From contig JANYCW010000051.1 of assembly GCA_025360085.1 (NCBI GenBank), forward strand, positions 1-54,501: DNA of 54,501 nucleotides, in the 5' to 3' direction. Below the pieces are notes generated by a model. The model had not been told where the DNA came from and made no database searches. It was given only the letters and a program-made list of their open reading frames with translations. Position numbers and translations under genes: made by a program. Source of the stretch: Actinomycetes bacterium. Its GTDB lineage: Bacteria; Actinomycetota; Actinomycetes; Nanopelagicales; Nanopelagicaceae. How positions within the stretch are numbered: the stretch's first letter is position 1; every line of letters begins with the position of its first letter. Positions 1 to 54,501 of the stretch are shown piece after piece.

Positions 1-79
1 CATTGCATGCCTTATTGCGCGAGACGATTTCAATAATCATCTCGCGTTGAGATCTAAGTTGATTAAGACGATTTCCCAT
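1..79 (-). CDS. 5' end of probable MNT-type nucleotidyltransferase (partial)
   Basis: Only the first 26 codons are present; the gene runs off the left edge. The ATG at 79 is preceded by GGGGAGG at 92-98, a good Shine-Dalgarno sequence though 12 nt away. The peptide contains LRSQREMIIEIVSRNKACN. This resembles the start of small MntA-like nucleotidyltransferases, where a helix of the type LRxxRxxIxxxxxxxxAxN leads into the VRVFGSxARG active-site strand. That strand would lie just outside the window. If correct, the gene may be the antitoxin half of a HEPN-MNT pair. The family call rests on 26 residues and is tentative; the existence of a start here is better supported. Confidence 0.45.
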   Translation of the reverse strand, partial: MGNRLNQLRSQREMIIEIVSRNKACN

Positions 80-150
80 AAGGAAAGAATACCTCCCCGA
101 ATGGCAGGCGCACTCTAATTTAAGTGCTAATTGCATGCTGAGAAGTTTTT

Positions 151-171
151 AAAAGATTTCGAAATGAAATC
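151..171 (-). terminator. weak intrinsic terminator after ribF
   Basis: Just downstream of the ribF stop, the minus strand reads GATTTC, a 5-nt loop, GAAATC and then TTTT. The stem is only 6 bp and A/T rich, so termination would be weak. Its position between ribF and the next start (79) suits the end of the rimP-to-ribF transcript. Confidence 0.3.
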
Positions 172-176
172 AGGAC

Positions 177-1064
177 TTAAAGCTCGGTTAGCTCGCGGGC
201 TTGGGCACAGTCCTTAGCCATTTGATCTAGCAGCGGTTGCAGGCCATCGAATTTGAGGGTATCTCTCAGGCGCCAACCAAATTCAATCGTGGCTCTCTTA
301 GAATACAAATCCAGCTCTTTTTGGTCTAAGGCATATGCCTCAACCTGTCGACCACGGACACCAACAAAGGTGGGATTGGTACCGATTGAAATTGCGGCCG
401 GCCAGCGATCGATTCCAACGGTTAACCAACCGGCATAGATACCATCGGCGGGAATTGTTTGATGCTCAAGATCCCCCAAATTGGCCGTGGGATATCCGAT
501 TTCACGTCCGCGTTTTTCGCCATGAACAACGATTCCATCTAAGCGATGCGGGCGCGTCAAAAGTTCGCGCGCCTTTTCAACATTTCCCTCGACGATAAGT
601 TTTCTAATGCGCGTTGACGATATAGGTTCACCTTCAGAAGGTGCCAGATCAAGGACAATTGTTTCAAACTCAGAATGTTTTTTGAGTGAATCTACGTTAC
701 CTGCAGCTTTGTGGCCATATGTAAAGTTATTACCGACAACTACCTTTGTTGCATGTAACTGATCCACCAATATTTTATTAACAAAATCCTCAGGATTCAT
801 TGCCGCGAACTCTGGCGTAAACTTCATAACGGCAACTTGATCAGCATTATGAATCTTCAGCAGTTCGATGCGATCGGTAAGAATAGTTAACAATGTTGGT
901 GCATGCTTGGGCGCAAAAACACTTGTTGGATGTGGATCAAAGGTCAGCGCAATGATTTTTTCATCACCTGCAATTGCTTTGGCACGGTTGAGGACCTCTT
1001 GGTGTCCTTTATGGACTCCATCGAAAACTCCTATGACAACAACGCTCATCTTCTCATTATCCAT
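177..1064 (-). CDS. ribF: bifunctional riboflavin kinase / FMN adenylyltransferase
   Basis: RibF makes FMN from riboflavin (kinase) and FAD from FMN (adenylyltransferase) in the cytoplasm. The N-terminal nucleotidyltransferase domain (about residues 6-160) shows the nucleotide-binding motif FDGVHKGH near residues 14-21 and ISSTRIR near 150. The C-terminal flavokinase domain starts near 175 and carries GREIGYPTANL and the GTNPTF segment. At 295 aa it is slightly short but complete for the family. It is the last gene of the rimP-nusA-infB-rbfA-truB-ribF series, starting 3 nt after the truB stop, so it is probably cotranscribed. The usual neighbour rpsO is not seen downstream. Confidence 0.96.
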   Translation of the reverse strand: MDNEKMSVVVIGVFDGVHKGHQEVLNRAKAIAGDEKIIALTFDPHPTSVFAPKHAPTLLTILTDRIELLKIHNADQVAVMKFTPEFAAMNPEDFVNKILVDQLHATKVVVGNNFTYGHKAAGNVDSLKKHSEFETIVLDLAPSEGEPISSTRIRKLIVEGNVEKARELLTRPHRLDGIVVHGEKRGREIGYPTANLGDLEHQTIPADGIYAGWLTVGIDRWPAAISIGTNPTFVGVRGRQVEAYALDQKELDLYSKRATIEFGWRLRDTLKFDGLQPLLDQMAKDCAQARELTEL

Positions 1065-1067
1065 GGG

Positions 1068-1943
1068 TCAGTTAGCGGCGGCGAACACGGCGATGGGCTT
1101 AGCAAAGCCATCTTTATTGGCGATAAGTGCGATTAATTCATTCCCGCTTGAAATACCTGCGTAAATGTCAGGGGTTGGATTTGGCGAAAGGGAGCGACCG
1201 AATGCGAGTTCGGCTCGCTCATCCAAAGCTAAATCGCGGACGTTAAAAACTCTCCGTGCAACATCGACCAAGGCTAACGCTGTAAAATCACCAGATTTTA
1301 ACTGTGCCAACGTGATTGCATGATCTACAGTAAATCCTGCAACGCGGCTGCGACGCAGAGCATTGAGATGTCCACCAACCCCAAGGCCTTCTCCACAATC
1401 ACGTGCGATTGCCCGGATATAAGTTCCAGCCGAACACGTGACTTCGATATCTACTTCAATGGCTGTATCAAAGCGGCGAATTGCATGTATATCTAACTGA
1501 CTAATTGTTATCTCTCTGGCCGCGAGTTCAACAGATTCGCCTGCCCGTACACGGGCATAAGCACGCTCACCATCAACTTTGACAGCAGATACCGAACTTG
1601 GGCGCTGCATAATTGTTCCGCGCATAACCGATAGTTCGGCCTCAATCTGCTCATCGCTCACTGCCAAAACATCGCTCCGAGAAATAACCGCACCCTCTGC
1701 ATCATCGGTAACTGTGGCAGCGCCTAATACAACCGTGGCCTGATAAGTTTTGTCGCCATCGGTGATGTACTGCAATAAACGCGTAGCGTTATTAAAACCT
1801 AACACCAAGACCCCGGTTGCCATCGGATCTAATGTTCCGGCATGGCCAACTTTGCGCGTTCCTAGTACTCGACGCGCAATTGCCACGACGTCATGGCTCG
1901 TCATTCCTGGCGCTTTATCTACGACCAGAAATCCGTGCTCGAT
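1068..1943 (-). CDS. truB: tRNA pseudouridine(55) synthase, probable non-AUG start
   Basis: TruB converts U55 of the tRNA T-loop to pseudouridine. The catalytic motif GTLDPMATGVL, with the nucleophilic Asp, is present, as are the RNA-binding YIRAIARD segment and the C-terminal region. The first ATG (1904) gives 278 aa but cuts off the conserved N-terminal strand that reads GFLVVDKAPGMTSHD in this frame. That strand is encoded by 1905-1934, directly upstream and open. No ATG, GTG or TTG exists there. The best placed initiator is ATC at 1943, with GGAG 5 nt upstream and the rbfA stop 2 nt before it, giving 291 aa. I use that start. The gene identity is certain; the start codon is inferred. Confidence 0.9.
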   Translation of the reverse strand: MEHGFLVVDKAPGMTSHDVVAIARRVLGTRKVGHAGTLDPMATGVLVLGFNNATRLLQYITDGDKTYQATVVLGAATVTDDAEGAVISRSDVLAVSDEQIEAELSVMRGTIMQRPSSVSAVKVDGERAYARVRAGESVELAAREITISQLDIHAIRRFDTAIEVDIEVTCSAGTYIRAIARDCGEGLGVGGHLNALRRSRVAGFTVDHAITLAQLKSGDFTALALVDVARRVFNVRDLALDERAELAFGRSLSPNPTPDIYAGISSGNELIALIANKDGFAKPIAVFAAAN

Positions 1944-1945
1944 TT

Positions 1946-2380
1946 TTACTCCGACTCGATGATGCGCGGGGCTTTGTATGGATCTTCGCCTCCAGCATAT
2001 GTTGCAGTTTTTCGCAGTTTGGCTACTTCGGCATCTTGTTCGTGAACTTTTTCAAGTAGTGATTCCAACGCCTTTGCACTTTCTGGCAGACCGTCTTCAA
2101 AGAAAGCAATTGATGGAGTAATGCGAAGGCCAAGTTCGCGCCCAAGGGCCGAGCGAATTGCCCCTTTGGCGCTCTCAAGGGCGGCAGCCGTTGAGGCACG
2201 TTGATCTTCATCTCCCAGCACCGTATAAAAAATCGAGGCCTGCTGTAAATCTCCGGTTACCCGCGCATCTGTGACTGTGACAAAACCCAGACGCGGATCT
2301 TTAATCTTTGTCTCAAGAAGCTGTGCCACTACCACTTTGATGCGATCGGCGACCTTTAATGTGCGATGCGATGGGTTCAT
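1946..2380 (-). CDS. rbfA: ribosome-binding factor A
   Basis: RbfA is a small KH-fold protein that binds the 30S subunit late in assembly and helps mature the 5' end of 16S rRNA. The 144 aa product shows the family signature regions: VADRIKVVVAQLLETKIKDP near the N terminus, GFVTVTDARVTGDLQQA in the middle, and GLRITPSIAFFEDG in the C-terminal half. Its length is typical. It lies 3 nt after infB and its stop codon sits 2 nt before the proposed truB start, so the three are almost certainly one transcript. Confidence 0.95.
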   Translation of the reverse strand: MNPSHRTLKVADRIKVVVAQLLETKIKDPRLGFVTVTDARVTGDLQQASIFYTVLGDEDQRASTAAALESAKGAIRSALGRELGLRITPSIAFFEDGLPESAKALESLLEKVHEQDAEVAKLRKTATYAGGEDPYKAPRIIESE

Positions 2381-2383
2381 TAT

Positions 2384-5047
2384 TTATACTCGCTTTTTCT
2401 CGCGCATCTCAAAGACTTGAATAATATCGCCGACGGCAATTTCCTTCATATTGCCAAGGCCGATACCGCACTCAAATCCCTCTTTCACCTCAGTTGCATC
2501 TTCTTTGAAGCGCTTGAGTGAATCGATAGTCAGATCATCTACAAGTATCTGATCGTTTCGCATGATGCGCGCCTTTGCGTTACGACGCATAATTCCATCC
2601 TTAACGATCGAGCCTGCGATGTTTCCAGCCTTCGATGATTTGAAGATCTCGCGAACTTCGGCATTTCCGAGCACAACCTCTTCAAAGATTGGCTTGAGTA
2701 GACCCTTGAGCGAAAGTTCAACGTCATCGATTGCTTGATAGATAACGGAGTAGAAGCGGACTTCAACGCCCTCTTGATCGGCAAAGATTGCAGTTTGTGG
2801 CTCTGGCTTAACGTTAAAGCCAATCACAACTGCAGTTGACGCAGATGCAAGAGTGATATCGCTCTTGGTAATTGCGCCAACGCCACGGTGAATAACTCGA
2901 AGATCAACTTCGGCGCCAACATCGAGTGCCATCAGCGCTTCTTCGAGTGCCTCGACCGAGCCACTCACGTCACCTTTGAGAATCAAATTAAGCGTTGAGA
3001 CCTTGGACTGCTCCATGAAGTCTTCGAGTGAGACCTTCTTGCGCGCCTTAGCAAGTTGAGCATTTCGCTCAGCGGCTTGGCGCTTTTCAGCGATCTGTCG
3101 CGCCGTTCGATCTTCATCGGCAACTAAGAATGTATCCCCAGCATTTGGAACGGATGTAAATCCGAGAACCTGGACGGGGCGAGATGGCCCTGCACTCTCA
3201 ACATTGTCGCCGTTTTCATCGAGCATTGCGCGAACACGACCAAAGGAGCCTCCGGCAACGATTGCATCACCGATATTCAAAGTTCCTCGCTGAATAAGTA
3301 CGGTCGTAACTGGCCCACGTCCACGATCTAGGTGAGCTTCAATCGCAACTCCACGTGCGCGCTCATCGGCAATTGCACGAAGATCGATTGCGGCATCGGC
3401 GGTAAGAAGAATTGAATCGATTAAATCATCGACACCTTGACCCGTTTTTGCAGATACATTTACGAAGATTGTCTCTCCGCCGTACTCTTCGGCAATTAAG
3501 TTGTACTCCGTTAACTGCTGACGAACCTTGTCGGCGTTTGCACCCTCTTTATCCATCTTGTTAACGGCCACAACGATAGGAACATCGGCAGCTTGGGCAT
3601 GGTTGAGCGCCTCAATTGTCTGGGGCATGATTCCATCATCGGCTGCGACAACAAGTACTGCGATATCAGTCACCTTGGCACCACGGGCACGCATTGCAGT
3701 AAATGCTTCGTGGCCTGGTGTATCGATAAATGTTATTGCGCGATTGATTCCATTGTGATCATGGTGAATTTGATACGCACCGATATGTTGTGTGATTCCG
3801 CCTGCTTCAGATTTCATGACTTCGCTTTTTCGAATTGCATCGAGGAGCGAAGTTTTACCATGGTCGACGTGACCCATAACGGTTACGACTGGTGGACGTG
3901 CAACGAGCATGTCGGGATTTAGCTCTGCTAACTCATCGGCTAAATCAATATCAAAGCCCTGTAATAGTTCGCGATCTTCATCCTCAGGGCTAACGATTTG
4001 AATTTCATATCCCAGTTGAGCCCCGAGAATCTGAAAAGTATCGGCATCAACTGACTGCGTTGCAGTCACCATTTCGCCTAAGTGAAATAGCGCTGAAACG
4101 AGCGCTGCTGGATCTGCGCCAATCTTGTCGGCAAAGTCGGCCAATGAAGCCCCGCGACGCATTCGAATGGGAGTCTTTCCATCGCCATGAGGAACAACTG
4201 CGCCACCAAGTTGTGGCGCCTGCATATTATCGAACTCGTCACGAAGTGCTTTACGGGATTTAGATTTACGACCAGATTTTTTGCTAGCATTTTTTCCGAA
4301 GGCACCTCCTGCTCCTCCGCGCTGTGGTGGGCGACCTCCACCTGGTCGAACTGGTGCACCTGCTGCGCCTGGGCCCGTACTTTTGTATGGAGTTCCAGCC
4401 GCTGGTGCGCTTCCGGGACGGGCAGGAAAACCCGCACCTGCAGGCGGACGTGGAGATTGCGGACGTGCGGCAAATCCAGGGCGAACAGAGCCAGGACGAG
4501 GTCCCGCCATTCCAGGACGTGGCGCACCCGTTGGACGTTGTTGTGGGCGAGGAACGGCGCCACCTGTAGAAAATGGATTGTTCCCTGGACGCGGAGGTCG
4601 TGGCACTGCGCTAATTCCCGATGTAAATGGATTATTACCCGCATGTGAAATGGGTTTTGGTAGTTGCACATCAGGTGCATTTTCAGCTGCGCGTGCGACC
4701 TCTGCCTTTGCGGCAAGCTCGGCCCTTTGTACCTCAGCGCGTACTTGTTCGGCTTTGAAGGCCTGTAGATCAACTCCGAGCTCGGCAGCCAATGACTGAG
4801 CTTGTTCAGCACTGACATCTTCTAATGGTTTTGCAGCAACTTTTTTTGCAGCAGCTTTTTTAACCGGCTTTTTTTCCTCTGCAGGTTTTGCATCGGGATA
4901 CATGTCGATGAGCTTGCGCACCACAGGCGCTTCTACTGTCGATGATGCAGATCGGACGAATTCGCCCATTTCTTGGAGCTTTGCAAGAACAGCCTTGCTC
5001 TCCATTCCGAGTTGTTTTGCTAACTCGTGTACGCGGACCTTTGACAC
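2384..5047 (-). CDS. infB: translation initiation factor IF-2
   Basis: IF-2 is the GTPase that delivers initiator tRNA to the 30S subunit and promotes subunit joining. The N-terminal IF2_N helical domain ([11 protein letters not shown]) is followed by a long Ala/Pro/Gly/Arg-rich linker (about residues 110-280). The G domain has GHVDHGKT near residue 385, DTPGHEAF and NKMDKEGA, and domains II-IV follow. I prefer the GTG at 5047 (peptide [11 protein letters not shown], 887 aa) because AGGGG lies 6 nt upstream; an in-frame ATG at 5071 would add eight uncharacteristic residues. The gap to nusA is about 145 nt and lacks ylxR/rnpM, which often sits there. Confidence 0.97.
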
Positions 5048-5191
5048 ATTTTCCCCTGTCTTGGCCCGCATCTCTTAAAAAATGCAAGCCCTAGTTGAAC
5101 GACCTCATAGTTCTAGCGAGCTCATGTAAGTTTCATATCTTTCATATCCATTCGTTTGCAGTGCAGTGCCCCATCATATCTAATGCCTTGG

Positions 5192-6178
5192 TCAATGTGA
5201 AAATTGAGAATCTAGCGGGTTATCGGGATGGATATCGATGCGCCAACCCGTCAAGCGCGCTGCCAAACGAGCATTTTGGCCATCTTTTCCAATAGCCAGT
5301 GAGAGTTGATAGTCAGGAACGATGACTTTTGCCGAGCGTGTTGCAAGATCTGTGATCTCAACGGAGACCACTTTGGCCGGTGCTAACGCATGGCCAATGA
5401 AGATTGCTGGATCTTCCGACCAATCGACGATATCAATTTTTTCACCATGAAGTTCATCCATGACCGCTCGAGCTCTAGAGCCCATGGGCCCAATGAGTGA
5501 ACCTTTGGGACTAACTCCTGCCCGATGAGATTTCACGGCAACTTTTGTGCGATGTCCGGCTTCGCGCGCAACGGCCATGATTTCAACTATTCGATCGGCG
5601 ATTTCAGGGACTTCAAAAGCAAATAACTGTTTTACAAGGGCTGGGTGAGAACGAGACAACATAATCTCTGGACCTTTGAGGCCTTGCTTAACTTCAACGA
5701 CAAAACACTTAATTCGATCACCGTGATTATAAATCTCGCCTGGTACCTGCTCTTGAGGAGGAATCCGACCTTCAGTGCGACCCAAATTAACATTAATCAT
5801 TTTCGGATCGCGTCCTTGTGAAACAACACCAGAGATTACATCGCCAACATTTCCAGTGAACTCTCCGACTATCGAGGCATCATTTGTTTCGCGCATCTTT
5901 AACTTAATAATCTGGCGAGCAGTCGATGTTGCAATGCGCGAGAATCCAGTCGGCACATCGGGTTCATCGCCAATCTTCTCACCAATGTCATTAAACTGTG
6001 GAACTAAAATTTGAATCTCGCCGCTCTCTCGATCCAAGAAAGCCCGGGCATGTCGTTTTGCTTCATCCGTTTGGTTGTAAGCCGCAAGAACGCCGATTTC
6101 TATAGCTTGAATTAACTGCTCGAGCCCAATCCCTTTTTCGGTAGTTAAGGCAATAAGAGCGCTCATTTCGACATGCAT
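5192..6178 (-). CDS. nusA: transcription termination/antitermination protein NusA
   Basis: NusA binds RNA polymerase and nascent RNA and tunes pausing, termination and antitermination. The 328 aa protein has the N-terminal polymerase-binding domain (residues 1-105), an S1 domain (about 110-175, containing [15 protein letters not shown]), and two KH domains (about 200-325, with [10 protein letters not shown] and [18 protein letters not shown]). It lacks the acidic C-terminal repeats of proteobacterial NusA, as usual in actinobacteria. The ATG directly follows the rimP stop (TAAATG) and has AAGGA about 7 nt upstream. Confidence 0.97.
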
Positions 6179-6649
6179 TTACTCTTCATCCTTACGACTA
6201 AATTCAACTTGAACTTGAGCGCGCTCAACATCTAATAAAACAACTGTATGCGTCTTCATTCGCCCTTTAATATTTTCTACAAAAGTTGCATCATTGGCTC
6301 GAAGTTCGGTGAGCCTGGCCGTCAAAAGAGTTCCATCATTCATCACCATTGAAATAACGCGGGAAACATTCTTCTCCCAATGGCGACGCTTAGTAAGTGG
6401 GCGGTCAACGCCGGGCGAGGTTACTTCAAGTGTGAATGCATCACTAATAATCGTGCTCTCATCCAAAAGCTCTGAAATCAGGCGGGAGACAACCGTGACT
6501 TCATCGAGGTTGAGCGGCTTATCTCCATCTACAACGCATGTAAGAATACGGTGATTTCCAGGATTGGCTATCAGAACCTCTTCAAGATAAAAACCCGCAC
6601 TTTCAACAATGGGGGTAAGAAGTTCGGTCAGGGTTGCAGTGAGCGACAT
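6179..6649 (-). CDS. rimP: ribosome maturation factor RimP
   Basis: RimP assists 30S subunit maturation. The 156 aa sequence matches the family in length and two-domain layout: an N-terminal alpha/beta domain with GFYLEEVLIANPGNHRIL and DGDKPLNLDEVTVVSR, the VTSPGVDRPLTKRRHW signature near residues 88-103, and a C-terminal SH3-like barrel. It is the first gene of the nusA-infB series. A GGAAAG about 9 nt before the ATG is a moderate ribosome site, and the 49 nt to the upstream permease gene could carry a promoter, though none is convincing. Confidence 0.94.
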   Translation of the reverse strand: MSLTATLTELLTPIVESAGFYLEEVLIANPGNHRILTCVVDGDKPLNLDEVTVVSRLISELLDESTIISDAFTLEVTSPGVDRPLTKRRHWEKNVSRVISMVMNDGTLLTARLTELRANDATFVENIKGRMKTHTVVLLDVERAQVQVEFSRKDEE

Positions 6650-6698
6650 ATGTAACTACTTTCCTATTAAGTTGTGAATACGATTGTAACTAGAAACT

Positions 6699-7469
6699 TT
6701 AGAAAGTATCAATTCCCACTTTAATAATCAGCGCAACCGTCACTACTAAGAAGACCTTTCGCACGAGCGTCGAGCCCCCACGTATCGCCAAGTGCGAGCC
6801 AATCACTGCCCCACTCACATTTGCCGCGCCCAACGCCAAGCCGATTTGCCACAAAATTGCGCCGTGCACACCGAAGATAAGAATTGCGCCTAAGTTGGTG
6901 GAAACATTTACCACTTTGGCTATCGCCGAAGCGGTGATAAATGCATAACCAAGGGATGCAACCAAGACGAGCATTAAAAACGAGCCGGTTCCAGGACCAA
7001 AAATTCCATCGTAGAAACCAATTCCGGCACCAGCCACAATCGAAATCTGAACTCTACGGCTTGAGTGATGGCGCAGTAGTTCGATTTTTCCTAAATCTGG
7101 TTTGAGCCATGTATAGATTGCAACGACGATCAATAAAATCAAAACTATTGGACGCATGCTTGCTGTTGGTAAACGCGAAGCAAGTGATGCACCAACTGCT
7201 GAACCAATAAATGCTGGAAGGGCCATGGCGAGCAAAATTTTCCGCTCAGGTTTTATTTGACGTCGATAAAGAGCCGCCGCTGTCGTGGTGCCAAAGACTG
7301 AAGCCAACTTATTGGTGCCAAGAACAGTGACCGTATCGCTCTTGGGTAGCGCAATTAAAAGTCCAGGAAGTTGAATTAAACCACCGCCGCCGGCAATTGA
7401 ATCCACGAAACCGGCAAAAAATGCGGCAAGAAGCAGAAATAATCCAGTTGCAATACTGAGTTCTCCCAA
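6699..7469 (-). CDS. TauE/SafE-family membrane permease (sulfite/anion exporter type)
   Basis: This is a 256 aa integral membrane protein of the TauE/SafE family (DUF81), whose members export sulfite, organosulfonates or related anions; the substrate here cannot be read from sequence. The first half carries the hallmark GFVDSIAGGGGLIQLPGLL (residues 21-39), the second half has the paired motif YDGIFGPGTGSFLML, and about eight hydrophobic segments are visible. It appears to start at TTG 7469, with AAAGG 7 nt upstream. It sits between rimP and proS on the same strand, an unusual place for a transporter, and may simply be carried in the transcript. Confidence 0.85.
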   Translation of the reverse strand: MGELSIATGLFLLLAAFFAGFVDSIAGGGGLIQLPGLLIALPKSDTVTVLGTNKLASVFGTTTAAALYRRQIKPERKILLAMALPAFIGSAVGASLASRLPTASMRPIVLILLIVVAIYTWLKPDLGKIELLRHHSSRRVQISIVAGAGIGFYDGIFGPGTGSFLMLVLVASLGYAFITASAIAKVVNVSTNLGAILIFGVHGAILWQIGLALGAANVSGAVIGSHLAIRGGSTLVRKVFLVVTVALIIKVGIDTF

Positions 7470-7479
7470 AGTTGGACCT

Positions 7480-9204
7480 TTAGCTCAGCAGCGCGGCGAT
7501 AGAGGATGTTGCCTGTGTGAGAGCTACATCATTTTTAACACCCGTTGCGCGAATGCGAACTTCGACATTGCCATCGACAAGTCCCCTACCGACCACGACA
7601 ATAATGGGATTTCCAATGAGTTCGGCATCTTTAAACTTCACGCCGGCACTGGCATCTCGGCGATCATCTAACATCACGGAGATTCCCATAGCCTCTAAAT
7701 CGCTACCAAGTTTTAGTGCAGTATCAAAAGGTAGATCATCTTTGCCAGTGGCAACGATATGAACTTTGGCCGGGGCTAACTCTTTCGGCCAGTTGAGGCC
7801 GAGCTCGTCGCAGGTCTGTTCGGCGATTGCGGCAACTGCGCGTGATACACCGATACCATACGAGCCCATTGTGACCGTCTGAGATTTTCCGTTGCTATCT
7901 AGAACCGTAAGGTTTAGAGCTTGGGAATACTTTCGCCCTAGTTGAAATATATGACCAATCTCTATTGCGCGATCGATGATGACATCGGTTCCACATTCAG
8001 GACATGAATCCCCAGTGCGCACTTCGGCGGCTTCAACATAGGCATCGGGTATGAAGTCACGACCGTTGAGAACAAATCGCGCATGGCGATCTTTTTTATT
8101 GGCACCACTAATCCAAGAAGTGCCTGGGGCAACTCGTGGATCGGCATAGAGTGTGATTCCACTTTTGAGCGCATCCTGTGGGCCGATGTAGCCTTTAACG
8201 AGCGCTGGATACTGTGCGAAATCTGCCTCTTCAAAGACACGCAGTTCGTGAACTCCAGATAAATTTTCTTGTAAGCGCTTCAAATCAACTTCGCGATCAC
8301 CCGGCACTAAAACCGAAATTGCTTTGCCATCTGCGACTAACATAATATTCTTTAAGGTATCTGACGCGGTGTAGCCTCCACCAAAGTTAGCGTTCATGAC
8401 GGCCACGAGAGAGTCAATTGTCGGAGTATGTGGTGTGTCTAACTCCTCCATTGCAGGTACTCCTTGGGCATTACCCGGTGCAACCTTGGTCTGCATCGCC
8501 TCCACGTTAGCGGCATACCCACACGCAGGACAGAGAACGTAGGTATCTTCACCTGTTGCACAAGGTGCTAAAAACTCCTCTGACTTTGAACCGCCCATGG
8601 CACCGGCGACTGCTTTGACGATGTTGTACTTCATTCCTAAACGATTAAAACATGAGATGTATGCATCCCGATGTTTTTGGTATGACTCTTCCAAACCGGC
8701 ATCATCGAAATCAAAAGAGTATGAATCCTTCATGACAAACTCACGCCCGCGGATTATTCCGCTACGGGGGCGAGCTTCATCTCGGTACTTCGTTTGAATT
8801 TGATAAATAGAAAGTGGAAGGTCTTTATAGGACGAGTATTCGCTCTTTACCATCAATGTAAACATCTCTTCATGAGTTGGTCCAAGTAAATAATCACCGC
8901 CTTTGCGATCTTGCAGACGAAAAAGTGATGGCCCGTACTCTTTCCAGCGATGGGTAATCTCATATGCCTCGCGCGGAAGCAACGCTGGAAAGTGAACCTC
9001 TTGAAAGCCTGCCTGATCCATCTCTTGGCGAACGACGTTTTCAATGTTGCGCAAAGTCAGTACGCCCAGTGGCAGCCATGAATAGATACCCGCCGCAATT
9101 CGTCGAATATATCCAGCGCGAACGAGTAAACGGTGGCTTGCAACCTCAGCATCGGCCGGATCATCGCGAAGCGTACGCAAAAAAAGCGTAGACATTTTTA
9201 ACAT
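7480..9204 (-). CDS. proS: prolyl-tRNA synthetase
   Basis: ProS charges tRNA-Pro. The 574 aa product has class II motifs: motif 1 around VRQEMDQAGFQEVHFP, motif 2 with RDEARPRSGIIRGREFVMKD, and motif 3 with GSYGIGVSRAVAAIAEQ. The insertion (editing) domain lies between motifs 2 and 3, and the C-terminal anticodon-binding domain has KVHIVATGK and VGRGLVDG. Length and order fit the bacterial-type ProS. An in-frame ATG three codons inside (MSTLFLRTLRDD) is an equally plausible start. It follows ispG by 9 nt. Confidence 0.97.
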   Translation of the reverse strand: MLKMSTLFLRTLRDDPADAEVASHRLLVRAGYIRRIAAGIYSWLPLGVLTLRNIENVVRQEMDQAGFQEVHFPALLPREAYEITHRWKEYGPSLFRLQDRKGGDYLLGPTHEEMFTLMVKSEYSSYKDLPLSIYQIQTKYRDEARPRSGIIRGREFVMKDSYSFDFDDAGLEESYQKHRDAYISCFNRLGMKYNIVKAVAGAMGGSKSEEFLAPCATGEDTYVLCPACGYAANVEAMQTKVAPGNAQGVPAMEELDTPHTPTIDSLVAVMNANFGGGYTASDTLKNIMLVADGKAISVLVPGDREVDLKRLQENLSGVHELRVFEEADFAQYPALVKGYIGPQDALKSGITLYADPRVAPGTSWISGANKKDRHARFVLNGRDFIPDAYVEAAEVRTGDSCPECGTDVIIDRAIEIGHIFQLGRKYSQALNLTVLDSNGKSQTVTMGSYGIGVSRAVAAIAEQTCDELGLNWPKELAPAKVHIVATGKDDLPFDTALKLGSDLEAMGISVMLDDRRDASAGVKFKDAELIGNPIIVVVGRGLVDGNVEVRIRATGVKNDVALTQATSSIAALLS

Positions 9205-9213
9205 GAGATGAGC

Positions 9214-10365
9214 CTATACAACCCCAACAGTTGGTGCCCCTGATGCAACGCCGGCGGCTTCCATCTCTTCGGCCAATCGCATCGCCTCTTCAATGAGAGT
9301 TTCAACAATCATCGCTTCAGGCACAGTTTTGATGACTACGCCTTTAACAAAAATCTGGCCTTTACCATTTCCCGAAGCAACGCCTAAATCCGCTTCGCGC
9401 GCCTCGCCAGGACCATTAACGACACAACCCATCACTGCAACGCGCAAAGGAACGGTCATGCCTTCAAGTCCAGTTTGAACTTTTTCCGCCAAGGTATAAA
9501 CATCGACCTGTGCACGCCCACATGATGGACATGAAACTATTTCTAGTTTGCGCTGGCGAAGATTGAGCGACTCAAGAATTGAGATACCGACTTTTACCTC
9601 TTCAACCGGTGGTGCTGAGAGTGAAACACGGATCGTGTCACCTATTCCTTCGGCTAATAAAATTCCAAAGGCTGTTGCAGATTTAATCGTGCCTTGAAAG
9701 ATAGGACCAGCTTCGGTCACCCCAAGATGTAGCGGGTAATCACACTTAGCTGCCAAAATTCGATAAGCCTTTACCATTGTTACTGGATCATGATGCTTAA
9801 CGGAGATTTTAATATCTGAAAAACCATGCTCCTCAAACAGAGATGCCTCCCACAACGCCGACTCTGCCAAGGCTTCGGGCGTAGCTTTGCCATATTTTGC
9901 AAGAATGCGTGGATCAAGAGAGCCCGCGTTTACGCCAATGCGAATTGGGATTCCAGCATCGCCGGCTGCTTTTGCTACCTCTTTAACTTTATCGTCGAAC
10001 TGCTTAATATTTCCAGGGTTCACACGGACAGCGGCGCAGCCAGCATCGATTGCGGCAAAGATATATTTTGGTTGAAAGTGGATGTCGGCAATTACTGGTA
10101 TCTGAGATTTTTTAGCTATCTGAGCTAAAGCATCGGCATCATCTTGGCTCGGAACTGCGACTCGAACTATTTGACAGCCCGCTGCCGTTAATTCAGCGAT
10201 TTGCTGCAAAGTCGAATTCACATCTGAAGTCAGCGTTGTACACATCGATTGAACACTTACGGGTGAGTCACTACCAACACCAACTTTGCCCACCATGAGT
10301 TGCCTCGTCTTTCGACGGGGAGCTAAGACCGGCGGCGGCGGTGCGGGAATTCCTAGATCAACCAT
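9214..10365 (-). CDS. ispG: 4-hydroxy-3-methylbut-2-en-1-yl diphosphate synthase
   Basis: IspG (GcpE) is the [4Fe-4S] enzyme of the MEP isoprenoid pathway that converts ME-cPP to HMBPP. The N-terminal TIM barrel ([19 protein letters not shown], then VNPGNI and IGVNAGSL) and the C-terminal cluster domain are visible, with ligand cysteines in SCPSCGRAQ and GCVVNGPGE. At 383 aa it is normal length. It lies between proS and the rseP-like protease, with dxr upstream, so two MEP enzymes are in one gene string. Confidence 0.97.
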
Positions 10366-10390
10366 GTCGCTATTCTGCCGTATTTCTGAG

Positions 10391-11536
10391 TTAAAGGTTT
10401 ATTACAACGGGATTTACGATATCTGCCACAAGAAGTAGAAGCGTGAGTGCCGTCAAAATCACAAAGACCACTAACGTTATTGGCATAAGCACCGTCACAT
10501 CGATCGCTGAAGGTCGGGGGCGCCCCCGAAGTCGGGCAATATAGGCTCGAAACTCATCGGCAATTGCCACAGCCATATGTCCACCATCAAGTGGCAGGAT
10601 TGGCAGCAGATTAAATAGACCAACAAATATATTTAAGCTCGCAATAATGAGTATGAAGGTAGCTAACCGCTCCTTGATGGAGAGATTTGCATTACCAACG
10701 GCCTGACCTGAAACTCTGGCAACACCAACGACTCCAACTAGACCGTTCGTATCTCTTTTCTCCCCATTAACTGCCTGCCCCCACAGTGCAGGGATTTTAG
10801 ATGGAAGTTTAATGAGTGACTTTACGCTTTGAAAGAGAAAATCCTTAGTGACAATTCCAGCGTTTTTAAAAGAGGTAATAACTCCGGTTCGTTTTAAGCC
10901 TACTTCATTAATGATTCCAAGAAGAAACCGCTTCTCCCCTTCAATGGTTACTAATTTCGGAACTGCCGTAATTATTAAATCTTGTCCGTTTCGATTAATC
11001 CCAAGAGTTAGTGCTTTGCCTTGTGAGTTTCGAATCGTTTTGACATCGCTATACCAATCGCGCACTTTTTTACCATTGATGGATGTGACTTCATCACCGG
11101 CCAAAATTCCGGCAGATTGGGCGGCCGAGCCTTTAACAACCTCATGAATAATCGGCAATAATTGAGTTGTGCCGACACCGGCAAAGAGCGTAAAGAGAAG
11201 AAGATAGCCAAGAACAAAGTGCAGAAATGATCCTGCGCCTAAAACTATTAGTTTGCGCCCCGATGTCGCACGATAAAATGCCCGCGCCTCTTCACCGACT
11301 GCCATCTCATCATTTGGTGTCATACCCTCGATCTTGCAGTACCCACCGGCAGGGATTGCTTTTATTCCGAACTCAGTTTCGCCACGGCGGTATGACCAGA
11401 TGCGGGTACCAAAGCCTAAGAAGAACTCCGATACTTTCATTCCGTAGCGCTTTGCAGTTAAGTAATGTCCAAACTCATGAATCATTACTGAAAGCAGAAG
11501 TGCTACGACAAAGGCGAGGATTCCAAAAATCTGCAT
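10391..11536 (-). CDS. rseP: site-2 intramembrane metalloprotease with PDZ domain (RseP/Rip1 type)
   Basis: This is a zinc metalloprotease that cuts substrates within the membrane, typically anti-sigma factors after a first cut. The HEFGH zinc motif is in the first membrane helix (residues 20-24). A PDZ domain spans about 120-205, and the third zinc-ligand motif [12 protein letters not shown] is at about 309-320. Four or so membrane segments are visible. In mycobacteria the homologue is Rip1. The ATG overlaps the dxr stop codon, so it is translationally coupled to dxr. Substrates cannot be deduced from the window. Confidence 0.93.
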
Positions 11537-12681
11537 TAATGCGCCAATCGTGTTAGATATTCATGGGTGAGAGCCTTGGCATTGTCTTCAATGGCACTGA
11601 CATCAGCTAAATCACGAAGCGGTGAGAGCGCAGATTCCTCTAAATGCTTTGTTACGTGCTCAACAATCGAAACGATGTCATTAAATGCGATTTTTCCTGC
11701 AAAAAATGCCGCAACTGCGCTCTCATTGGCGGCGTTAAATATCGCTGGCATCGCGCCACCGAGTTCACCACAGTGTCTGGCAAGGGCCACGGCAGGAAAG
11801 CGCGATGAATCAATCGGTTCAAAACTCCAGTTGTGGACACTACTCCAATCAATGGGCGCGGTCGCCGCCATGAATCGGTGTGGGAAGTTGAGTGCGTATG
11901 CAATTGCGCCTTTCATATTGGGTGGGCTAGCTTGTGCAATTGTCGAGCCATCGCAAAACTCAACCATTGAATGCACGATGGATTGGCGATGGATTACGGC
12001 GTCAATTGATGTATATGGCATTGAAAATAAGTAGTGTGCTTCAATTATTTCAAGACCCTTATTTACCAGCGTCGCTGAATTAATTGTTACTACATTGCCC
12101 ATGCTCCATGTTGGATGCTTGAGCGCATCGGCCACACTCACCGAACTTAAGTCAGTGCGATCAACAAAGGGACCACCACTCGCCGTCAAAATTAATTTAC
12201 TAATCTCTTCTCGTTTGCCCGCCATTGCGCACTGCCATATTGCCGAATGCTCTGAATCCACGGGAATGATCTGATGCGGCCTGCTCTTGGCCATTACTAA
12301 TTCACCGCCGGCAACCAAAGACTCTTTATTGGCAAGGGCTAGAATATTGCCAGAATCAAGGGCGGCCAGAGTTGGTCCAAGTCCGATCGAACCTGTAATG
12401 GCATTTAAAACAACATCGCACTCAATTGATGCAATCTCGGTTGACGCGAATCGTCCATCAATAACCTTTACTCCAGGAAGCCCTGCGCGAATAACGTCGG
12501 CATTCTCAACCACGCCAATAATTCCAACGTTAAAAGCTTGAGCTTGGGCGATGACAAGCTCTGGATGCGTTCCAGCCGAAGTTATTGCGATAACTCGCAG
12601 TTTTTCTGGATGAGCGGCAATGATTTCTAATGCCTGCCTACCAATTGAACCCGTTGAACCCAGTATTACTACTTCACGCAT
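11536..12681 (-). CDS. dxr: 1-deoxy-D-xylulose 5-phosphate reductoisomerase
   Basis: Dxr (IspC) makes MEP from DXP with NADPH, the first committed MEP-pathway step. The NADPH-binding GSTGSIGRQALE is at residues 8-19. The substrate/metal region contains LANKESLVAGGELV and PVDSEHSAIWQ, and the C-terminal helical domain is complete (381 aa). It directly follows the agmatinase stop, so it may be read from the polyamine operon as well as from its own promoter. The dxr-rseP-ispG order is standard in actinobacteria. Confidence 0.97.
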   Translation of the reverse strand: MREVVILGSTGSIGRQALEIIAAHPEKLRVIAITSAGTHPELVIAQAQAFNVGIIGVVENADVIRAGLPGVKVIDGRFASTEIASIECDVVLNAITGSIGLGPTLAALDSGNILALANKESLVAGGELVMAKSRPHQIIPVDSEHSAIWQCAMAGKREEISKLILTASGGPFVDRTDLSSVSVADALKHPTWSMGNVVTINSATLVNKGLEIIEAHYLFSMPYTSIDAVIHRQSIVHSMVEFCDGSTIAQASPPNMKGAIAYALNFPHRFMAATAPIDWSSVHNWSFEPIDSSRFPAVALARHCGELGGAMPAIFNAANESAVAAFFAGKIAFNDIVSIVEHVTKHLEESALSPLRDLADVSAIEDNAKALTHEYLTRLAH

Positions 12682-13680
12682 TTAGCGATCCAGTAGATTT
12701 TGTGTTGGTGAATATTTCTCCCCCGAACGTCGTTTTGCAATGGCACTGAGTGCTTCAAGCACGACGCGATTAGCAAGAATTGCCGTTATCTCTGCATTAT
12801 CAAAGGCGGGCGCAACTTCAACAATATCCATACCCACAATTGGAAGTTCGAGGCAAATTCTGCGAACAGCTTCTAGAAGTTCGCGGCTCGTCATCCCCCC
12901 CGGCTCTGGAGTGCCAGTTCCAGGCGCCATTCCTGGATCAACAACATCGATATCAACCGATAAGAAAACGCCATCGCATCCATCAATAAGTGTTGCAAAG
13001 GACTCATCTAAAACGGTATTTAAACCACGATTGTGAATTTCGGTCATCTCATAAGAGCGCATGCCTTGATCGCGCATCCAATCCAACGTCTTTGGATCTG
13101 GCCAGTATCCTCGAAGACCAAGTTGTAAGAATCGATCACCACGCACAGCACCACTTTGAATTAATTGGCGCATAGGAGTCCCGTGACCAACGAGTGCGCC
13201 AGATTCATCGTCGGCAGTATCGGCATGGGCATCAAAGTGAATCATTGAAATCTTTCCCATACCCCTGTGTCGTGCAATGCCGGCCACATCTGCCGATGTG
13301 ACTGAGTGATCTCCACCCAGAATTACTGGAATTGCCCCCGCTCGTGAAATTTTTTCAGTTGCAATGGCTAGCATTTCCAAAGATTTAACTAGATCTCGCC
13401 CTGGCATCATTAAATCTCCAGCATCAACGACCTTCATCGTTTGCAATGAATCGATTCGAAGCGCTAAATGTGGGCGGGCTCCATCATGTGGCAGATAGTC
13501 TCCGCCGCGGATTGCTTGTGGGCCAAATTTTGCTCCCGAACGATGTGAAGTACCGCTATCGATGGGTGCACCCACGATGACCACATCAGCATCGGCGTAC
13601 GTTGATGGAATATCTAAATCAGCGCGCAGGATTCCAAGAAATGTAAAGTCGGGTCCATACATATTGCCATGATTGGTCAT
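12682..13680 (-). CDS. speB: agmatinase / ureohydrolase family
   Basis: Agmatinase hydrolyses agmatine to putrescine and urea using two manganese ions. The metal-binding motifs are all present: GGDHSV (residues 122-127), HFDAHADT (148-155) and SVDIDVVDPG (about 240-250). At 332 aa it is in the agmatinase/guanidinobutyrase range. Arginase or guanidinobutyrase activity cannot be excluded from motifs, but the polyamine ABC transporter and putrescine-type oxidase next to it favour agmatine. It is the last gene of the polyamine string and abuts dxr with no spacer. Confidence 0.85.
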   Translation of the reverse strand: MTNHGNMYGPDFTFLGILRADLDIPSTYADADVVIVGAPIDSGTSHRSGAKFGPQAIRGGDYLPHDGARPHLALRIDSLQTMKVVDAGDLMMPGRDLVKSLEMLAIATEKISRAGAIPVILGGDHSVTSADVAGIARHRGMGKISMIHFDAHADTADDESGALVGHGTPMRQLIQSGAVRGDRFLQLGLRGYWPDPKTLDWMRDQGMRSYEMTEIHNRGLNTVLDESFATLIDGCDGVFLSVDIDVVDPGMAPGTGTPEPGGMTSRELLEAVRRICLELPIVGMDIVEVAPAFDNAEITAILANRVVLEALSAIAKRRSGEKYSPTQNLLDR

Positions 13681-13703
13681 TGCTAAAGAATAGGCGCAAA
13701 TGC

Positions 13704-15116
13704 TTAGGAATCGAAACCCAACCCCAGCACATCAAGCAAACGTAGCCAGAGATTACGTTTGCCTGCACTTTCATCGGCTCTCTGTATAGACCATTGAGTA
13801 AGGCGAATAAAGAGAAAGCGAAATGGTTCGGGTGGAAATGGCAATGGTTTCTTTCTTACCATTGCAAGACGTGTTCGTTCGTTATCGGCGCCATCTAAAA
13901 GATCGAGCATTACATGCGCGCCAAAGCGTGTTGACGCTACGCCTAATCCAGTAAATCCCATGACGTATGCAACACGGCCGCCATAGGCCTTTCCCCAAAA
14001 AGGTGAAAAACGTGAACAGGTATCAATTGCACCACCCCAACCATGTGTGAATTTAATCCCCGCTAACTGCGGAAAAGTTGCTAAAAAACCCTCTGCTAAA
14101 TGCGCATATGTCTGGGCATCGGTTTCATACTCCTGGCGCACCTTGCCACGGAAGTTATAAATGGCATCGTATCCGCCCCATAAAATCTCATTATCTTTAG
14201 TCAATCGATAATAATGAAATTGATTGCCCGCATCAGATAAACCTTCACGTCCATTCCAACCGATGGATTCGAGTTGCTCGGGTGTCAAAGGTTCGGTCAC
14301 AAGTTGAAAATCGTAAACTGGAACAACATATTTCCTTGCGCTACGCACAAGAGACTTAAATACATTTGTCGCCAAGGCAACTTTTTCTGCATTGATACGA
14401 CCATAAGGGGTACGAACAATCACTCCGCGGCTCGTGTGCTCAAGTGATTGGACATAAGTATTTTCATAAATCTTTACGCCAAGTGAAATGCATGCGCGCT
14501 CTAACCCCCATACCAAGCGTGCCGGGTCAACTAACGCTGTGCCATCTGGATCCCACAGCGCTCCTTTATATAATGGAGATCTAACACGCGCTTGAATTTG
14601 TGATTGCGTAAGCAGTTCAACATTGTCTCCGAATGAGTTACGGAGTTCGCCTTCTTCAATCATGGACTCCATCTGCCATTCTTGGATTGCAATTCGTAGC
14701 TCGCCGTTCCTTTTGAAATCGCATTCAATACCGTACTTTTTTATTGTCGCTTCAATTCCATCTAAATTTTCACGACCTAACCGTTCGATAATCGCCATCT
14801 CATCCTTGAAGCGGCTATATCCATTCATGAATCCATGAGTAAGTGAGTAACTACAAAAACCACCATTGCGACCCGATGCACCTGCACCCGTTTCGCGCCG
14901 CTCTACAAGTATTACTTCACGATCAGGGCTTTGCTCCTTAGCCAACAATGCCGTCCAGAGACCTGTGTATCCAGCTCCAACGATGCATAAATCGGTGGTG
15001 AGATCACCAATTAAAGTTGAGTGTGGCAAAGGCTCAAGAGGATCTTCATCACGCCAGTACAAAACCGGCTGCATATGCTCAAGATGTTTGAGAATATAAG
15101 GGTCGATGGTTGCCAT
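13704..15116 (-). CDS. FAD-dependent oxidoreductase, PuuB-like polyamine oxidase
   Basis: This is a 470 aa flavoprotein of the DAO/glycine oxidase superfamily. The dinucleotide-binding GAGYTGLWTALLAKE lies near residues 47-61, followed by GASGRNGGFCSYS, a pattern typical of PuuB/OrdL proteins. The C-terminal FAD-contact region is GFTGLGVASTRFGA. PuuB oxidises gamma-glutamylputrescine. No PuuA-type ligase is in the window, so this enzyme could use putrescine or another amine directly. It lies between potC and the agmatinase in one short-gap string. The family is secure; the substrate is inferred from context. Confidence 0.82.
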   Translation of the reverse strand: MATIDPYILKHLEHMQPVLYWRDEDPLEPLPHSTLIGDLTTDLCIVGAGYTGLWTALLAKEQSPDREVILVERRETGAGASGRNGGFCSYSLTHGFMNGYSRFKDEMAIIERLGRENLDGIEATIKKYGIECDFKRNGELRIAIQEWQMESMIEEGELRNSFGDNVELLTQSQIQARVRSPLYKGALWDPDGTALVDPARLVWGLERACISLGVKIYENTYVQSLEHTSRGVIVRTPYGRINAEKVALATNVFKSLVRSARKYVVPVYDFQLVTEPLTPEQLESIGWNGREGLSDAGNQFHYYRLTKDNEILWGGYDAIYNFRGKVRQEYETDAQTYAHLAEGFLATFPQLAGIKFTHGWGGAIDTCSRFSPFWGKAYGGRVAYVMGFTGLGVASTRFGAHVMLDLLDGADNERTRLAMVRKKPLPFPPEPFRFLFIRLTQWSIQRADESAGKRNLWLRLLDVLGLGFDS

Positions 15117-15132
15117 CTGATTATCCTTGGCG

Positions 15133-15969
15133 TTAGCGCGATCTACGGCGATGTACTAACTGACCTGCAATAACAATGGCCAAGGCTAAAAAGAACATCG
15201 AAGAGCCAATCACATTTGCCTGCGCAGGAATTCCACGAGCGGCCGCGACATAAACGAACTTAGGAAAGGTAATCAATGTGCCTGAATTAAAGTTCGTAAT
15301 AATAAAGTCATCAAATGAAAGTGAGAATGCCAGAAGCGCCGCGCCAGCGATTCCAGGGGCGACCAAGGGTAAGGTTACGCGTTTGAAAGTTTCACGTTCA
15401 TTGGCATACAAATCCATTGCCGCTTGCTCAAGCCTTGGATCAAGACTGGCAATTCGGGCCTTTACGGTTACAACTACAAATGACACGCAAAACATAACGT
15501 GAGCGATGACCGTTGGCCAAAACCCTGGATTGATTTTAAAAACCAAAAAGAGTGAGAGTAGTGATGCTCCCAAGACAATTTCAGGTGTTGCCATGGGCAA
15601 AAAGATAAGTAAGTTAGAGGTAGATCGGCCTTTAAACTTATAACGACCTATTGCAAAAGCAATCATGGTGCCAAGAATTGTAGAAAATAAAGTTGCAAGT
15701 GCGCCAATTTTAATCGAATTGCCCAAGGCATTACATATCTGCGGAGCTCCACATGGATTCTGCCAGTTACCTAACGTAAAACCCTTCCAAATTAAATTAC
15801 TCTTGCCTGCATCATTAAAGGAAAATGCGAAAGTATAAGCGACTGGAATAAAGAGATATGTAAATCCAAAGACCATATAAATGCGCAAAAGGTTTCGACC
15901 AAACCAGCGCGAAAACCGAGCTTTAAATGGAATGGTAGGGATGCTGGCGTCTTTGACACTAGTGCTCAT
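15133..15969 (-). CDS. potC: polyamine ABC transporter permease PotC
   Basis: This is one of the two membrane subunits of a spermidine/putrescine-type ABC importer. The 278 aa protein has six hydrophobic segments and the permease EAA loop (YANERETFKRVTLPLVAPGI) that contacts the ATPase. The N-terminal helix follows a basic stretch (RFSRWFGRNL). Its start overlaps the potB stop by 4 nt. Order and sizes (potD-potA-potB-potC) match classical polyamine importers. Confidence 0.9.
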   Translation of the reverse strand: MSTSVKDASIPTIPFKARFSRWFGRNLLRIYMVFGFTYLFIPVAYTFAFSFNDAGKSNLIWKGFTLGNWQNPCGAPQICNALGNSIKIGALATLFSTILGTMIAFAIGRYKFKGRSTSNLLIFLPMATPEIVLGASLLSLFLVFKINPGFWPTVIAHVMFCVSFVVVTVKARIASLDPRLEQAAMDLYANERETFKRVTLPLVAPGIAGAALLAFSLSFDDFIITNFNSGTLITFPKFVYVAAARGIPAQANVIGSSMFFLALAIVIAGQLVHRRRSR

Positions 15970-16826
15970 ACCAACTCCTCCGTTCCTGCTTTTCGAATAT
16001 AGAGCGTCACGAGAATGAGAATTGCGGCCATTAATGTAAATGAAAGCGCGGCCGCAGTTGGATAGTCAACGATTTTGAAGTAGCGCGACTCAATAACATT
16101 ACCAATCATCTTTGTGTTTGGACTTCCTAAAATTGATGCATTTACATAATCTCCTGCGGCTGGAATAAAAGTCAATAAAGTTCCGGCCACAACTCCCGGT
16201 AGTGATAAAGGCACCGTCACTCTACGAAATGTTGTAATTCCATTTGCATATAAATCCCCCGAGGCCTCAATCGTGCGCGGATCGATTCGCTCAAGTGATG
16301 CGTACAGAGGCAAAGTCATAAAGGGGAGAAAGTTATAAGTCATACCGGCTACAACGGCCACAGCAGTGGAAGTTATTGTGGTCGATTGACCCATCACGTG
16401 TAAGTTTCGAAGTGTTGGGACGACAAAGCCTTCTTCGCCCAAAATCTGTTTCCAAGCAATTGTACGAAGCAAAAAGGAAGTAAAGAAAGGTGCAACGACA
16501 AGTACCAAAAAGATATTTTTGAACTTTCCAGATTTAAATGCGATGGCATAGGCCAGTGGGTAAGCAATTGCTAGCGCGAATACCGTGGCAAGCGTTGCAT
16601 AAATAAAAGACCGAGCAAACTGCTCACGATTATCTAGAAATGCGTTGAGATAGTTGCTAAAAGCAAATGTCTGTTGGTACTGACCAGTGTCGCCACCCGG
16701 TATCGGAGTTTGGGTCGAAGTTTGCGCTAAATTAGCAATCGGCAAAATAAAAAAAGTAAAGAGAAATGCAAAACCTGGAAACAACAATAGGTAAGGAACT
16801 CGTACCTTTGGTAAGGTAAAACTCAT
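15966..16826 (-). CDS. potB: polyamine ABC transporter permease PotB
   Basis: This 286 aa inner-membrane permease pairs with PotC. It has about six membrane segments, a periplasmic-type loop after helix 1 (residues 30-60), and an EAA loop with LYANGITTFRRVTVPLSLPG. The start ATG overlaps the potA stop (TAATG), so translation is coupled. It could transport a related cationic or amino-acid substrate, but the surrounding agmatinase, amine oxidase and aldehyde dehydrogenase favour polyamines. Confidence 0.9.
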   Translation of the reverse strand: MSFTLPKVRVPYLLLFPGFAFLFTFFILPIANLAQTSTQTPIPGGDTGQYQQTFAFSNYLNAFLDNREQFARSFIYATLATVFALAIAYPLAYAIAFKSGKFKNIFLVLVVAPFFTSFLLRTIAWKQILGEEGFVVPTLRNLHVMGQSTTITSTAVAVVAGMTYNFLPFMTLPLYASLERIDPRTIEASGDLYANGITTFRRVTVPLSLPGVVAGTLLTFIPAAGDYVNASILGSPNTKMIGNVIESRYFKIVDYPTAAALSFTLMAAILILVTLYIRKAGTEELV

Positions 16827-17971
16827 TACTCTTGAATCTCTTCAGGGTTTACTTCAGTTCCAGCTTCGACGTCTTCATCTCCCCGTAGAGCGAAAGTAAA
16901 GTTCGGCTCCCATGAGATGACGACTTCCTCGCCTTTGTTAAAAGGTGGAACGCCATCGTCGTTTTGCTCAAAGACCATTAACTCCTGCCCCCATGGCATC
17001 GCCACAACATATTGCGTACTCACGCCTATATAGGAGACATCTTCGATCCGCCCGCCCGATAAAATATTGCCACGAAGCGTTGAGCCCGTGCGCGAGATTC
17101 GAAATTTTTCTGGGCGTATTCCGGCATATAGCGTGTTATCTACTGCGTGACTTCGTGCGCTGGGCATTGAAATCTTTTGCCCGAAGAGATCGATAACTAA
17201 ATTATCTCCATCGCGGCCCTCAATTTTGCCTTTAATCAAATTTGATTGACCCAAAAAGTTAGCCACAAAAGCCGTCTCTGGATCATCATATAAATCAGCC
17301 GGTGTTCCCATCTGCTCGATTTTGCCTTCATTCATTACGGCGATGGTGTCGGCCATGGTCATGGCCTCTTCTTGATCGTGGGTGACGTGCACAAAAGTAA
17401 GCCCGACTTCACGCTGAATCCACTTTAACTCGATCTGCATCTGGCGGCGTAACTTTAAATCTAACGCGCCCAGTGGCTCATCCAATAAAAGAAGTGCTGG
17501 ACGATTTACGATGGCTCGGGCAAGTGCGATTCGTTGTTGTTGTCCACCTGATAGTTGAGTTGGCTTTCGTTGCGCCAAATGTGGAAGTTCGACAAGACTT
17601 AGAACTTTTTCAACCTGTTCTTTTACATCTTTCACTCCGCGACGGCGAAGACCAAATGCGATATTTTCAAAGATAGTTAAATGCGGAAAGAGCGCGTAAT
17701 TCTGAAAGACTGTATTGATCGGACGTTGGTATGCACGTGTTGTGGTGATATCGGTATCGCCTAAATGAATGCTGCCAACGGTTGGCTCCTCAAGCCCTGC
17801 GACCATGCGCAGAGTCGTAGTTTTGCCACAACCAGATGGGCCAAGTAGTGCGAAAAATGAGCCCTCTGGAATAGTCAGCGAAAGATCATCTACGGCTTTG
17901 AAATCTCCATAGGACTTCGTGATTCTCGTTAACCGTAAATCTCCACGTGCGTCAATTGGATCAATAGCCAC
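16826..17971 (-). CDS. potA: polyamine ABC transporter ATP-binding protein PotA
   Basis: This 381 aa ATPase powers the importer. Walker A is GPSGCGKT (residues 44-51), the ABC signature LSGGQQQR is at 140-147, and Walker B LLLLDE is at 160-165, followed by the H-loop (VTHDQEEA). The C-terminal TOBE domain (about 245-360) is typical of PotA/UgpC-type ATPases. The start is a GTG overlapping the potD stop (TAGTG), giving MAIDPID. Confidence 0.93.
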   Translation of the reverse strand: MAIDPIDARGDLRLTRITKSYGDFKAVDDLSLTIPEGSFFALLGPSGCGKTTTLRMVAGLEEPTVGSIHLGDTDITTTRAYQRPINTVFQNYALFPHLTIFENIAFGLRRRGVKDVKEQVEKVLSLVELPHLAQRKPTQLSGGQQQRIALARAIVNRPALLLLDEPLGALDLKLRRQMQIELKWIQREVGLTFVHVTHDQEEAMTMADTIAVMNEGKIEQMGTPADLYDDPETAFVANFLGQSNLIKGKIEGRDGDNLVIDLFGQKISMPSARSHAVDNTLYAGIRPEKFRISRTGSTLRGNILSGGRIEDVSYIGVSTQYVVAMPWGQELMVFEQNDDGVPPFNKGEEVVISWEPNFTFALRGDEDVEAGTEVNPEEIQE

Positions 17972-19146
17972 TAGTTACCTTGTGCCTTTTGGAAGGCTTG
18001 TGCCCATTTAGTTTCTTCATCCGGTGTCAAAGAACGAAATACATGCAAGCGTGCAGCCGTCTTTTCGGTCGGGAAGATGTATTCACTGGTTGCAAGCTCT
18101 GGAGCAATCTTTTCCATCTCCGCTTGCGCCCCCTTAACTGGGCAAACGTAGTTAACGTATGCGGCAACTTCTGCGGCAACTGTTGGGTCGTAATAATAGT
18201 TAATCAGTTTTTCGCCATTGGCTTTTCCTGCAGGAGATGCAGTCGAAGGAATCATTAAGTTATCACCCGAAATTGTTCCGCCAGACTCTGGAATTGCAAA
18301 GTCAAACTTTCCTGCATTTTCACTTGCAAGAATAAACATATCGCCCGACCAACCAATGACCGCAGTGGCATCACCTGATGTTAAATCTTGCGCATAATCA
18401 TTTCCTTTTACTCCACGAATCCAACCATCGGCAATCTTTTTGGCCATGAAATCGACAGCATTCATAAATTGATCTTCGGTAACTTTAGTAATATCCACGC
18501 CTTGTGACATCAAAATAATTCCGATGGTGTCGCGCATTTCAGTTAAAACAACAATCTTTCCCTTGTTTTGCGGCGCAAAGAGATCATCCAACGTGCGAAC
18601 TCCCTTTGGATTTTTTGCAGTGTTCCAGCCAAAACCAGACATGATGCCCTGCCACGTCAATGATGATTCGCGCTTTGGATCATATGAAGGTGACTTAAGT
18701 GAATCTAAAATATTTCCATGATTTGGAATGTTGGCTAGATCGAATTTTTGTGTGTAACCCAGACGGATCCACCGTGCGGCCATCCAGTCAGTTGGGGTGA
18801 CGACGTCATAGCCAATGTCCTGCCCAAGTTTGAGTTGAGCCTGTACTTTGCCGAAAAACTCATCATTATCGTTGTAATCTTCAAAATACTGCGCATCGAT
18901 TCCAGTTTGTTTCTTAAACTTTTCAAGCGTTGGGTACTTCTTTGTCTTGGAATCAAAATCTAGATAGAGCGGCCAGTTGGCCCAGCGCAGCGTTTTTGCA
19001 TCGTTTTTCGATGCCCCCGATCCTCCACAGGCCGCCAGTAAACCCGCCGCGCTTAATCCCCCCGCGCCTACTAGAACTCCTCGACGAGAAATGCGAGCGC
19101 CAAGAATGGAACGGGCCTCCAATGAAAGTGATCGCTCTGTGGCCAT
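17971..19146 (-). CDS. potD: polyamine-binding lipoprotein PotD
   Basis: This is the extracytoplasmic substrate-binding subunit, 391 aa. The N terminus has a twin-arginine-like stretch (RISRRGVLVGAGG) and a lipobox, LLAAC, with the lipidated Cys near residue 40. This suggests a Tat-exported lipoprotein, plausible in actinobacteria. The mature part matches the spermidine/putrescine-binding fold (LRWANWPLYLDFD near the start, then DVVTPTDWMAARW). The gap to the aldehyde dehydrogenase gene is 40 nt; an AAGGAG ribosome site sits upstream of the ATG. Confidence 0.9.
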   Translation of the reverse strand: MATERSLSLEARSILGARISRRGVLVGAGGLSAAGLLAACGGSGASKNDAKTLRWANWPLYLDFDSKTKKYPTLEKFKKQTGIDAQYFEDYNDNDEFFGKVQAQLKLGQDIGYDVVTPTDWMAARWIRLGYTQKFDLANIPNHGNILDSLKSPSYDPKRESSLTWQGIMSGFGWNTAKNPKGVRTLDDLFAPQNKGKIVVLTEMRDTIGIILMSQGVDITKVTEDQFMNAVDFMAKKIADGWIRGVKGNDYAQDLTSGDATAVIGWSGDMFILASENAGKFDFAIPESGGTISGDNLMIPSTASPAGKANGEKLINYYYDPTVAAEVAAYVNYVCPVKGAQAEMEKIAPELATSEYIFPTEKTAARLHVFRSLTPDEETKWAQAFQKAQGN

Positions 19147-19186
19147 ACGTATTTACTCCTTCGTAAGTGAAATTCTTGCCTAAATC

Positions 19187-20611
19187 CTATGCCCCAAGAT
19201 TAGTCATTACATGCTTTATTCGCGTGTAATCTTCAAAGCCATAGGCCGATAAATCCTTGCCATAACCCGATCGCTTAAATCCACCATGTGGCATTTCGGC
19301 AACGACAGGGATATGGGTATTGATCCAAACACAACCAAAATCAAAGGCCTTAGCCATGCGCATTGCACGTCCATGATCCTTTGTCCAGACACTGGAGGCT
19401 AGGCCGTACTCGACGCCATTGGCTTTACTAACGGCATCGGCCTCATCACTAAATTTTTGAACTGTGATGACAGGACCAAAGATCTCGCTTTGAATCATCT
19501 CATCCTCTTGAACTAAATCTGCAACTACGGTTGCGGGAAAGAAAAAGCCTGGTCGATCAAGGGCGCTTCCACCGGTCATAACTCTTGCATGGTTTGGTAC
19601 GCGCTCTAAAAAGCCAGAAACCCTTGCCAATTGATTTGCGTTATTGACGGGTCCAAGGAAGACATCTTCATCAGGTGCACCGATAGCAATACCTTGGGCT
19701 TGGGCCGTCAATAACGCTACGAAATCATCATAAACGCTCGCTTGAACAATGACTCGGGTGGCTGCGGTGCAGTCTTGGCCGGCATTGAAATAGCCCGCAA
19801 TGGCTATCGCCTCTGCCGCAGCTGGCAGATCGGCATTGGCAAAGACTACAACTGGTGCTTTGCCACCGAGTTCTAGATGTACCCGCTTTAATTGAGTAGC
19901 TGCAGATTGCGCCACTTGTATTCCGGCAGCAACGGAGCCCGTTATTGAAACCATGTCGGGACGTTTGTGTTCAACGACGGCTCGGCCTGTTTCTCTCTCG
20001 CCACAGACAACGTTAAAAACTCCGACAGGTAAAAACTCTGACATTACCTGTGCCATCCACACAGTCGATGCCGGTGTTGTATCACTTGGCTTTAAGACCA
20101 CGGTATTTCCGGCGGCAATTGCCGGTGCCCATTTCCACACCGCCATCATCATTGGGTAGTTCCAAGGAGTTACTTGACCGATCACACCAATCGGTTCGCG
20201 CCGAATCATTGACGTCATGCCTGGCATGTACTCACCTGCAGATTTTCCCTCTAAGTTTCGCGCCGCTCCTGCAAAGAAGCGGATCTGATCGAGCATCGGT
20301 GGAACTTCTTCAGAAGTTGTTAAAGAAATTGGTTTTCCGGTATTGCGACATTCAATGTTAATGATCTCGGATTGACGCGCTTCAATTGCATCGGCAATTT
20401 TCAACAAGGCGCGTTGGCGTTGAGACGGTGTCGAATCGCGCCAACCTGAAAATGCATTACTCGCGGCGCTAAATGCGGCATCGACATCGGCGGCATTTGA
20501 TTTCGGCGCTGTGGCATAGGCCTGGCCTGTAGAAGGATTTATCAGTGAGGTTACCTCACCCGAAGTACTTTCTACTGCATGACCATTAATAAAGTTCGTT
20601 AACTTTTCCAT
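19187..20611 (-). CDS. NAD(P)-dependent aldehyde dehydrogenase, probable aminobutyraldehyde dehydrogenase
   Basis: This is a 474 aa aldehyde dehydrogenase. The catalytic Cys is in GQDCTAATR (about residue 280) and the general-base Glu in LELGGKAP (about residue 246). The cofactor-binding GSVAAG and the C-terminal MPHGGFKRSGYGKD are present. Length and sequence style match gamma-aminobutyraldehyde dehydrogenases of the PatD/YdcW type or betaine-aldehyde dehydrogenases. With a polyamine importer, agmatinase and PuuB-like oxidase downstream, the likely role is 4-aminobutyraldehyde to GABA. It is the first gene of the polyamine string and may be translated from a leaderless mRNA. Confidence 0.85.
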   Translation of the reverse strand: MEKLTNFINGHAVESTSGEVTSLINPSTGQAYATAPKSNAADVDAAFSAASNAFSGWRDSTPSQRQRALLKIADAIEARQSEIINIECRNTGKPISLTTSEEVPPMLDQIRFFAGAARNLEGKSAGEYMPGMTSMIRREPIGVIGQVTPWNYPMMMAVWKWAPAIAAGNTVVLKPSDTTPASTVWMAQVMSEFLPVGVFNVVCGERETGRAVVEHKRPDMVSITGSVAAGIQVAQSAATQLKRVHLELGGKAPVVVFANADLPAAAEAIAIAGYFNAGQDCTAATRVIVQASVYDDFVALLTAQAQGIAIGAPDEDVFLGPVNNANQLARVSGFLERVPNHARVMTGGSALDRPGFFFPATVVADLVQEDEMIQSEIFGPVITVQKFSDEADAVSKANGVEYGLASSVWTKDHGRAMRMAKAFDFGCVWINTHIPVVAEMPHGGFKRSGYGKDLSAYGFEDYTRIKHVMTNLGA

Positions 20612-20640
20612 AGCGCCCAGCCTACCAATTCAATGATTGG
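20612..20640 (-). promoter_or_regulatory. possible leaderless promoter and inverted repeat before the polyamine operon
   Basis: Between the rlmN stop and the aldehyde dehydrogenase ATG (611), the minus strand reads TAGGCT (624-619) followed by 7 nt and the ATG. This is the spacing of a -10 element serving a leaderless transcript. Just upstream is an inverted repeat, CCAAT (640-636) and ATTGG (629-625), separated by 6 nt, a possible operator. No good -35 is seen. Confidence 0.3.
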
Positions 20641-20644
20641 CTAA

Positions 20645-21766
20645 CTAGTCGGCGCTGATTTTCTCGGCCGCAGCTAACTGGCCACATGCGCCGTCGATTT
20701 CGCGGCCGCGCGTATCGCGAACCGTCACAGGAACTCCGTAACCCTCCAAAATTCGCACGAACTCGGCCTCATCTTCACGTCGCGATGCCGTCCACTTAGA
20801 TCCTGGAGTTGGGTTCAATGGAATTAAATTAACGTGGGCATTGCGATTTTTTAGCAAGCGGCCCAATAAATCTGCGCGCCATGATTGATCATTGATGTCA
20901 CGAATGAGCGCATATTCAATGGAATACCGACGCCCTGTGCGTTTTTCGTAAGCATCGGCGGCGCTCAGAACCTCCTTAATATTCCAGCGCGAGTTAATCG
21001 GTACCAGTGTTTCTCGAAGTTCGTCATCGGGTGTATGTAAAGATACGGCCAAAGTAACGGCAATACCCTCTTCGGTAAGTTTTTCAATTCCATTAACTAA
21101 ACCAACGGTTGAAACTGTCACCGAGCGCGCGCTAATACCAAGGCCATCAGGGCTTGGATCAGTGATATTTCGAACAGTGCGCATAACGGCGTTGTAATTG
21201 GCCAAAGGCTCGCCCATTCCCATAAAGACAATGTTGGAAAGCCGAATGGGACCACCCGGTAATTCTCCGCGAGCACAAGCCCGGGCCGCGGCAACAATCT
21301 GCTCGGTGATTTCGCCCGCGCTTAAATTTCGTGTCAAACCGGCTTGCCCCGTGGCACAAAATGGGCAGTTCATCCCACATCCGGCTTGCGAAGAGATACA
21401 AACCGTCACACGATCGCTGTAGCGCATTAAAACACTTTCAACCAAGACCCCATCATGCAACTTCCATAAATCTTTTCGAGTCATGCCATCATCGCACGTA
21501 ACCGAGCGCACCAATTCAATGAGTTTTGGGGTTAATTGATCGGCGATGCTTTGACGTACATCGGCCGGAATATCACTCCATGTCTGCGGGTCATCCGATA
21601 AATGAGAAAAATAATGGGTGGCAACTTGTGTAGCCCTAAATGCTGGTAGTCCAAAAGATTTCGCCACTTCACGCCGTTCTGAAGGTGAGTAATCGGCTAA
21701 GTGCTTAGGCACTTTTTTACGCTGAATGGGCTCATCGAAGATTAACTTTATTTCAGGAATGCTCAT
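20645..21766 (-). CDS. rlmN: 23S rRNA/tRNA (adenine-C2) methyltransferase RlmN
   Basis: RlmN is a radical-SAM enzyme methylating A2503 of 23S rRNA and A37 of some tRNAs. The radical-SAM cysteines are in [11 protein letters not shown]. The motif [11 protein letters not shown] and the C-terminal methyl-carrying Cys in GACGQLA are present, as is the upstream Cys in [11 protein letters not shown]. Its 373 aa length fits. The start overlaps the cdsA stop by 4 nt (ATGA), so it is coupled to cdsA. Cfr is unlikely because the neighbourhood is the housekeeping frr-cdsA-rlmN string. Confidence 0.96.
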
Positions 21767-22608
21767 GTCCAGTTTTTCACTAACTCAAGGGCCAACCAGA
21801 GCGCAGGAGCCGAAATTAAAACGGAGTCGAGGCGATCTAACATTCCACCATGGCCGGGCAATAACGTACCCATATCTTTGAGTTCCAAATCGCGCTTCAT
21901 GGCGCTTTCAATTAAATCGCCACACGTTGCCGTAAATACAATCATCAACCCTGCAATCGCACCGATCCACCAAGCCATTTCCATGATGAGCGTAAATGCA
22001 AGCACGCCGCCAGTGACCGTAAAAACGAAGGAACCAACTAAGCCTTCCCAACTCTTCTTGGGACTGATCTTGGGCACAAGAGGATGTTTGCCAAAGAGAG
22101 TTCCGAGTATGTAGCCGAAAGTGTCGTTACATGAAACTAAAATGACGAAGGTCATGACGCGTTCAAATCCATTACTGGTGCGCCCTAGAAGAATTAGAAA
22201 ACCACCCAAAAACGGCAGATAAAGAAGTGAAAACGTGGTGGCAGTTGCACTTGCAACAAAACCTTCAGGGCCTTTCCTTAATAGCCCAATGAGCAGAACG
22301 GGGATTGCAATTGCGGTGGCAATTGCCAAACCACCGACCCCTCCAATCCACGCCGCATAAGACAATGCAATTGAGGCGATAATAAGTGCTCTCAATGACA
22401 AGTAAATTCCGCGCGCACTAAATGCTCGCACAATTTCGCGAATGCCAAGAAGTACCGCAACGGTAACGACCGTCGCAAAGATTTCGCGATGATAGGCCAG
22501 TGCAAACCAAATTAAAGCAATAAGTGAGAGTGAGACGGCAATTGAGGGAAGTAGTTTTCGCCCGGCACGCTTATTTATCGCCTCATTGATGGAGTGAATA
22601 TCAGACAT
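21763..22608 (-). CDS. cdsA: phosphatidate cytidylyltransferase
   Basis: CdsA makes CDP-diacylglycerol from phosphatidate and CTP for phospholipid synthesis. The 281 aa membrane protein has about eight hydrophobic helices and the C-terminal signature, here split as [11 protein letters not shown], then [16 protein letters not shown]. This pattern holds the metal-binding aspartates. The frr-cdsA-rlmN order is standard for actinobacteria. It starts 15 nt after the frr stop. Confidence 0.95.
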
Positions 22609-22623
22609 TAAAGTTAAAAGCCC

Positions 22624-23187
22624 TTAGATTTCTAGGAGCTCAGTCTCCTTATGCTTAAACATCTCATCGACTTTGCCAACGTGATCGGATGTAATCTTTT
22701 CTAACTCTTTTTCACCGCGTGCTACATCATCCTTTCCGACTTCGCCATCTTTTTCCATCTTCTCAATCGCCTCTTTGGCTGAACGGCGGATGTTGCGCAT
22801 GGAGATTTTTGAATCTTCGGCCTTGCTTTTTACGACTTTGATGTACTCCTTGCGACGCTCTTCAGTGAGTTGTGGAAAATTGATACGGATAAGAACCCCA
22901 TCACTAGATGGATTTACTCCTAAATCTGAATCACGAATAGCTTTTTCAATATTGGCCATCGCTCCTTTATCAAATGGTGCAATCGTTGCCATGCGAGCAT
23001 CAGGAACTTGAATCGATGCGAGCTGAGAAAGTGCCGTGTATGTGCCGTAGTAATCGACCATAATCTTATTAAAAAGCGATGGGTGAGCACGGCCAGTTCG
23101 GATAGAGGCAAAATCATCTTTAGCAACCTCAACCGCTTTGCTCATCTTGGTATCGGCATCCTTGAGGATACTTGCTACATCTGACAT
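22624..23187 (-). CDS. frr: ribosome recycling factor
   Basis: RRF splits the post-termination ribosome together with EF-G. I take the ATG at 23187 (MSDVASILKDAD, 187 aa) because AAGGAG lies 5 nt upstream and the length matches the usual 185 aa; an in-frame ATG at 23208 would add seven residues before that site. Family landmarks are visible: SIRTGRAHPSLF, INFPQLTEERRKEY and the C-terminal helix. frr is normally next to pyrH; here a divergent oxidoreductase operon lies between them. Confidence 0.96.
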   Translation of the reverse strand: MSDVASILKDADTKMSKAVEVAKDDFASIRTGRAHPSLFNKIMVDYYGTYTALSQLASIQVPDARMATIAPFDKGAMANIEKAIRDSDLGVNPSSDGVLIRINFPQLTEERRKEYIKVVKSKAEDSKISMRNIRRSAKEAIEKMEKDGEVGKDDVARGEKELEKITSDHVGKVDEMFKHKETELLEI

Positions 23188-23383
23188 CGCGACTCCTTTT
23201 ATTTTCAAGCCTTAGATGGCTGTCGCAAATTCTATATTAAGAAGAGTGATTTAGATTACTGCGCAAAACATGCGTAATTAAAGGCTTTTACGGCGAAATT
23301 GGCGCTGGCACTCACTAATAATACGCATCGACAGAGAGTGGCGTAGTAGTTTCACAGGTAGAGTCGGAACGGAGAATCACTGA

Positions 23384-23953
23384 GTGTTTCAAGTACGCAT
23401 ACATGGTCGCGGCGGTCAGGGAGTTGTTACCGCCGCCGAGCTACTCGCGCAAGCGGCTTTTGCTGAAAAACGTTTTGCACAAGCTTTTCCAAGTTTTGGA
23501 TCTGAACGCACTGGCGCTCCTGTAGTCGCGTTTTGTCGTATCTCTGATGCTCACATACGTGTTCGTGAACCCATCATGGCACCCGATGCAGTCATCATTC
23601 AAGATTCAACATTACTAAAACAAATCGATGTATTTGCTGGGTTAAGTGGTGATGGTTATGCGCTCATTAATTCGACAAGAAGTTTTGAGGAGTTATGTAT
23701 TGCCGAAGTTTCACTTCAACGCTCTCGATTCATTACCGTACCCGCAACGGCGATTGCAATGGAGCATTTAGGTCGGCCTGTACCAAACGCCGTATTGCTT
23801 GGTGCCTTTGCCGCGCTGACAAAAGTCGTTTCGCTTCATTCTGTAACCGATGCAATCAACGAGAAATTTAAGCCAAAAATTGCCGCATCAAACTGCGCTG
23901 CAGCTATAGCCGCGTATGAATACGTCTTCGAAATCGTCGCCGCGCATGCTTAA
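23384..23953 (+). CDS. porG: 2-oxoacid:acceptor oxidoreductase, gamma subunit
   Basis: This is the gamma domain of a pyruvate/2-oxoacid ferredoxin oxidoreductase (189 aa). The N terminus carries the family hallmark RIHGRGGQGVVTAAELLAQA (residues 4-23), and further on SFGSERTGAPV, characteristic of PorG-type subunits. The start is GTG at 23384, with GGAG 9 nt upstream. It is the first gene of a four-gene plus-strand operon and overlaps porA. The complex decarboxylates a 2-oxoacid, making acyl-CoA and reducing iron-sulfur clusters. Confidence 0.9.
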   Translation: MFQVRIHGRGGQGVVTAAELLAQAAFAEKRFAQAFPSFGSERTGAPVVAFCRISDAHIRVREPIMAPDAVIIQDSTLLKQIDVFAGLSGDGYALINSTRSFEELCIAEVSLQRSRFITVPATAIAMEHLGRPVPNAVLLGAFAALTKVVSLHSVTDAINEKFKPKIAASNCAAAIAAYEYVFEIVAAHA

Positions 23954-25133
23954 ACAAATCGAAGGCTCTAAAGCCGTTGCCGATGCCGTCGCGGCATGTC
24001 GTCCACAAGTAATTTGCGCATACCCGATTTCACCTCAGACTCACATAGTCGAGGGATTGAGCGTGTTAGTTAAAAATGGGACGTTAGAAAACTGCGAGTT
24101 TATTAACGTAGAATCTGAATTTGCTGCAATGTCGGTAGCAATCGGGGCCAGTGCAACAGGTGCCAGAACTTATACGGCAACGGCTAGCCAAGGCCTTCTC
24201 TATATGGTGGAAGCCGTCTATAACGCTTCAGGGTTCGGGCTTCCAATAGTTATGACGGTTGCCAATCGTGCAATTGGTGCACCGATAAATATCTGGAATG
24301 ATCACAGTGACTCGATGTCTCAACGCGATTCAGGTTGGCTTCAACTCTATGCCGAGACCAATCAAGAGGCTGCAGACTTACATGTTCAAGCATTTAAAAT
24401 TGCTGAAGAGTTATCTCTTCCGGTCATGGTCTGCATGGATGGATTCATCCTGACCCATGCTTATGAGCGCGTAGATGTCCCAGAACAAAGTCACGTTGAC
24501 AGGTTTTTACCCGCCTATATCCCGCGTCAAACCTTGGATCCCGTTAACCCCGTTTCAATCGGTGCGATGGTGGGTCCGGAAACCTTCACGGAAGTTAAGT
24601 ACATGGCGCATATGAAAAACCGGCTCGCTTTAGATGTAATCCCTAAAGTTGCCGCGGATTTTCAAAAGGCTTTTGGTCGAAGCTCAGGTGGTTTAGTACG
24701 TGGCTATAAACTCGAAGGCGCGCAAACTGTGGTCATTGCCCTTGGATCGGTATTAGGAACAATAAAAGATGTCGTTGATGAGATGGTTGCCGCCGAAATC
24801 AAAATTGGAGTTCTAGGCATTATCGCCTTTAGACCCTTTCCAACTCAGGCCGTTAGAAAGGCACTTGCTCATGCAAAACGCGTCATTGTTCTAGAAAAGG
24901 CTTTTCAAGTCGGAATCGGTGGAATAGTTATTGAAAATATTCGCCACGCTTTACGGGGAACTGGCGTTAAGGATTACACAGTGATCGCAGGTCTAGGTGG
25001 GCGCCCAATTACTAAGGACTCACTTCGCAATTTTTTTAATGCGGCATGTAGTGACCAAGTAGATGAATTAACTTTTCTCGATTTAGATCAAGCGTTGGCA
25101 GAGAGTGAAATTTTGCGAGAGGCGGTCAAATAA
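23946..25133 (+). CDS. porA: 2-oxoacid:acceptor oxidoreductase, alpha subunit
   Basis: The alpha subunit (about 395 aa) contains the pyrimidine-binding TPP domain and the CoA-proximal domain. The N-terminal QIEGSKAVADAVAACRPQVI and YPISPQTHIVE are typical of pyruvate-type enzymes. EFAAMSVAIGASATGAR is the cofactor-domain segment, and the Rossmann-like C-terminal domain contains VIALGSVLGTIKDVV. I chose the ATG at 23946, which overlaps the porG stop; an upstream ATG at 23916 is also possible. The stop is followed directly by the porB GTG. Confidence 0.9.
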   Translation: MLKQIEGSKAVADAVAACRPQVICAYPISPQTHIVEGLSVLVKNGTLENCEFINVESEFAAMSVAIGASATGARTYTATASQGLLYMVEAVYNASGFGLPIVMTVANRAIGAPINIWNDHSDSMSQRDSGWLQLYAETNQEAADLHVQAFKIAEELSLPVMVCMDGFILTHAYERVDVPEQSHVDRFLPAYIPRQTLDPVNPVSIGAMVGPETFTEVKYMAHMKNRLALDVIPKVAADFQKAFGRSSGGLVRGYKLEGAQTVVIALGSVLGTIKDVVDEMVAAEIKIGVLGIIAFRPFPTQAVRKALAHAKRVIVLEKAFQVGIGGIVIENIRHALRGTGVKDYTVIAGLGGRPITKDSLRNFFNAACSDQVDELTFLDLDQALAESEILREAVK

Positions 25134-26141
25134 GTGTCCACAACACCCATCAAGTTTTATCAAGTTGGAAGTTTTGCAATTGGAAATCGTCTGCTACCGG
25201 CCCAAGATCGCGCGATTCAATCCGACCCAAATCGCACGAATGCACTTACATCGGGTCACCGTGCATGCCAAGGGTGCGGTGAAGCCCTCGGTGCGCGCTA
25301 CGCACTAGATGCGGCAATGCGCGCTACGAATGAAAAAATTATTGTCGTCAATGCAACGGGATGTTTAGAGGTATTTTCTACGCCTTATCCAGAATCTTCT
25401 TGGCGCCTAGCATGGCTTCACTCACTCTTTGGTAACGCCCCTGCCGTTGCAACCGGTGTTGCCGCAGCCTTAAAGGCGCAGGCTAAAAACGATATTCGCG
25501 TAATTGGTCAAGGCGGAGATGGTGCAACTGTCGATATTGGCTTTGGTGCCTTATCTGGAATGTTTGAGCGAAATGATGATGTCCTCTATATCTGTTATGA
25601 CAACGAGGCTTATATGAATACGGGTGTCCAACGATCGGGTGCAACTCCCCCAGCCGCGCGTACTGCCACAACGCAAGCCGTTGGTACAAACCCGGGCAAT
25701 CTCTTTGGCCAAGGAAAGAACCTGCCACGCATTGCCATGGCCCACGAGATTCCCTATGTTGCAACCGCAACCGTTGCAGACCTGCGCGACTTAGAGGCCA
25801 AAGTTACTCGGGCCATGTCATTTCGCGGTGCCCGTTATATTCACGTTCTGGTGCCCTGCCCACTTGGTTGGGGCTCTGAGTCCTGTGACACGATAAAGAT
25901 TGCGCGCCTTGCTACGCAGTCGGGTTTATTTCCCGTCTTTGAAGCCGAATCTGGTGAAGTAACCTCATCGACCTCGATTCGAAAAATTGTTTCGGTTGAA
26001 GAATACTTAAAACTTCAAACGCGTTATGCACATTTATTTTCCCCCACACGACGCGATGATGTCATAGATCATTTACAGGCCATCGCCGATAAAAATATTG
26101 CACGCTATAACTTAATTTCTGAAGGGAGCGCACATCTCTAA
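25134..26141 (+). CDS. porB: 2-oxoacid:acceptor oxidoreductase, beta subunit (TPP-binding)
   Basis: The 335 aa beta subunit binds TPP-Mg and a [4Fe-4S] cluster. It has HRACQGCGEALGAR near residue 45, where CxxC is part of the cluster site, then NATGCLEVFSTPYPESSW, a form characteristic of the pyruvate enzyme. The TPP motif runs from GQGGDGATVDIGFGAL to DNEAYMNTGVQRSGATPP. It starts with GTG immediately after the porA stop. Pyruvate is the likeliest substrate, but a related 2-oxoacid is possible. Confidence 0.9.
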   Translation: MSTTPIKFYQVGSFAIGNRLLPAQDRAIQSDPNRTNALTSGHRACQGCGEALGARYALDAAMRATNEKIIVVNATGCLEVFSTPYPESSWRLAWLHSLFGNAPAVATGVAAALKAQAKNDIRVIGQGGDGATVDIGFGALSGMFERNDDVLYICYDNEAYMNTGVQRSGATPPAARTATTQAVGTNPGNLFGQGKNLPRIAMAHEIPYVATATVADLRDLEAKVTRAMSFRGARYIHVLVPCPLGWGSESCDTIKIARLATQSGLFPVFEAESGEVTSSTSIRKIVSVEEYLKLQTRYAHLFSPTRRDDVIDHLQAIADKNIARYNLISEGSAHL

Positions 26142-27760
26142 TGGAATATCCCTTTGCAATTACGTTATCTGCTAACTCATCTCTTGCCAATCACACGGGA
26201 TCATGGCGTGTAGAAAAACCTGAGTATGTCCACCGTATGCCGCCGTGTAATAACGCATGCCCTGCGGGTGAGAATATTCAAAACTGGTTATACATCGCCG
26301 AGGATGGCTCATATGAAGCGGCTTGGCGAGCCCTAATTATTGATAATCCATTCCCAGCGATTATGGGTCGTGTGTGTTATCACCCTTGTGAAAGCGTATG
26401 CAATCGCGCCGAATTAGATGAGGCCGTTGGAATTAACTCCATCGAGCGCTTTCTAGGCGATCATGCGATAGAAAAGGGTTGGACAATTCCGGCACCGAGG
26501 GTTGAGAGTGGTTTTAAGGTTTTAGTAATCGGTGCCGGCCCAGCAGGTTTATCTACGGCCTATCACTTACGCAGTATGGGCCACAGCGTGAGAGTTCGCG
26601 ATGCAACACCCGCACCTGGCGGAATGATGCGCTATGGAATTCCAAAATATCGCTTGCCGCGCGAAGTTTTAGATGCTGAGATCAATCGCATTAAGGAAAT
26701 GGGCGTTGTCTTTGAAATGAATACCCGCGTTGATGATGTTCACGACGCACTCGACGAAGGCTATAGCGCGGTGTTTTTAGCAATCGGCGCTCAATTGAGT
26801 AAGCGCGCATATATCCCTGCAAGTGAGAGTGCGCGGATTTTAGATGCAATCAAAGTTTTACATGAAGTCGAAGATGGTAGTCAACCGTTGCTAGGTCGCA
26901 AAGTTGTTGTCTATGGCGGTGGCAATACCGCAATGGATGTTGCACGTACGGCCAAACGGTTAGGAGCCGAAGAAGCGATAATTGTCTACCGTCGCACACG
27001 TGATAAAGCACCGGCCAATGATCAAGAGATTACCGAAGCAATCGAAGAAGGCATTCTGGTTAAGTGGTTATCAACCGTTAAACATGTTGATGAGAAGAAG
27101 CTTCACATTGAAAAAATGGAGTTAGATGAGAATGGATTTCCTCAACCCACAGGTGAGTTTGAAACCCTTGAAGCCGACTCTTTGATTTTGGCGTTGGGTC
27201 AAGAAGTAGACTTCTCACTCCTTGGAAATAGCGCCGATTTAGATACTAAAGATGGTGTAATGCCCGTTGATGCCACGATGATGACTTCACATCCTGGAAT
27301 TTTTGCAGGTGGTGACATGATTCCAGCCGAGCGCACCGTGACAACAAGCATTGGAGCCGGCAAAAAAGCTGCACGCAATATCGATGCTTGGCTTCGCAAA
27401 AAGGCATATGAGAAAATTGAGAACAATGACATTGTCACCTTTGATCAACTCAATACGTGGTACTACACCGATGCACCTCACATAGTCCGTGAGCGTTTGG
27501 AAGCCAGCCGTCGGGCTAAAGATTTTTCTGAAGTCGTTAAAGGTTTGAATGAATCCAATGCGTTGTACGAAGCGCGGCGCTGTCTATCATGCGGCAACTG
27601 TTTTGAGTGCGATAACTGTTTTGGCGTCTGTCCCGAAAATGCCATTATTAAGTTAGGTCCGGGTAAAGGCTTTGAAATAAATTTGGATTACTGCAAGGGT
27701 TGCGGGATCTGCGTGGCCGAGTGTCCGTCGAGCTCGATTATCATGGTGCCCGATAAATAA
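26141..27760 (+). CDS. GltD-like FAD/NAD(P)H oxidoreductase fused to 2[4Fe-4S] ferredoxin domain (PorD-type electron-transfer subunit)
   Basis: This 539 aa protein has three parts. The N-terminal iron-sulfur domain has cysteines in PPCNNACPAGENIQ and GRVCYHPCESVCNRAE. The FAD/NAD(P)H module, as in glutamate synthase small subunit, shows GAGPAGLSTAYHL (about 131-143), then GGGNTAMDVARTAKRLGAEE, and FAGGDM. The C-terminal ferredoxin domain (about 475-535) shows CLSCGNCFECDNCFGVCP and CKGCGICVAECP. The start overlaps the porB stop (TAATG). It replaces a simple PorD ferredoxin subunit and could pass electrons from 2-oxoacid oxidation to NAD(P)+ without free ferredoxin. That role is inference; the domain composition is seen. 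Confidence 0.88.
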   Translation: MEYPFAITLSANSSLANHTGSWRVEKPEYVHRMPPCNNACPAGENIQNWLYIAEDGSYEAAWRALIIDNPFPAIMGRVCYHPCESVCNRAELDEAVGINSIERFLGDHAIEKGWTIPAPRVESGFKVLVIGAGPAGLSTAYHLRSMGHSVRVRDATPAPGGMMRYGIPKYRLPREVLDAEINRIKEMGVVFEMNTRVDDVHDALDEGYSAVFLAIGAQLSKRAYIPASESARILDAIKVLHEVEDGSQPLLGRKVVVYGGGNTAMDVARTAKRLGAEEAIIVYRRTRDKAPANDQEITEAIEEGILVKWLSTVKHVDEKKLHIEKMELDENGFPQPTGEFETLEADSLILALGQEVDFSLLGNSADLDTKDGVMPVDATMMTSHPGIFAGGDMIPAERTVTTSIGAGKKAARNIDAWLRKKAYEKIENNDIVTFDQLNTWYYTDAPHIVRERLEASRRAKDFSEVVKGLNESNALYEARRCLSCGNCFECDNCFGVCPENAIIKLGPGKGFEINLDYCKGCGICVAECPSSSIIMVPDK

Positions 27761-27781
27761 CTACTTGAATAAGAAAAGGTT

Positions 27782-28504
27782 TTAGTCGACTAACGTTCCG
27801 ATCATTTCACCGCGAACTGCACGACCAATGTTTCCATTTTTGAGTAAGTCAAAGACGACAATCGGCAGTTTATTCTCGCGGCAGAGAGCAAAGGCTGCAG
27901 CATCAGCCACCGCTAATGACTTTGTTAAAACTTCATCATAGGAGATAGTGTCGAACTTGGTGGCAGTTGAATCCTTTTTAGGATCGGCGCTGTAGACACC
28001 ATCCACGCCACTTTTTGCAAGCAAGAGCGCCTCGGCGCCGATTTCAAGTGCGCGCTGGGCGGCGACGGTATCGGTTGTAAAATATGGCATTCCCGCGCCT
28101 GCCCCAAAGATCACCACGCGCCCCTTTTCTAAATGGCGAATCGCTCGAAGTGGAACATAAGGCTCGGCGACTTGGCCCATGGTGATTGCCGTCTGAACTC
28201 GCGTTTGGATTCCCTCTTTTTCAAGAAAGTCTTGGAGCGCCAAACAGTTCATGACCGTTCCCAGCATTCCCATGTAATCGGCGCGCGCGCGATCCATGCC
28301 GCGTTGTTGTAATTCAGCCCCGCGGAAGTAATTACCGCCACCTACAACAATGGCAACTTGCACACCGGTTCGAGCAACATCGGCGATCTGCTTAGCAATA
28401 TCTTGGACAACATCGGGATCTACGCCGATGCCTTTTTCCCCACCAAAAACCTCGCCAGATAGTTTAAGGAGTACTCGCCGATACGTTCCTCGTGTACCGG
28501 GCAT
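27782..28504 (-). CDS. pyrH: UMP kinase
   Basis: PyrH phosphorylates UMP to UDP and is allosterically controlled in bacteria. The 240 aa product shows the amino-acid-kinase fold: [14 protein letters not shown] at the start, [27 protein letters not shown] and [14 protein letters not shown]. It lies 9 nt after tsf in the rpsB-tsf-pyrH string. It converges with the oxidoreductase operon, with 21 nt between stops and no hairpin visible, so transcription may run on. Confidence 0.97.
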
Positions 28505-28513
28505 GGCTTGTCT

Positions 28514-29344
28514 TTACTGACCCACACGGAAGCGATGAAAAGCCTTAACGACAGTTCCCGCCTCATCGAGTATCTGCTTAACGGTTTTCTTGGCATCCTT
28601 TGCAAATGACTGCTCAATCAGGGAGACCTCTTTAACAAACCCAGTTACACGGCCTTCAACGATTTTCAATAGCGATGCCTCAGGCTTGCCCTCTTCAACG
28701 GCCGTCTCATGTGCGATTCGACGCTCATTGGCAATGAGATCTTCTGGCACATCTTCGCGATTTACATACAATGGTGCAAAAGCGGCGATGTGCTGGGCGA
28801 TATCTTTTCCAACTCCAAGAGCATCTTTCGAGAGTTGAACTAACACACCAACTTGTGGTGGTAAATCGGGACTTGTGCGGTGGAGGTAAATACCAACTGG
28901 TTCATCTTTAAGAACTGCGATGCGGCGAATTTCAATCTTTTCACCTAACATCGCATTGGCCTCATCGATGACCGATTGAACCGTGTTGCCACTTGCCATC
29001 GATGTCGCAAGAAATTCTTCAACGCTTTCGGACTGCACATTTTGTAAGTGAGCCAAGAGTTGATCGGCTAGGGCAATGAACCGTTCACCTTTCGCAACAA
29101 AATCAGTCTCGCAGTTGAGTTCGAGCATTACGCCGAGGTTTCCCTCAACCTTTGCAACGACTGCGCCGTTTGAAGTTAATCGACCTTCGCGTTTAGTAAC
29201 TCCTTTTAAGCCTTTGACACGAATAATGTCGATCGCTTTATCGTAATCACCATCGGCTTCATCGAGTGCTTTTTTGCAGTCAAGCATTCCCGCAGCAGTT
29301 GCTTCGCGAAGACGCTTTACATCGGCAGCTGAATATGCAGCCAT
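28514..29344 (-). CDS. tsf: elongation factor Ts
   Basis: EF-Ts recycles EF-Tu by nucleotide exchange. The N-terminal UBA-like domain (VKRLREATAAGMLDCKKAL) and the core segment ELNCETDFVAKGERF are diagnostic. The 276 aa length is normal. It follows rpsB by 5 nt. Confidence 0.97.
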   Translation of the reverse strand: MAAYSAADVKRLREATAAGMLDCKKALDEADGDYDKAIDIIRVKGLKGVTKREGRLTSNGAVVAKVEGNLGVMLELNCETDFVAKGERFIALADQLLAHLQNVQSESVEEFLATSMASGNTVQSVIDEANAMLGEKIEIRRIAVLKDEPVGIYLHRTSPDLPPQVGVLVQLSKDALGVGKDIAQHIAAFAPLYVNREDVPEDLIANERRIAHETAVEEGKPEASLLKIVEGRVTGFVKEVSLIEQSFAKDAKKTVKQILDEAGTVVKAFHRFRVGQ

Positions 29345-29349
29345 CTTGA

Positions 29350-30309
29350 TTAGACTTCTTCCGTAGGCGTTGGGGTTTCAACTGGTGTTTCAACCACTAC
29401 ATCTGCGGTCGCTACTTGAGCTGGAACCTCGGACACGTCACCGTCACTTCTTGGTTGGGACACCTCGGACTCAGCGTCCTTACTCAATGGCTCGGACACA
29501 TCCAGATTCTCCGTTGGTGCGGCCAAAGTTTGGGAGGCTGCAATCTCTTTCTCCCAATCGGCCATTGGCTCGCCCGCGGCAACTTCGGCAGGTGCATCAG
29601 ACTTGCTCTCCTCTTTTACCGTGGCAGAGCGTGCAGCAAGGCCGGCAACAATTGCATCGGTGATAACGCGTGTGAGTAAACCGATTGAACGGATTGCATC
29701 ATCGTTACCTGGAATCTTGTAATCAACTTCATCTGGATCACAGTTTGTATCCAAAATAGCAATCACTGGAATACCGAGCTTCTTAGCCTCTTGAACTGCT
29801 AAATGCTCTTTCTTAGTATCTACAACCCAGATCGCTGACGGCAGTTTCGTCATATGACGGATTCCATCAAGGTTCTTAAATAGTTTTTCGCGCTCACGTC
29901 GAAGCATCAATAACTCTTTTTTCGTAAGCAGAAGATCGTTGGTGTTCTCAAGTGCTTCTAACTCTTTAAGACGCTGAATACGCTTATATACAGTTGGAAA
30001 GTTAGTGAGCATTCCACCTAACCAGCGCTCGGTCACGGTTGGCATTCCAACGCGTGCGGCCTGCTGCATGATTGGTTCATGCGCCTGCTTCTTTGTTCCC
30101 ACAAAGAGAATGTGACCGCCCTTGGCGACCGTATCCTTTACAAATTCGTAGGCACTATCAATGAGGGCAAGTGATTGTTGGATATCGATGATGTAAATGC
30201 CGTTGCGCTCGGTGAAAATAAAACGCTTCATCTTTGGATTCCATCGACGTGTCTGGTGTCCAAAGTGGACTCCACTGTCGAGGAGTTCTCGCATTGTTAC
30301 AACTGCCAT
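29350..30309 (-). CDS. rpsB: 30S ribosomal protein S2 with long acidic C-terminal tail
   Basis: S2 binds the 30S head/body junction. Residues 1-225 hold the S2 core ([61 protein letters not shown]). The remaining 90 or so residues form a low-complexity tail rich in Glu, Ala, Pro, Val and Thr. This makes the protein 319 aa, longer than the usual 230-280. The ATG follows AAGGAG by 10 nt. Confidence 0.96.
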
Positions 30310-30599
30310 GGCAGGTTTACTCCTTCATAGATTTCATGCGCAGAGGCATAAAACCCGCTCGGTTGTGGCCTAACACTTTGTTTGGCCCGTCGCACTGAGT
30401 TTCATCGACCGAATAAACGGACCGAGATGATTCACCTGATTATTGCTAATCAAGGCAGTGCTGAGATGTCACCAGCAAACTTCTTCGCAGGTGCGGGGCA
30501 CATCTTACCTGTTGCAAAGGGCTACCAATTACCGCCCAATTACGACCAAAATCCCCTAAGGAATTCCAGGCGATCTCTGAATGGCGAAATTTTCCTGAC
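30310..30599. other. 290-nt gap upstream of rpsB with one hairpin
   Basis: No convincing gene is seen. The region must hold the rpsB promoter and leader and the 3' end of the secreted-protein gene transcript. On the minus strand, 30455-30435 reads CCTTGATTA, loop GCAA, TAATCAGG, an 8-9 bp inverted repeat that could be an RNA hairpin or an operator. It has no U-tract, so it is not a standard terminator. A possible S2-binding leader could not be recognised. Confidence 0.3.
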
Positions 30600-32288
30600 C
30601 TAAAGTCGATGTTCTCCATTAACAAAGACATGAAGAAATCTAGAGGTGCTAATCTCACGGGCCACTTGGAAAACAGCAACTCCGTTTGAACCGATAACGA
30701 CTCTTGCAACCTCCTTATCCACCCATTTCCTCGTTGAGGAGTTATTTCTGACATACAGAATGGCCACTTTTCCAGAATCCTCCGGACAGAAATTTGCTTG
30801 AACTTGACCAGTAACGCTCGTGAGTTCGTACGAAAGGGAGGAACAGGTCGTTTGGTCCGGAGAAGTTGCCCCTTGATTTGCCGGCAAACGACTAGAGCTT
30901 TGAACGGATATGACAATTTTATTTGACAACGCGTCAATGTACTGTTCTGAGGCTTTTTTTCGTGCAGTTACGAAGCATGCGCCGACTTGTTTTCCCGTTA
31001 GTACGCCTGTTGGTGTAATCGCGCACACCTGCGACGTTGTTGTACCAAAGGTGAGATCTCCTCTACCAGAGCCACCTGCACTACTTAGTTGAATCTGACT
31101 TCCCACCGTCAATGTAGGAGCAGGTGCATTAATCTCAAGTACAACTTGGGGGAAGCGATAGCCAAAAAGACCCAACTGGTCAGTCAATACAGAGACGCCT
31201 CCATCTATTTCGCGAAAGAAGGCCGCATGCGAATCATTTGGCAAAGAATTGTTATTGGTTTCAGGAATTCTCTGCCAATATGTGCCGAGATCTGACCAGT
31301 ATATCTCAGAATATAAATAGCCTTTTGGCATAGTAATTTTATAGGCCTTTTCAAGGCGATTCAGAACATTTCCAAATTCGTCTACGAGCCCAATCCTTGC
31401 AGCAAAAAATCCTTGTTCATTTTCGGAATCACTACTAAACGAGGAGACAAGAAAAGCTGCGCGCCCTTTGGTTGCACCGCTTGGAACCAAGAGTCTTAAT
31501 TTAGTTGCTCCAAATTGGCCATTGCCACTTGAGGATAAAACCAAATCTCTGTACGCAGTGTTGGGTGCATCTGGAAAATATTCAAAAGTGGCAAAATTCG
31601 TGACAGTAGTGACAGCTGCAATAGATTTTTCCACTACTTCAGGAACCAATGGAGAAATAGTTACTGAATTAATGACATCAGACCCAGCTTGGTAAGTAGA
31701 ATTACCGTTTTGTGAAGCTTTTATTGAACATGTTCCTGCCACAAGAGCATGAATTTTTTGTGAAACTATCCTGCATGTATTTGGAGTTTTACTTGAAAAT
31801 GACACGTCCAAGCCACTCGTCGAACTTGCTGTCAGTAATTGATCACTTCCATTTAAAATCATTGGTGTAAGGGCGTCAAATGTAATCGTCTGGAGAATTA
31901 AAGGATCAGGAACCGTAATATTTAAGGTGTTACTTGGGTTATCTGCTATTGGATTAAATGCCGACGTTGTACCTTGAATTGAAATGGAACCGGCTTGGGC
32001 AGTACCACGAAGATTGACTCTAACTCTTGTCGAATTTACAAATGCGGCCGAATCGAAAGTTAATCCTGTTGCTCCTACATCTACAGTAAAACTGAATTTA
32101 TTAAGATCTGTCGCAAAATTAGTACTGCTGATTAAAATAATTGGATCTAGGGCGCCATTGGCTATATTCGTTGTCGATGAGAAAGCTGGTGTAAGTGCAT
32201 GTGCACTATAAGTGCCAGTCAAGATGTTTAAAATCAAAAATAGTGAAACTGCAAATGCGAACCTCGCGCTTCTCGTCTCCTTTACCAT
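30600..32288 (-). CDS. secreted Ig-like-domain protein (paralogue of 34453-36171)
   Basis: This 562 aa protein of unknown function has a clear signal peptide (basic start, hydrophobic residues 10-28, cleavage after AHA near 32). The mature part is Ser/Thr/Ala-rich beta-sandwich sequence. Two repeated modules resemble bacterial Ig-like domains, each with a Cys pair: TCRIVSQKIHALVAGTCSIK (about 170-190) and VCAITPTGVLTGKQVGACFV (about 412-432). No LPXTG motif or C-terminal membrane helix is seen, so it may be released or held non-covalently. AAGGAG lies 8 nt before the ATG. It is related along its whole length to the second secreted protein. Probable surface or extracellular protein; no enzymatic motif found. 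Confidence 0.75.
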   Translation of the reverse strand: MVKETRSARFAFAVSLFLILNILTGTYSAHALTPAFSSTTNIANGALDPIILISSTNFATDLNKFSFTVDVGATGLTFDSAAFVNSTRVRVNLRGTAQAGSISIQGTTSAFNPIADNPSNTLNITVPDPLILQTITFDALTPMILNGSDQLLTASSTSGLDVSFSSKTPNTCRIVSQKIHALVAGTCSIKASQNGNSTYQAGSDVINSVTISPLVPEVVEKSIAAVTTVTNFATFEYFPDAPNTAYRDLVLSSSGNGQFGATKLRLLVPSGATKGRAAFLVSSFSSDSENEQGFFAARIGLVDEFGNVLNRLEKAYKITMPKGYLYSEIYWSDLGTYWQRIPETNNNSLPNDSHAAFFREIDGGVSVLTDQLGLFGYRFPQVVLEINAPAPTLTVGSQIQLSSAGGSGRGDLTFGTTTSQVCAITPTGVLTGKQVGACFVTARKKASEQYIDALSNKIVISVQSSSRLPANQGATSPDQTTCSSLSYELTSVTGQVQANFCPEDSGKVAILYVRNNSSTRKWVDKEVARVVIGSNGVAVFQVAREISTSRFLHVFVNGEHRL

Positions 32289-32533
32289 GACGCCAACTCC
32301 TTATTTGTTCATTTGGGATTTGAATGAATATGGGTTGATCGTGCTATTAATGTTTAGCCCATAGCGGTCTATGTCCAGTCATACTCAACCCGAAAAGCTA
32401 AGTCTGACCAGACATTGAACTTTCAGCGAAAATGTACTGTTCATTGCGTTTCAGACAATTTTAAATTCTCAAGTCTCATCCGTTAATGAGGTTGTACGTC
32501 TTCTTGAAAATCGTGAACCATGTTGCTTAACGA

Positions 32534-33226
32534 TTACCGCCCGATAAGGCGCAAGAACCCCCAAGAGGTGATTCGTAGGATGGCCTCGAAGGCGATAGCA
32601 AAGGACATTTTGCTTACTCCATGTGCTCGCTCAATAAATGTGATGGGGATTTCGCCCACTGATCCCCCGCGGGCCAGCGCCCGCCGGGTCATCTCAATTT
32701 GGAAGCAGTAGCCCTCACTGTTGATTGTAGATATCTCCACCCGCCGCAAGAGGCCTACATCATAGATTCGAAAACCCGACGTTACGTCTTTGATGCCGAG
32801 GGATAAGAGGAGATTGGCATAAGCGTTGGCGCCTCTTGATAGATACTCGCGGAACTTGCTCCAGTTTTCGATTCCGCCATCTGCCACCCAACGCGAGCCA
32901 ATCAACAGTTCGCTCGTACCAATCCACTCCATCATTCTTGCCAAGTCACTGACTTGATGGGATCCGTCGGCATCCATTTGAATAATACTGTGATAATCGC
33001 GCGCGAGCGCCAGGGCGAAACCGGTTCGATAGGCACTACCCAAACCCAATTTGCCGCTTCGAGAGATCACCTCTACGCCAAACTCTTTGCATATTTCGGC
33101 CGTACCATCGGGTGAACCATCATCGACGACGAGAATATCTACGGGCAGCGCCTTAAGTGCACCCAGCAGCGTCCCGATACTTTCTACCTCGTTATAAGTA
33201 GGAATAACAACAATTGATGTATTCAT
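32534..33226 (-). CDS. GT2 glycosyltransferase, polyprenol-phosphate mannose synthase type
   Basis: This 230 aa GT-A enzyme transfers a sugar from a nucleotide donor to a polyprenyl phosphate on the cytoplasmic membrane face. The family motifs are VVIPTYNEVESI (residues 6-17), ILVVDDGSPDGTAE (31-44), the metal-binding MDADGSH (84-90) and SGFRIY. It lacks the C-terminal membrane domain found in some fusions. Dolichol-phosphate mannose synthase (Dpm1/Ppm1) is the closest well-known type; the actual sugar is not readable. Its start overlaps the xerC stop by 4 nt. Confidence 0.87.
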   Translation of the reverse strand: MNTSIVVIPTYNEVESIGTLLGALKALPVDILVVDDGSPDGTAEICKEFGVEVISRSGKLGLGSAYRTGFALALARDYHSIIQMDADGSHQVSDLARMMEWIGTSELLIGSRWVADGGIENWSKFREYLSRGANAYANLLLSLGIKDVTSGFRIYDVGLLRRVEISTINSEGYCFQIEMTRRALARGGSVGEIPITFIERAHGVSKMSFAIAFEAILRITSWGFLRLIGR

Positions 33227-34137
33227 GCGCGTGGGTGCGCCTGCATAAATACTTTTTGCAAGCGGGCAGGTGATACATGCGTATAAATCTGTGTGGTTGC
33301 AAGAGAGGCATGGCCAAGAATCTCTTGCACCGTACGCAAATCAGCGCCGCCCTCTAACAGGTGTGTAGCCGCTGAATGGCGAAGCCCATGCGGACCCATC
33401 CGCTCAATCCCCTCTATTGCAATGAGCGCTTCATAAACCACGCTTCGTACCGTGCGTGGATCTATTCGTTTACCCCGTGCACCTAAAAAGACGGCTGCTC
33501 CTGATGTCGAGTTAACTAAAGATTGACGAGCATCACTCAACCATTTCTCTAAAGCTTTAACGGCAGGCCTTCCCATCGGGATCACCCGCTCTTTATTTCC
33601 CTTACCTAATACACGAATCGTATTTCTGCTGTAATCGACATCTGGCAGATCTAAGCCGCAGATTTCTCCCACTCGCGCCCCTGTTGCATATAAAAGCTCA
33701 ACCATTGCAACATCACGAATTGCTAATGGCGTTTTCACTTCGCCTGCACGCATAGCCATCGAATCCATCGCCAATTGCGCCTGCCCTGCATCTAAAACAT
33801 GTGGCAATGTGCGATGCCCCTTTGGAATTGCAAGAGACGCGCCAACATCGCTGGTAAGGAAGCCGTTTTTAAAGGCCCATTTGGTAAATAAACGTACCGA
33901 TACGGCCCGCCTCGCAAGCGTTGTTCGCGCTCCTCCTTTTACGCTCTGGTCTGCCAGCCAAGAGCGCAGGTGGGTAAGTTCGAGTTTGGAAACATCACTA
34001 AGCCTAAGTGTTGCTAGGTGGGAAAAAAGCGATTCAAGATCGCCCAAATATGCACGAATTGTGTGGACAGAAAGATTTCGCTCGATTTTTAAGTGCTGTT
34101 CAAAAACTTTTAACACTCTGGCAAATTTCTCATTCAC
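33223..34137 (-). CDS. xerC: tyrosine recombinase XerC
   Basis: This 304 aa tyrosine recombinase is likely the chromosome-dimer resolution enzyme. The N-terminal SAM-like domain spans about residues 1-95. The catalytic set is Arg155 (ATGARVGEI), Lys179 (GKGNKE), His250 and Arg253 (HGLRHS), His276 (GHASLATTQ) and nucleophile Tyr285 (TQIYTHVS). Housekeeping XerC is favoured over an integrase because of its length and because an xerC-like gene commonly lies near rpsB in actinobacteria. It sits at the edge of the accessory region, so a role in local rearrangement cannot be excluded. Confidence 0.9.
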   Translation of the reverse strand: MNEKFARVLKVFEQHLKIERNLSVHTIRAYLGDLESLFSHLATLRLSDVSKLELTHLRSWLADQSVKGGARTTLARRAVSVRLFTKWAFKNGFLTSDVGASLAIPKGHRTLPHVLDAGQAQLAMDSMAMRAGEVKTPLAIRDVAMVELLYATGARVGEICGLDLPDVDYSRNTIRVLGKGNKERVIPMGRPAVKALEKWLSDARQSLVNSTSGAAVFLGARGKRIDPRTVRSVVYEALIAIEGIERMGPHGLRHSAATHLLEGGADLRTVQEILGHASLATTQIYTHVSPARLQKVFMQAHPRA

Positions 34138-34236
34138 AGATAAAGGCTACCTTTACTTACTGCAATTTATAAAGCTTTCCTCCTCTACTTTCCCTAGCTC
34201 TTATCCACGTCACCTGAATTCCAATCTTTAACTCAA
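34138..34236. other. intergenic between xerC start and LuxR relic
   Basis: This is the first part of the 315-nt gap upstream of xerC (minus strand). It is pyrimidine-rich on the plus strand and must contain the xerC promoter. I saw no convincing -35/-10 pair, repeat or gene. Confidence 0.3.
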
Positions 34237-34456
34237 ATGACGGATCTTGAAGTAAAAATATCAAAAACTATGGAAAATGGCGTTATTTGTCGATAAACTT
34301 GATGCGCGAGAATTTGCTTCCACATACAGACCCTTAAGGTTAGCCAGTCTGGGGGTGTGGGCCCTTGGCAACGAAGTCAGAGAGATATTTTCAAAATTAA
34401 AATGTAGTGACCGTAGTGCAGCTGCCGCCAATTTTCGCAGCTTTCCTAAACCTTAA
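34237..34456 (+). pseudogene. decayed C-terminal fragment of a LuxR-type regulator
   Basis: An ORF of 59 codons (34277-34456) ends with IFSKLKCSDRSAAAANFR. This aligns without gaps to IYSKLSCTSREEAVKIYR in the regulator at 38499-39284, the recognition-helix end of a LuxR-type HTH. A short upstream reading frame at 34237 (MTDLEVKISKT) resembles the first HTH helix region (LTDRQLVILRL) but is in another frame and ends at a stop. No sensor domain or ribosome site is seen. It lies on the same strand as the intact array and overlaps the 3' end of the secreted-protein gene. I read it as a relic; a functional 59 aa peptide is less likely. Confidence 0.45.
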
Positions 34457-36171
34457 ACATCGCTCTCCATTTGAATTACGTGATTGACTAAAACTCGAAC
34501 TCTCTGCCCAGCATTTAACGTCGCGGCGAGTGTAAATTGACCAGCACCGTTAAGATCGAGTTGTGTCACCGAAATCTGTTGCCACACCCAAGTACCGTTC
34601 TTGGCCTTTGTACCTAAAAAAAGATTCGCCTTTTCGTTGGCATATACCGAACATAGGCCAACATCCAAAGTCTGTAATCTATTTAACTTCATAAGAGTGA
34701 GTGAGTGGGCAAAGAATCCGGTATTAACTGAAGCGGCAACTTCTTTTGAGATATTTGAAACTCCTATAATCTCAATAGATATTTGCTTTGAAGAAGTATC
34801 TGCAAAGTTGCCTGAAGCCTCTTTCAAGGCACTAATTTGGCAGTTTCCTTCACTTATTCCACTCACAACGCCTTTTTCTGAAATTGAACAGATTGAGTCG
34901 GAATTGGATTTGTACTTCAATTGTCCAAGACCAGAGCCACCAACGCTCTGTAAGGCGGCTGTGGCTAACACCTTTAGCTTCTCTACGGGAGAGATGACCG
35001 ATAAAGGAACCTGAGGCTTTCGAAAGCCAAAAAGCATGAGATAGTCACTAAAAATTGCAATTCTTCCATCAGTTTCAACGAAATATCCTGCGTGCACAGT
35101 AGATGGAAGCTTCTCCGTTTCAAGTTTTAACAATCGATACCAGCGAATTCCATCATATGACCAGTAAGGAAAACCTTCCTTGGCTCCCATCGGAATATTG
35201 ATTTCAATAGCCTCCTTAAATCGACGAATCGCAGCTCCATCTGCTGTTACTGCGGCAATTCTTGCAATAAAATAACCGGCGGACGTTTCTTCATCGCTAC
35301 TATATGCAGAGATCAAAAAGACAGTTTTGACTTTGGTTGCATGACTAGGAATAAGAAGTTTGACTAGGGTGGCGTTTTCTGGCCTAGTGCCTGCAACTAA
35401 AACTGAAGCATAGCCGCCACCAATTGAATCCGGGTTGTACATAGCAGAACCTAGTGCGGTTGCCACATCAACCAGCTTTGTCTGACTTATTTTTTCGGTT
35501 GGATTTGCAGAAACAACTACTGCTTGCGTGATATCAGGTGCCGGGGCATACTCTTCATTTCCCCGTTGAAAAGCCTTTAAATAACAAGTACCTACGGCGA
35601 CGGCGTGAATTTTTGTAAAATCTATCGTACATACACTAGGCGTATTGCTCATAATTTCAACGTTCAAGAAACTATTCGACGAGACTATTGGTGCCTGATC
35701 CTTTCCAGCAACTATCATCGGGGCAAGTGCTTTAAAAGTAATGAATTGCCCGATTAATGGTGCAACTATAACAATGCTGATCTCGTTACTTGATTCTCCA
35801 CTAGCCGGATCAAAAGCCATAGATTCAGCAGAGATCACAATGGTGCCAGTACTAGCAGTGCCATGAAAGTTAAACCGCAAGTGAGTTGTATCAATAAAAG
35901 CAACGGAGTCATACTTCAAATTAGTTTTACCCGTATTAACACTGAAATCAAACTTATCGACATTCGCTGCAAAGCCCACTCCAACAATTATTGGTGCAGG
36001 ATTCAATGCACCACTTGTAATTGTGGAGGAGGAAGTAATCATCGGAGCAATCGCCCATGCCTGCGGCATAGGAATAATTGATGTTGTAAAGAGCAACAGC
36101 GGTATTAATTGTAAAAAAATCATAATAAACCGGCGCTTTCTGCCGCTTAATTCCTTAGCACTCAATTTCAT
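34453..36171 (-). CDS. secreted Ig-like-domain protein (paralogue of 30600-32288)
   Basis: I choose the ATG at 36171 (572 aa) because AGGAG lies 8 nt upstream and a signal peptide follows at once: KELSGRKRR, then a hydrophobic stretch ending AWAIA. The frame is open further up to 36300, but that extension lacks a ribosome site. The mature protein aligns throughout with the 562 aa paralogue: SGALNPAPIIVGVGFA, a domain with TPSVCTIDFTKIHAVAVGTC, and a later one with SICSISEKGVVSGISEGNCQ. No anchor motif is visible. It is divergent from the regulator array, whose first gene starts 306 nt away. Confidence 0.75.
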   Translation of the reverse strand: MKLSAKELSGRKRRFIMIFLQLIPLLLFTTSIIPMPQAWAIAPMITSSSTITSGALNPAPIIVGVGFAANVDKFDFSVNTGKTNLKYDSVAFIDTTHLRFNFHGTASTGTIVISAESMAFDPASGESSNEISIVIVAPLIGQFITFKALAPMIVAGKDQAPIVSSNSFLNVEIMSNTPSVCTIDFTKIHAVAVGTCYLKAFQRGNEEYAPAPDITQAVVVSANPTEKISQTKLVDVATALGSAMYNPDSIGGGYASVLVAGTRPENATLVKLLIPSHATKVKTVFLISAYSSDEETSAGYFIARIAAVTADGAAIRRFKEAIEINIPMGAKEGFPYWSYDGIRWYRLLKLETEKLPSTVHAGYFVETDGRIAIFSDYLMLFGFRKPQVPLSVISPVEKLKVLATAALQSVGGSGLGQLKYKSNSDSICSISEKGVVSGISEGNCQISALKEASGNFADTSSKQISIEIIGVSNISKEVAASVNTGFFAHSLTLMKLNRLQTLDVGLCSVYANEKANLFLGTKAKNGTWVWQQISVTQLDLNGAGQFTLAATLNAGQRVRVLVNHVIQMESDV

Positions 36172-36412
36172 AATATCAACTCCTGATTGTGATCGCTTGC
36201 GTGATCTGTGTATATGAGTTAATCGCGCTGCTATTCTTTCGACGATACCCTTTAAGGTAATTTTAATGTAAATTCTCGTAGTAAGAGTGAGTGCGCCCAC
36301 TCAACGAAAATACACATACGCAAAAGTGGATTGAAATGTAGGAAGGTTTCAGCAATTCTGCAGACTTTTGGACAAAATCTGAGAGGTGGCACCGACTTCC
36401 TCTTAAGTAAAT

Positions 36413-36440
36413 TTGACTGTACGTTCAATGAAAATATACT
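36413..36440 (+). promoter_or_regulatory. promoter of the first GAF-LuxR gene
   Basis: TTGACT (36413-36418) and TATACT (36435-36440) are separated by 16 nt, close to the housekeeping consensus. Transcription would start near 36447, leaving a leader of about 30 nt before the ATG at 36478. The same 306-nt gap must hold the promoter of the divergent secreted-protein gene. Confidence 0.6.
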
Positions 36441-36477
36441 CTATTGACAAAGTGGATACCCACATTAGATTTGAGAT

Positions 36478-37299
36478 ATGGACCTCCGTGAAGATTATTG
36501 CGCCAATAAATTGAGTGCAATCAGTCCTGCGGGCTCTGGTGTCGCTAAGTATTTAGAAAATATATCTAATTTTGTCACATTTTTAACATATAAGGATCAC
36601 ACACTTCAAGAAATTTTGAACCACTTAAATCTTGTTGTTTTCAAATCACTTCATGTAAGCACAGTTTCATTTCTCCAAGTAAATGAAAATAATGATTTAG
36701 TTGTAGCAGCACGATCAGGTGTTTCAAAAGAGTTGGCGATAAAATTAAAGTCGCTTTATAGCTTGGATGATCGGTATCCTAACGTTGATGCGATTCGAAC
36801 TTTGAGCACCATTTGGATAAATACATTGCCAGATTGGGGTGATGAATATCCATTGATGAAAAATTACCCCCACAGCAAACACGGTAAGACTTTCTTGGCA
36901 ATTCCTGTATTTGTAACTGGCACCCCCGTTGCAGTCATCGCAATATTGAGTAATACTAAAATGTCTCCAGATATCGATACAGATGCATTTTTGAAAGCAA
37001 TTGGACATATTTTGTCAATGTACATGTACCGAAATGTTGTATCTTCACCAGCGGAAGAAGAAAATAGTAGTCGCAGTTCGAATGAAAAGTTGAACGAGGT
37101 TGAAGGTAGCAATCTCACAAATCGCCAACTAATAATTCTACGACTTATTAGTGAGAACCGGACTAATTTGAGCATCTCGCAATTCCTTGGCTATTCTGAG
37201 TCAACAATTCGACAAGAGATTATGAAAATTTTCGCAAAGTTAGGCTGCACTCATCGCAAAGAAGCGGCCATAATATATAGGGGTTACATTTCGCTTTAA
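36478..37299 (+). CDS. GAF-domain LuxR-type transcriptional regulator, copy 1
   Basis: This 273 aa protein has an N-terminal GAF-like sensor (about residues 28-185) and a C-terminal LuxR/GerE-type helix-turn-helix (213-270). The sensor is marked by TLQEILNHLNLVVF, then TLPDWGDEYPLMKNYP and LAIPVFVTGTPVAVIAILS. The HTH reads LTNRQLIILRLISENRTN, then LGYSESTIRQEIMKIFAKLG. There is no receiver domain, so it is not a classical response regulator; the GAF domain probably binds a small ligand. It is the first of five tandem paralogues and is closest to copy 2. The ligand and target genes are unknown. Confidence 0.85.
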   Translation: MDLREDYCANKLSAISPAGSGVAKYLENISNFVTFLTYKDHTLQEILNHLNLVVFKSLHVSTVSFLQVNENNDLVVAARSGVSKELAIKLKSLYSLDDRYPNVDAIRTLSTIWINTLPDWGDEYPLMKNYPHSKHGKTFLAIPVFVTGTPVAVIAILSNTKMSPDIDTDAFLKAIGHILSMYMYRNVVSSPAEEENSSRSSNEKLNEVEGSNLTNRQLIILRLISENRTNLSISQFLGYSESTIRQEIMKIFAKLGCTHRKEAAIIYRGYISL

Positions 37300-37476
37300 T
37301 CAGTTGCGATTCCAGTGAATGTCTCTGAAACTCTTACTTCATCCTTCGCGATAGTCAACAGCAATATTCTGAATCCGTTCGAAGATTATTCAGAATCAAT
37401 GAACCTACAAGAGATTACGACGAAATTTGCCAGATTAAATTGTAAGACACGGAATGAAGTCGCAGGAAACCATTGA
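37300..37476 (+). pseudogene. decayed GAF-LuxR regulator fragment between copies 1 and 2
   Basis: The frame starting at 37303 has no stop until 37476. It begins with AIPVNVSETLTSSFAIVN, matching AIPVFVTGTPVAVIAILS of the copy 1 GAF domain. It ends with YSESMNLQEITTKFARLNC, matching YSESTIRQEIMKIFAKLGC of its HTH, then TRNEVAG before the stop. The intervening sensor end, linker and first HTH helices are missing. This is an internally deleted remnant of another paralogue. No start with a ribosome site is seen, so it is probably not expressed as a working regulator. Confidence 0.6.
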
Positions 37477-37515
37477 GGGTTAATCTTCACCCCCAATGGT
37501 TCTGACCTATAGAAA

Positions 37516-37575
37516 TTGACAATGGTAATTGTCCCGACAAATATCGAGTATTCACGGATGATTTTCGTCTATAAT
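37516..37575 (+). promoter_or_regulatory. promoter region of GAF-LuxR copy 2 with palindrome
   Basis: A perfect TATAAT is at 37570-37575 but has no good -35 at 16-18 nt. Upstream, TTGACA (37516-37521) overlaps an inverted repeat GACAAT-GGTA-ATTGTC (37518-37533). The palindrome is a candidate operator; which start site is used is unclear. Confidence 0.4.
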
Positions 37576-37630
37576 CGGGCTCTGGGTGTCACAATACGGG
37601 CAATATGAAGTTAGGGGAGGTGAACCCGAA

Positions 37631-38383
37631 ATGCCTTTGGGTCATATCTCTGAATTTGTAATTTTTTTGACAAATAAAGATCATACGCTTCAAGAGATAT
37701 TGAACCACTTAAATCGCGTTGTCTTTAGAACTCTCGATGTGAGTTCAGTTTCACTTTCGCAGTTAAATGAAAATAATGAGCTCGTTGTGGCAGCTCGATC
37801 TGGGGTTTCAAAAGAGTCTGTGCTTAATATGCCGTTAACATATAGTTTGGATGACAGGTATCCAAACGTTAATGCGATTAGGACTTTAAGTACTATATGG
37901 ATAGATACATTGCCAGATTGGGGTGACGAATACTTATTAATGAAGAATTACCCCCTTCTAGAACTTAGTAAAACTTACTTGGCAATTCCTATTTTTGTTA
38001 CTGGCACCCCAGTTGCCGTACTCACATTAGTTAGTTCTACCAGAATTGCTCCCAATATCGAGACTGACGCGTTTTTAAAAGCGGTTGGACATATCTTATC
38101 TATGTATATGTATCGAAATGTTTTGTCGTCACCTGAAGAAGAAGTGAGTAATAACAGTTCAGATAAGACTTCGAATTCAACTAAGGGTAATGATCTCACA
38201 GATCGCCAACTGGTAATTCTGCGACTTATTAGTGAGGATCGGACTAATTTAGGCATCTCTCAATTCCTTGGCTATTCCGAGTCAACGATTCGCCAAGAGA
38301 TTATGAAAATTTTCGTAAAGTTAGGCTGTAGTCACCGAAGTGAGGCGGCCAAACTATACCGGAGTTATTCAAGCAAGTCATAA
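37631..38383 (+). CDS. GAF-domain LuxR-type transcriptional regulator, copy 2
   Basis: I start at the ATG at 37631 (250 aa; MPLGHISEFVIFL) because GGGGAGGTG sits 8 nt upstream, the best ribosome site of the array. The frame is open to a GTG at 37586, only about 11 nt after TATAAT. The GAF domain and HTH follow the copy 1 pattern, with TLPDWGDEYLLMKNYP and LTDRQLVILRLISEDRTN. Copies 1 and 2 form one subgroup, sharing KDHTLQEILNHLN and long identical stretches in the HTH-coding DNA. The Ser/Asn-rich linker (about residues 175-195) is the most variable part. Confidence 0.84.
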   Translation: MPLGHISEFVIFLTNKDHTLQEILNHLNRVVFRTLDVSSVSLSQLNENNELVVAARSGVSKESVLNMPLTYSLDDRYPNVNAIRTLSTIWIDTLPDWGDEYLLMKNYPLLELSKTYLAIPIFVTGTPVAVLTLVSSTRIAPNIETDAFLKAVGHILSMYMYRNVLSSPEEEVSNNSSDKTSNSTKGNDLTDRQLVILRLISEDRTNLGISQFLGYSESTIRQEIMKIFVKLGCSHRSEAAKLYRSYSSKS

Positions 38384-38498
38384 ATTAGTACGTAATTGAG
38401 CGGGAGAAGAATCGAAAGCGAGTGTAGTATTCTTGTATGATCCAGCCTCTTCACTTCCTTGAGTATCGTAAATAAATGCAATTATTTTTGTATCTTTC

Positions 38499-39284
38499 AT
38501 GACTAAAATTGCTTTTACTGGCCCCAATTATCTGGATCAGATAACGAAATTCATTGCATTTCTTTCAACGAAGGAAATCACGCTCAATGAGATTTTGAGA
38601 CATATGGTGCTGGTCGTTCTTTCCCCACTAAATGTTGAGGCGATATCTATTCGGCACGTGAATAGTAAAAATCAGGCGGTACGGATTGCAACATGGGGAA
38701 TGCCTTTGGAAATGGTGCAGGCGCCTGGGGATGTCTATAACCTCCATGAGAAATATCCTTCAACTGACACGCTTCGGCTGAGAAGGACTACCTGGATAAA
38801 TACTCTGCCTGACTTTGGCGATGACTATCCACTTCTTAAGGAGTTCCCGTATACCACTGGAGCAAAAACCTTCATCTGTTTTCCTATAGAGAAGGCGGGA
38901 ACGCCGGTGGCTGCTTTAGGAATTTTTAGCAGAGATGTCATTCAACCCAATTCTGAAATAGAATCATTTTTAGCCGCAGTCGGAAGTGTGTTTTCAATGT
39001 ATATGTTTAATCAAGAAGCTAGAGTCCATAAAGTTCAGAAGCTTGGCGGAAAGTTCACACCTCCGAATCTAGAGAACGCTGAGAGTGCCTTAACCGAGCG
39101 CCAAACTGTAATACTTCAACTCATCAGTGAGGATCGAACAAATCTTGCCATAAGTGGGCTTCTGGGTTATTCAGAGTCAACGATTCGTCAGGAGTTGATA
39201 AAAATTTACTCAAAACTAAGTTGCACCAGTCGCGAAGAGGCTGTGAAGATTTACCGACAAAAGTTAGCTAAATCCAATCAATGA
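38499..39284 (+). CDS. GAF-domain LuxR-type transcriptional regulator, copy 3
   Basis: This 261 aa copy is the first member of the second subgroup (copies 3-5). Members share the form YPSTDTLRLRRTTWINTLPD and FICFPIEKAGTPVAALGIFS in the GAF domain. The HTH is LTERQTVILQLISEDRTN with LGYSESTIRQELIKIYSKLS. No good Shine-Dalgarno precedes the ATG. A TATGAT at 38436-38441 might be a -10, but no -35 is convincing. Its stop overlaps the copy 4 start (ATGA), so the two are translationally coupled. Confidence 0.85.
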   Translation: MTKIAFTGPNYLDQITKFIAFLSTKEITLNEILRHMVLVVLSPLNVEAISIRHVNSKNQAVRIATWGMPLEMVQAPGDVYNLHEKYPSTDTLRLRRTTWINTLPDFGDDYPLLKEFPYTTGAKTFICFPIEKAGTPVAALGIFSRDVIQPNSEIESFLAAVGSVFSMYMFNQEARVHKVQKLGGKFTPPNLENAESALTERQTVILQLISEDRTNLAISGLLGYSESTIRQELIKIYSKLSCTSREEAVKIYRQKLAKSNQ

Positions 39285-40066
39285 AACCAAAACCTTCTCC
39301 CCCTAACCTTTATTTAGATATTATCTCAAGGTTCATTGAAGTCCTTTCGAACAACGAACTCACTCTTGATGAGATTTTGAGCCATATTGTGCAGGTCGTT
39401 CTCGCTCCATTAAATGTTGAAGCGCTATTGATAAGGCAGTTAAATGACGAAAATCAAGCGATACTGGTTGCAACATGGGGAATATCATTGGAAGATCTCG
39501 AACCGTATCCTGTGGCTTACAGTCTCAATGATAAATACCCAACAACTGACACTTTGCGATACAGAAGGACCACATGGGTCCAAACTCTGCCAGCTTGGGG
39601 CCCTGAATATCCCCTCCTTAAAGATTTGAAATATAGCTCTGGGGCAAAGAGTTATATCTGTTTTCCAATTGAAAAGGCGGGAACGCCGGTGGCAGCTATA
39701 GGCATCTTTAGCCGAAATATAATTCATCCTAACGCCGAAATTGAGGCATTTTTGAAGACCGTTGGAAGTGTATTTTCGATGCATTTGTTTCGGCAAGATT
39801 CTCAGGCCCATGAACTTTTGGGGATTAGTGAAAGGCACAATTCTTCGGACGTGGGATTTGCCGATAGTGAATTAACTGAACGCCAACTTATAATTTTACG
39901 CCTCATTAGTGAGGACCGAACAAATCTCGCGATTAGTGATCTCATCGGTTATTCAGAGTCAACGATTCGCCAAGAGACAATAAAAATTTACGCAAAGTTG
40001 GAGTGTAACGGCCGCAAAGAGGCTATCAAGATTTATAGACAACGTTTAGCTAAACCGAATAGGTAG
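39281..40066 (+). CDS. GAF-domain LuxR-type transcriptional regulator, copy 4
   Basis: This 261 aa paralogue overlaps copy 3 by 4 nt. Its GAF domain shows NNELTLDEILSHIVQVVLAP and TLPAWGPEYPLLKDLK. The HTH-coding DNA is almost identical to that of copy 5 (39868-40052 against 40729-40912), although the sensor-coding parts differ clearly. Proteins 3 and 4 are probably made from one mRNA and could form heterodimers; that is inference. Confidence 0.85.
   Translation: MKPKPSPPNLYLDIISRFIEVLSNNELTLDEILSHIVQVVLAPLNVEALLIRQLNDENQAILVATWGISLEDLEPYPVAYSLNDKYPTTDTLRYRRTTWVQTLPAWGPEYPLLKDLKYSSGAKSYICFPIEKAGTPVAAIGIFSRNIIHPNAEIEAFLKTVGSVFSMHLFRQDSQAHELLGISERHNSSDVGFADSELTERQLIILRLISEDRTNLAISDLIGYSESTIRQETIKIYAKLECNGRKEAIKIYRQRLAKPNR
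39868..40052 (+). repeat. HTH-coding direct repeat, copy A (in GAF-LuxR 4)
   Basis: This block matches 40729-40912 at a constant offset of 861 nt. I see only three mismatches in about 184 nt: attaac/attgac, caactt/caacat and gctatc/gctacc. Similarity falls sharply upstream, in the linker and GAF coding region. Confidence 0.85.
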
Positions 40067-40132
40067 TCGATACAATTATTATGTGCACGGCCGTCTGTTA
40101 TTTTCCTTAAGTAGCTCGGTTCTAGTATCACG

Positions 40133-40930
40133 GTGTTTTCTGTGACCAATAAGATCATTCCAGTTAAAAATTATTTGGATCATGTTACGGGGTTCATTTC
40201 GTTTCTTTCCAATAACGAACTCAAACTTGAGGAGATCCTGAGTCATATAGTCCAAGTTGTTTTGTCACCCTTAAATGCCGAAGCAATATTTATGTGCCAA
40301 ATTACAAGTGGGAATCAAGTTGAAAGAGTTGGAGCGTGGGGAATGCCTTTGGAGATGTTTCGGGCACAGGGAAACTTTTTCAACCTAAATGATAAATTTC
40401 CTTCAACTGACGCGCTTCGATATAGAAGAACGACATGGGTAAATACCCTGCCGGAGTGGGGCACTGCTTATCCGTTACTCAAAAATCTGCCATATACCAC
40501 CGGAGCAAAGAGTTTCATCTGTTTTCCGATAGAGAAGGCAGGGACGCCAGTAGCAACGTTAGGAGTTTTTAGTCGAGATGAAATTCACCCTAACGCCGAA
40601 ATTGAAGCTTATTTGAAGGCGGTAGGAAGTGTATTTTCTATGTTTATGTTTCGACAAAATTCTAAAGGACTTGAACATCTGAAATTGAAGGGAATGCATC
40701 TTCTCTCTAATGCTGGAAGTGCTGAAACTGAATTGACTGAACGCCAACATATAATTTTACGCCTCATTAGTGAGGACCGAACAAATCTCGCGATTAGTGA
40801 TCTCATCGGTTATTCAGAGTCAACGATTCGCCAAGAGACAATAAAAATTTACGCAAAGTTGGAGTGTAACGGCCGCAAAGAGGCTACCAAGATTTATAGA
40901 CAACGTTTAGCTTATTTCTCCGAGAAATAA
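40133..40930 (+). CDS. GAF-domain LuxR-type transcriptional regulator, copy 5
   Basis: This 265 aa copy begins at GTG 40133, with a second GTG at 40142. TAGTAT at 40123-40128 is a possible -10, which would leave almost no 5' leader; no Shine-Dalgarno is seen. The GAF domain has NNELKLEEILSHIVQVVLSP and TLPEWGTAYPLLKNLP. The HTH is identical in protein sequence to copy 4 over about 55 residues apart from isolated changes. It converges on cimA, with 6 nt between stop codons and no terminator visible. Confidence 0.84.
   Translation: MFSVTNKIIPVKNYLDHVTGFISFLSNNELKLEEILSHIVQVVLSPLNAEAIFMCQITSGNQVERVGAWGMPLEMFRAQGNFFNLNDKFPSTDALRYRRTTWVNTLPEWGTAYPLLKNLPYTTGAKSFICFPIEKAGTPVATLGVFSRDEIHPNAEIEAYLKAVGSVFSMFMFRQNSKGLEHLKLKGMHLLSNAGSAETELTERQHIILRLISEDRTNLAISDLIGYSESTIRQETIKIYAKLECNGRKEATKIYRQRLAYFSEK
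40729..40912 (+). repeat. HTH-coding direct repeat, copy B (in GAF-LuxR 5)
   Basis: Partner of 39868-40052. Even third-codon positions are conserved, which points to recent duplication or gene conversion limited to the DNA-binding domain. Confidence 0.85.
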
Positions 40931-40936
40931 ATAAGA

Positions 40937-42526
40937 TTATTGCGGCACTCTTTCTTGCCGAAGAAGTCCAAAAGTAAACGCATCTTCTAAGGCCATGGCA
41001 GAGGCGGCAATGACATTTTCATGAACGCCCACCGTGCTCCATTCACGTTTTCCATCACTTGTTTCAACTAACACTCGAGTAATTGCACTAGTACCTAATC
41101 GACCTTCAAGAATTCGAACTTTGTAATCTATGAGTTCGAGTTTTTCAAGCTCGGGGTAGAACCGGATGAGACCCGAGCGAAGTGCGTTATCGAAGGCGTT
41201 AACGGGGCCATTTCCACTTCCGTAACAGGTTATTTTCTCGCCAGCGACGGTAAGTGTTAAATCTGCCTTTGTCAGAATACTGTGATCTTCGAGGCGCTCA
41301 ACCGTAGTTGACCAGTGTTCGATTGTGAAGAATGATAAACGCGTTCCGTGAATCTCTTCGTGAATGAGAAGTTCAAAGGATGCATCAGCGGCCTCAAAAG
41401 AAAATCCTTGAGACTCCAAATCCTTAACCCGACTAACTATCCGTTTAATGAGTTCGTTATCTCCGCCCAGATCTACGCCGAGCTCTTGCGATTTTAACTC
41501 AATGGATGCTCGCCCGGCCATGTCAGAGACCAACATACGCATGTCATTTCCAACTGATTGAGGATCTTCATGTTGATAAAGAGAAGGATCTACCTTTATC
41601 GCGCTGGCATGAAGACCGGCTTTGTGCGCAAAGGCTGAGATCCCGACATAGGGCTGGCGCGCACTCGATGAAACATTTGTCACCTCTGCAACGGCATGTG
41701 AAATTCTAAAGGCCTCTTGTAGTGCATTTTTCGGCAAAACGAGCTGGTGTTTTTTCAACTCTAAGTTAGCGATGATTGTTACGAGATCGGCATTGCCCGT
41801 GCGTTCGCCATAACCATTCAAAGTTCCTTGTACATGGGTGGCACCAGCGGAAATGGCGGCCATGGAATTTGCGACGGCGCAGCCCGTGTCGTTATGGCAG
41901 TGGATTCCTAGCCGAGCAGAGCTTGTGGTTAGAACGTCGTGGACGACCTGAGATAGTTCATCGGGCAACATTCCACCGTTGGTATCGCAGAGCGCAATCA
42001 CATCTGCGCCAGATTCGGCGGCAACGCGGACAACTTCAAGGGCATATGCGCGATTGTTGCGGTAACCATCAAAGAAGTGCTCGGCATCTAGAAATACACG
42101 TTGACCTTCGGCGATTAAGTGCGTAATCGAATCACGGATCATCGCGAGATTTTCATCTAACGTTGTTTTAAGGGCCAAATCAACGTGGCGATCGAAGGCC
42201 TTTGCTACCAAAGTAACTACGGGAGCGCCCGAATTTCGCAGAGCGCCAAGTAGAACATCATCGGCCGCATTTACGTAAGGACGACGGGTTGCACCAAAGG
42301 CGACAAAAGTTGCATTCTTTAATACAAGCTCACTTTTAGCACGGGCAAAGAACTCGGTATCCTTTGGATTAGCCCCTGGCCAACCGCCTTCGATGAAACC
42401 AACGCCTAACTCATCTAAATGTCGGGCAATTGTTAACTTGTCATGGACGGAGAGATTCAAACCCTCTTGCTGTGCACCATCGCGCAACGTGGTGTCATAG
42501 ATATGAAAAGCATCATCTATCGCCAT
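40937..42526 (-). CDS. cimA: citramalate synthase
   Basis: CimA condenses pyruvate and acetyl-CoA to (R)-citramalate, giving a threonine-independent route to 2-oxobutyrate and isoleucine. The N-terminal HMGL-like TIM barrel has YDTTLRDGAQQEG, FIEGGWPGANPKD and HCHNDTGCAVANS. The C-terminal regulatory domain follows from about residue 400. GGWPGANPKD is typical of CimA and not of 2-isopropylmalate synthase. I start at the ATG at 42526 that overlaps the ilvE stop (TAATG; 529 aa); a TTG at 42547 is the alternative. Confidence 0.92.
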   Translation of the reverse strand: MAIDDAFHIYDTTLRDGAQQEGLNLSVHDKLTIARHLDELGVGFIEGGWPGANPKDTEFFARAKSELVLKNATFVAFGATRRPYVNAADDVLLGALRNSGAPVVTLVAKAFDRHVDLALKTTLDENLAMIRDSITHLIAEGQRVFLDAEHFFDGYRNNRAYALEVVRVAAESGADVIALCDTNGGMLPDELSQVVHDVLTTSSARLGIHCHNDTGCAVANSMAAISAGATHVQGTLNGYGERTGNADLVTIIANLELKKHQLVLPKNALQEAFRISHAVAEVTNVSSSARQPYVGISAFAHKAGLHASAIKVDPSLYQHEDPQSVGNDMRMLVSDMAGRASIELKSQELGVDLGGDNELIKRIVSRVKDLESQGFSFEAADASFELLIHEEIHGTRLSFFTIEHWSTTVERLEDHSILTKADLTLTVAGEKITCYGSGNGPVNAFDNALRSGLIRFYPELEKLELIDYKVRILEGRLGTSAITRVLVETSDGKREWSTVGVHENVIAASAMALEDAFTFGLLRQERVPQ

Positions 42527-43605
42527 TAAATTACCCGATGCATCCAACCATGTTTATCTTCTACCGTGCCATGTTGAATCCCAAGTAAGTGGCTGCGAAT
42601 CTGGGCGGTTATTGGACCAGGTTGACCATCACCGGTTATCCACGTGCCTATCGCGCTCTTTGCCGATCCCACTGGAGTAATCACGGCAGCGGTACCACAG
42701 GCAAATATTTCAGTTATCTCCCCCGATTCAACACCATCTCGCCAATCATCGATGCTGATCATTACCTCTTGACTTGTATAACCTAAATCTCTAGCAACAC
42801 TTAAAATCGAATCACGGGTGATGCCCGGTAGCAAAGTACCCGTGAGTTTAGGAGTCACCAGCGTTGCATCGGCGCCTTTGCCTTTTACAAAGTACAAGTT
42901 CATGCCGCCCATTTCTTCAATCCACTTACGCTCAAGGGCATCAACCCAGACAACTTGATCACAGCCCTCTTTAGCCGCAGCTTTTTGTGCAACGAGTGAG
43001 GCGGCGTAATTTCCGCCGCACTTTGCCTCACCTGTTCCACCTAACGCTGCGCGTACATATTCAGTTGAGATCCAGACCGAAACGGCAGAGTTTGAAGAAA
43101 AATAAGCACTTGCTGGTGTGGCAATCAACATATACATCGCTTTATTTGACGGTCGAACACCTAGACCAACTTCGGTCGCAAACATAAAGGGGCGAAGATA
43201 TAGAGATTCTCCAATATTATTTGGCACCCATGTGGAGTCTTGTTTGATAAGCGTCTCTAAAGTTTCAATAAATGACTCCACCGACATTTGCGGTAGCGCC
43301 AAACGTGCCGCAGATTTAGCAAAACGCCTTGCATTTGCCTCGGGGCGAAAGAGAGAGACACCACCATCGGGCTGGCGATAGGCCTTCATGCCCTCGAAGA
43401 TTTCTTGAGCGTAATGAAATACCGCTGTGGCAGGATCTAAAGTGATGGGGCCATAAGGGACTAACTCGGGCTCTTGCCAGCCATCCTTTTCACTCCAGTG
43501 GCACGTAATCATGTGGTCGGTGTAGTGGCGACCAAAACCACCTTCGGCAATCTGCGCAGCTCGGGTGGCATCATCTTTCATATGTAGATTAAGAGTTGAC
43601 TTCAT
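42526..43605 (-). CDS. ilvE: branched-chain amino-acid aminotransferase
   Basis: IlvE is a PLP enzyme that makes leucine, isoleucine and valine from their 2-oxoacids. The 359 aa fold-type IV protein has YGPITLDPATAVFHYAQEIFEGMKAYR, given here as two halves of one stretch (YGPITLDPATAVFHY, then AQEIFEGMKAYR). It also has FMFATEVGLGVRPS, the Lys region WIEEMGGMNLYFVKG and the phosphate-binding GTAAVITPVG. It matches the longer actinobacterial/eukaryotic type. It is 5 nt from leuB and overlaps cimA. Confidence 0.95.
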   Translation of the reverse strand: MKSTLNLHMKDDATRAAQIAEGGFGRHYTDHMITCHWSEKDGWQEPELVPYGPITLDPATAVFHYAQEIFEGMKAYRQPDGGVSLFRPEANARRFAKSAARLALPQMSVESFIETLETLIKQDSTWVPNNIGESLYLRPFMFATEVGLGVRPSNKAMYMLIATPASAYFSSNSAVSVWISTEYVRAALGGTGEAKCGGNYAASLVAQKAAAKEGCDQVVWVDALERKWIEEMGGMNLYFVKGKGADATLVTPKLTGTLLPGITRDSILSVARDLGYTSQEVMISIDDWRDGVESGEITEIFACGTAAVITPVGSAKSAIGTWITGDGQPGPITAQIRSHLLGIQHGTVEDKHGWMHRVI

Positions 43606-43610
43606 AAGTT

Positions 43611-44644
43611 TTATAGCGCTGCGACGAGCGCATCTCCAACTTCACTTGTGCTTCGTTTTTTATCTGCCCGAACTAACAAATCAGCGGCAACTGCCTTCTC
43701 AACATCGCGCGCCGCATCCTGAAAACCAATGTGTTCAAGCATCATCGCCACCGACATGACAGTAGCCGTTGGGTCGGCGATATTCTTTCCAGCGATATCG
43801 GGGGCCGAGCCGTGAACTGGTTCAAACATTGAAGGAAATTTCCGCGTCGGATTTATATTTCCCGATGCGGCAAGGCCAATGCCTCCACAAATCGCGGCGG
43901 CGATATCGGTCAAGATATCTCCAAATAGATTGTCGGTAACAATGACATCAAATCGCTCTGGATTCGTAATAAGAAACATCGCGGCGGCATCGGCATGTAA
44001 GTAATCCGTTGAAACGTTTGGATATTCACTAGCCACTTCGTTAAAAGTGCGAGTCCATAAATCACCAGAGTGAACTAAAACATTGTTCTTATGCACAAGC
44101 GTTAATTTTTTACGATCACGCTTTAAAGTGCGCTCGAAAGCATCTCTAATTACCCGCTCGGCGCCGCGGCGCGTATTCAGGCTTTCTTCGGTGGCAATTT
44201 CAGCATCAGTGCCCACTGCCATTACACCGCCTGCTCCAGAGTATGGACCTTCGGTACCCTCTCGAACAACAACGAAATCAATCGCGGCTTTTGTCGAAAG
44301 TGGGCCCGTGACCCCTGGCATTAGTTTTGCTGGACGCAGATTGACGTAGTGATCAAAGGCAAAGCGTAGTTTTAATAGAAGGCCGCGTTCTAGTACACCA
44401 CTTGGCACGGTTGGGTCTCCGACTGCGCCAAGTAAAATCACATCGGCCTTTGCAAGCTCGGCCATGGTTTCATCGGGAAGGGCAATACCCGTGCGGTGCC
44501 AATATGCCGCACCGAGATCATATGAAGTCTTCTTAAACTCTAGATCATGCTTTTGAGCGATGGCATCGAGAACTTTGAGTCCTTCATTGACAACCTCTGG
44601 ACCGATTCCATCACCTGCGATAACGGCCACATTAATAATTTTCA

Positions 44645-44645
<1 letters not shown>
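43611..44645 (-). CDS. leuB: 3-isopropylmalate dehydrogenase
   Basis: LeuB oxidises and decarboxylates 3-isopropylmalate in leucine synthesis. The 344 aa beta-decarboxylating dehydrogenase shows [11 protein letters not shown] at the N terminus and the substrate region [22 protein letters not shown] is the metal-binding segment, and [20 protein letters not shown] binds cofactor. Tartrate or isocitrate dehydrogenases share the fold, but the ilv/serA neighbours favour LeuB. Its start overlaps the serA stop by one base. Confidence 0.94.
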
Positions 44646-47565
<2,920 letters not shown>

Positions 47566-47567
47566 GT

Positions 47568-49310
47568 TTAGAGCTCCTGCGAATCCCAGTCAGGCGCCGT
47601 TTCGCGCGCAATCATGATCTCGTCATTTGATGATCCTGCAGCAACCATTGGCCAGACCATGGCATCGCGATTAACACGAAAATCAACTACCACAGGCTGA
47701 TCATTAATACTCATCGCCTTTTCAATAGTCGCATCTACATCTTCCATTCGATCACAACTTAAACCAATGCAGCCCATGGCCTCGGCTAGCATTGGAAAGT
47801 TAGGTACGCGTTTTGATTCAAGACTGGTGTTGGAGTATCGACCCTCGTAAAATAGTGTCTGCCATTGACGGACCATCCCAAGTGATTCATTATTAATGAT
47901 TGCAACTTTAATTGGAATGTTGTTAAGGGCGCATGTTGTTAACTCTTGGTTAGTCATCTGGAAACAACCGTCACCATCGATTGCCCACACCGTTGTATCG
48001 GGTGCTCCAACTTTTGCACCCATCGCTGCCGGTACGGCATAACCCATGGTACCGAGGCCTCCTGAGTTAAGCCACGTTCGTGGATTTTCATAGGAGATAA
48101 ATTGCGATGCCCACATTTGATGTTGACCAACGCCAGATGCAAAAATCGTTTGTGGGCCAGAGATTTGTCCTAACCGTTGAATTACATACTGTGGTGAAAG
48201 CGAACCATCGGCCGGTATGTCAAAACCCACGGGATATGTCGCTTTAAGTGCGTTCATTTGGCGAAGCCACGCGGTTAAATCTGGACGATTTTTAGAAAGC
48301 GCCACTCTGAGCGCTGGAATTAACGCTGCAATCGAATACTTCAAATCTCCAAGGACGGGTGCATCGGCAAATCGATTTTTACCAATTTCGGCAGGATCAA
48401 TATCTGCGTGTATGACCTTTGCATTCACGGCAAAAGTTGAGAGTTTTCCAGTTACACGATCATCAAAGCGAGCGCCAAGAGTAATTAATAAGTCGGCCTT
48501 TTGTAGCGCTGTAACTGCGGCAACAGTGCCGTGCATACCTGGCATCCCAAGGTTTAAGGGATGAGAGTCTGGAAAAGCACCGCGCGCCATGAGTGTTGTA
48601 ACAACTGGTGCACCAAGGAGTTGGGCAAGTTCTAATAATTCGCGCGAAGCATTTGCTTTGATGACACCGCCGCCAACATAAAAAACCGGCTTGCTAGATT
48701 GTGCGATTAAATCGGCGGCATCGAGAATATTTTCGGCATCGGGTTGTGTTTTAGGGTGATAACCTTTCAATGAAACGGAGGTTGGATAAGAAAAATCCGT
48801 CATCTTTTGCAACGCATCTTTAGCGATATCAACGAGGACTGGGCCTGGGCGTCCTGTGCTGGCAATATGAAAAGCTTCGGCTATCGCGCGCGGAATGTCA
48901 GCCGGATCGGTAATCAAATAATTATGTTTTGCAAAGGGCATGGTGATGCCGCGGATATCGGCCTCTTGAAAGGCATCGGTACCAATTGCCGCCGATGGAA
49001 CTTGGCCGGTGATTGCGACAACTGGAACTGAGTCCATTGCCGCATCGGCAAGTGGTGTTACAAGATTTGTTGCACCAGGGCCAGACGTAGCGATACAGAC
49101 GCCCACGCGACCTGTCACTTGAGCATAGCCCGTTGCAGCATGGCCGGCGCCTTGTTCGTGGCGCACTAAAATATGGCGGATAGAGCTAGAAAAGATTGGA
49201 TCATAGGCCGGCAAAATCGCACCGCCTGGAATTCCAAACATCACATCGACACCGGCGGCTTCAAGGGATGCCACAAGTGAACTAGCTCCATTCATTGCAC
49301 TCATATCCAA
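47568..49310 (-). CDS. ilvB: acetolactate synthase large (catalytic) subunit
   Basis: IlvB is the TPP enzyme that starts valine/leucine and isoleucine synthesis. In the 580 aa product the N-terminal domain has [14 protein letters not shown] and the catalytic Glu in [14 protein letters not shown]. The FAD-binding middle domain has [14 protein letters not shown] and [11 protein letters not shown]. The TPP motif in the C-terminal domain starts at [21 protein letters not shown] lies upstream of the ATG. Expression is probably set by the attenuator in front of it. Confidence 0.96.
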
Positions 49311-49344
49311 CTCCTTTCTTTGTAGAAATATGTCGCCTCAAATG

Positions 49345-49369
49345 AAAAAACCCCCAGATTAACTGAGGG
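49345..49369 (-). terminator. intrinsic terminator of the ilvB leader (attenuator)
   Basis: On the minus strand, CCCTCAG (369-363) pairs with CTGGGGG (357-351) around a 5-nt loop and is followed by TTTTTT (350-345). It lies 34 nt before the ilvB ATG and after a leader peptide, which makes it an attenuator and not an end-of-gene terminator. Confidence 0.8.
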
Positions 49370-49371
49370 CA

Positions 49372-49400
49372 GCGCGCGATCGAATAGCTAGATCACGCGC
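49372..49400 (-). promoter_or_regulatory. strong leader hairpin between peptide and attenuator
   Basis: GCGCGTGATC (400-391) can pair with GATCGCGCGC (381-372) over 10 bp with one G-U, loop 9 nt. It starts 2 nt after the leader-peptide stop, where a terminating ribosome would cover its first arm. It ends 2 nt before the terminator stem and does not overlap it, so how it switches termination is not resolved. Confidence 0.6.
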
Positions 49401-49402
49401 TT

Positions 49403-49432
49403 TTAAATCACCACCGAATACCATGTACACAT
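49403..49432 (-). CDS. ilvB leader peptide MCTWYSVVI
   Basis: A nine-codon ORF ends Val-Val-Ile-stop (GTG GTG ATT TAA), three branched-chain codons in a row just before the hairpin. Stalling at these codons when valine or isoleucine is scarce would be the sensing event, as in known ilv leaders. The ATG at 49432 lies 6 nt after a GAGAAT -10, so the mRNA may be leaderless; an ATG two codons earlier (49438) would be upstream of that start site. Confidence 0.65.
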   Translation of the reverse strand: MCTWYSVVI

Positions 49433-49438
49433 ACCCAT

Positions 49439-49487
49439 ATTCTCTACCAGCTTTTCATATGCGTCAAGGCATGAGATGCACATCTCA
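49439..49487 (-). promoter_or_regulatory. ilvB promoter with upstream 16-bp palindrome
   Basis: TTGACG (467-462) and GAGAAT (444-439) are 17 nt apart. Directly upstream lies a perfect palindrome, TGAGATG-CA-CATCTCA on the plus strand (472-487), ending 4 nt before the -35. Its position suits a transcription-factor site acting on this promoter; the factor is unknown. Confidence 0.55.
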
Positions 49488-49501
49488 CAATCTGAACAGA
49501 T

Positions 49502-51175
49502 TTAATCACAGACCGCCCCCTTAGATGCCGATCCCACCAGACGTGAGTATTTATGAAGAACGCCGCGGGTGTACTTGTGCGTTAACGGCTTCCAACCAAC
49601 TTTTCGAATGTCAAGTTCGGTCTCATCAACGAGCAAATCCATTGTTCTTTTGGTGATATCGATTTTCACAATATCTCCATCTTTAACAAAAGCGATAGGA
49701 CCACCATCAACTGCCTCGGGTGAAACATGACCCACACATAAGCCCGTTGAGCCACCGGAAAAACGTCCATCGGTTATGAGCAATGTTGATTTGCCAAGAC
49801 CTGCGCCTTTAATCGCGCCCGTAATCATGAGCATCTCGCGCATTCCAGGTCCACCTTTTGGACCTTCATAACGAATCACAACAACATCCCCTGCCGCAAT
49901 CGTTCCATTTTCCAGTGCCTCCATCGCCGATTGTTCGCGTTCGAATACTCGGGCAGGACCTGTAAAAGTATCGATTCCGATTCCGGCGGTTTTACAGACG
50001 GCTCCATCAGGGGCTAGAGATCCGCCCAGAATAGTTATTCCAATATCAGTTGATAATGGGTTAGATGCTGCACGCAAAATTTGACCATCTGGATCAGGTG
50101 GATTTATGTCGGCTAAATTCTCAGCCATAGTTTTGCCTGTAACTGTTAAAACATCACCGTGCAACATCTTGGCATCTAGGAGAGCTTTAAGAATGACAGG
50201 AACGCCGCCAATTTTATCCATGTCGCTCATGACAAAGCGGCCGAAAGGTTTTAAATCTCCGAGCAGCGGAACTTTTGAGCCGATTCGATGAAAATCATTG
50301 AGTTCTAAATCAACATCGGCCTCATGTGCAATTGCAAGTAGATGTAAAACTGCATTGGTCGAGCCACCTAAAGCCATCAAAATAGTAATTGCATTTTCAA
50401 ATGCGGGCTTGGTTAAAATGTCGCGCGTTGTAATTCCTGCGCGGATAAGTTCGACAACTGCGGCGCCAGATTTAACTGCATAGGCATCGCGTCTGCGATC
50501 AACGGCAGGGGGCGCAGCCGATCCTGGAAGGGATAAACCAATAGCTTCACCGATACTTGCCATGGTGTTAGCGGTAAACATTCCACCGCATGCACCTTCA
50601 CCCGGGCAGATTGCACGTTCAATTTGATCGAGGCGCTCTTGTGTAATTAATCCACGCGCGCATGCACCGACAGCCTCGAAAGCATCGATGATGGTGACAT
50701 CTTTTCCATCTACTTGACCTGGAAGTGTCGAGCCCGCATAGACAAAGACGCTAGCGACATCGATGCGCGCAGCGGCCATCATCATTCCTGGAAGTGATTT
50801 ATCACAACCGGCAAAAGTGACCATCCCATCTAAGCGCTCAGCCTGCATCACGGTCTCAACTGAATCTGCGATTACCTCGCGTGAAACAAGAGAGAAGTGC
50901 ATGCCTTCGTGGCCCATGGAGATTCCATCAGAGACAGAGATTGTCCCAAACTGCATCGGAAAACCACCGGCATCGATGACGCCTTGGCGAGAGGCCTTAG
51001 CTAGGCGATCCAAAGACAAGTTACAAGGAGTTATCTCATTCCAAGATGATGCAATTCCGATTTGAGGTTTGACCCAATCCTCATCCCCCATTCCAACGGC
51101 GCGGAGCATTCCGCGGGCAGGAGCGCGCTCCATTCCATCGGTCACCATCCCTGAGCGCGGCTTCATCCTCGACAT
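49502..51175 (-). CDS. ilvD: dihydroxy-acid dehydratase
   Basis: IlvD is an iron-sulfur enzyme that dehydrates dihydroxy acids to 2-oxoacids in valine/isoleucine synthesis. Cluster and metal-site motifs are [26 protein letters not shown] and [16 protein letters not shown]. The C-terminal domain has ITDGRFSGG and GHVSPEA. I place the start at ATG 51175 (557 aa), which follows a TACGAT -10-like hexamer by 6 nt and so may be leaderless; the frame is open to 51193. It ends in the ilvB promoter region. Confidence 0.95.
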
Positions 51176-51187
51176 GGGGCAATCGTA
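51176..51187 (-). promoter_or_regulatory. possible leaderless -10 element of ilvD
   Basis: TACGAT (187-182 on the minus strand) is followed by 6 nt and the ATG at 51175. This is standard discriminator length for transcription starting at the A of the start codon. No clear -35 is seen. Confidence 0.3.
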
Positions 51188-51223
51188 GGCCAATTCGCGG
51201 TGTTGTCATACAAAGCCAACACC

Positions 51224-51730
51224 TCAACTTTTAGCTAAGTCTTTTATCCTGGCAAATTGCCGATAACTGCCCGCGCCGGATTCTAATGAACGCTGGAATC
51301 CAAAATTCTCGTATAGACCAATGAGTTCTGGAGTCAATGCATCAACAACTAAATAGCGTGCGGCAGCAATCTGAGAAGCTTTCTCCACCTCGGTTATTAC
51401 ATCGGCGATAAGGAGCCTTCTTAACCCCTGTCCATGTAACGTGTGATCAAGTGCAAATTTTCCCAAGAGAATTGCAGGGATCACTCGCTGCTCGCCACGA
51501 GCCCATTTTTTTGGTAACTGGTCGGGTGAAAATGAATAAGTTGAGAGGGTGAAAAATGCAAGAACGCGATCATCGTGCATATGCCAAACATACGTTCGGC
51601 TGTAATCACGAACACTTGCTTTAAGCGCTGAATCTCGTAACCAAGAATCTAGATCTTGCTCTCCAGAATTAAACATTCCTACGAGATGATGGCTTGCCAA
51701 TTGTTCACGAACGAACCGGCTCTTGCTCAT
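51224..51730 (-). CDS. GNAT-type toxin of a DUF1778-GNAT toxin-antitoxin pair
   Basis: This 168 aa Gcn5-like acetyltransferase is of the TacT/AtaT/KacT size and layout; those toxins acetylate aminoacyl-tRNA and block translation. The acetyl-CoA-binding loop is HGQGLRRLLIADV (about residues 101-113), preceded by ILLGKFALDHTLHGQG. The C-terminal LYENFGFQRS contains the conserved Tyr. It begins 3 nt after the antitoxin stop. Toxicity is inferred from the family and from its partner. Confidence 0.85.
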   Translation of the reverse strand: MSKSRFVREQLASHHLVGMFNSGEQDLDSWLRDSALKASVRDYSRTYVWHMHDDRVLAFFTLSTYSFSPDQLPKKWARGEQRVIPAILLGKFALDHTLHGQGLRRLLIADVITEVEKASQIAAARYLVVDALTPELIGLYENFGFQRSLESGAGSYRQFARIKDLAKS

Positions 51731-51733
51731 CTA

Positions 51734-52012
51734 CTATCGGCGCTCAATCAACACATCAGCCTCTTCTCGAGCCTCCTTTAAAGCTTCATTAATGACAGGT
51801 GGGGCATCAAGGGCGCTTAGGAGTTCTTCAAAAAAAGACTCTGAAACGCGCCATGTTCGCTGCTCGTCGATAATCTCCTGCGCTCTTTCCAAACCAGCGT
51901 CCAACAAGAATTTGCTCACACTTGTTTGCGCTATGGCAGCAGCTTCTCGAAGTTGACGATCGGCCTCCGGACGTAAGCGAAGTTCCAACCGTTGAGTGGC
52001 TGATGTAGTCAT
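51734..52012 (-). CDS. DUF1778 (ribbon-helix-helix) antitoxin
   Basis: The start is ATG 52012 (92 aa), with GAGGAG 6 nt upstream; the frame is open to 52081, but that part overlaps the promoter. The N-terminal ribbon-helix-helix segment (TQRLELRLRPEADRQLREAA, then SVSKFLLDAGLERA) would bind the operator. The C-terminal part, with RRTW-like FFEELLSALDAPP, would wrap the toxin. Order (antitoxin first) and partner agree with the TacA-TacT family. Confidence 0.85.
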   Translation of the reverse strand: MTTSATQRLELRLRPEADRQLREAAAIAQTSVSKFLLDAGLERAQEIIDEQRTWRVSESFFEELLSALDAPPVINEALKEAREEADVLIERR

Positions 52013-52036
52013 TAATGACTCCTCTTGTTTCCGTAC

Positions 52037-52065
52037 ATTGTACGTACATGCATCCTCGCTGTCAA
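52037..52065 (-). promoter_or_regulatory. toxin-antitoxin promoter with overlapping operator
   Basis: TTGACA (65-60) and TACAAT (42-37) are 17 nt apart, a near-consensus promoter reading into the antitoxin gene. A perfect palindrome TGTACGTACA (52039-52048) overlaps the -10, and GTACAT is repeated at 52033 and 52044. This is a natural site for autorepression by the antitoxin. Confidence 0.75.
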
Positions 52066-52082
52066 CGATATTCAGAGTCACG

Positions 52083-52126
52083 TTGCTCTTTGCACCTCAC
52101 TACATTATGATACGAAACGGTTTCGT
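52083..52126 (+). promoter_or_regulatory. promoter and TetR-type operator of the tetR-MFS operon
   Basis: TTGCTC (52083-52088) and TATGAT (52106-52111) are 17 nt apart. Immediately downstream, ACGAAAC-G-GTTTCGT (52112-52126) is a perfect inverted repeat over the expected start site. The position suits binding by the TetR protein encoded next and autorepression. Confidence 0.75.
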
Positions 52127-52144
52127 TTTGTATAGGAGTTGAAT

Positions 52145-52753
52145 ATGTGCCCAGTAAAGGCTCTGTGCATCAAAGGGCGACCTCGTGACTCCAAGCGTGA
52201 AAGCGCCATCGCTGAAGCTTCAATTTCGTTAATCCAAGAGGTTGGATATGAGCGCTGCACTATTGAGGCGATTGCGCACAAGGCAGGTGTTAGCAAAGCA
52301 ACTATTTATCGACGTTGGAAGAACAAAGCAGAGGTAATTGTCCACGCAATTTCACATCACGCTTTTTCTCAAACCCCTAGCATTGATACCGGAAATCTGC
52401 GCGATGATTTAGTTGAACTTCTCCTAGCTAAAGTAAAAGTTCTGAAAGGTCCAGATGGCGCAGTAATTGCATCGATCATGAGTGCGGCCAATACGGATTC
52501 AGAGCTTGCAAAAGCTATTCCACATTCAGTTCGGGATGGCGAGAGTCAAGTGCACAAAGTAATTCTTGAGCGCGCTATAGAGCGCGGTGATATCTCACCC
52601 AATGCAAACCTAGAACTCTTAGCTGAGATCACTCCGGCAATTATGACCTACCGAATTTTTATGTCGCAACAACCAGTAAATCGAAAATTCATCGAATCCT
52701 TAGTCGATGACGTCTTGATTCCATCAGCACAAAAAATAGCTACTAACAAATAA
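52145..52753 (+). CDS. TetR/AcrR-family transcriptional regulator
   Basis: This 202 aa protein has an N-terminal TetR HTH (about residues 18-62: ASISLIQEVGYERCTIEAIA, then GVSKATIYRRWKNKAEVI) and a helical ligand-binding C-terminal domain. The ATG at 52145 has AGGAG 6 nt upstream. It is followed 20 nt later by an MFS exporter gene, the usual repressor-pump arrangement. It most likely represses both genes through the palindrome at 52112-52126 and is released by an exported compound. The ligand is unknown. Confidence 0.9.
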   Translation: MCPVKALCIKGRPRDSKRESAIAEASISLIQEVGYERCTIEAIAHKAGVSKATIYRRWKNKAEVIVHAISHHAFSQTPSIDTGNLRDDLVELLLAKVKVLKGPDGAVIASIMSAANTDSELAKAIPHSVRDGESQVHKVILERAIERGDISPNANLELLAEITPAIMTYRIFMSQQPVNRKFIESLVDDVLIPSAQKIATNK

Positions 52754-52773
52754 CCAATGAACAAGGAGAGAAA

Positions 52774-54237
52774 ATGGCAAATCCAAACTATCCAGCAGGT
52801 CAAGCGCCCGATCGTTGGCGAACTCTTTTTGTAGTTGCCATCGCGCAGCTCATGATTGTTTTAGATTCATCGATTGTGAATATCGCAATCCCAAGTGCAA
52901 AACTCGATCTTGGAATCAGTGACGCTAACCAACAATGGGTAATCACTGCCTACACATTGGCTTTTGGTTCACTTTTACTTCTTGGCGGTCGAATCGGTGA
53001 CTTTATGGGTCGCAAAAAAATATTTCTTATTGGTCTCATTGGTTTTGCAGCAGCCTCTGCCTTAGGTGGAATTGCATCAACGCAAGGCTTACTCTTTGGT
53101 GCACGTGCGCTGCAAGGAGTTTTTGCCGCATTATTGGCACCTGCCGCACTCTCAATTATCTCGGTGACATTTACCGTGCCGGCCGAGCGCGCTAAGGCCT
53201 TCGGTGTTATCGGTGCAATATCTGGTGGTGGCGCAGCAATTGGCTTAATTGTTGGCGGAACGCTCACTGAGTTCTTCTCTTGGCGCTGGTGCTTAGGTGT
53301 CAATGTTCCAATCGCCCTTGTGGCATTCGCTTTAGCGACACGCTTTGTTCATGAATCTAAAGCTGAAGGAAATCGTACATACGATGTCCCGGGCGTCATC
53401 ACGGCAACGGCTGGATTATTCTCACTTACATATGGTTTTAATCAGGCGGCAACTTCGGGTTGGGCAGATGGCCACACACTTGCTTTCTTAGGCGCGGCAG
53501 TCGTTCTGCTAGTTGCTTTCGTTACCATCGAGCGAAAAGTTGCAAATCCAATGATGCCACTTCGCGTTGTCACCGATCGCAATCGTGGTGGTTCCTACTT
53601 GGGGTCACTCGTTGTAGGTGCCGGCCTATTTTCAATGTTTTTATTTTTAGGTCTCTACCTTCAAGTAATTCTTGGATACTCTCCCTTGAAATCGGGCTTT
53701 GCGTTCTTGCCATTTACCGCTGGAATCATTGTCTTTGCGGGAATCGCTTCACAGTTATTGCCCAAAGTTGGTCCGAAATCGTTAATGGTTCCTGGTTTAA
53801 TCGCTTCAAGTTTAGGTCTTCTCCTGCTAGCAAGAATCACACCTGATACTTCATATGCCAGCCAGGTTTTACCGGCGCTACTCATTATCTCGAGTGGTAT
53901 GGCGCTGGTCTTTATTCCACTGACTTCGACATCACTTCACAATGTCAGCAATCACGACACTGGCGTTGCAAGTGCAATGGTCAATACCAGCCAACAAATT
54001 GGTGGCTCATTAGGTACCGCACTTCTTAATACTGTCGCGGCAACCGCAACGGCAACGTATGCAGCTTCACATACTTCACTCGGTAAACTCGTACATCCAT
54101 TTGCCATGACACATGGCTTTACCGTTGCATTTAAGTTCAGCGCCGGGCTACTATTTATTGGAGCGATAGTCCTGTTCTTCTTTATTAACATCGGCAAGGA
54201 GGCCGTAGTTGAGCATGAAGAGGTATTAGTTCACTAA
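52774..54237 (+). CDS. MFS transporter, DHA2 family (EmrB/QacA type)
   Basis: This 487 aa membrane protein has about 14 hydrophobic helices. Motifs typical of drug/proton antiporters are visible: LDSSIVNIAIPSAKLDLGIS in helix 1, LLLGGRIGDFMGRKKIF between helices 2 and 3 (motif A), and GAISGGGAAIGLIVGG in helix 5 (motif C). AAGGAG lies 5-6 nt before the ATG. It probably exports a toxic or signalling small molecule under control of the preceding TetR protein; the substrate cannot be named. Confidence 0.9.
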   Translation: MANPNYPAGQAPDRWRTLFVVAIAQLMIVLDSSIVNIAIPSAKLDLGISDANQQWVITAYTLAFGSLLLLGGRIGDFMGRKKIFLIGLIGFAAASALGGIASTQGLLFGARALQGVFAALLAPAALSIISVTFTVPAERAKAFGVIGAISGGGAAIGLIVGGTLTEFFSWRWCLGVNVPIALVAFALATRFVHESKAEGNRTYDVPGVITATAGLFSLTYGFNQAATSGWADGHTLAFLGAAVVLLVAFVTIERKVANPMMPLRVVTDRNRGGSYLGSLVVGAGLFSMFLFLGLYLQVILGYSPLKSGFAFLPFTAGIIVFAGIASQLLPKVGPKSLMVPGLIASSLGLLLLARITPDTSYASQVLPALLIISSGMALVFIPLTSTSLHNVSNHDTGVASAMVNTSQQIGGSLGTALLNTVAATATATYAASHTSLGKLVHPFAMTHGFTVAFKFSAGLLFIGAIVLFFFINIGKEAVVEHEEVLVH

Positions 54238-54239
54238 CT

Positions 54240-54254
54240 TAATAAAACTTATTA
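54240..54254. terminator. possible weak bidirectional terminator
   Basis: Between the converging MFS and gatB stops, TAATAA-AAC-TTATTA forms a 6-bp inverted repeat made only of A-T pairs. It is the only structure in the 21-nt gap and would be weak. Confidence 0.2.
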
Positions 54255-54258
54255 CCCC

Positions 54259-54501
54259 TTATCCTTGAGATAAGTGGCCAAGTAGAAGCTCTCGAACGCG
54301 AGCGGCATCTGCTTGGCCCTTTGTCTCCTTCATGACCGCACCAATGAGGGCGCCAGCTGCGGGCAGATGACCGTCGCGAATCTTTTGCGCCGTTTCTGGT
54401 TGCTCGGCGCAGACTTTTTCAATCGCGGCCATCAATGCGCCATCATCGTTAACAACTTTAATCCCGCGCGATGCGATGACTACAGCAGGTTCTCCTTCTC
54501 C
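54259..54501 (-). CDS. gatB: aspartyl/glutamyl-tRNA amidotransferase subunit B, 3' end (partial)
   Basis: The last 80 codons of a gene entering from the right edge. Translation of the minus strand gives [20 protein letters not shown], then [18 protein letters not shown] and a final RELLLGHL before the stop at 54259. This is the GatB/YqeY tail domain that binds tRNA. GatCAB converts Glu-tRNA-Gln and Asp-tRNA-Asn to the amidated forms. The neighbourhood (ilvD, ilvBNC beyond) fits the actinobacterial order. Confidence 0.88.

Follow-up and report, generated by a model that had tools for sequence, protein, structure and literature searches.

A variable tandem array of GAF-LuxR regulators and a candidate operator shared with secreted proteins in an actinobacterial genome

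What could five similar regulators, kept side by side in one genome, be controlling, and do they form a system of their own? The genomes of acI Actinobacteria are streamlined. The assembly studied here (1.63 Mb, 99.4% complete), whose host genus we infer to be Ca. Planktophila of the acI group, carries these five genes within the window, that is, the whole stretch of 54,501 nucleotides that was analysed. Freshwaters around the world hold large numbers of acI Actinobacteria, on which phage exert heavy pressure (PMC10202952). It is at its surface proteins that a cell encounters phage, grazers and particles. We propose, with a probability of roughly 60%, that the array would be the regulatory half of a variable surface module, in which one-component regulators with different sensors would bind a shared operator and control surface proteins as well as themselves.

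The five reading frames are all intact and lie on the forward strand between positions 36478 and 40930, as the first-pass annotation had described: copy 1 (36478..37299, 273 aa), its sister copy 2 (37586..38383, 265 aa), copy 3 (38499..39284, 261 aa), copy 4 (39281..40066, 261 aa) and copy 5 (40133..40930, 265 aa). The same annotation took copies 3 and 4 to be translationally coupled and separated copies 1-2 from copies 3-5; the frames of copies 3 and 4 do share an ATGA (39281-39284), and the two subgroups are well supported in the tree. The GAF domains of the five copies are only 33-73% identical, too little for the array to be a duplication artefact of the assembly.

At the protein level, the C-terminal GerE/LuxR HTH (PF00196) scores above the Pfam cut-off in all five copies, and for GAF_2 only copy 5 passes the cut-off, copies 1-4 giving weaker matches below it (E 1e-5 to 7e-4). 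The AlphaFold model of copy 5 (mean pLDDT 85, pTM 0.62) comprises a GAF fold at about residues 12-177, a disordered linker (178-197) and a four-helix HTH (203-264), and solved GAF domains match this model at a TM of about 0.7. A domain search for an N-terminal receiver of the NarL/FixJ type gave no match in the five copies, and the NCBIfam NarL matches cover essentially the HTH only and fall far below the cut-off. The single GAF-like sensor without a receiver noted earlier is thus borne out, the GAF match being weak in copies 1-4. GAF and LuxR-type proteins of such architecture are one-component switches. In the structure comparison, full-length TraR, CviR and SdiA also match the copy 5 model, sharing with it the succession of a sensor and a GerE-type HTH. 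They differ from the present proteins in that the Pfam autoinducer-binding domain (PF03472) has no match in the five copies at E up to 1, and there is no evidence here for homoserine-lactone sensing; membership of the LuxR quorum-sensing receptors was ruled out on the absence of this domain.

The array occupies a site that varies among relatives. One of its conserved flanks is cimA (citramalate synthase, TIGR00977; 40937..42547, reverse strand); the other is a gene for a xerC/xerD-type tyrosine recombinase (33223..34137, reverse strand), hereafter xerC, which adjoins cimA in empty-site genomes. Among 135 genomes of the genus searched with a threshold of roughly 150 bits or more, 18 have a close family member, and in 16 of these, including the present genome, the contig carries the cimA or the xerC flank. 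Occupied junctions hold 1 to 5 family members that are convergent to cimA and end 1-6 bp from its stop: one in six genomes (G027, G064, G067, G068, G082, G137), two in five (G024, G060, G100, G139, G150), at least three in G134 and five here, these numbers being minima as contig ends cut into some junctions. In many relatives the site is empty, cimA being followed by xerC about 10 bp away (for example in G008, G014, G015, G036, G070 and G073, and at loci L107, L108, L112, L114, L119 and others), and the cimA and xerC reading frames of G062, G065 and G077 overlap. An array unique to this assembly would have weakened the notion of a coherent system; the notion survives that check, with the family at the same junction in 16 genomes of the genus and often linked to secreted proteins. 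The layout of five copies is not a fixed one: five is the extreme of a number that varies from 0 to 5 among related species. Beyond the genus, the family was found in 12 of the 17 genera of the order at E 1e-15, and it is sparse outside the order.

An empty site with conserved flanks in relatives is what a genomic island would leave, and one may ask whether the array is a mobile element or the remnant or cargo of a phage. Its AT-richness (GC 0.38-0.42 against about 0.48) and its presence or absence between species are in favour of such an origin, but the variable stretch has no integrase of its own, xerC being a conserved flank that is also found in empty-site genomes, no flanking attachment repeats were seen, and the viral contigs searched contained no relatives of the family. 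We regard this origin as highly improbable and rejected it, since no tRNA, tandem repeat or Rfam match was found near the array either. As to the junction itself, in G109 (L162, 2060-6400) a shortened regulator and three other genes precede cimA, so that the site accepts other cargo. G100 has two differing versions of the junction on separate contigs (L153, L156), which may reflect mixed strains or two loci.

Which genes, then, accompany the regulators? The first-pass annotation placed two secreted Ig-like proteins beside them. This is correct for the first, Ig1 (34453..36300, reverse strand), which adjoins the array and is divergent from it; its true start is likely codon 44, followed by a predicted Sec-type signal peptide. 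The second, Ig2 (30600..32288, reverse strand), a paralogue of Ig1 with 34% identity, lies further away, past xerC and a glycosyltransferase gene. When a hydrophobic stretch at the N terminus and the composition are taken as the signs of secretion, a large secreted protein divergent from a regulator is found in G024, G027, G064, G130, G150, G082, G068 and the present genome. The domains of these proteins vary and include bacterial Ig-like (Big), TIG, pectate-lyase-like adhesive and fn3 domains and InlB-type repeats. In G080, such a secreted protein adjoins cimA and the regulator is absent; in G090, the family sits elsewhere and has two secreted-type proteins (701 and 1,519 aa) as divergent neighbours. 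Regulators without a secreted neighbour occur in G060, G067, G097, G137 and on one G100 contig.

A candidate for the DNA site linking the two kinds of genes, the palindrome TGWCYRGWCA, first emerged when the divergent regions of close family members were read. Exact matches are present in 22 of 71 regulator-adjacent promoter regions and in 1 of 191 others. In the close set, where the motif originated and whose count is therefore not independent, 7 of 18 regions have one (P 8e-8 against the 1/191). The held-out test, on promoter regions beside remoter members of the family that nobody had looked at before, is independent, and here 15 of 53 regions contain the exact motif against 1/191 (P 3e-10). 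In an unbiased scan of all 3,840 four-base dyads (gaps 0-14), TGAC-N2-GTCA came first (16/71 vs 0/191, P 2e-10), the runner-up reaching P 2e-4.

The sole match among the 191 other promoter regions is the promoter of Ig2. It has a pair of exact candidate operators: TGTCCAGTCA (32372..32381), whose centre is 88 nt upstream of the start of Ig2, and TGACCAGACA (32405..32414), 33 bp from the first and 121 nt upstream of the start; by chance, about 0.007 pairs of sites no more than 50 bp apart would be expected. In addition, a one-mismatch candidate, TGTCCCGACA (37530..37539), lies about 50 nt upstream of copy 2. Pattern searches of the present genome returned 15 exact sites (12 genic, one other intergenic and the Ig2 pair) against a control count of 11, which is near chance and shows no enrichment of the 10-mer. 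What is unusual about these sites is their placement and not their number. In G060, nine of the ten sites are genic and the tenth, the sole intergenic one, precedes that genome's own array; in G015, where the empty site was seen and no family member was found, 10 of 11 sites are genic and one is intergenic, as chance predicts. At Ig2 and in G064, G130, G068 and G263, the distance from a site to the start of the secreted protein downstream is 78-150 nt, and in relatives the sites fall in the promoter region common to the regulator and its divergent secreted protein. Pairs spaced by 22-33 bp recur (Ig2, L165, L248 and G097:C109), a spacing at which two dimers would bind the same helical face; the pairs of L163 and L184 are outside this pattern.

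Some observations point the other way. The intergenic region between Ig1 and copy 1 has no site with up to one mismatch, and holds only overlapping two-mismatch matches (36414-36427). No exact site is present in about two thirds of the promoter regions next to regulators, which indicates that TGWCYRGWCA is incomplete or specific to a subfamily. Both points weigh against our main reading, as do the near-chance 10-mer counts and the several arrays without a secreted neighbour. A variant, TGACTAGTCA, is seen repeatedly near remoter members of the family (L181, L196, L349) and also precedes a secreted-type protein of 1,527 aa in G064; it is perhaps a subfamily operator.

These observations also raise the question of whether the regulators mainly govern wider cell-envelope functions such as polysaccharide synthesis and transport, with the secreted proteins nearby for no other reason than that the cimA-xerC junction is a hotspot for insertions. 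Such an explanation would account for the other genes in the G109 junction and for the cobalt transporter, arabinose isomerase and glycoside hydrolase genes that adjoin distant family members. It also draws on G097, which has no adjacent secreted protein and whose intergenic sites are at genes for rhamnan synthesis, glycosyltransferase, methyltransferase and mannosyltransferase. Nevertheless, we consider it unlikely: the only paired intergenic sites of the present genome are at a secreted protein that lies outside the junction, a secreted protein is repeatedly the divergent partner, and the distance from site to start is similar. The sites of G097 suggest that surface polysaccharide genes can also be targets, so that the regulon may extend beyond surface proteins.

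If the copies share an operator, do they differ in what they sense? Averaged over alignment columns, conservation within the close family is 0.61 for the GAF domain, 0.74 for the HTH and 0.88 for the recognition helix. Copies 4 and 5 offer a sharper comparison. Their GAF domains are 64% identical with saturated synonymous change (pS 0.65), whereas their HTH segments differ by 2 mismatches in 177 nt (pS 0.03). Furthermore, the GAF domain of copy 5 pairs in the tree with the second copy of G060 (support 100/98), and its HTH is closest to that of copy 4. The HTH-coding segments of the two genes (39875..40051 in copy 4 and 40736..40912 in copy 5, both on the forward strand) were thus homogenised by a recent gene conversion confined to the HTH. 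No HTH-only conversion was found in the other pairs checked, in G024 and G060, and as this is one event we claim no general rule from it. It remains a clear example of how tandem regulators may retain a common target as their inputs diverge. Altogether, the near-invariant recognition helix, the diverged GAF domains, this conversion in one pair and the shared operator motif lend indirect support to a common target and different inputs for the copies.

In another account, a tolerant site would have allowed a tandem expansion into five largely redundant copies that have no separate sensing roles, their number being set by dosage or drift. The variation from 0 to 5 copies among related species agrees with it, and closely related copies and gene conversion are expected under tandem duplication. 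This account seems quite unlikely to us, however, in the face of three observations. In sister copies, pN is far below pS, which is consistent with purifying selection; ordered a-b pairs of regulators are kept in four species (G024, G100, G139, G150); and the counterpart in G060 of the copy 5 GAF domain implies that the copies are old and maintained.

Returning to the proposed surface module, each gene would give a cytoplasmic one-component regulator made of a GAF sensor, a variable linker and a LuxR-type HTH. Dimers would bind the palindrome TGWCYRGWCA in the promoters of both the secreted proteins and the regulators, and the GAF domain would set their activity; the clearest targets here would be the paired sites of Ig2, and the site before copy 2 would be a weaker candidate. 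Since the recognition helix is kept while the sensors diverge, several signals could converge on one operator. The regulators would thus probably switch secreted surface proteins on or off through a short DNA motif. We infer that these proteins bind TGWCYRGWCA, that they activate rather than repress, that each copy responds to a different ligand and that the targets have a role at the surface or in adhesion. More tentatively, and with some doubt on our part, the locus might be a multi-sensor array in which diversified GAF sensors address one operator and remain compatible through conversion confined to the DNA-binding domain, signals being integrated at surface-protein promoters without two-component systems. 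With a named candidate operator and a candidate target, the regulation of a variable surface becomes directly testable.

The first-pass annotation knew of no described system with such a layout. RamA of Corynebacterium glutamicum has a GAF_2 domain and a LuxR-type HTH (PMC7755716). Compared by architecture alone, the proteins described here resemble this other actinobacterial regulator in having a single GAF sensor, a LuxR-type HTH and no receiver, but RamA has been presented as one regulator that acts globally on central metabolism, whereas here we find tandem multi-copy arrays, a variable locus and a short palindromic motif. RamA is also the regulator of cspB. The title of Hansmeier et al. 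2006 (cited in PMC12337289) reports LuxR-type activation of the S-layer gene cspB, located in a 6 kb genomic island. To the extent that this title conveys it, a LuxR-type regulator controlling a surface-protein gene on a genomic island is common to both cases; here, in contrast, the regulator genes themselves, up to five of them, are in the variable stretch and are divergent from varied Ig-like proteins. These precedents make the proposed function plausible and lower its novelty, as both the architecture and the control of surface genes had been described. The arrangement itself, in which up to five GAF-LuxR regulators stand in tandem, occupy a variable junction and share an operator, did not turn up in the literature searched. 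The search returned no acI system of this kind either, an absence that is not proof.

Finally, two observations concern the surroundings of the array. In relatives, about 120-220 bp separate the glycosyltransferase gene from rpsB; here Ig2 is inserted in this interval, and its site is a second variable spot beside the array. Further away, between frr and pyrH, lies an operon (23384-27760) that resembles, as named by reading its sequence, a 2-oxoacid:ferredoxin oxidoreductase together with a GltD-like protein. The frr and pyrH genes stand next to each other in several relatives (L107, L108, L112), and part of this operon is also present in G097 (L155).
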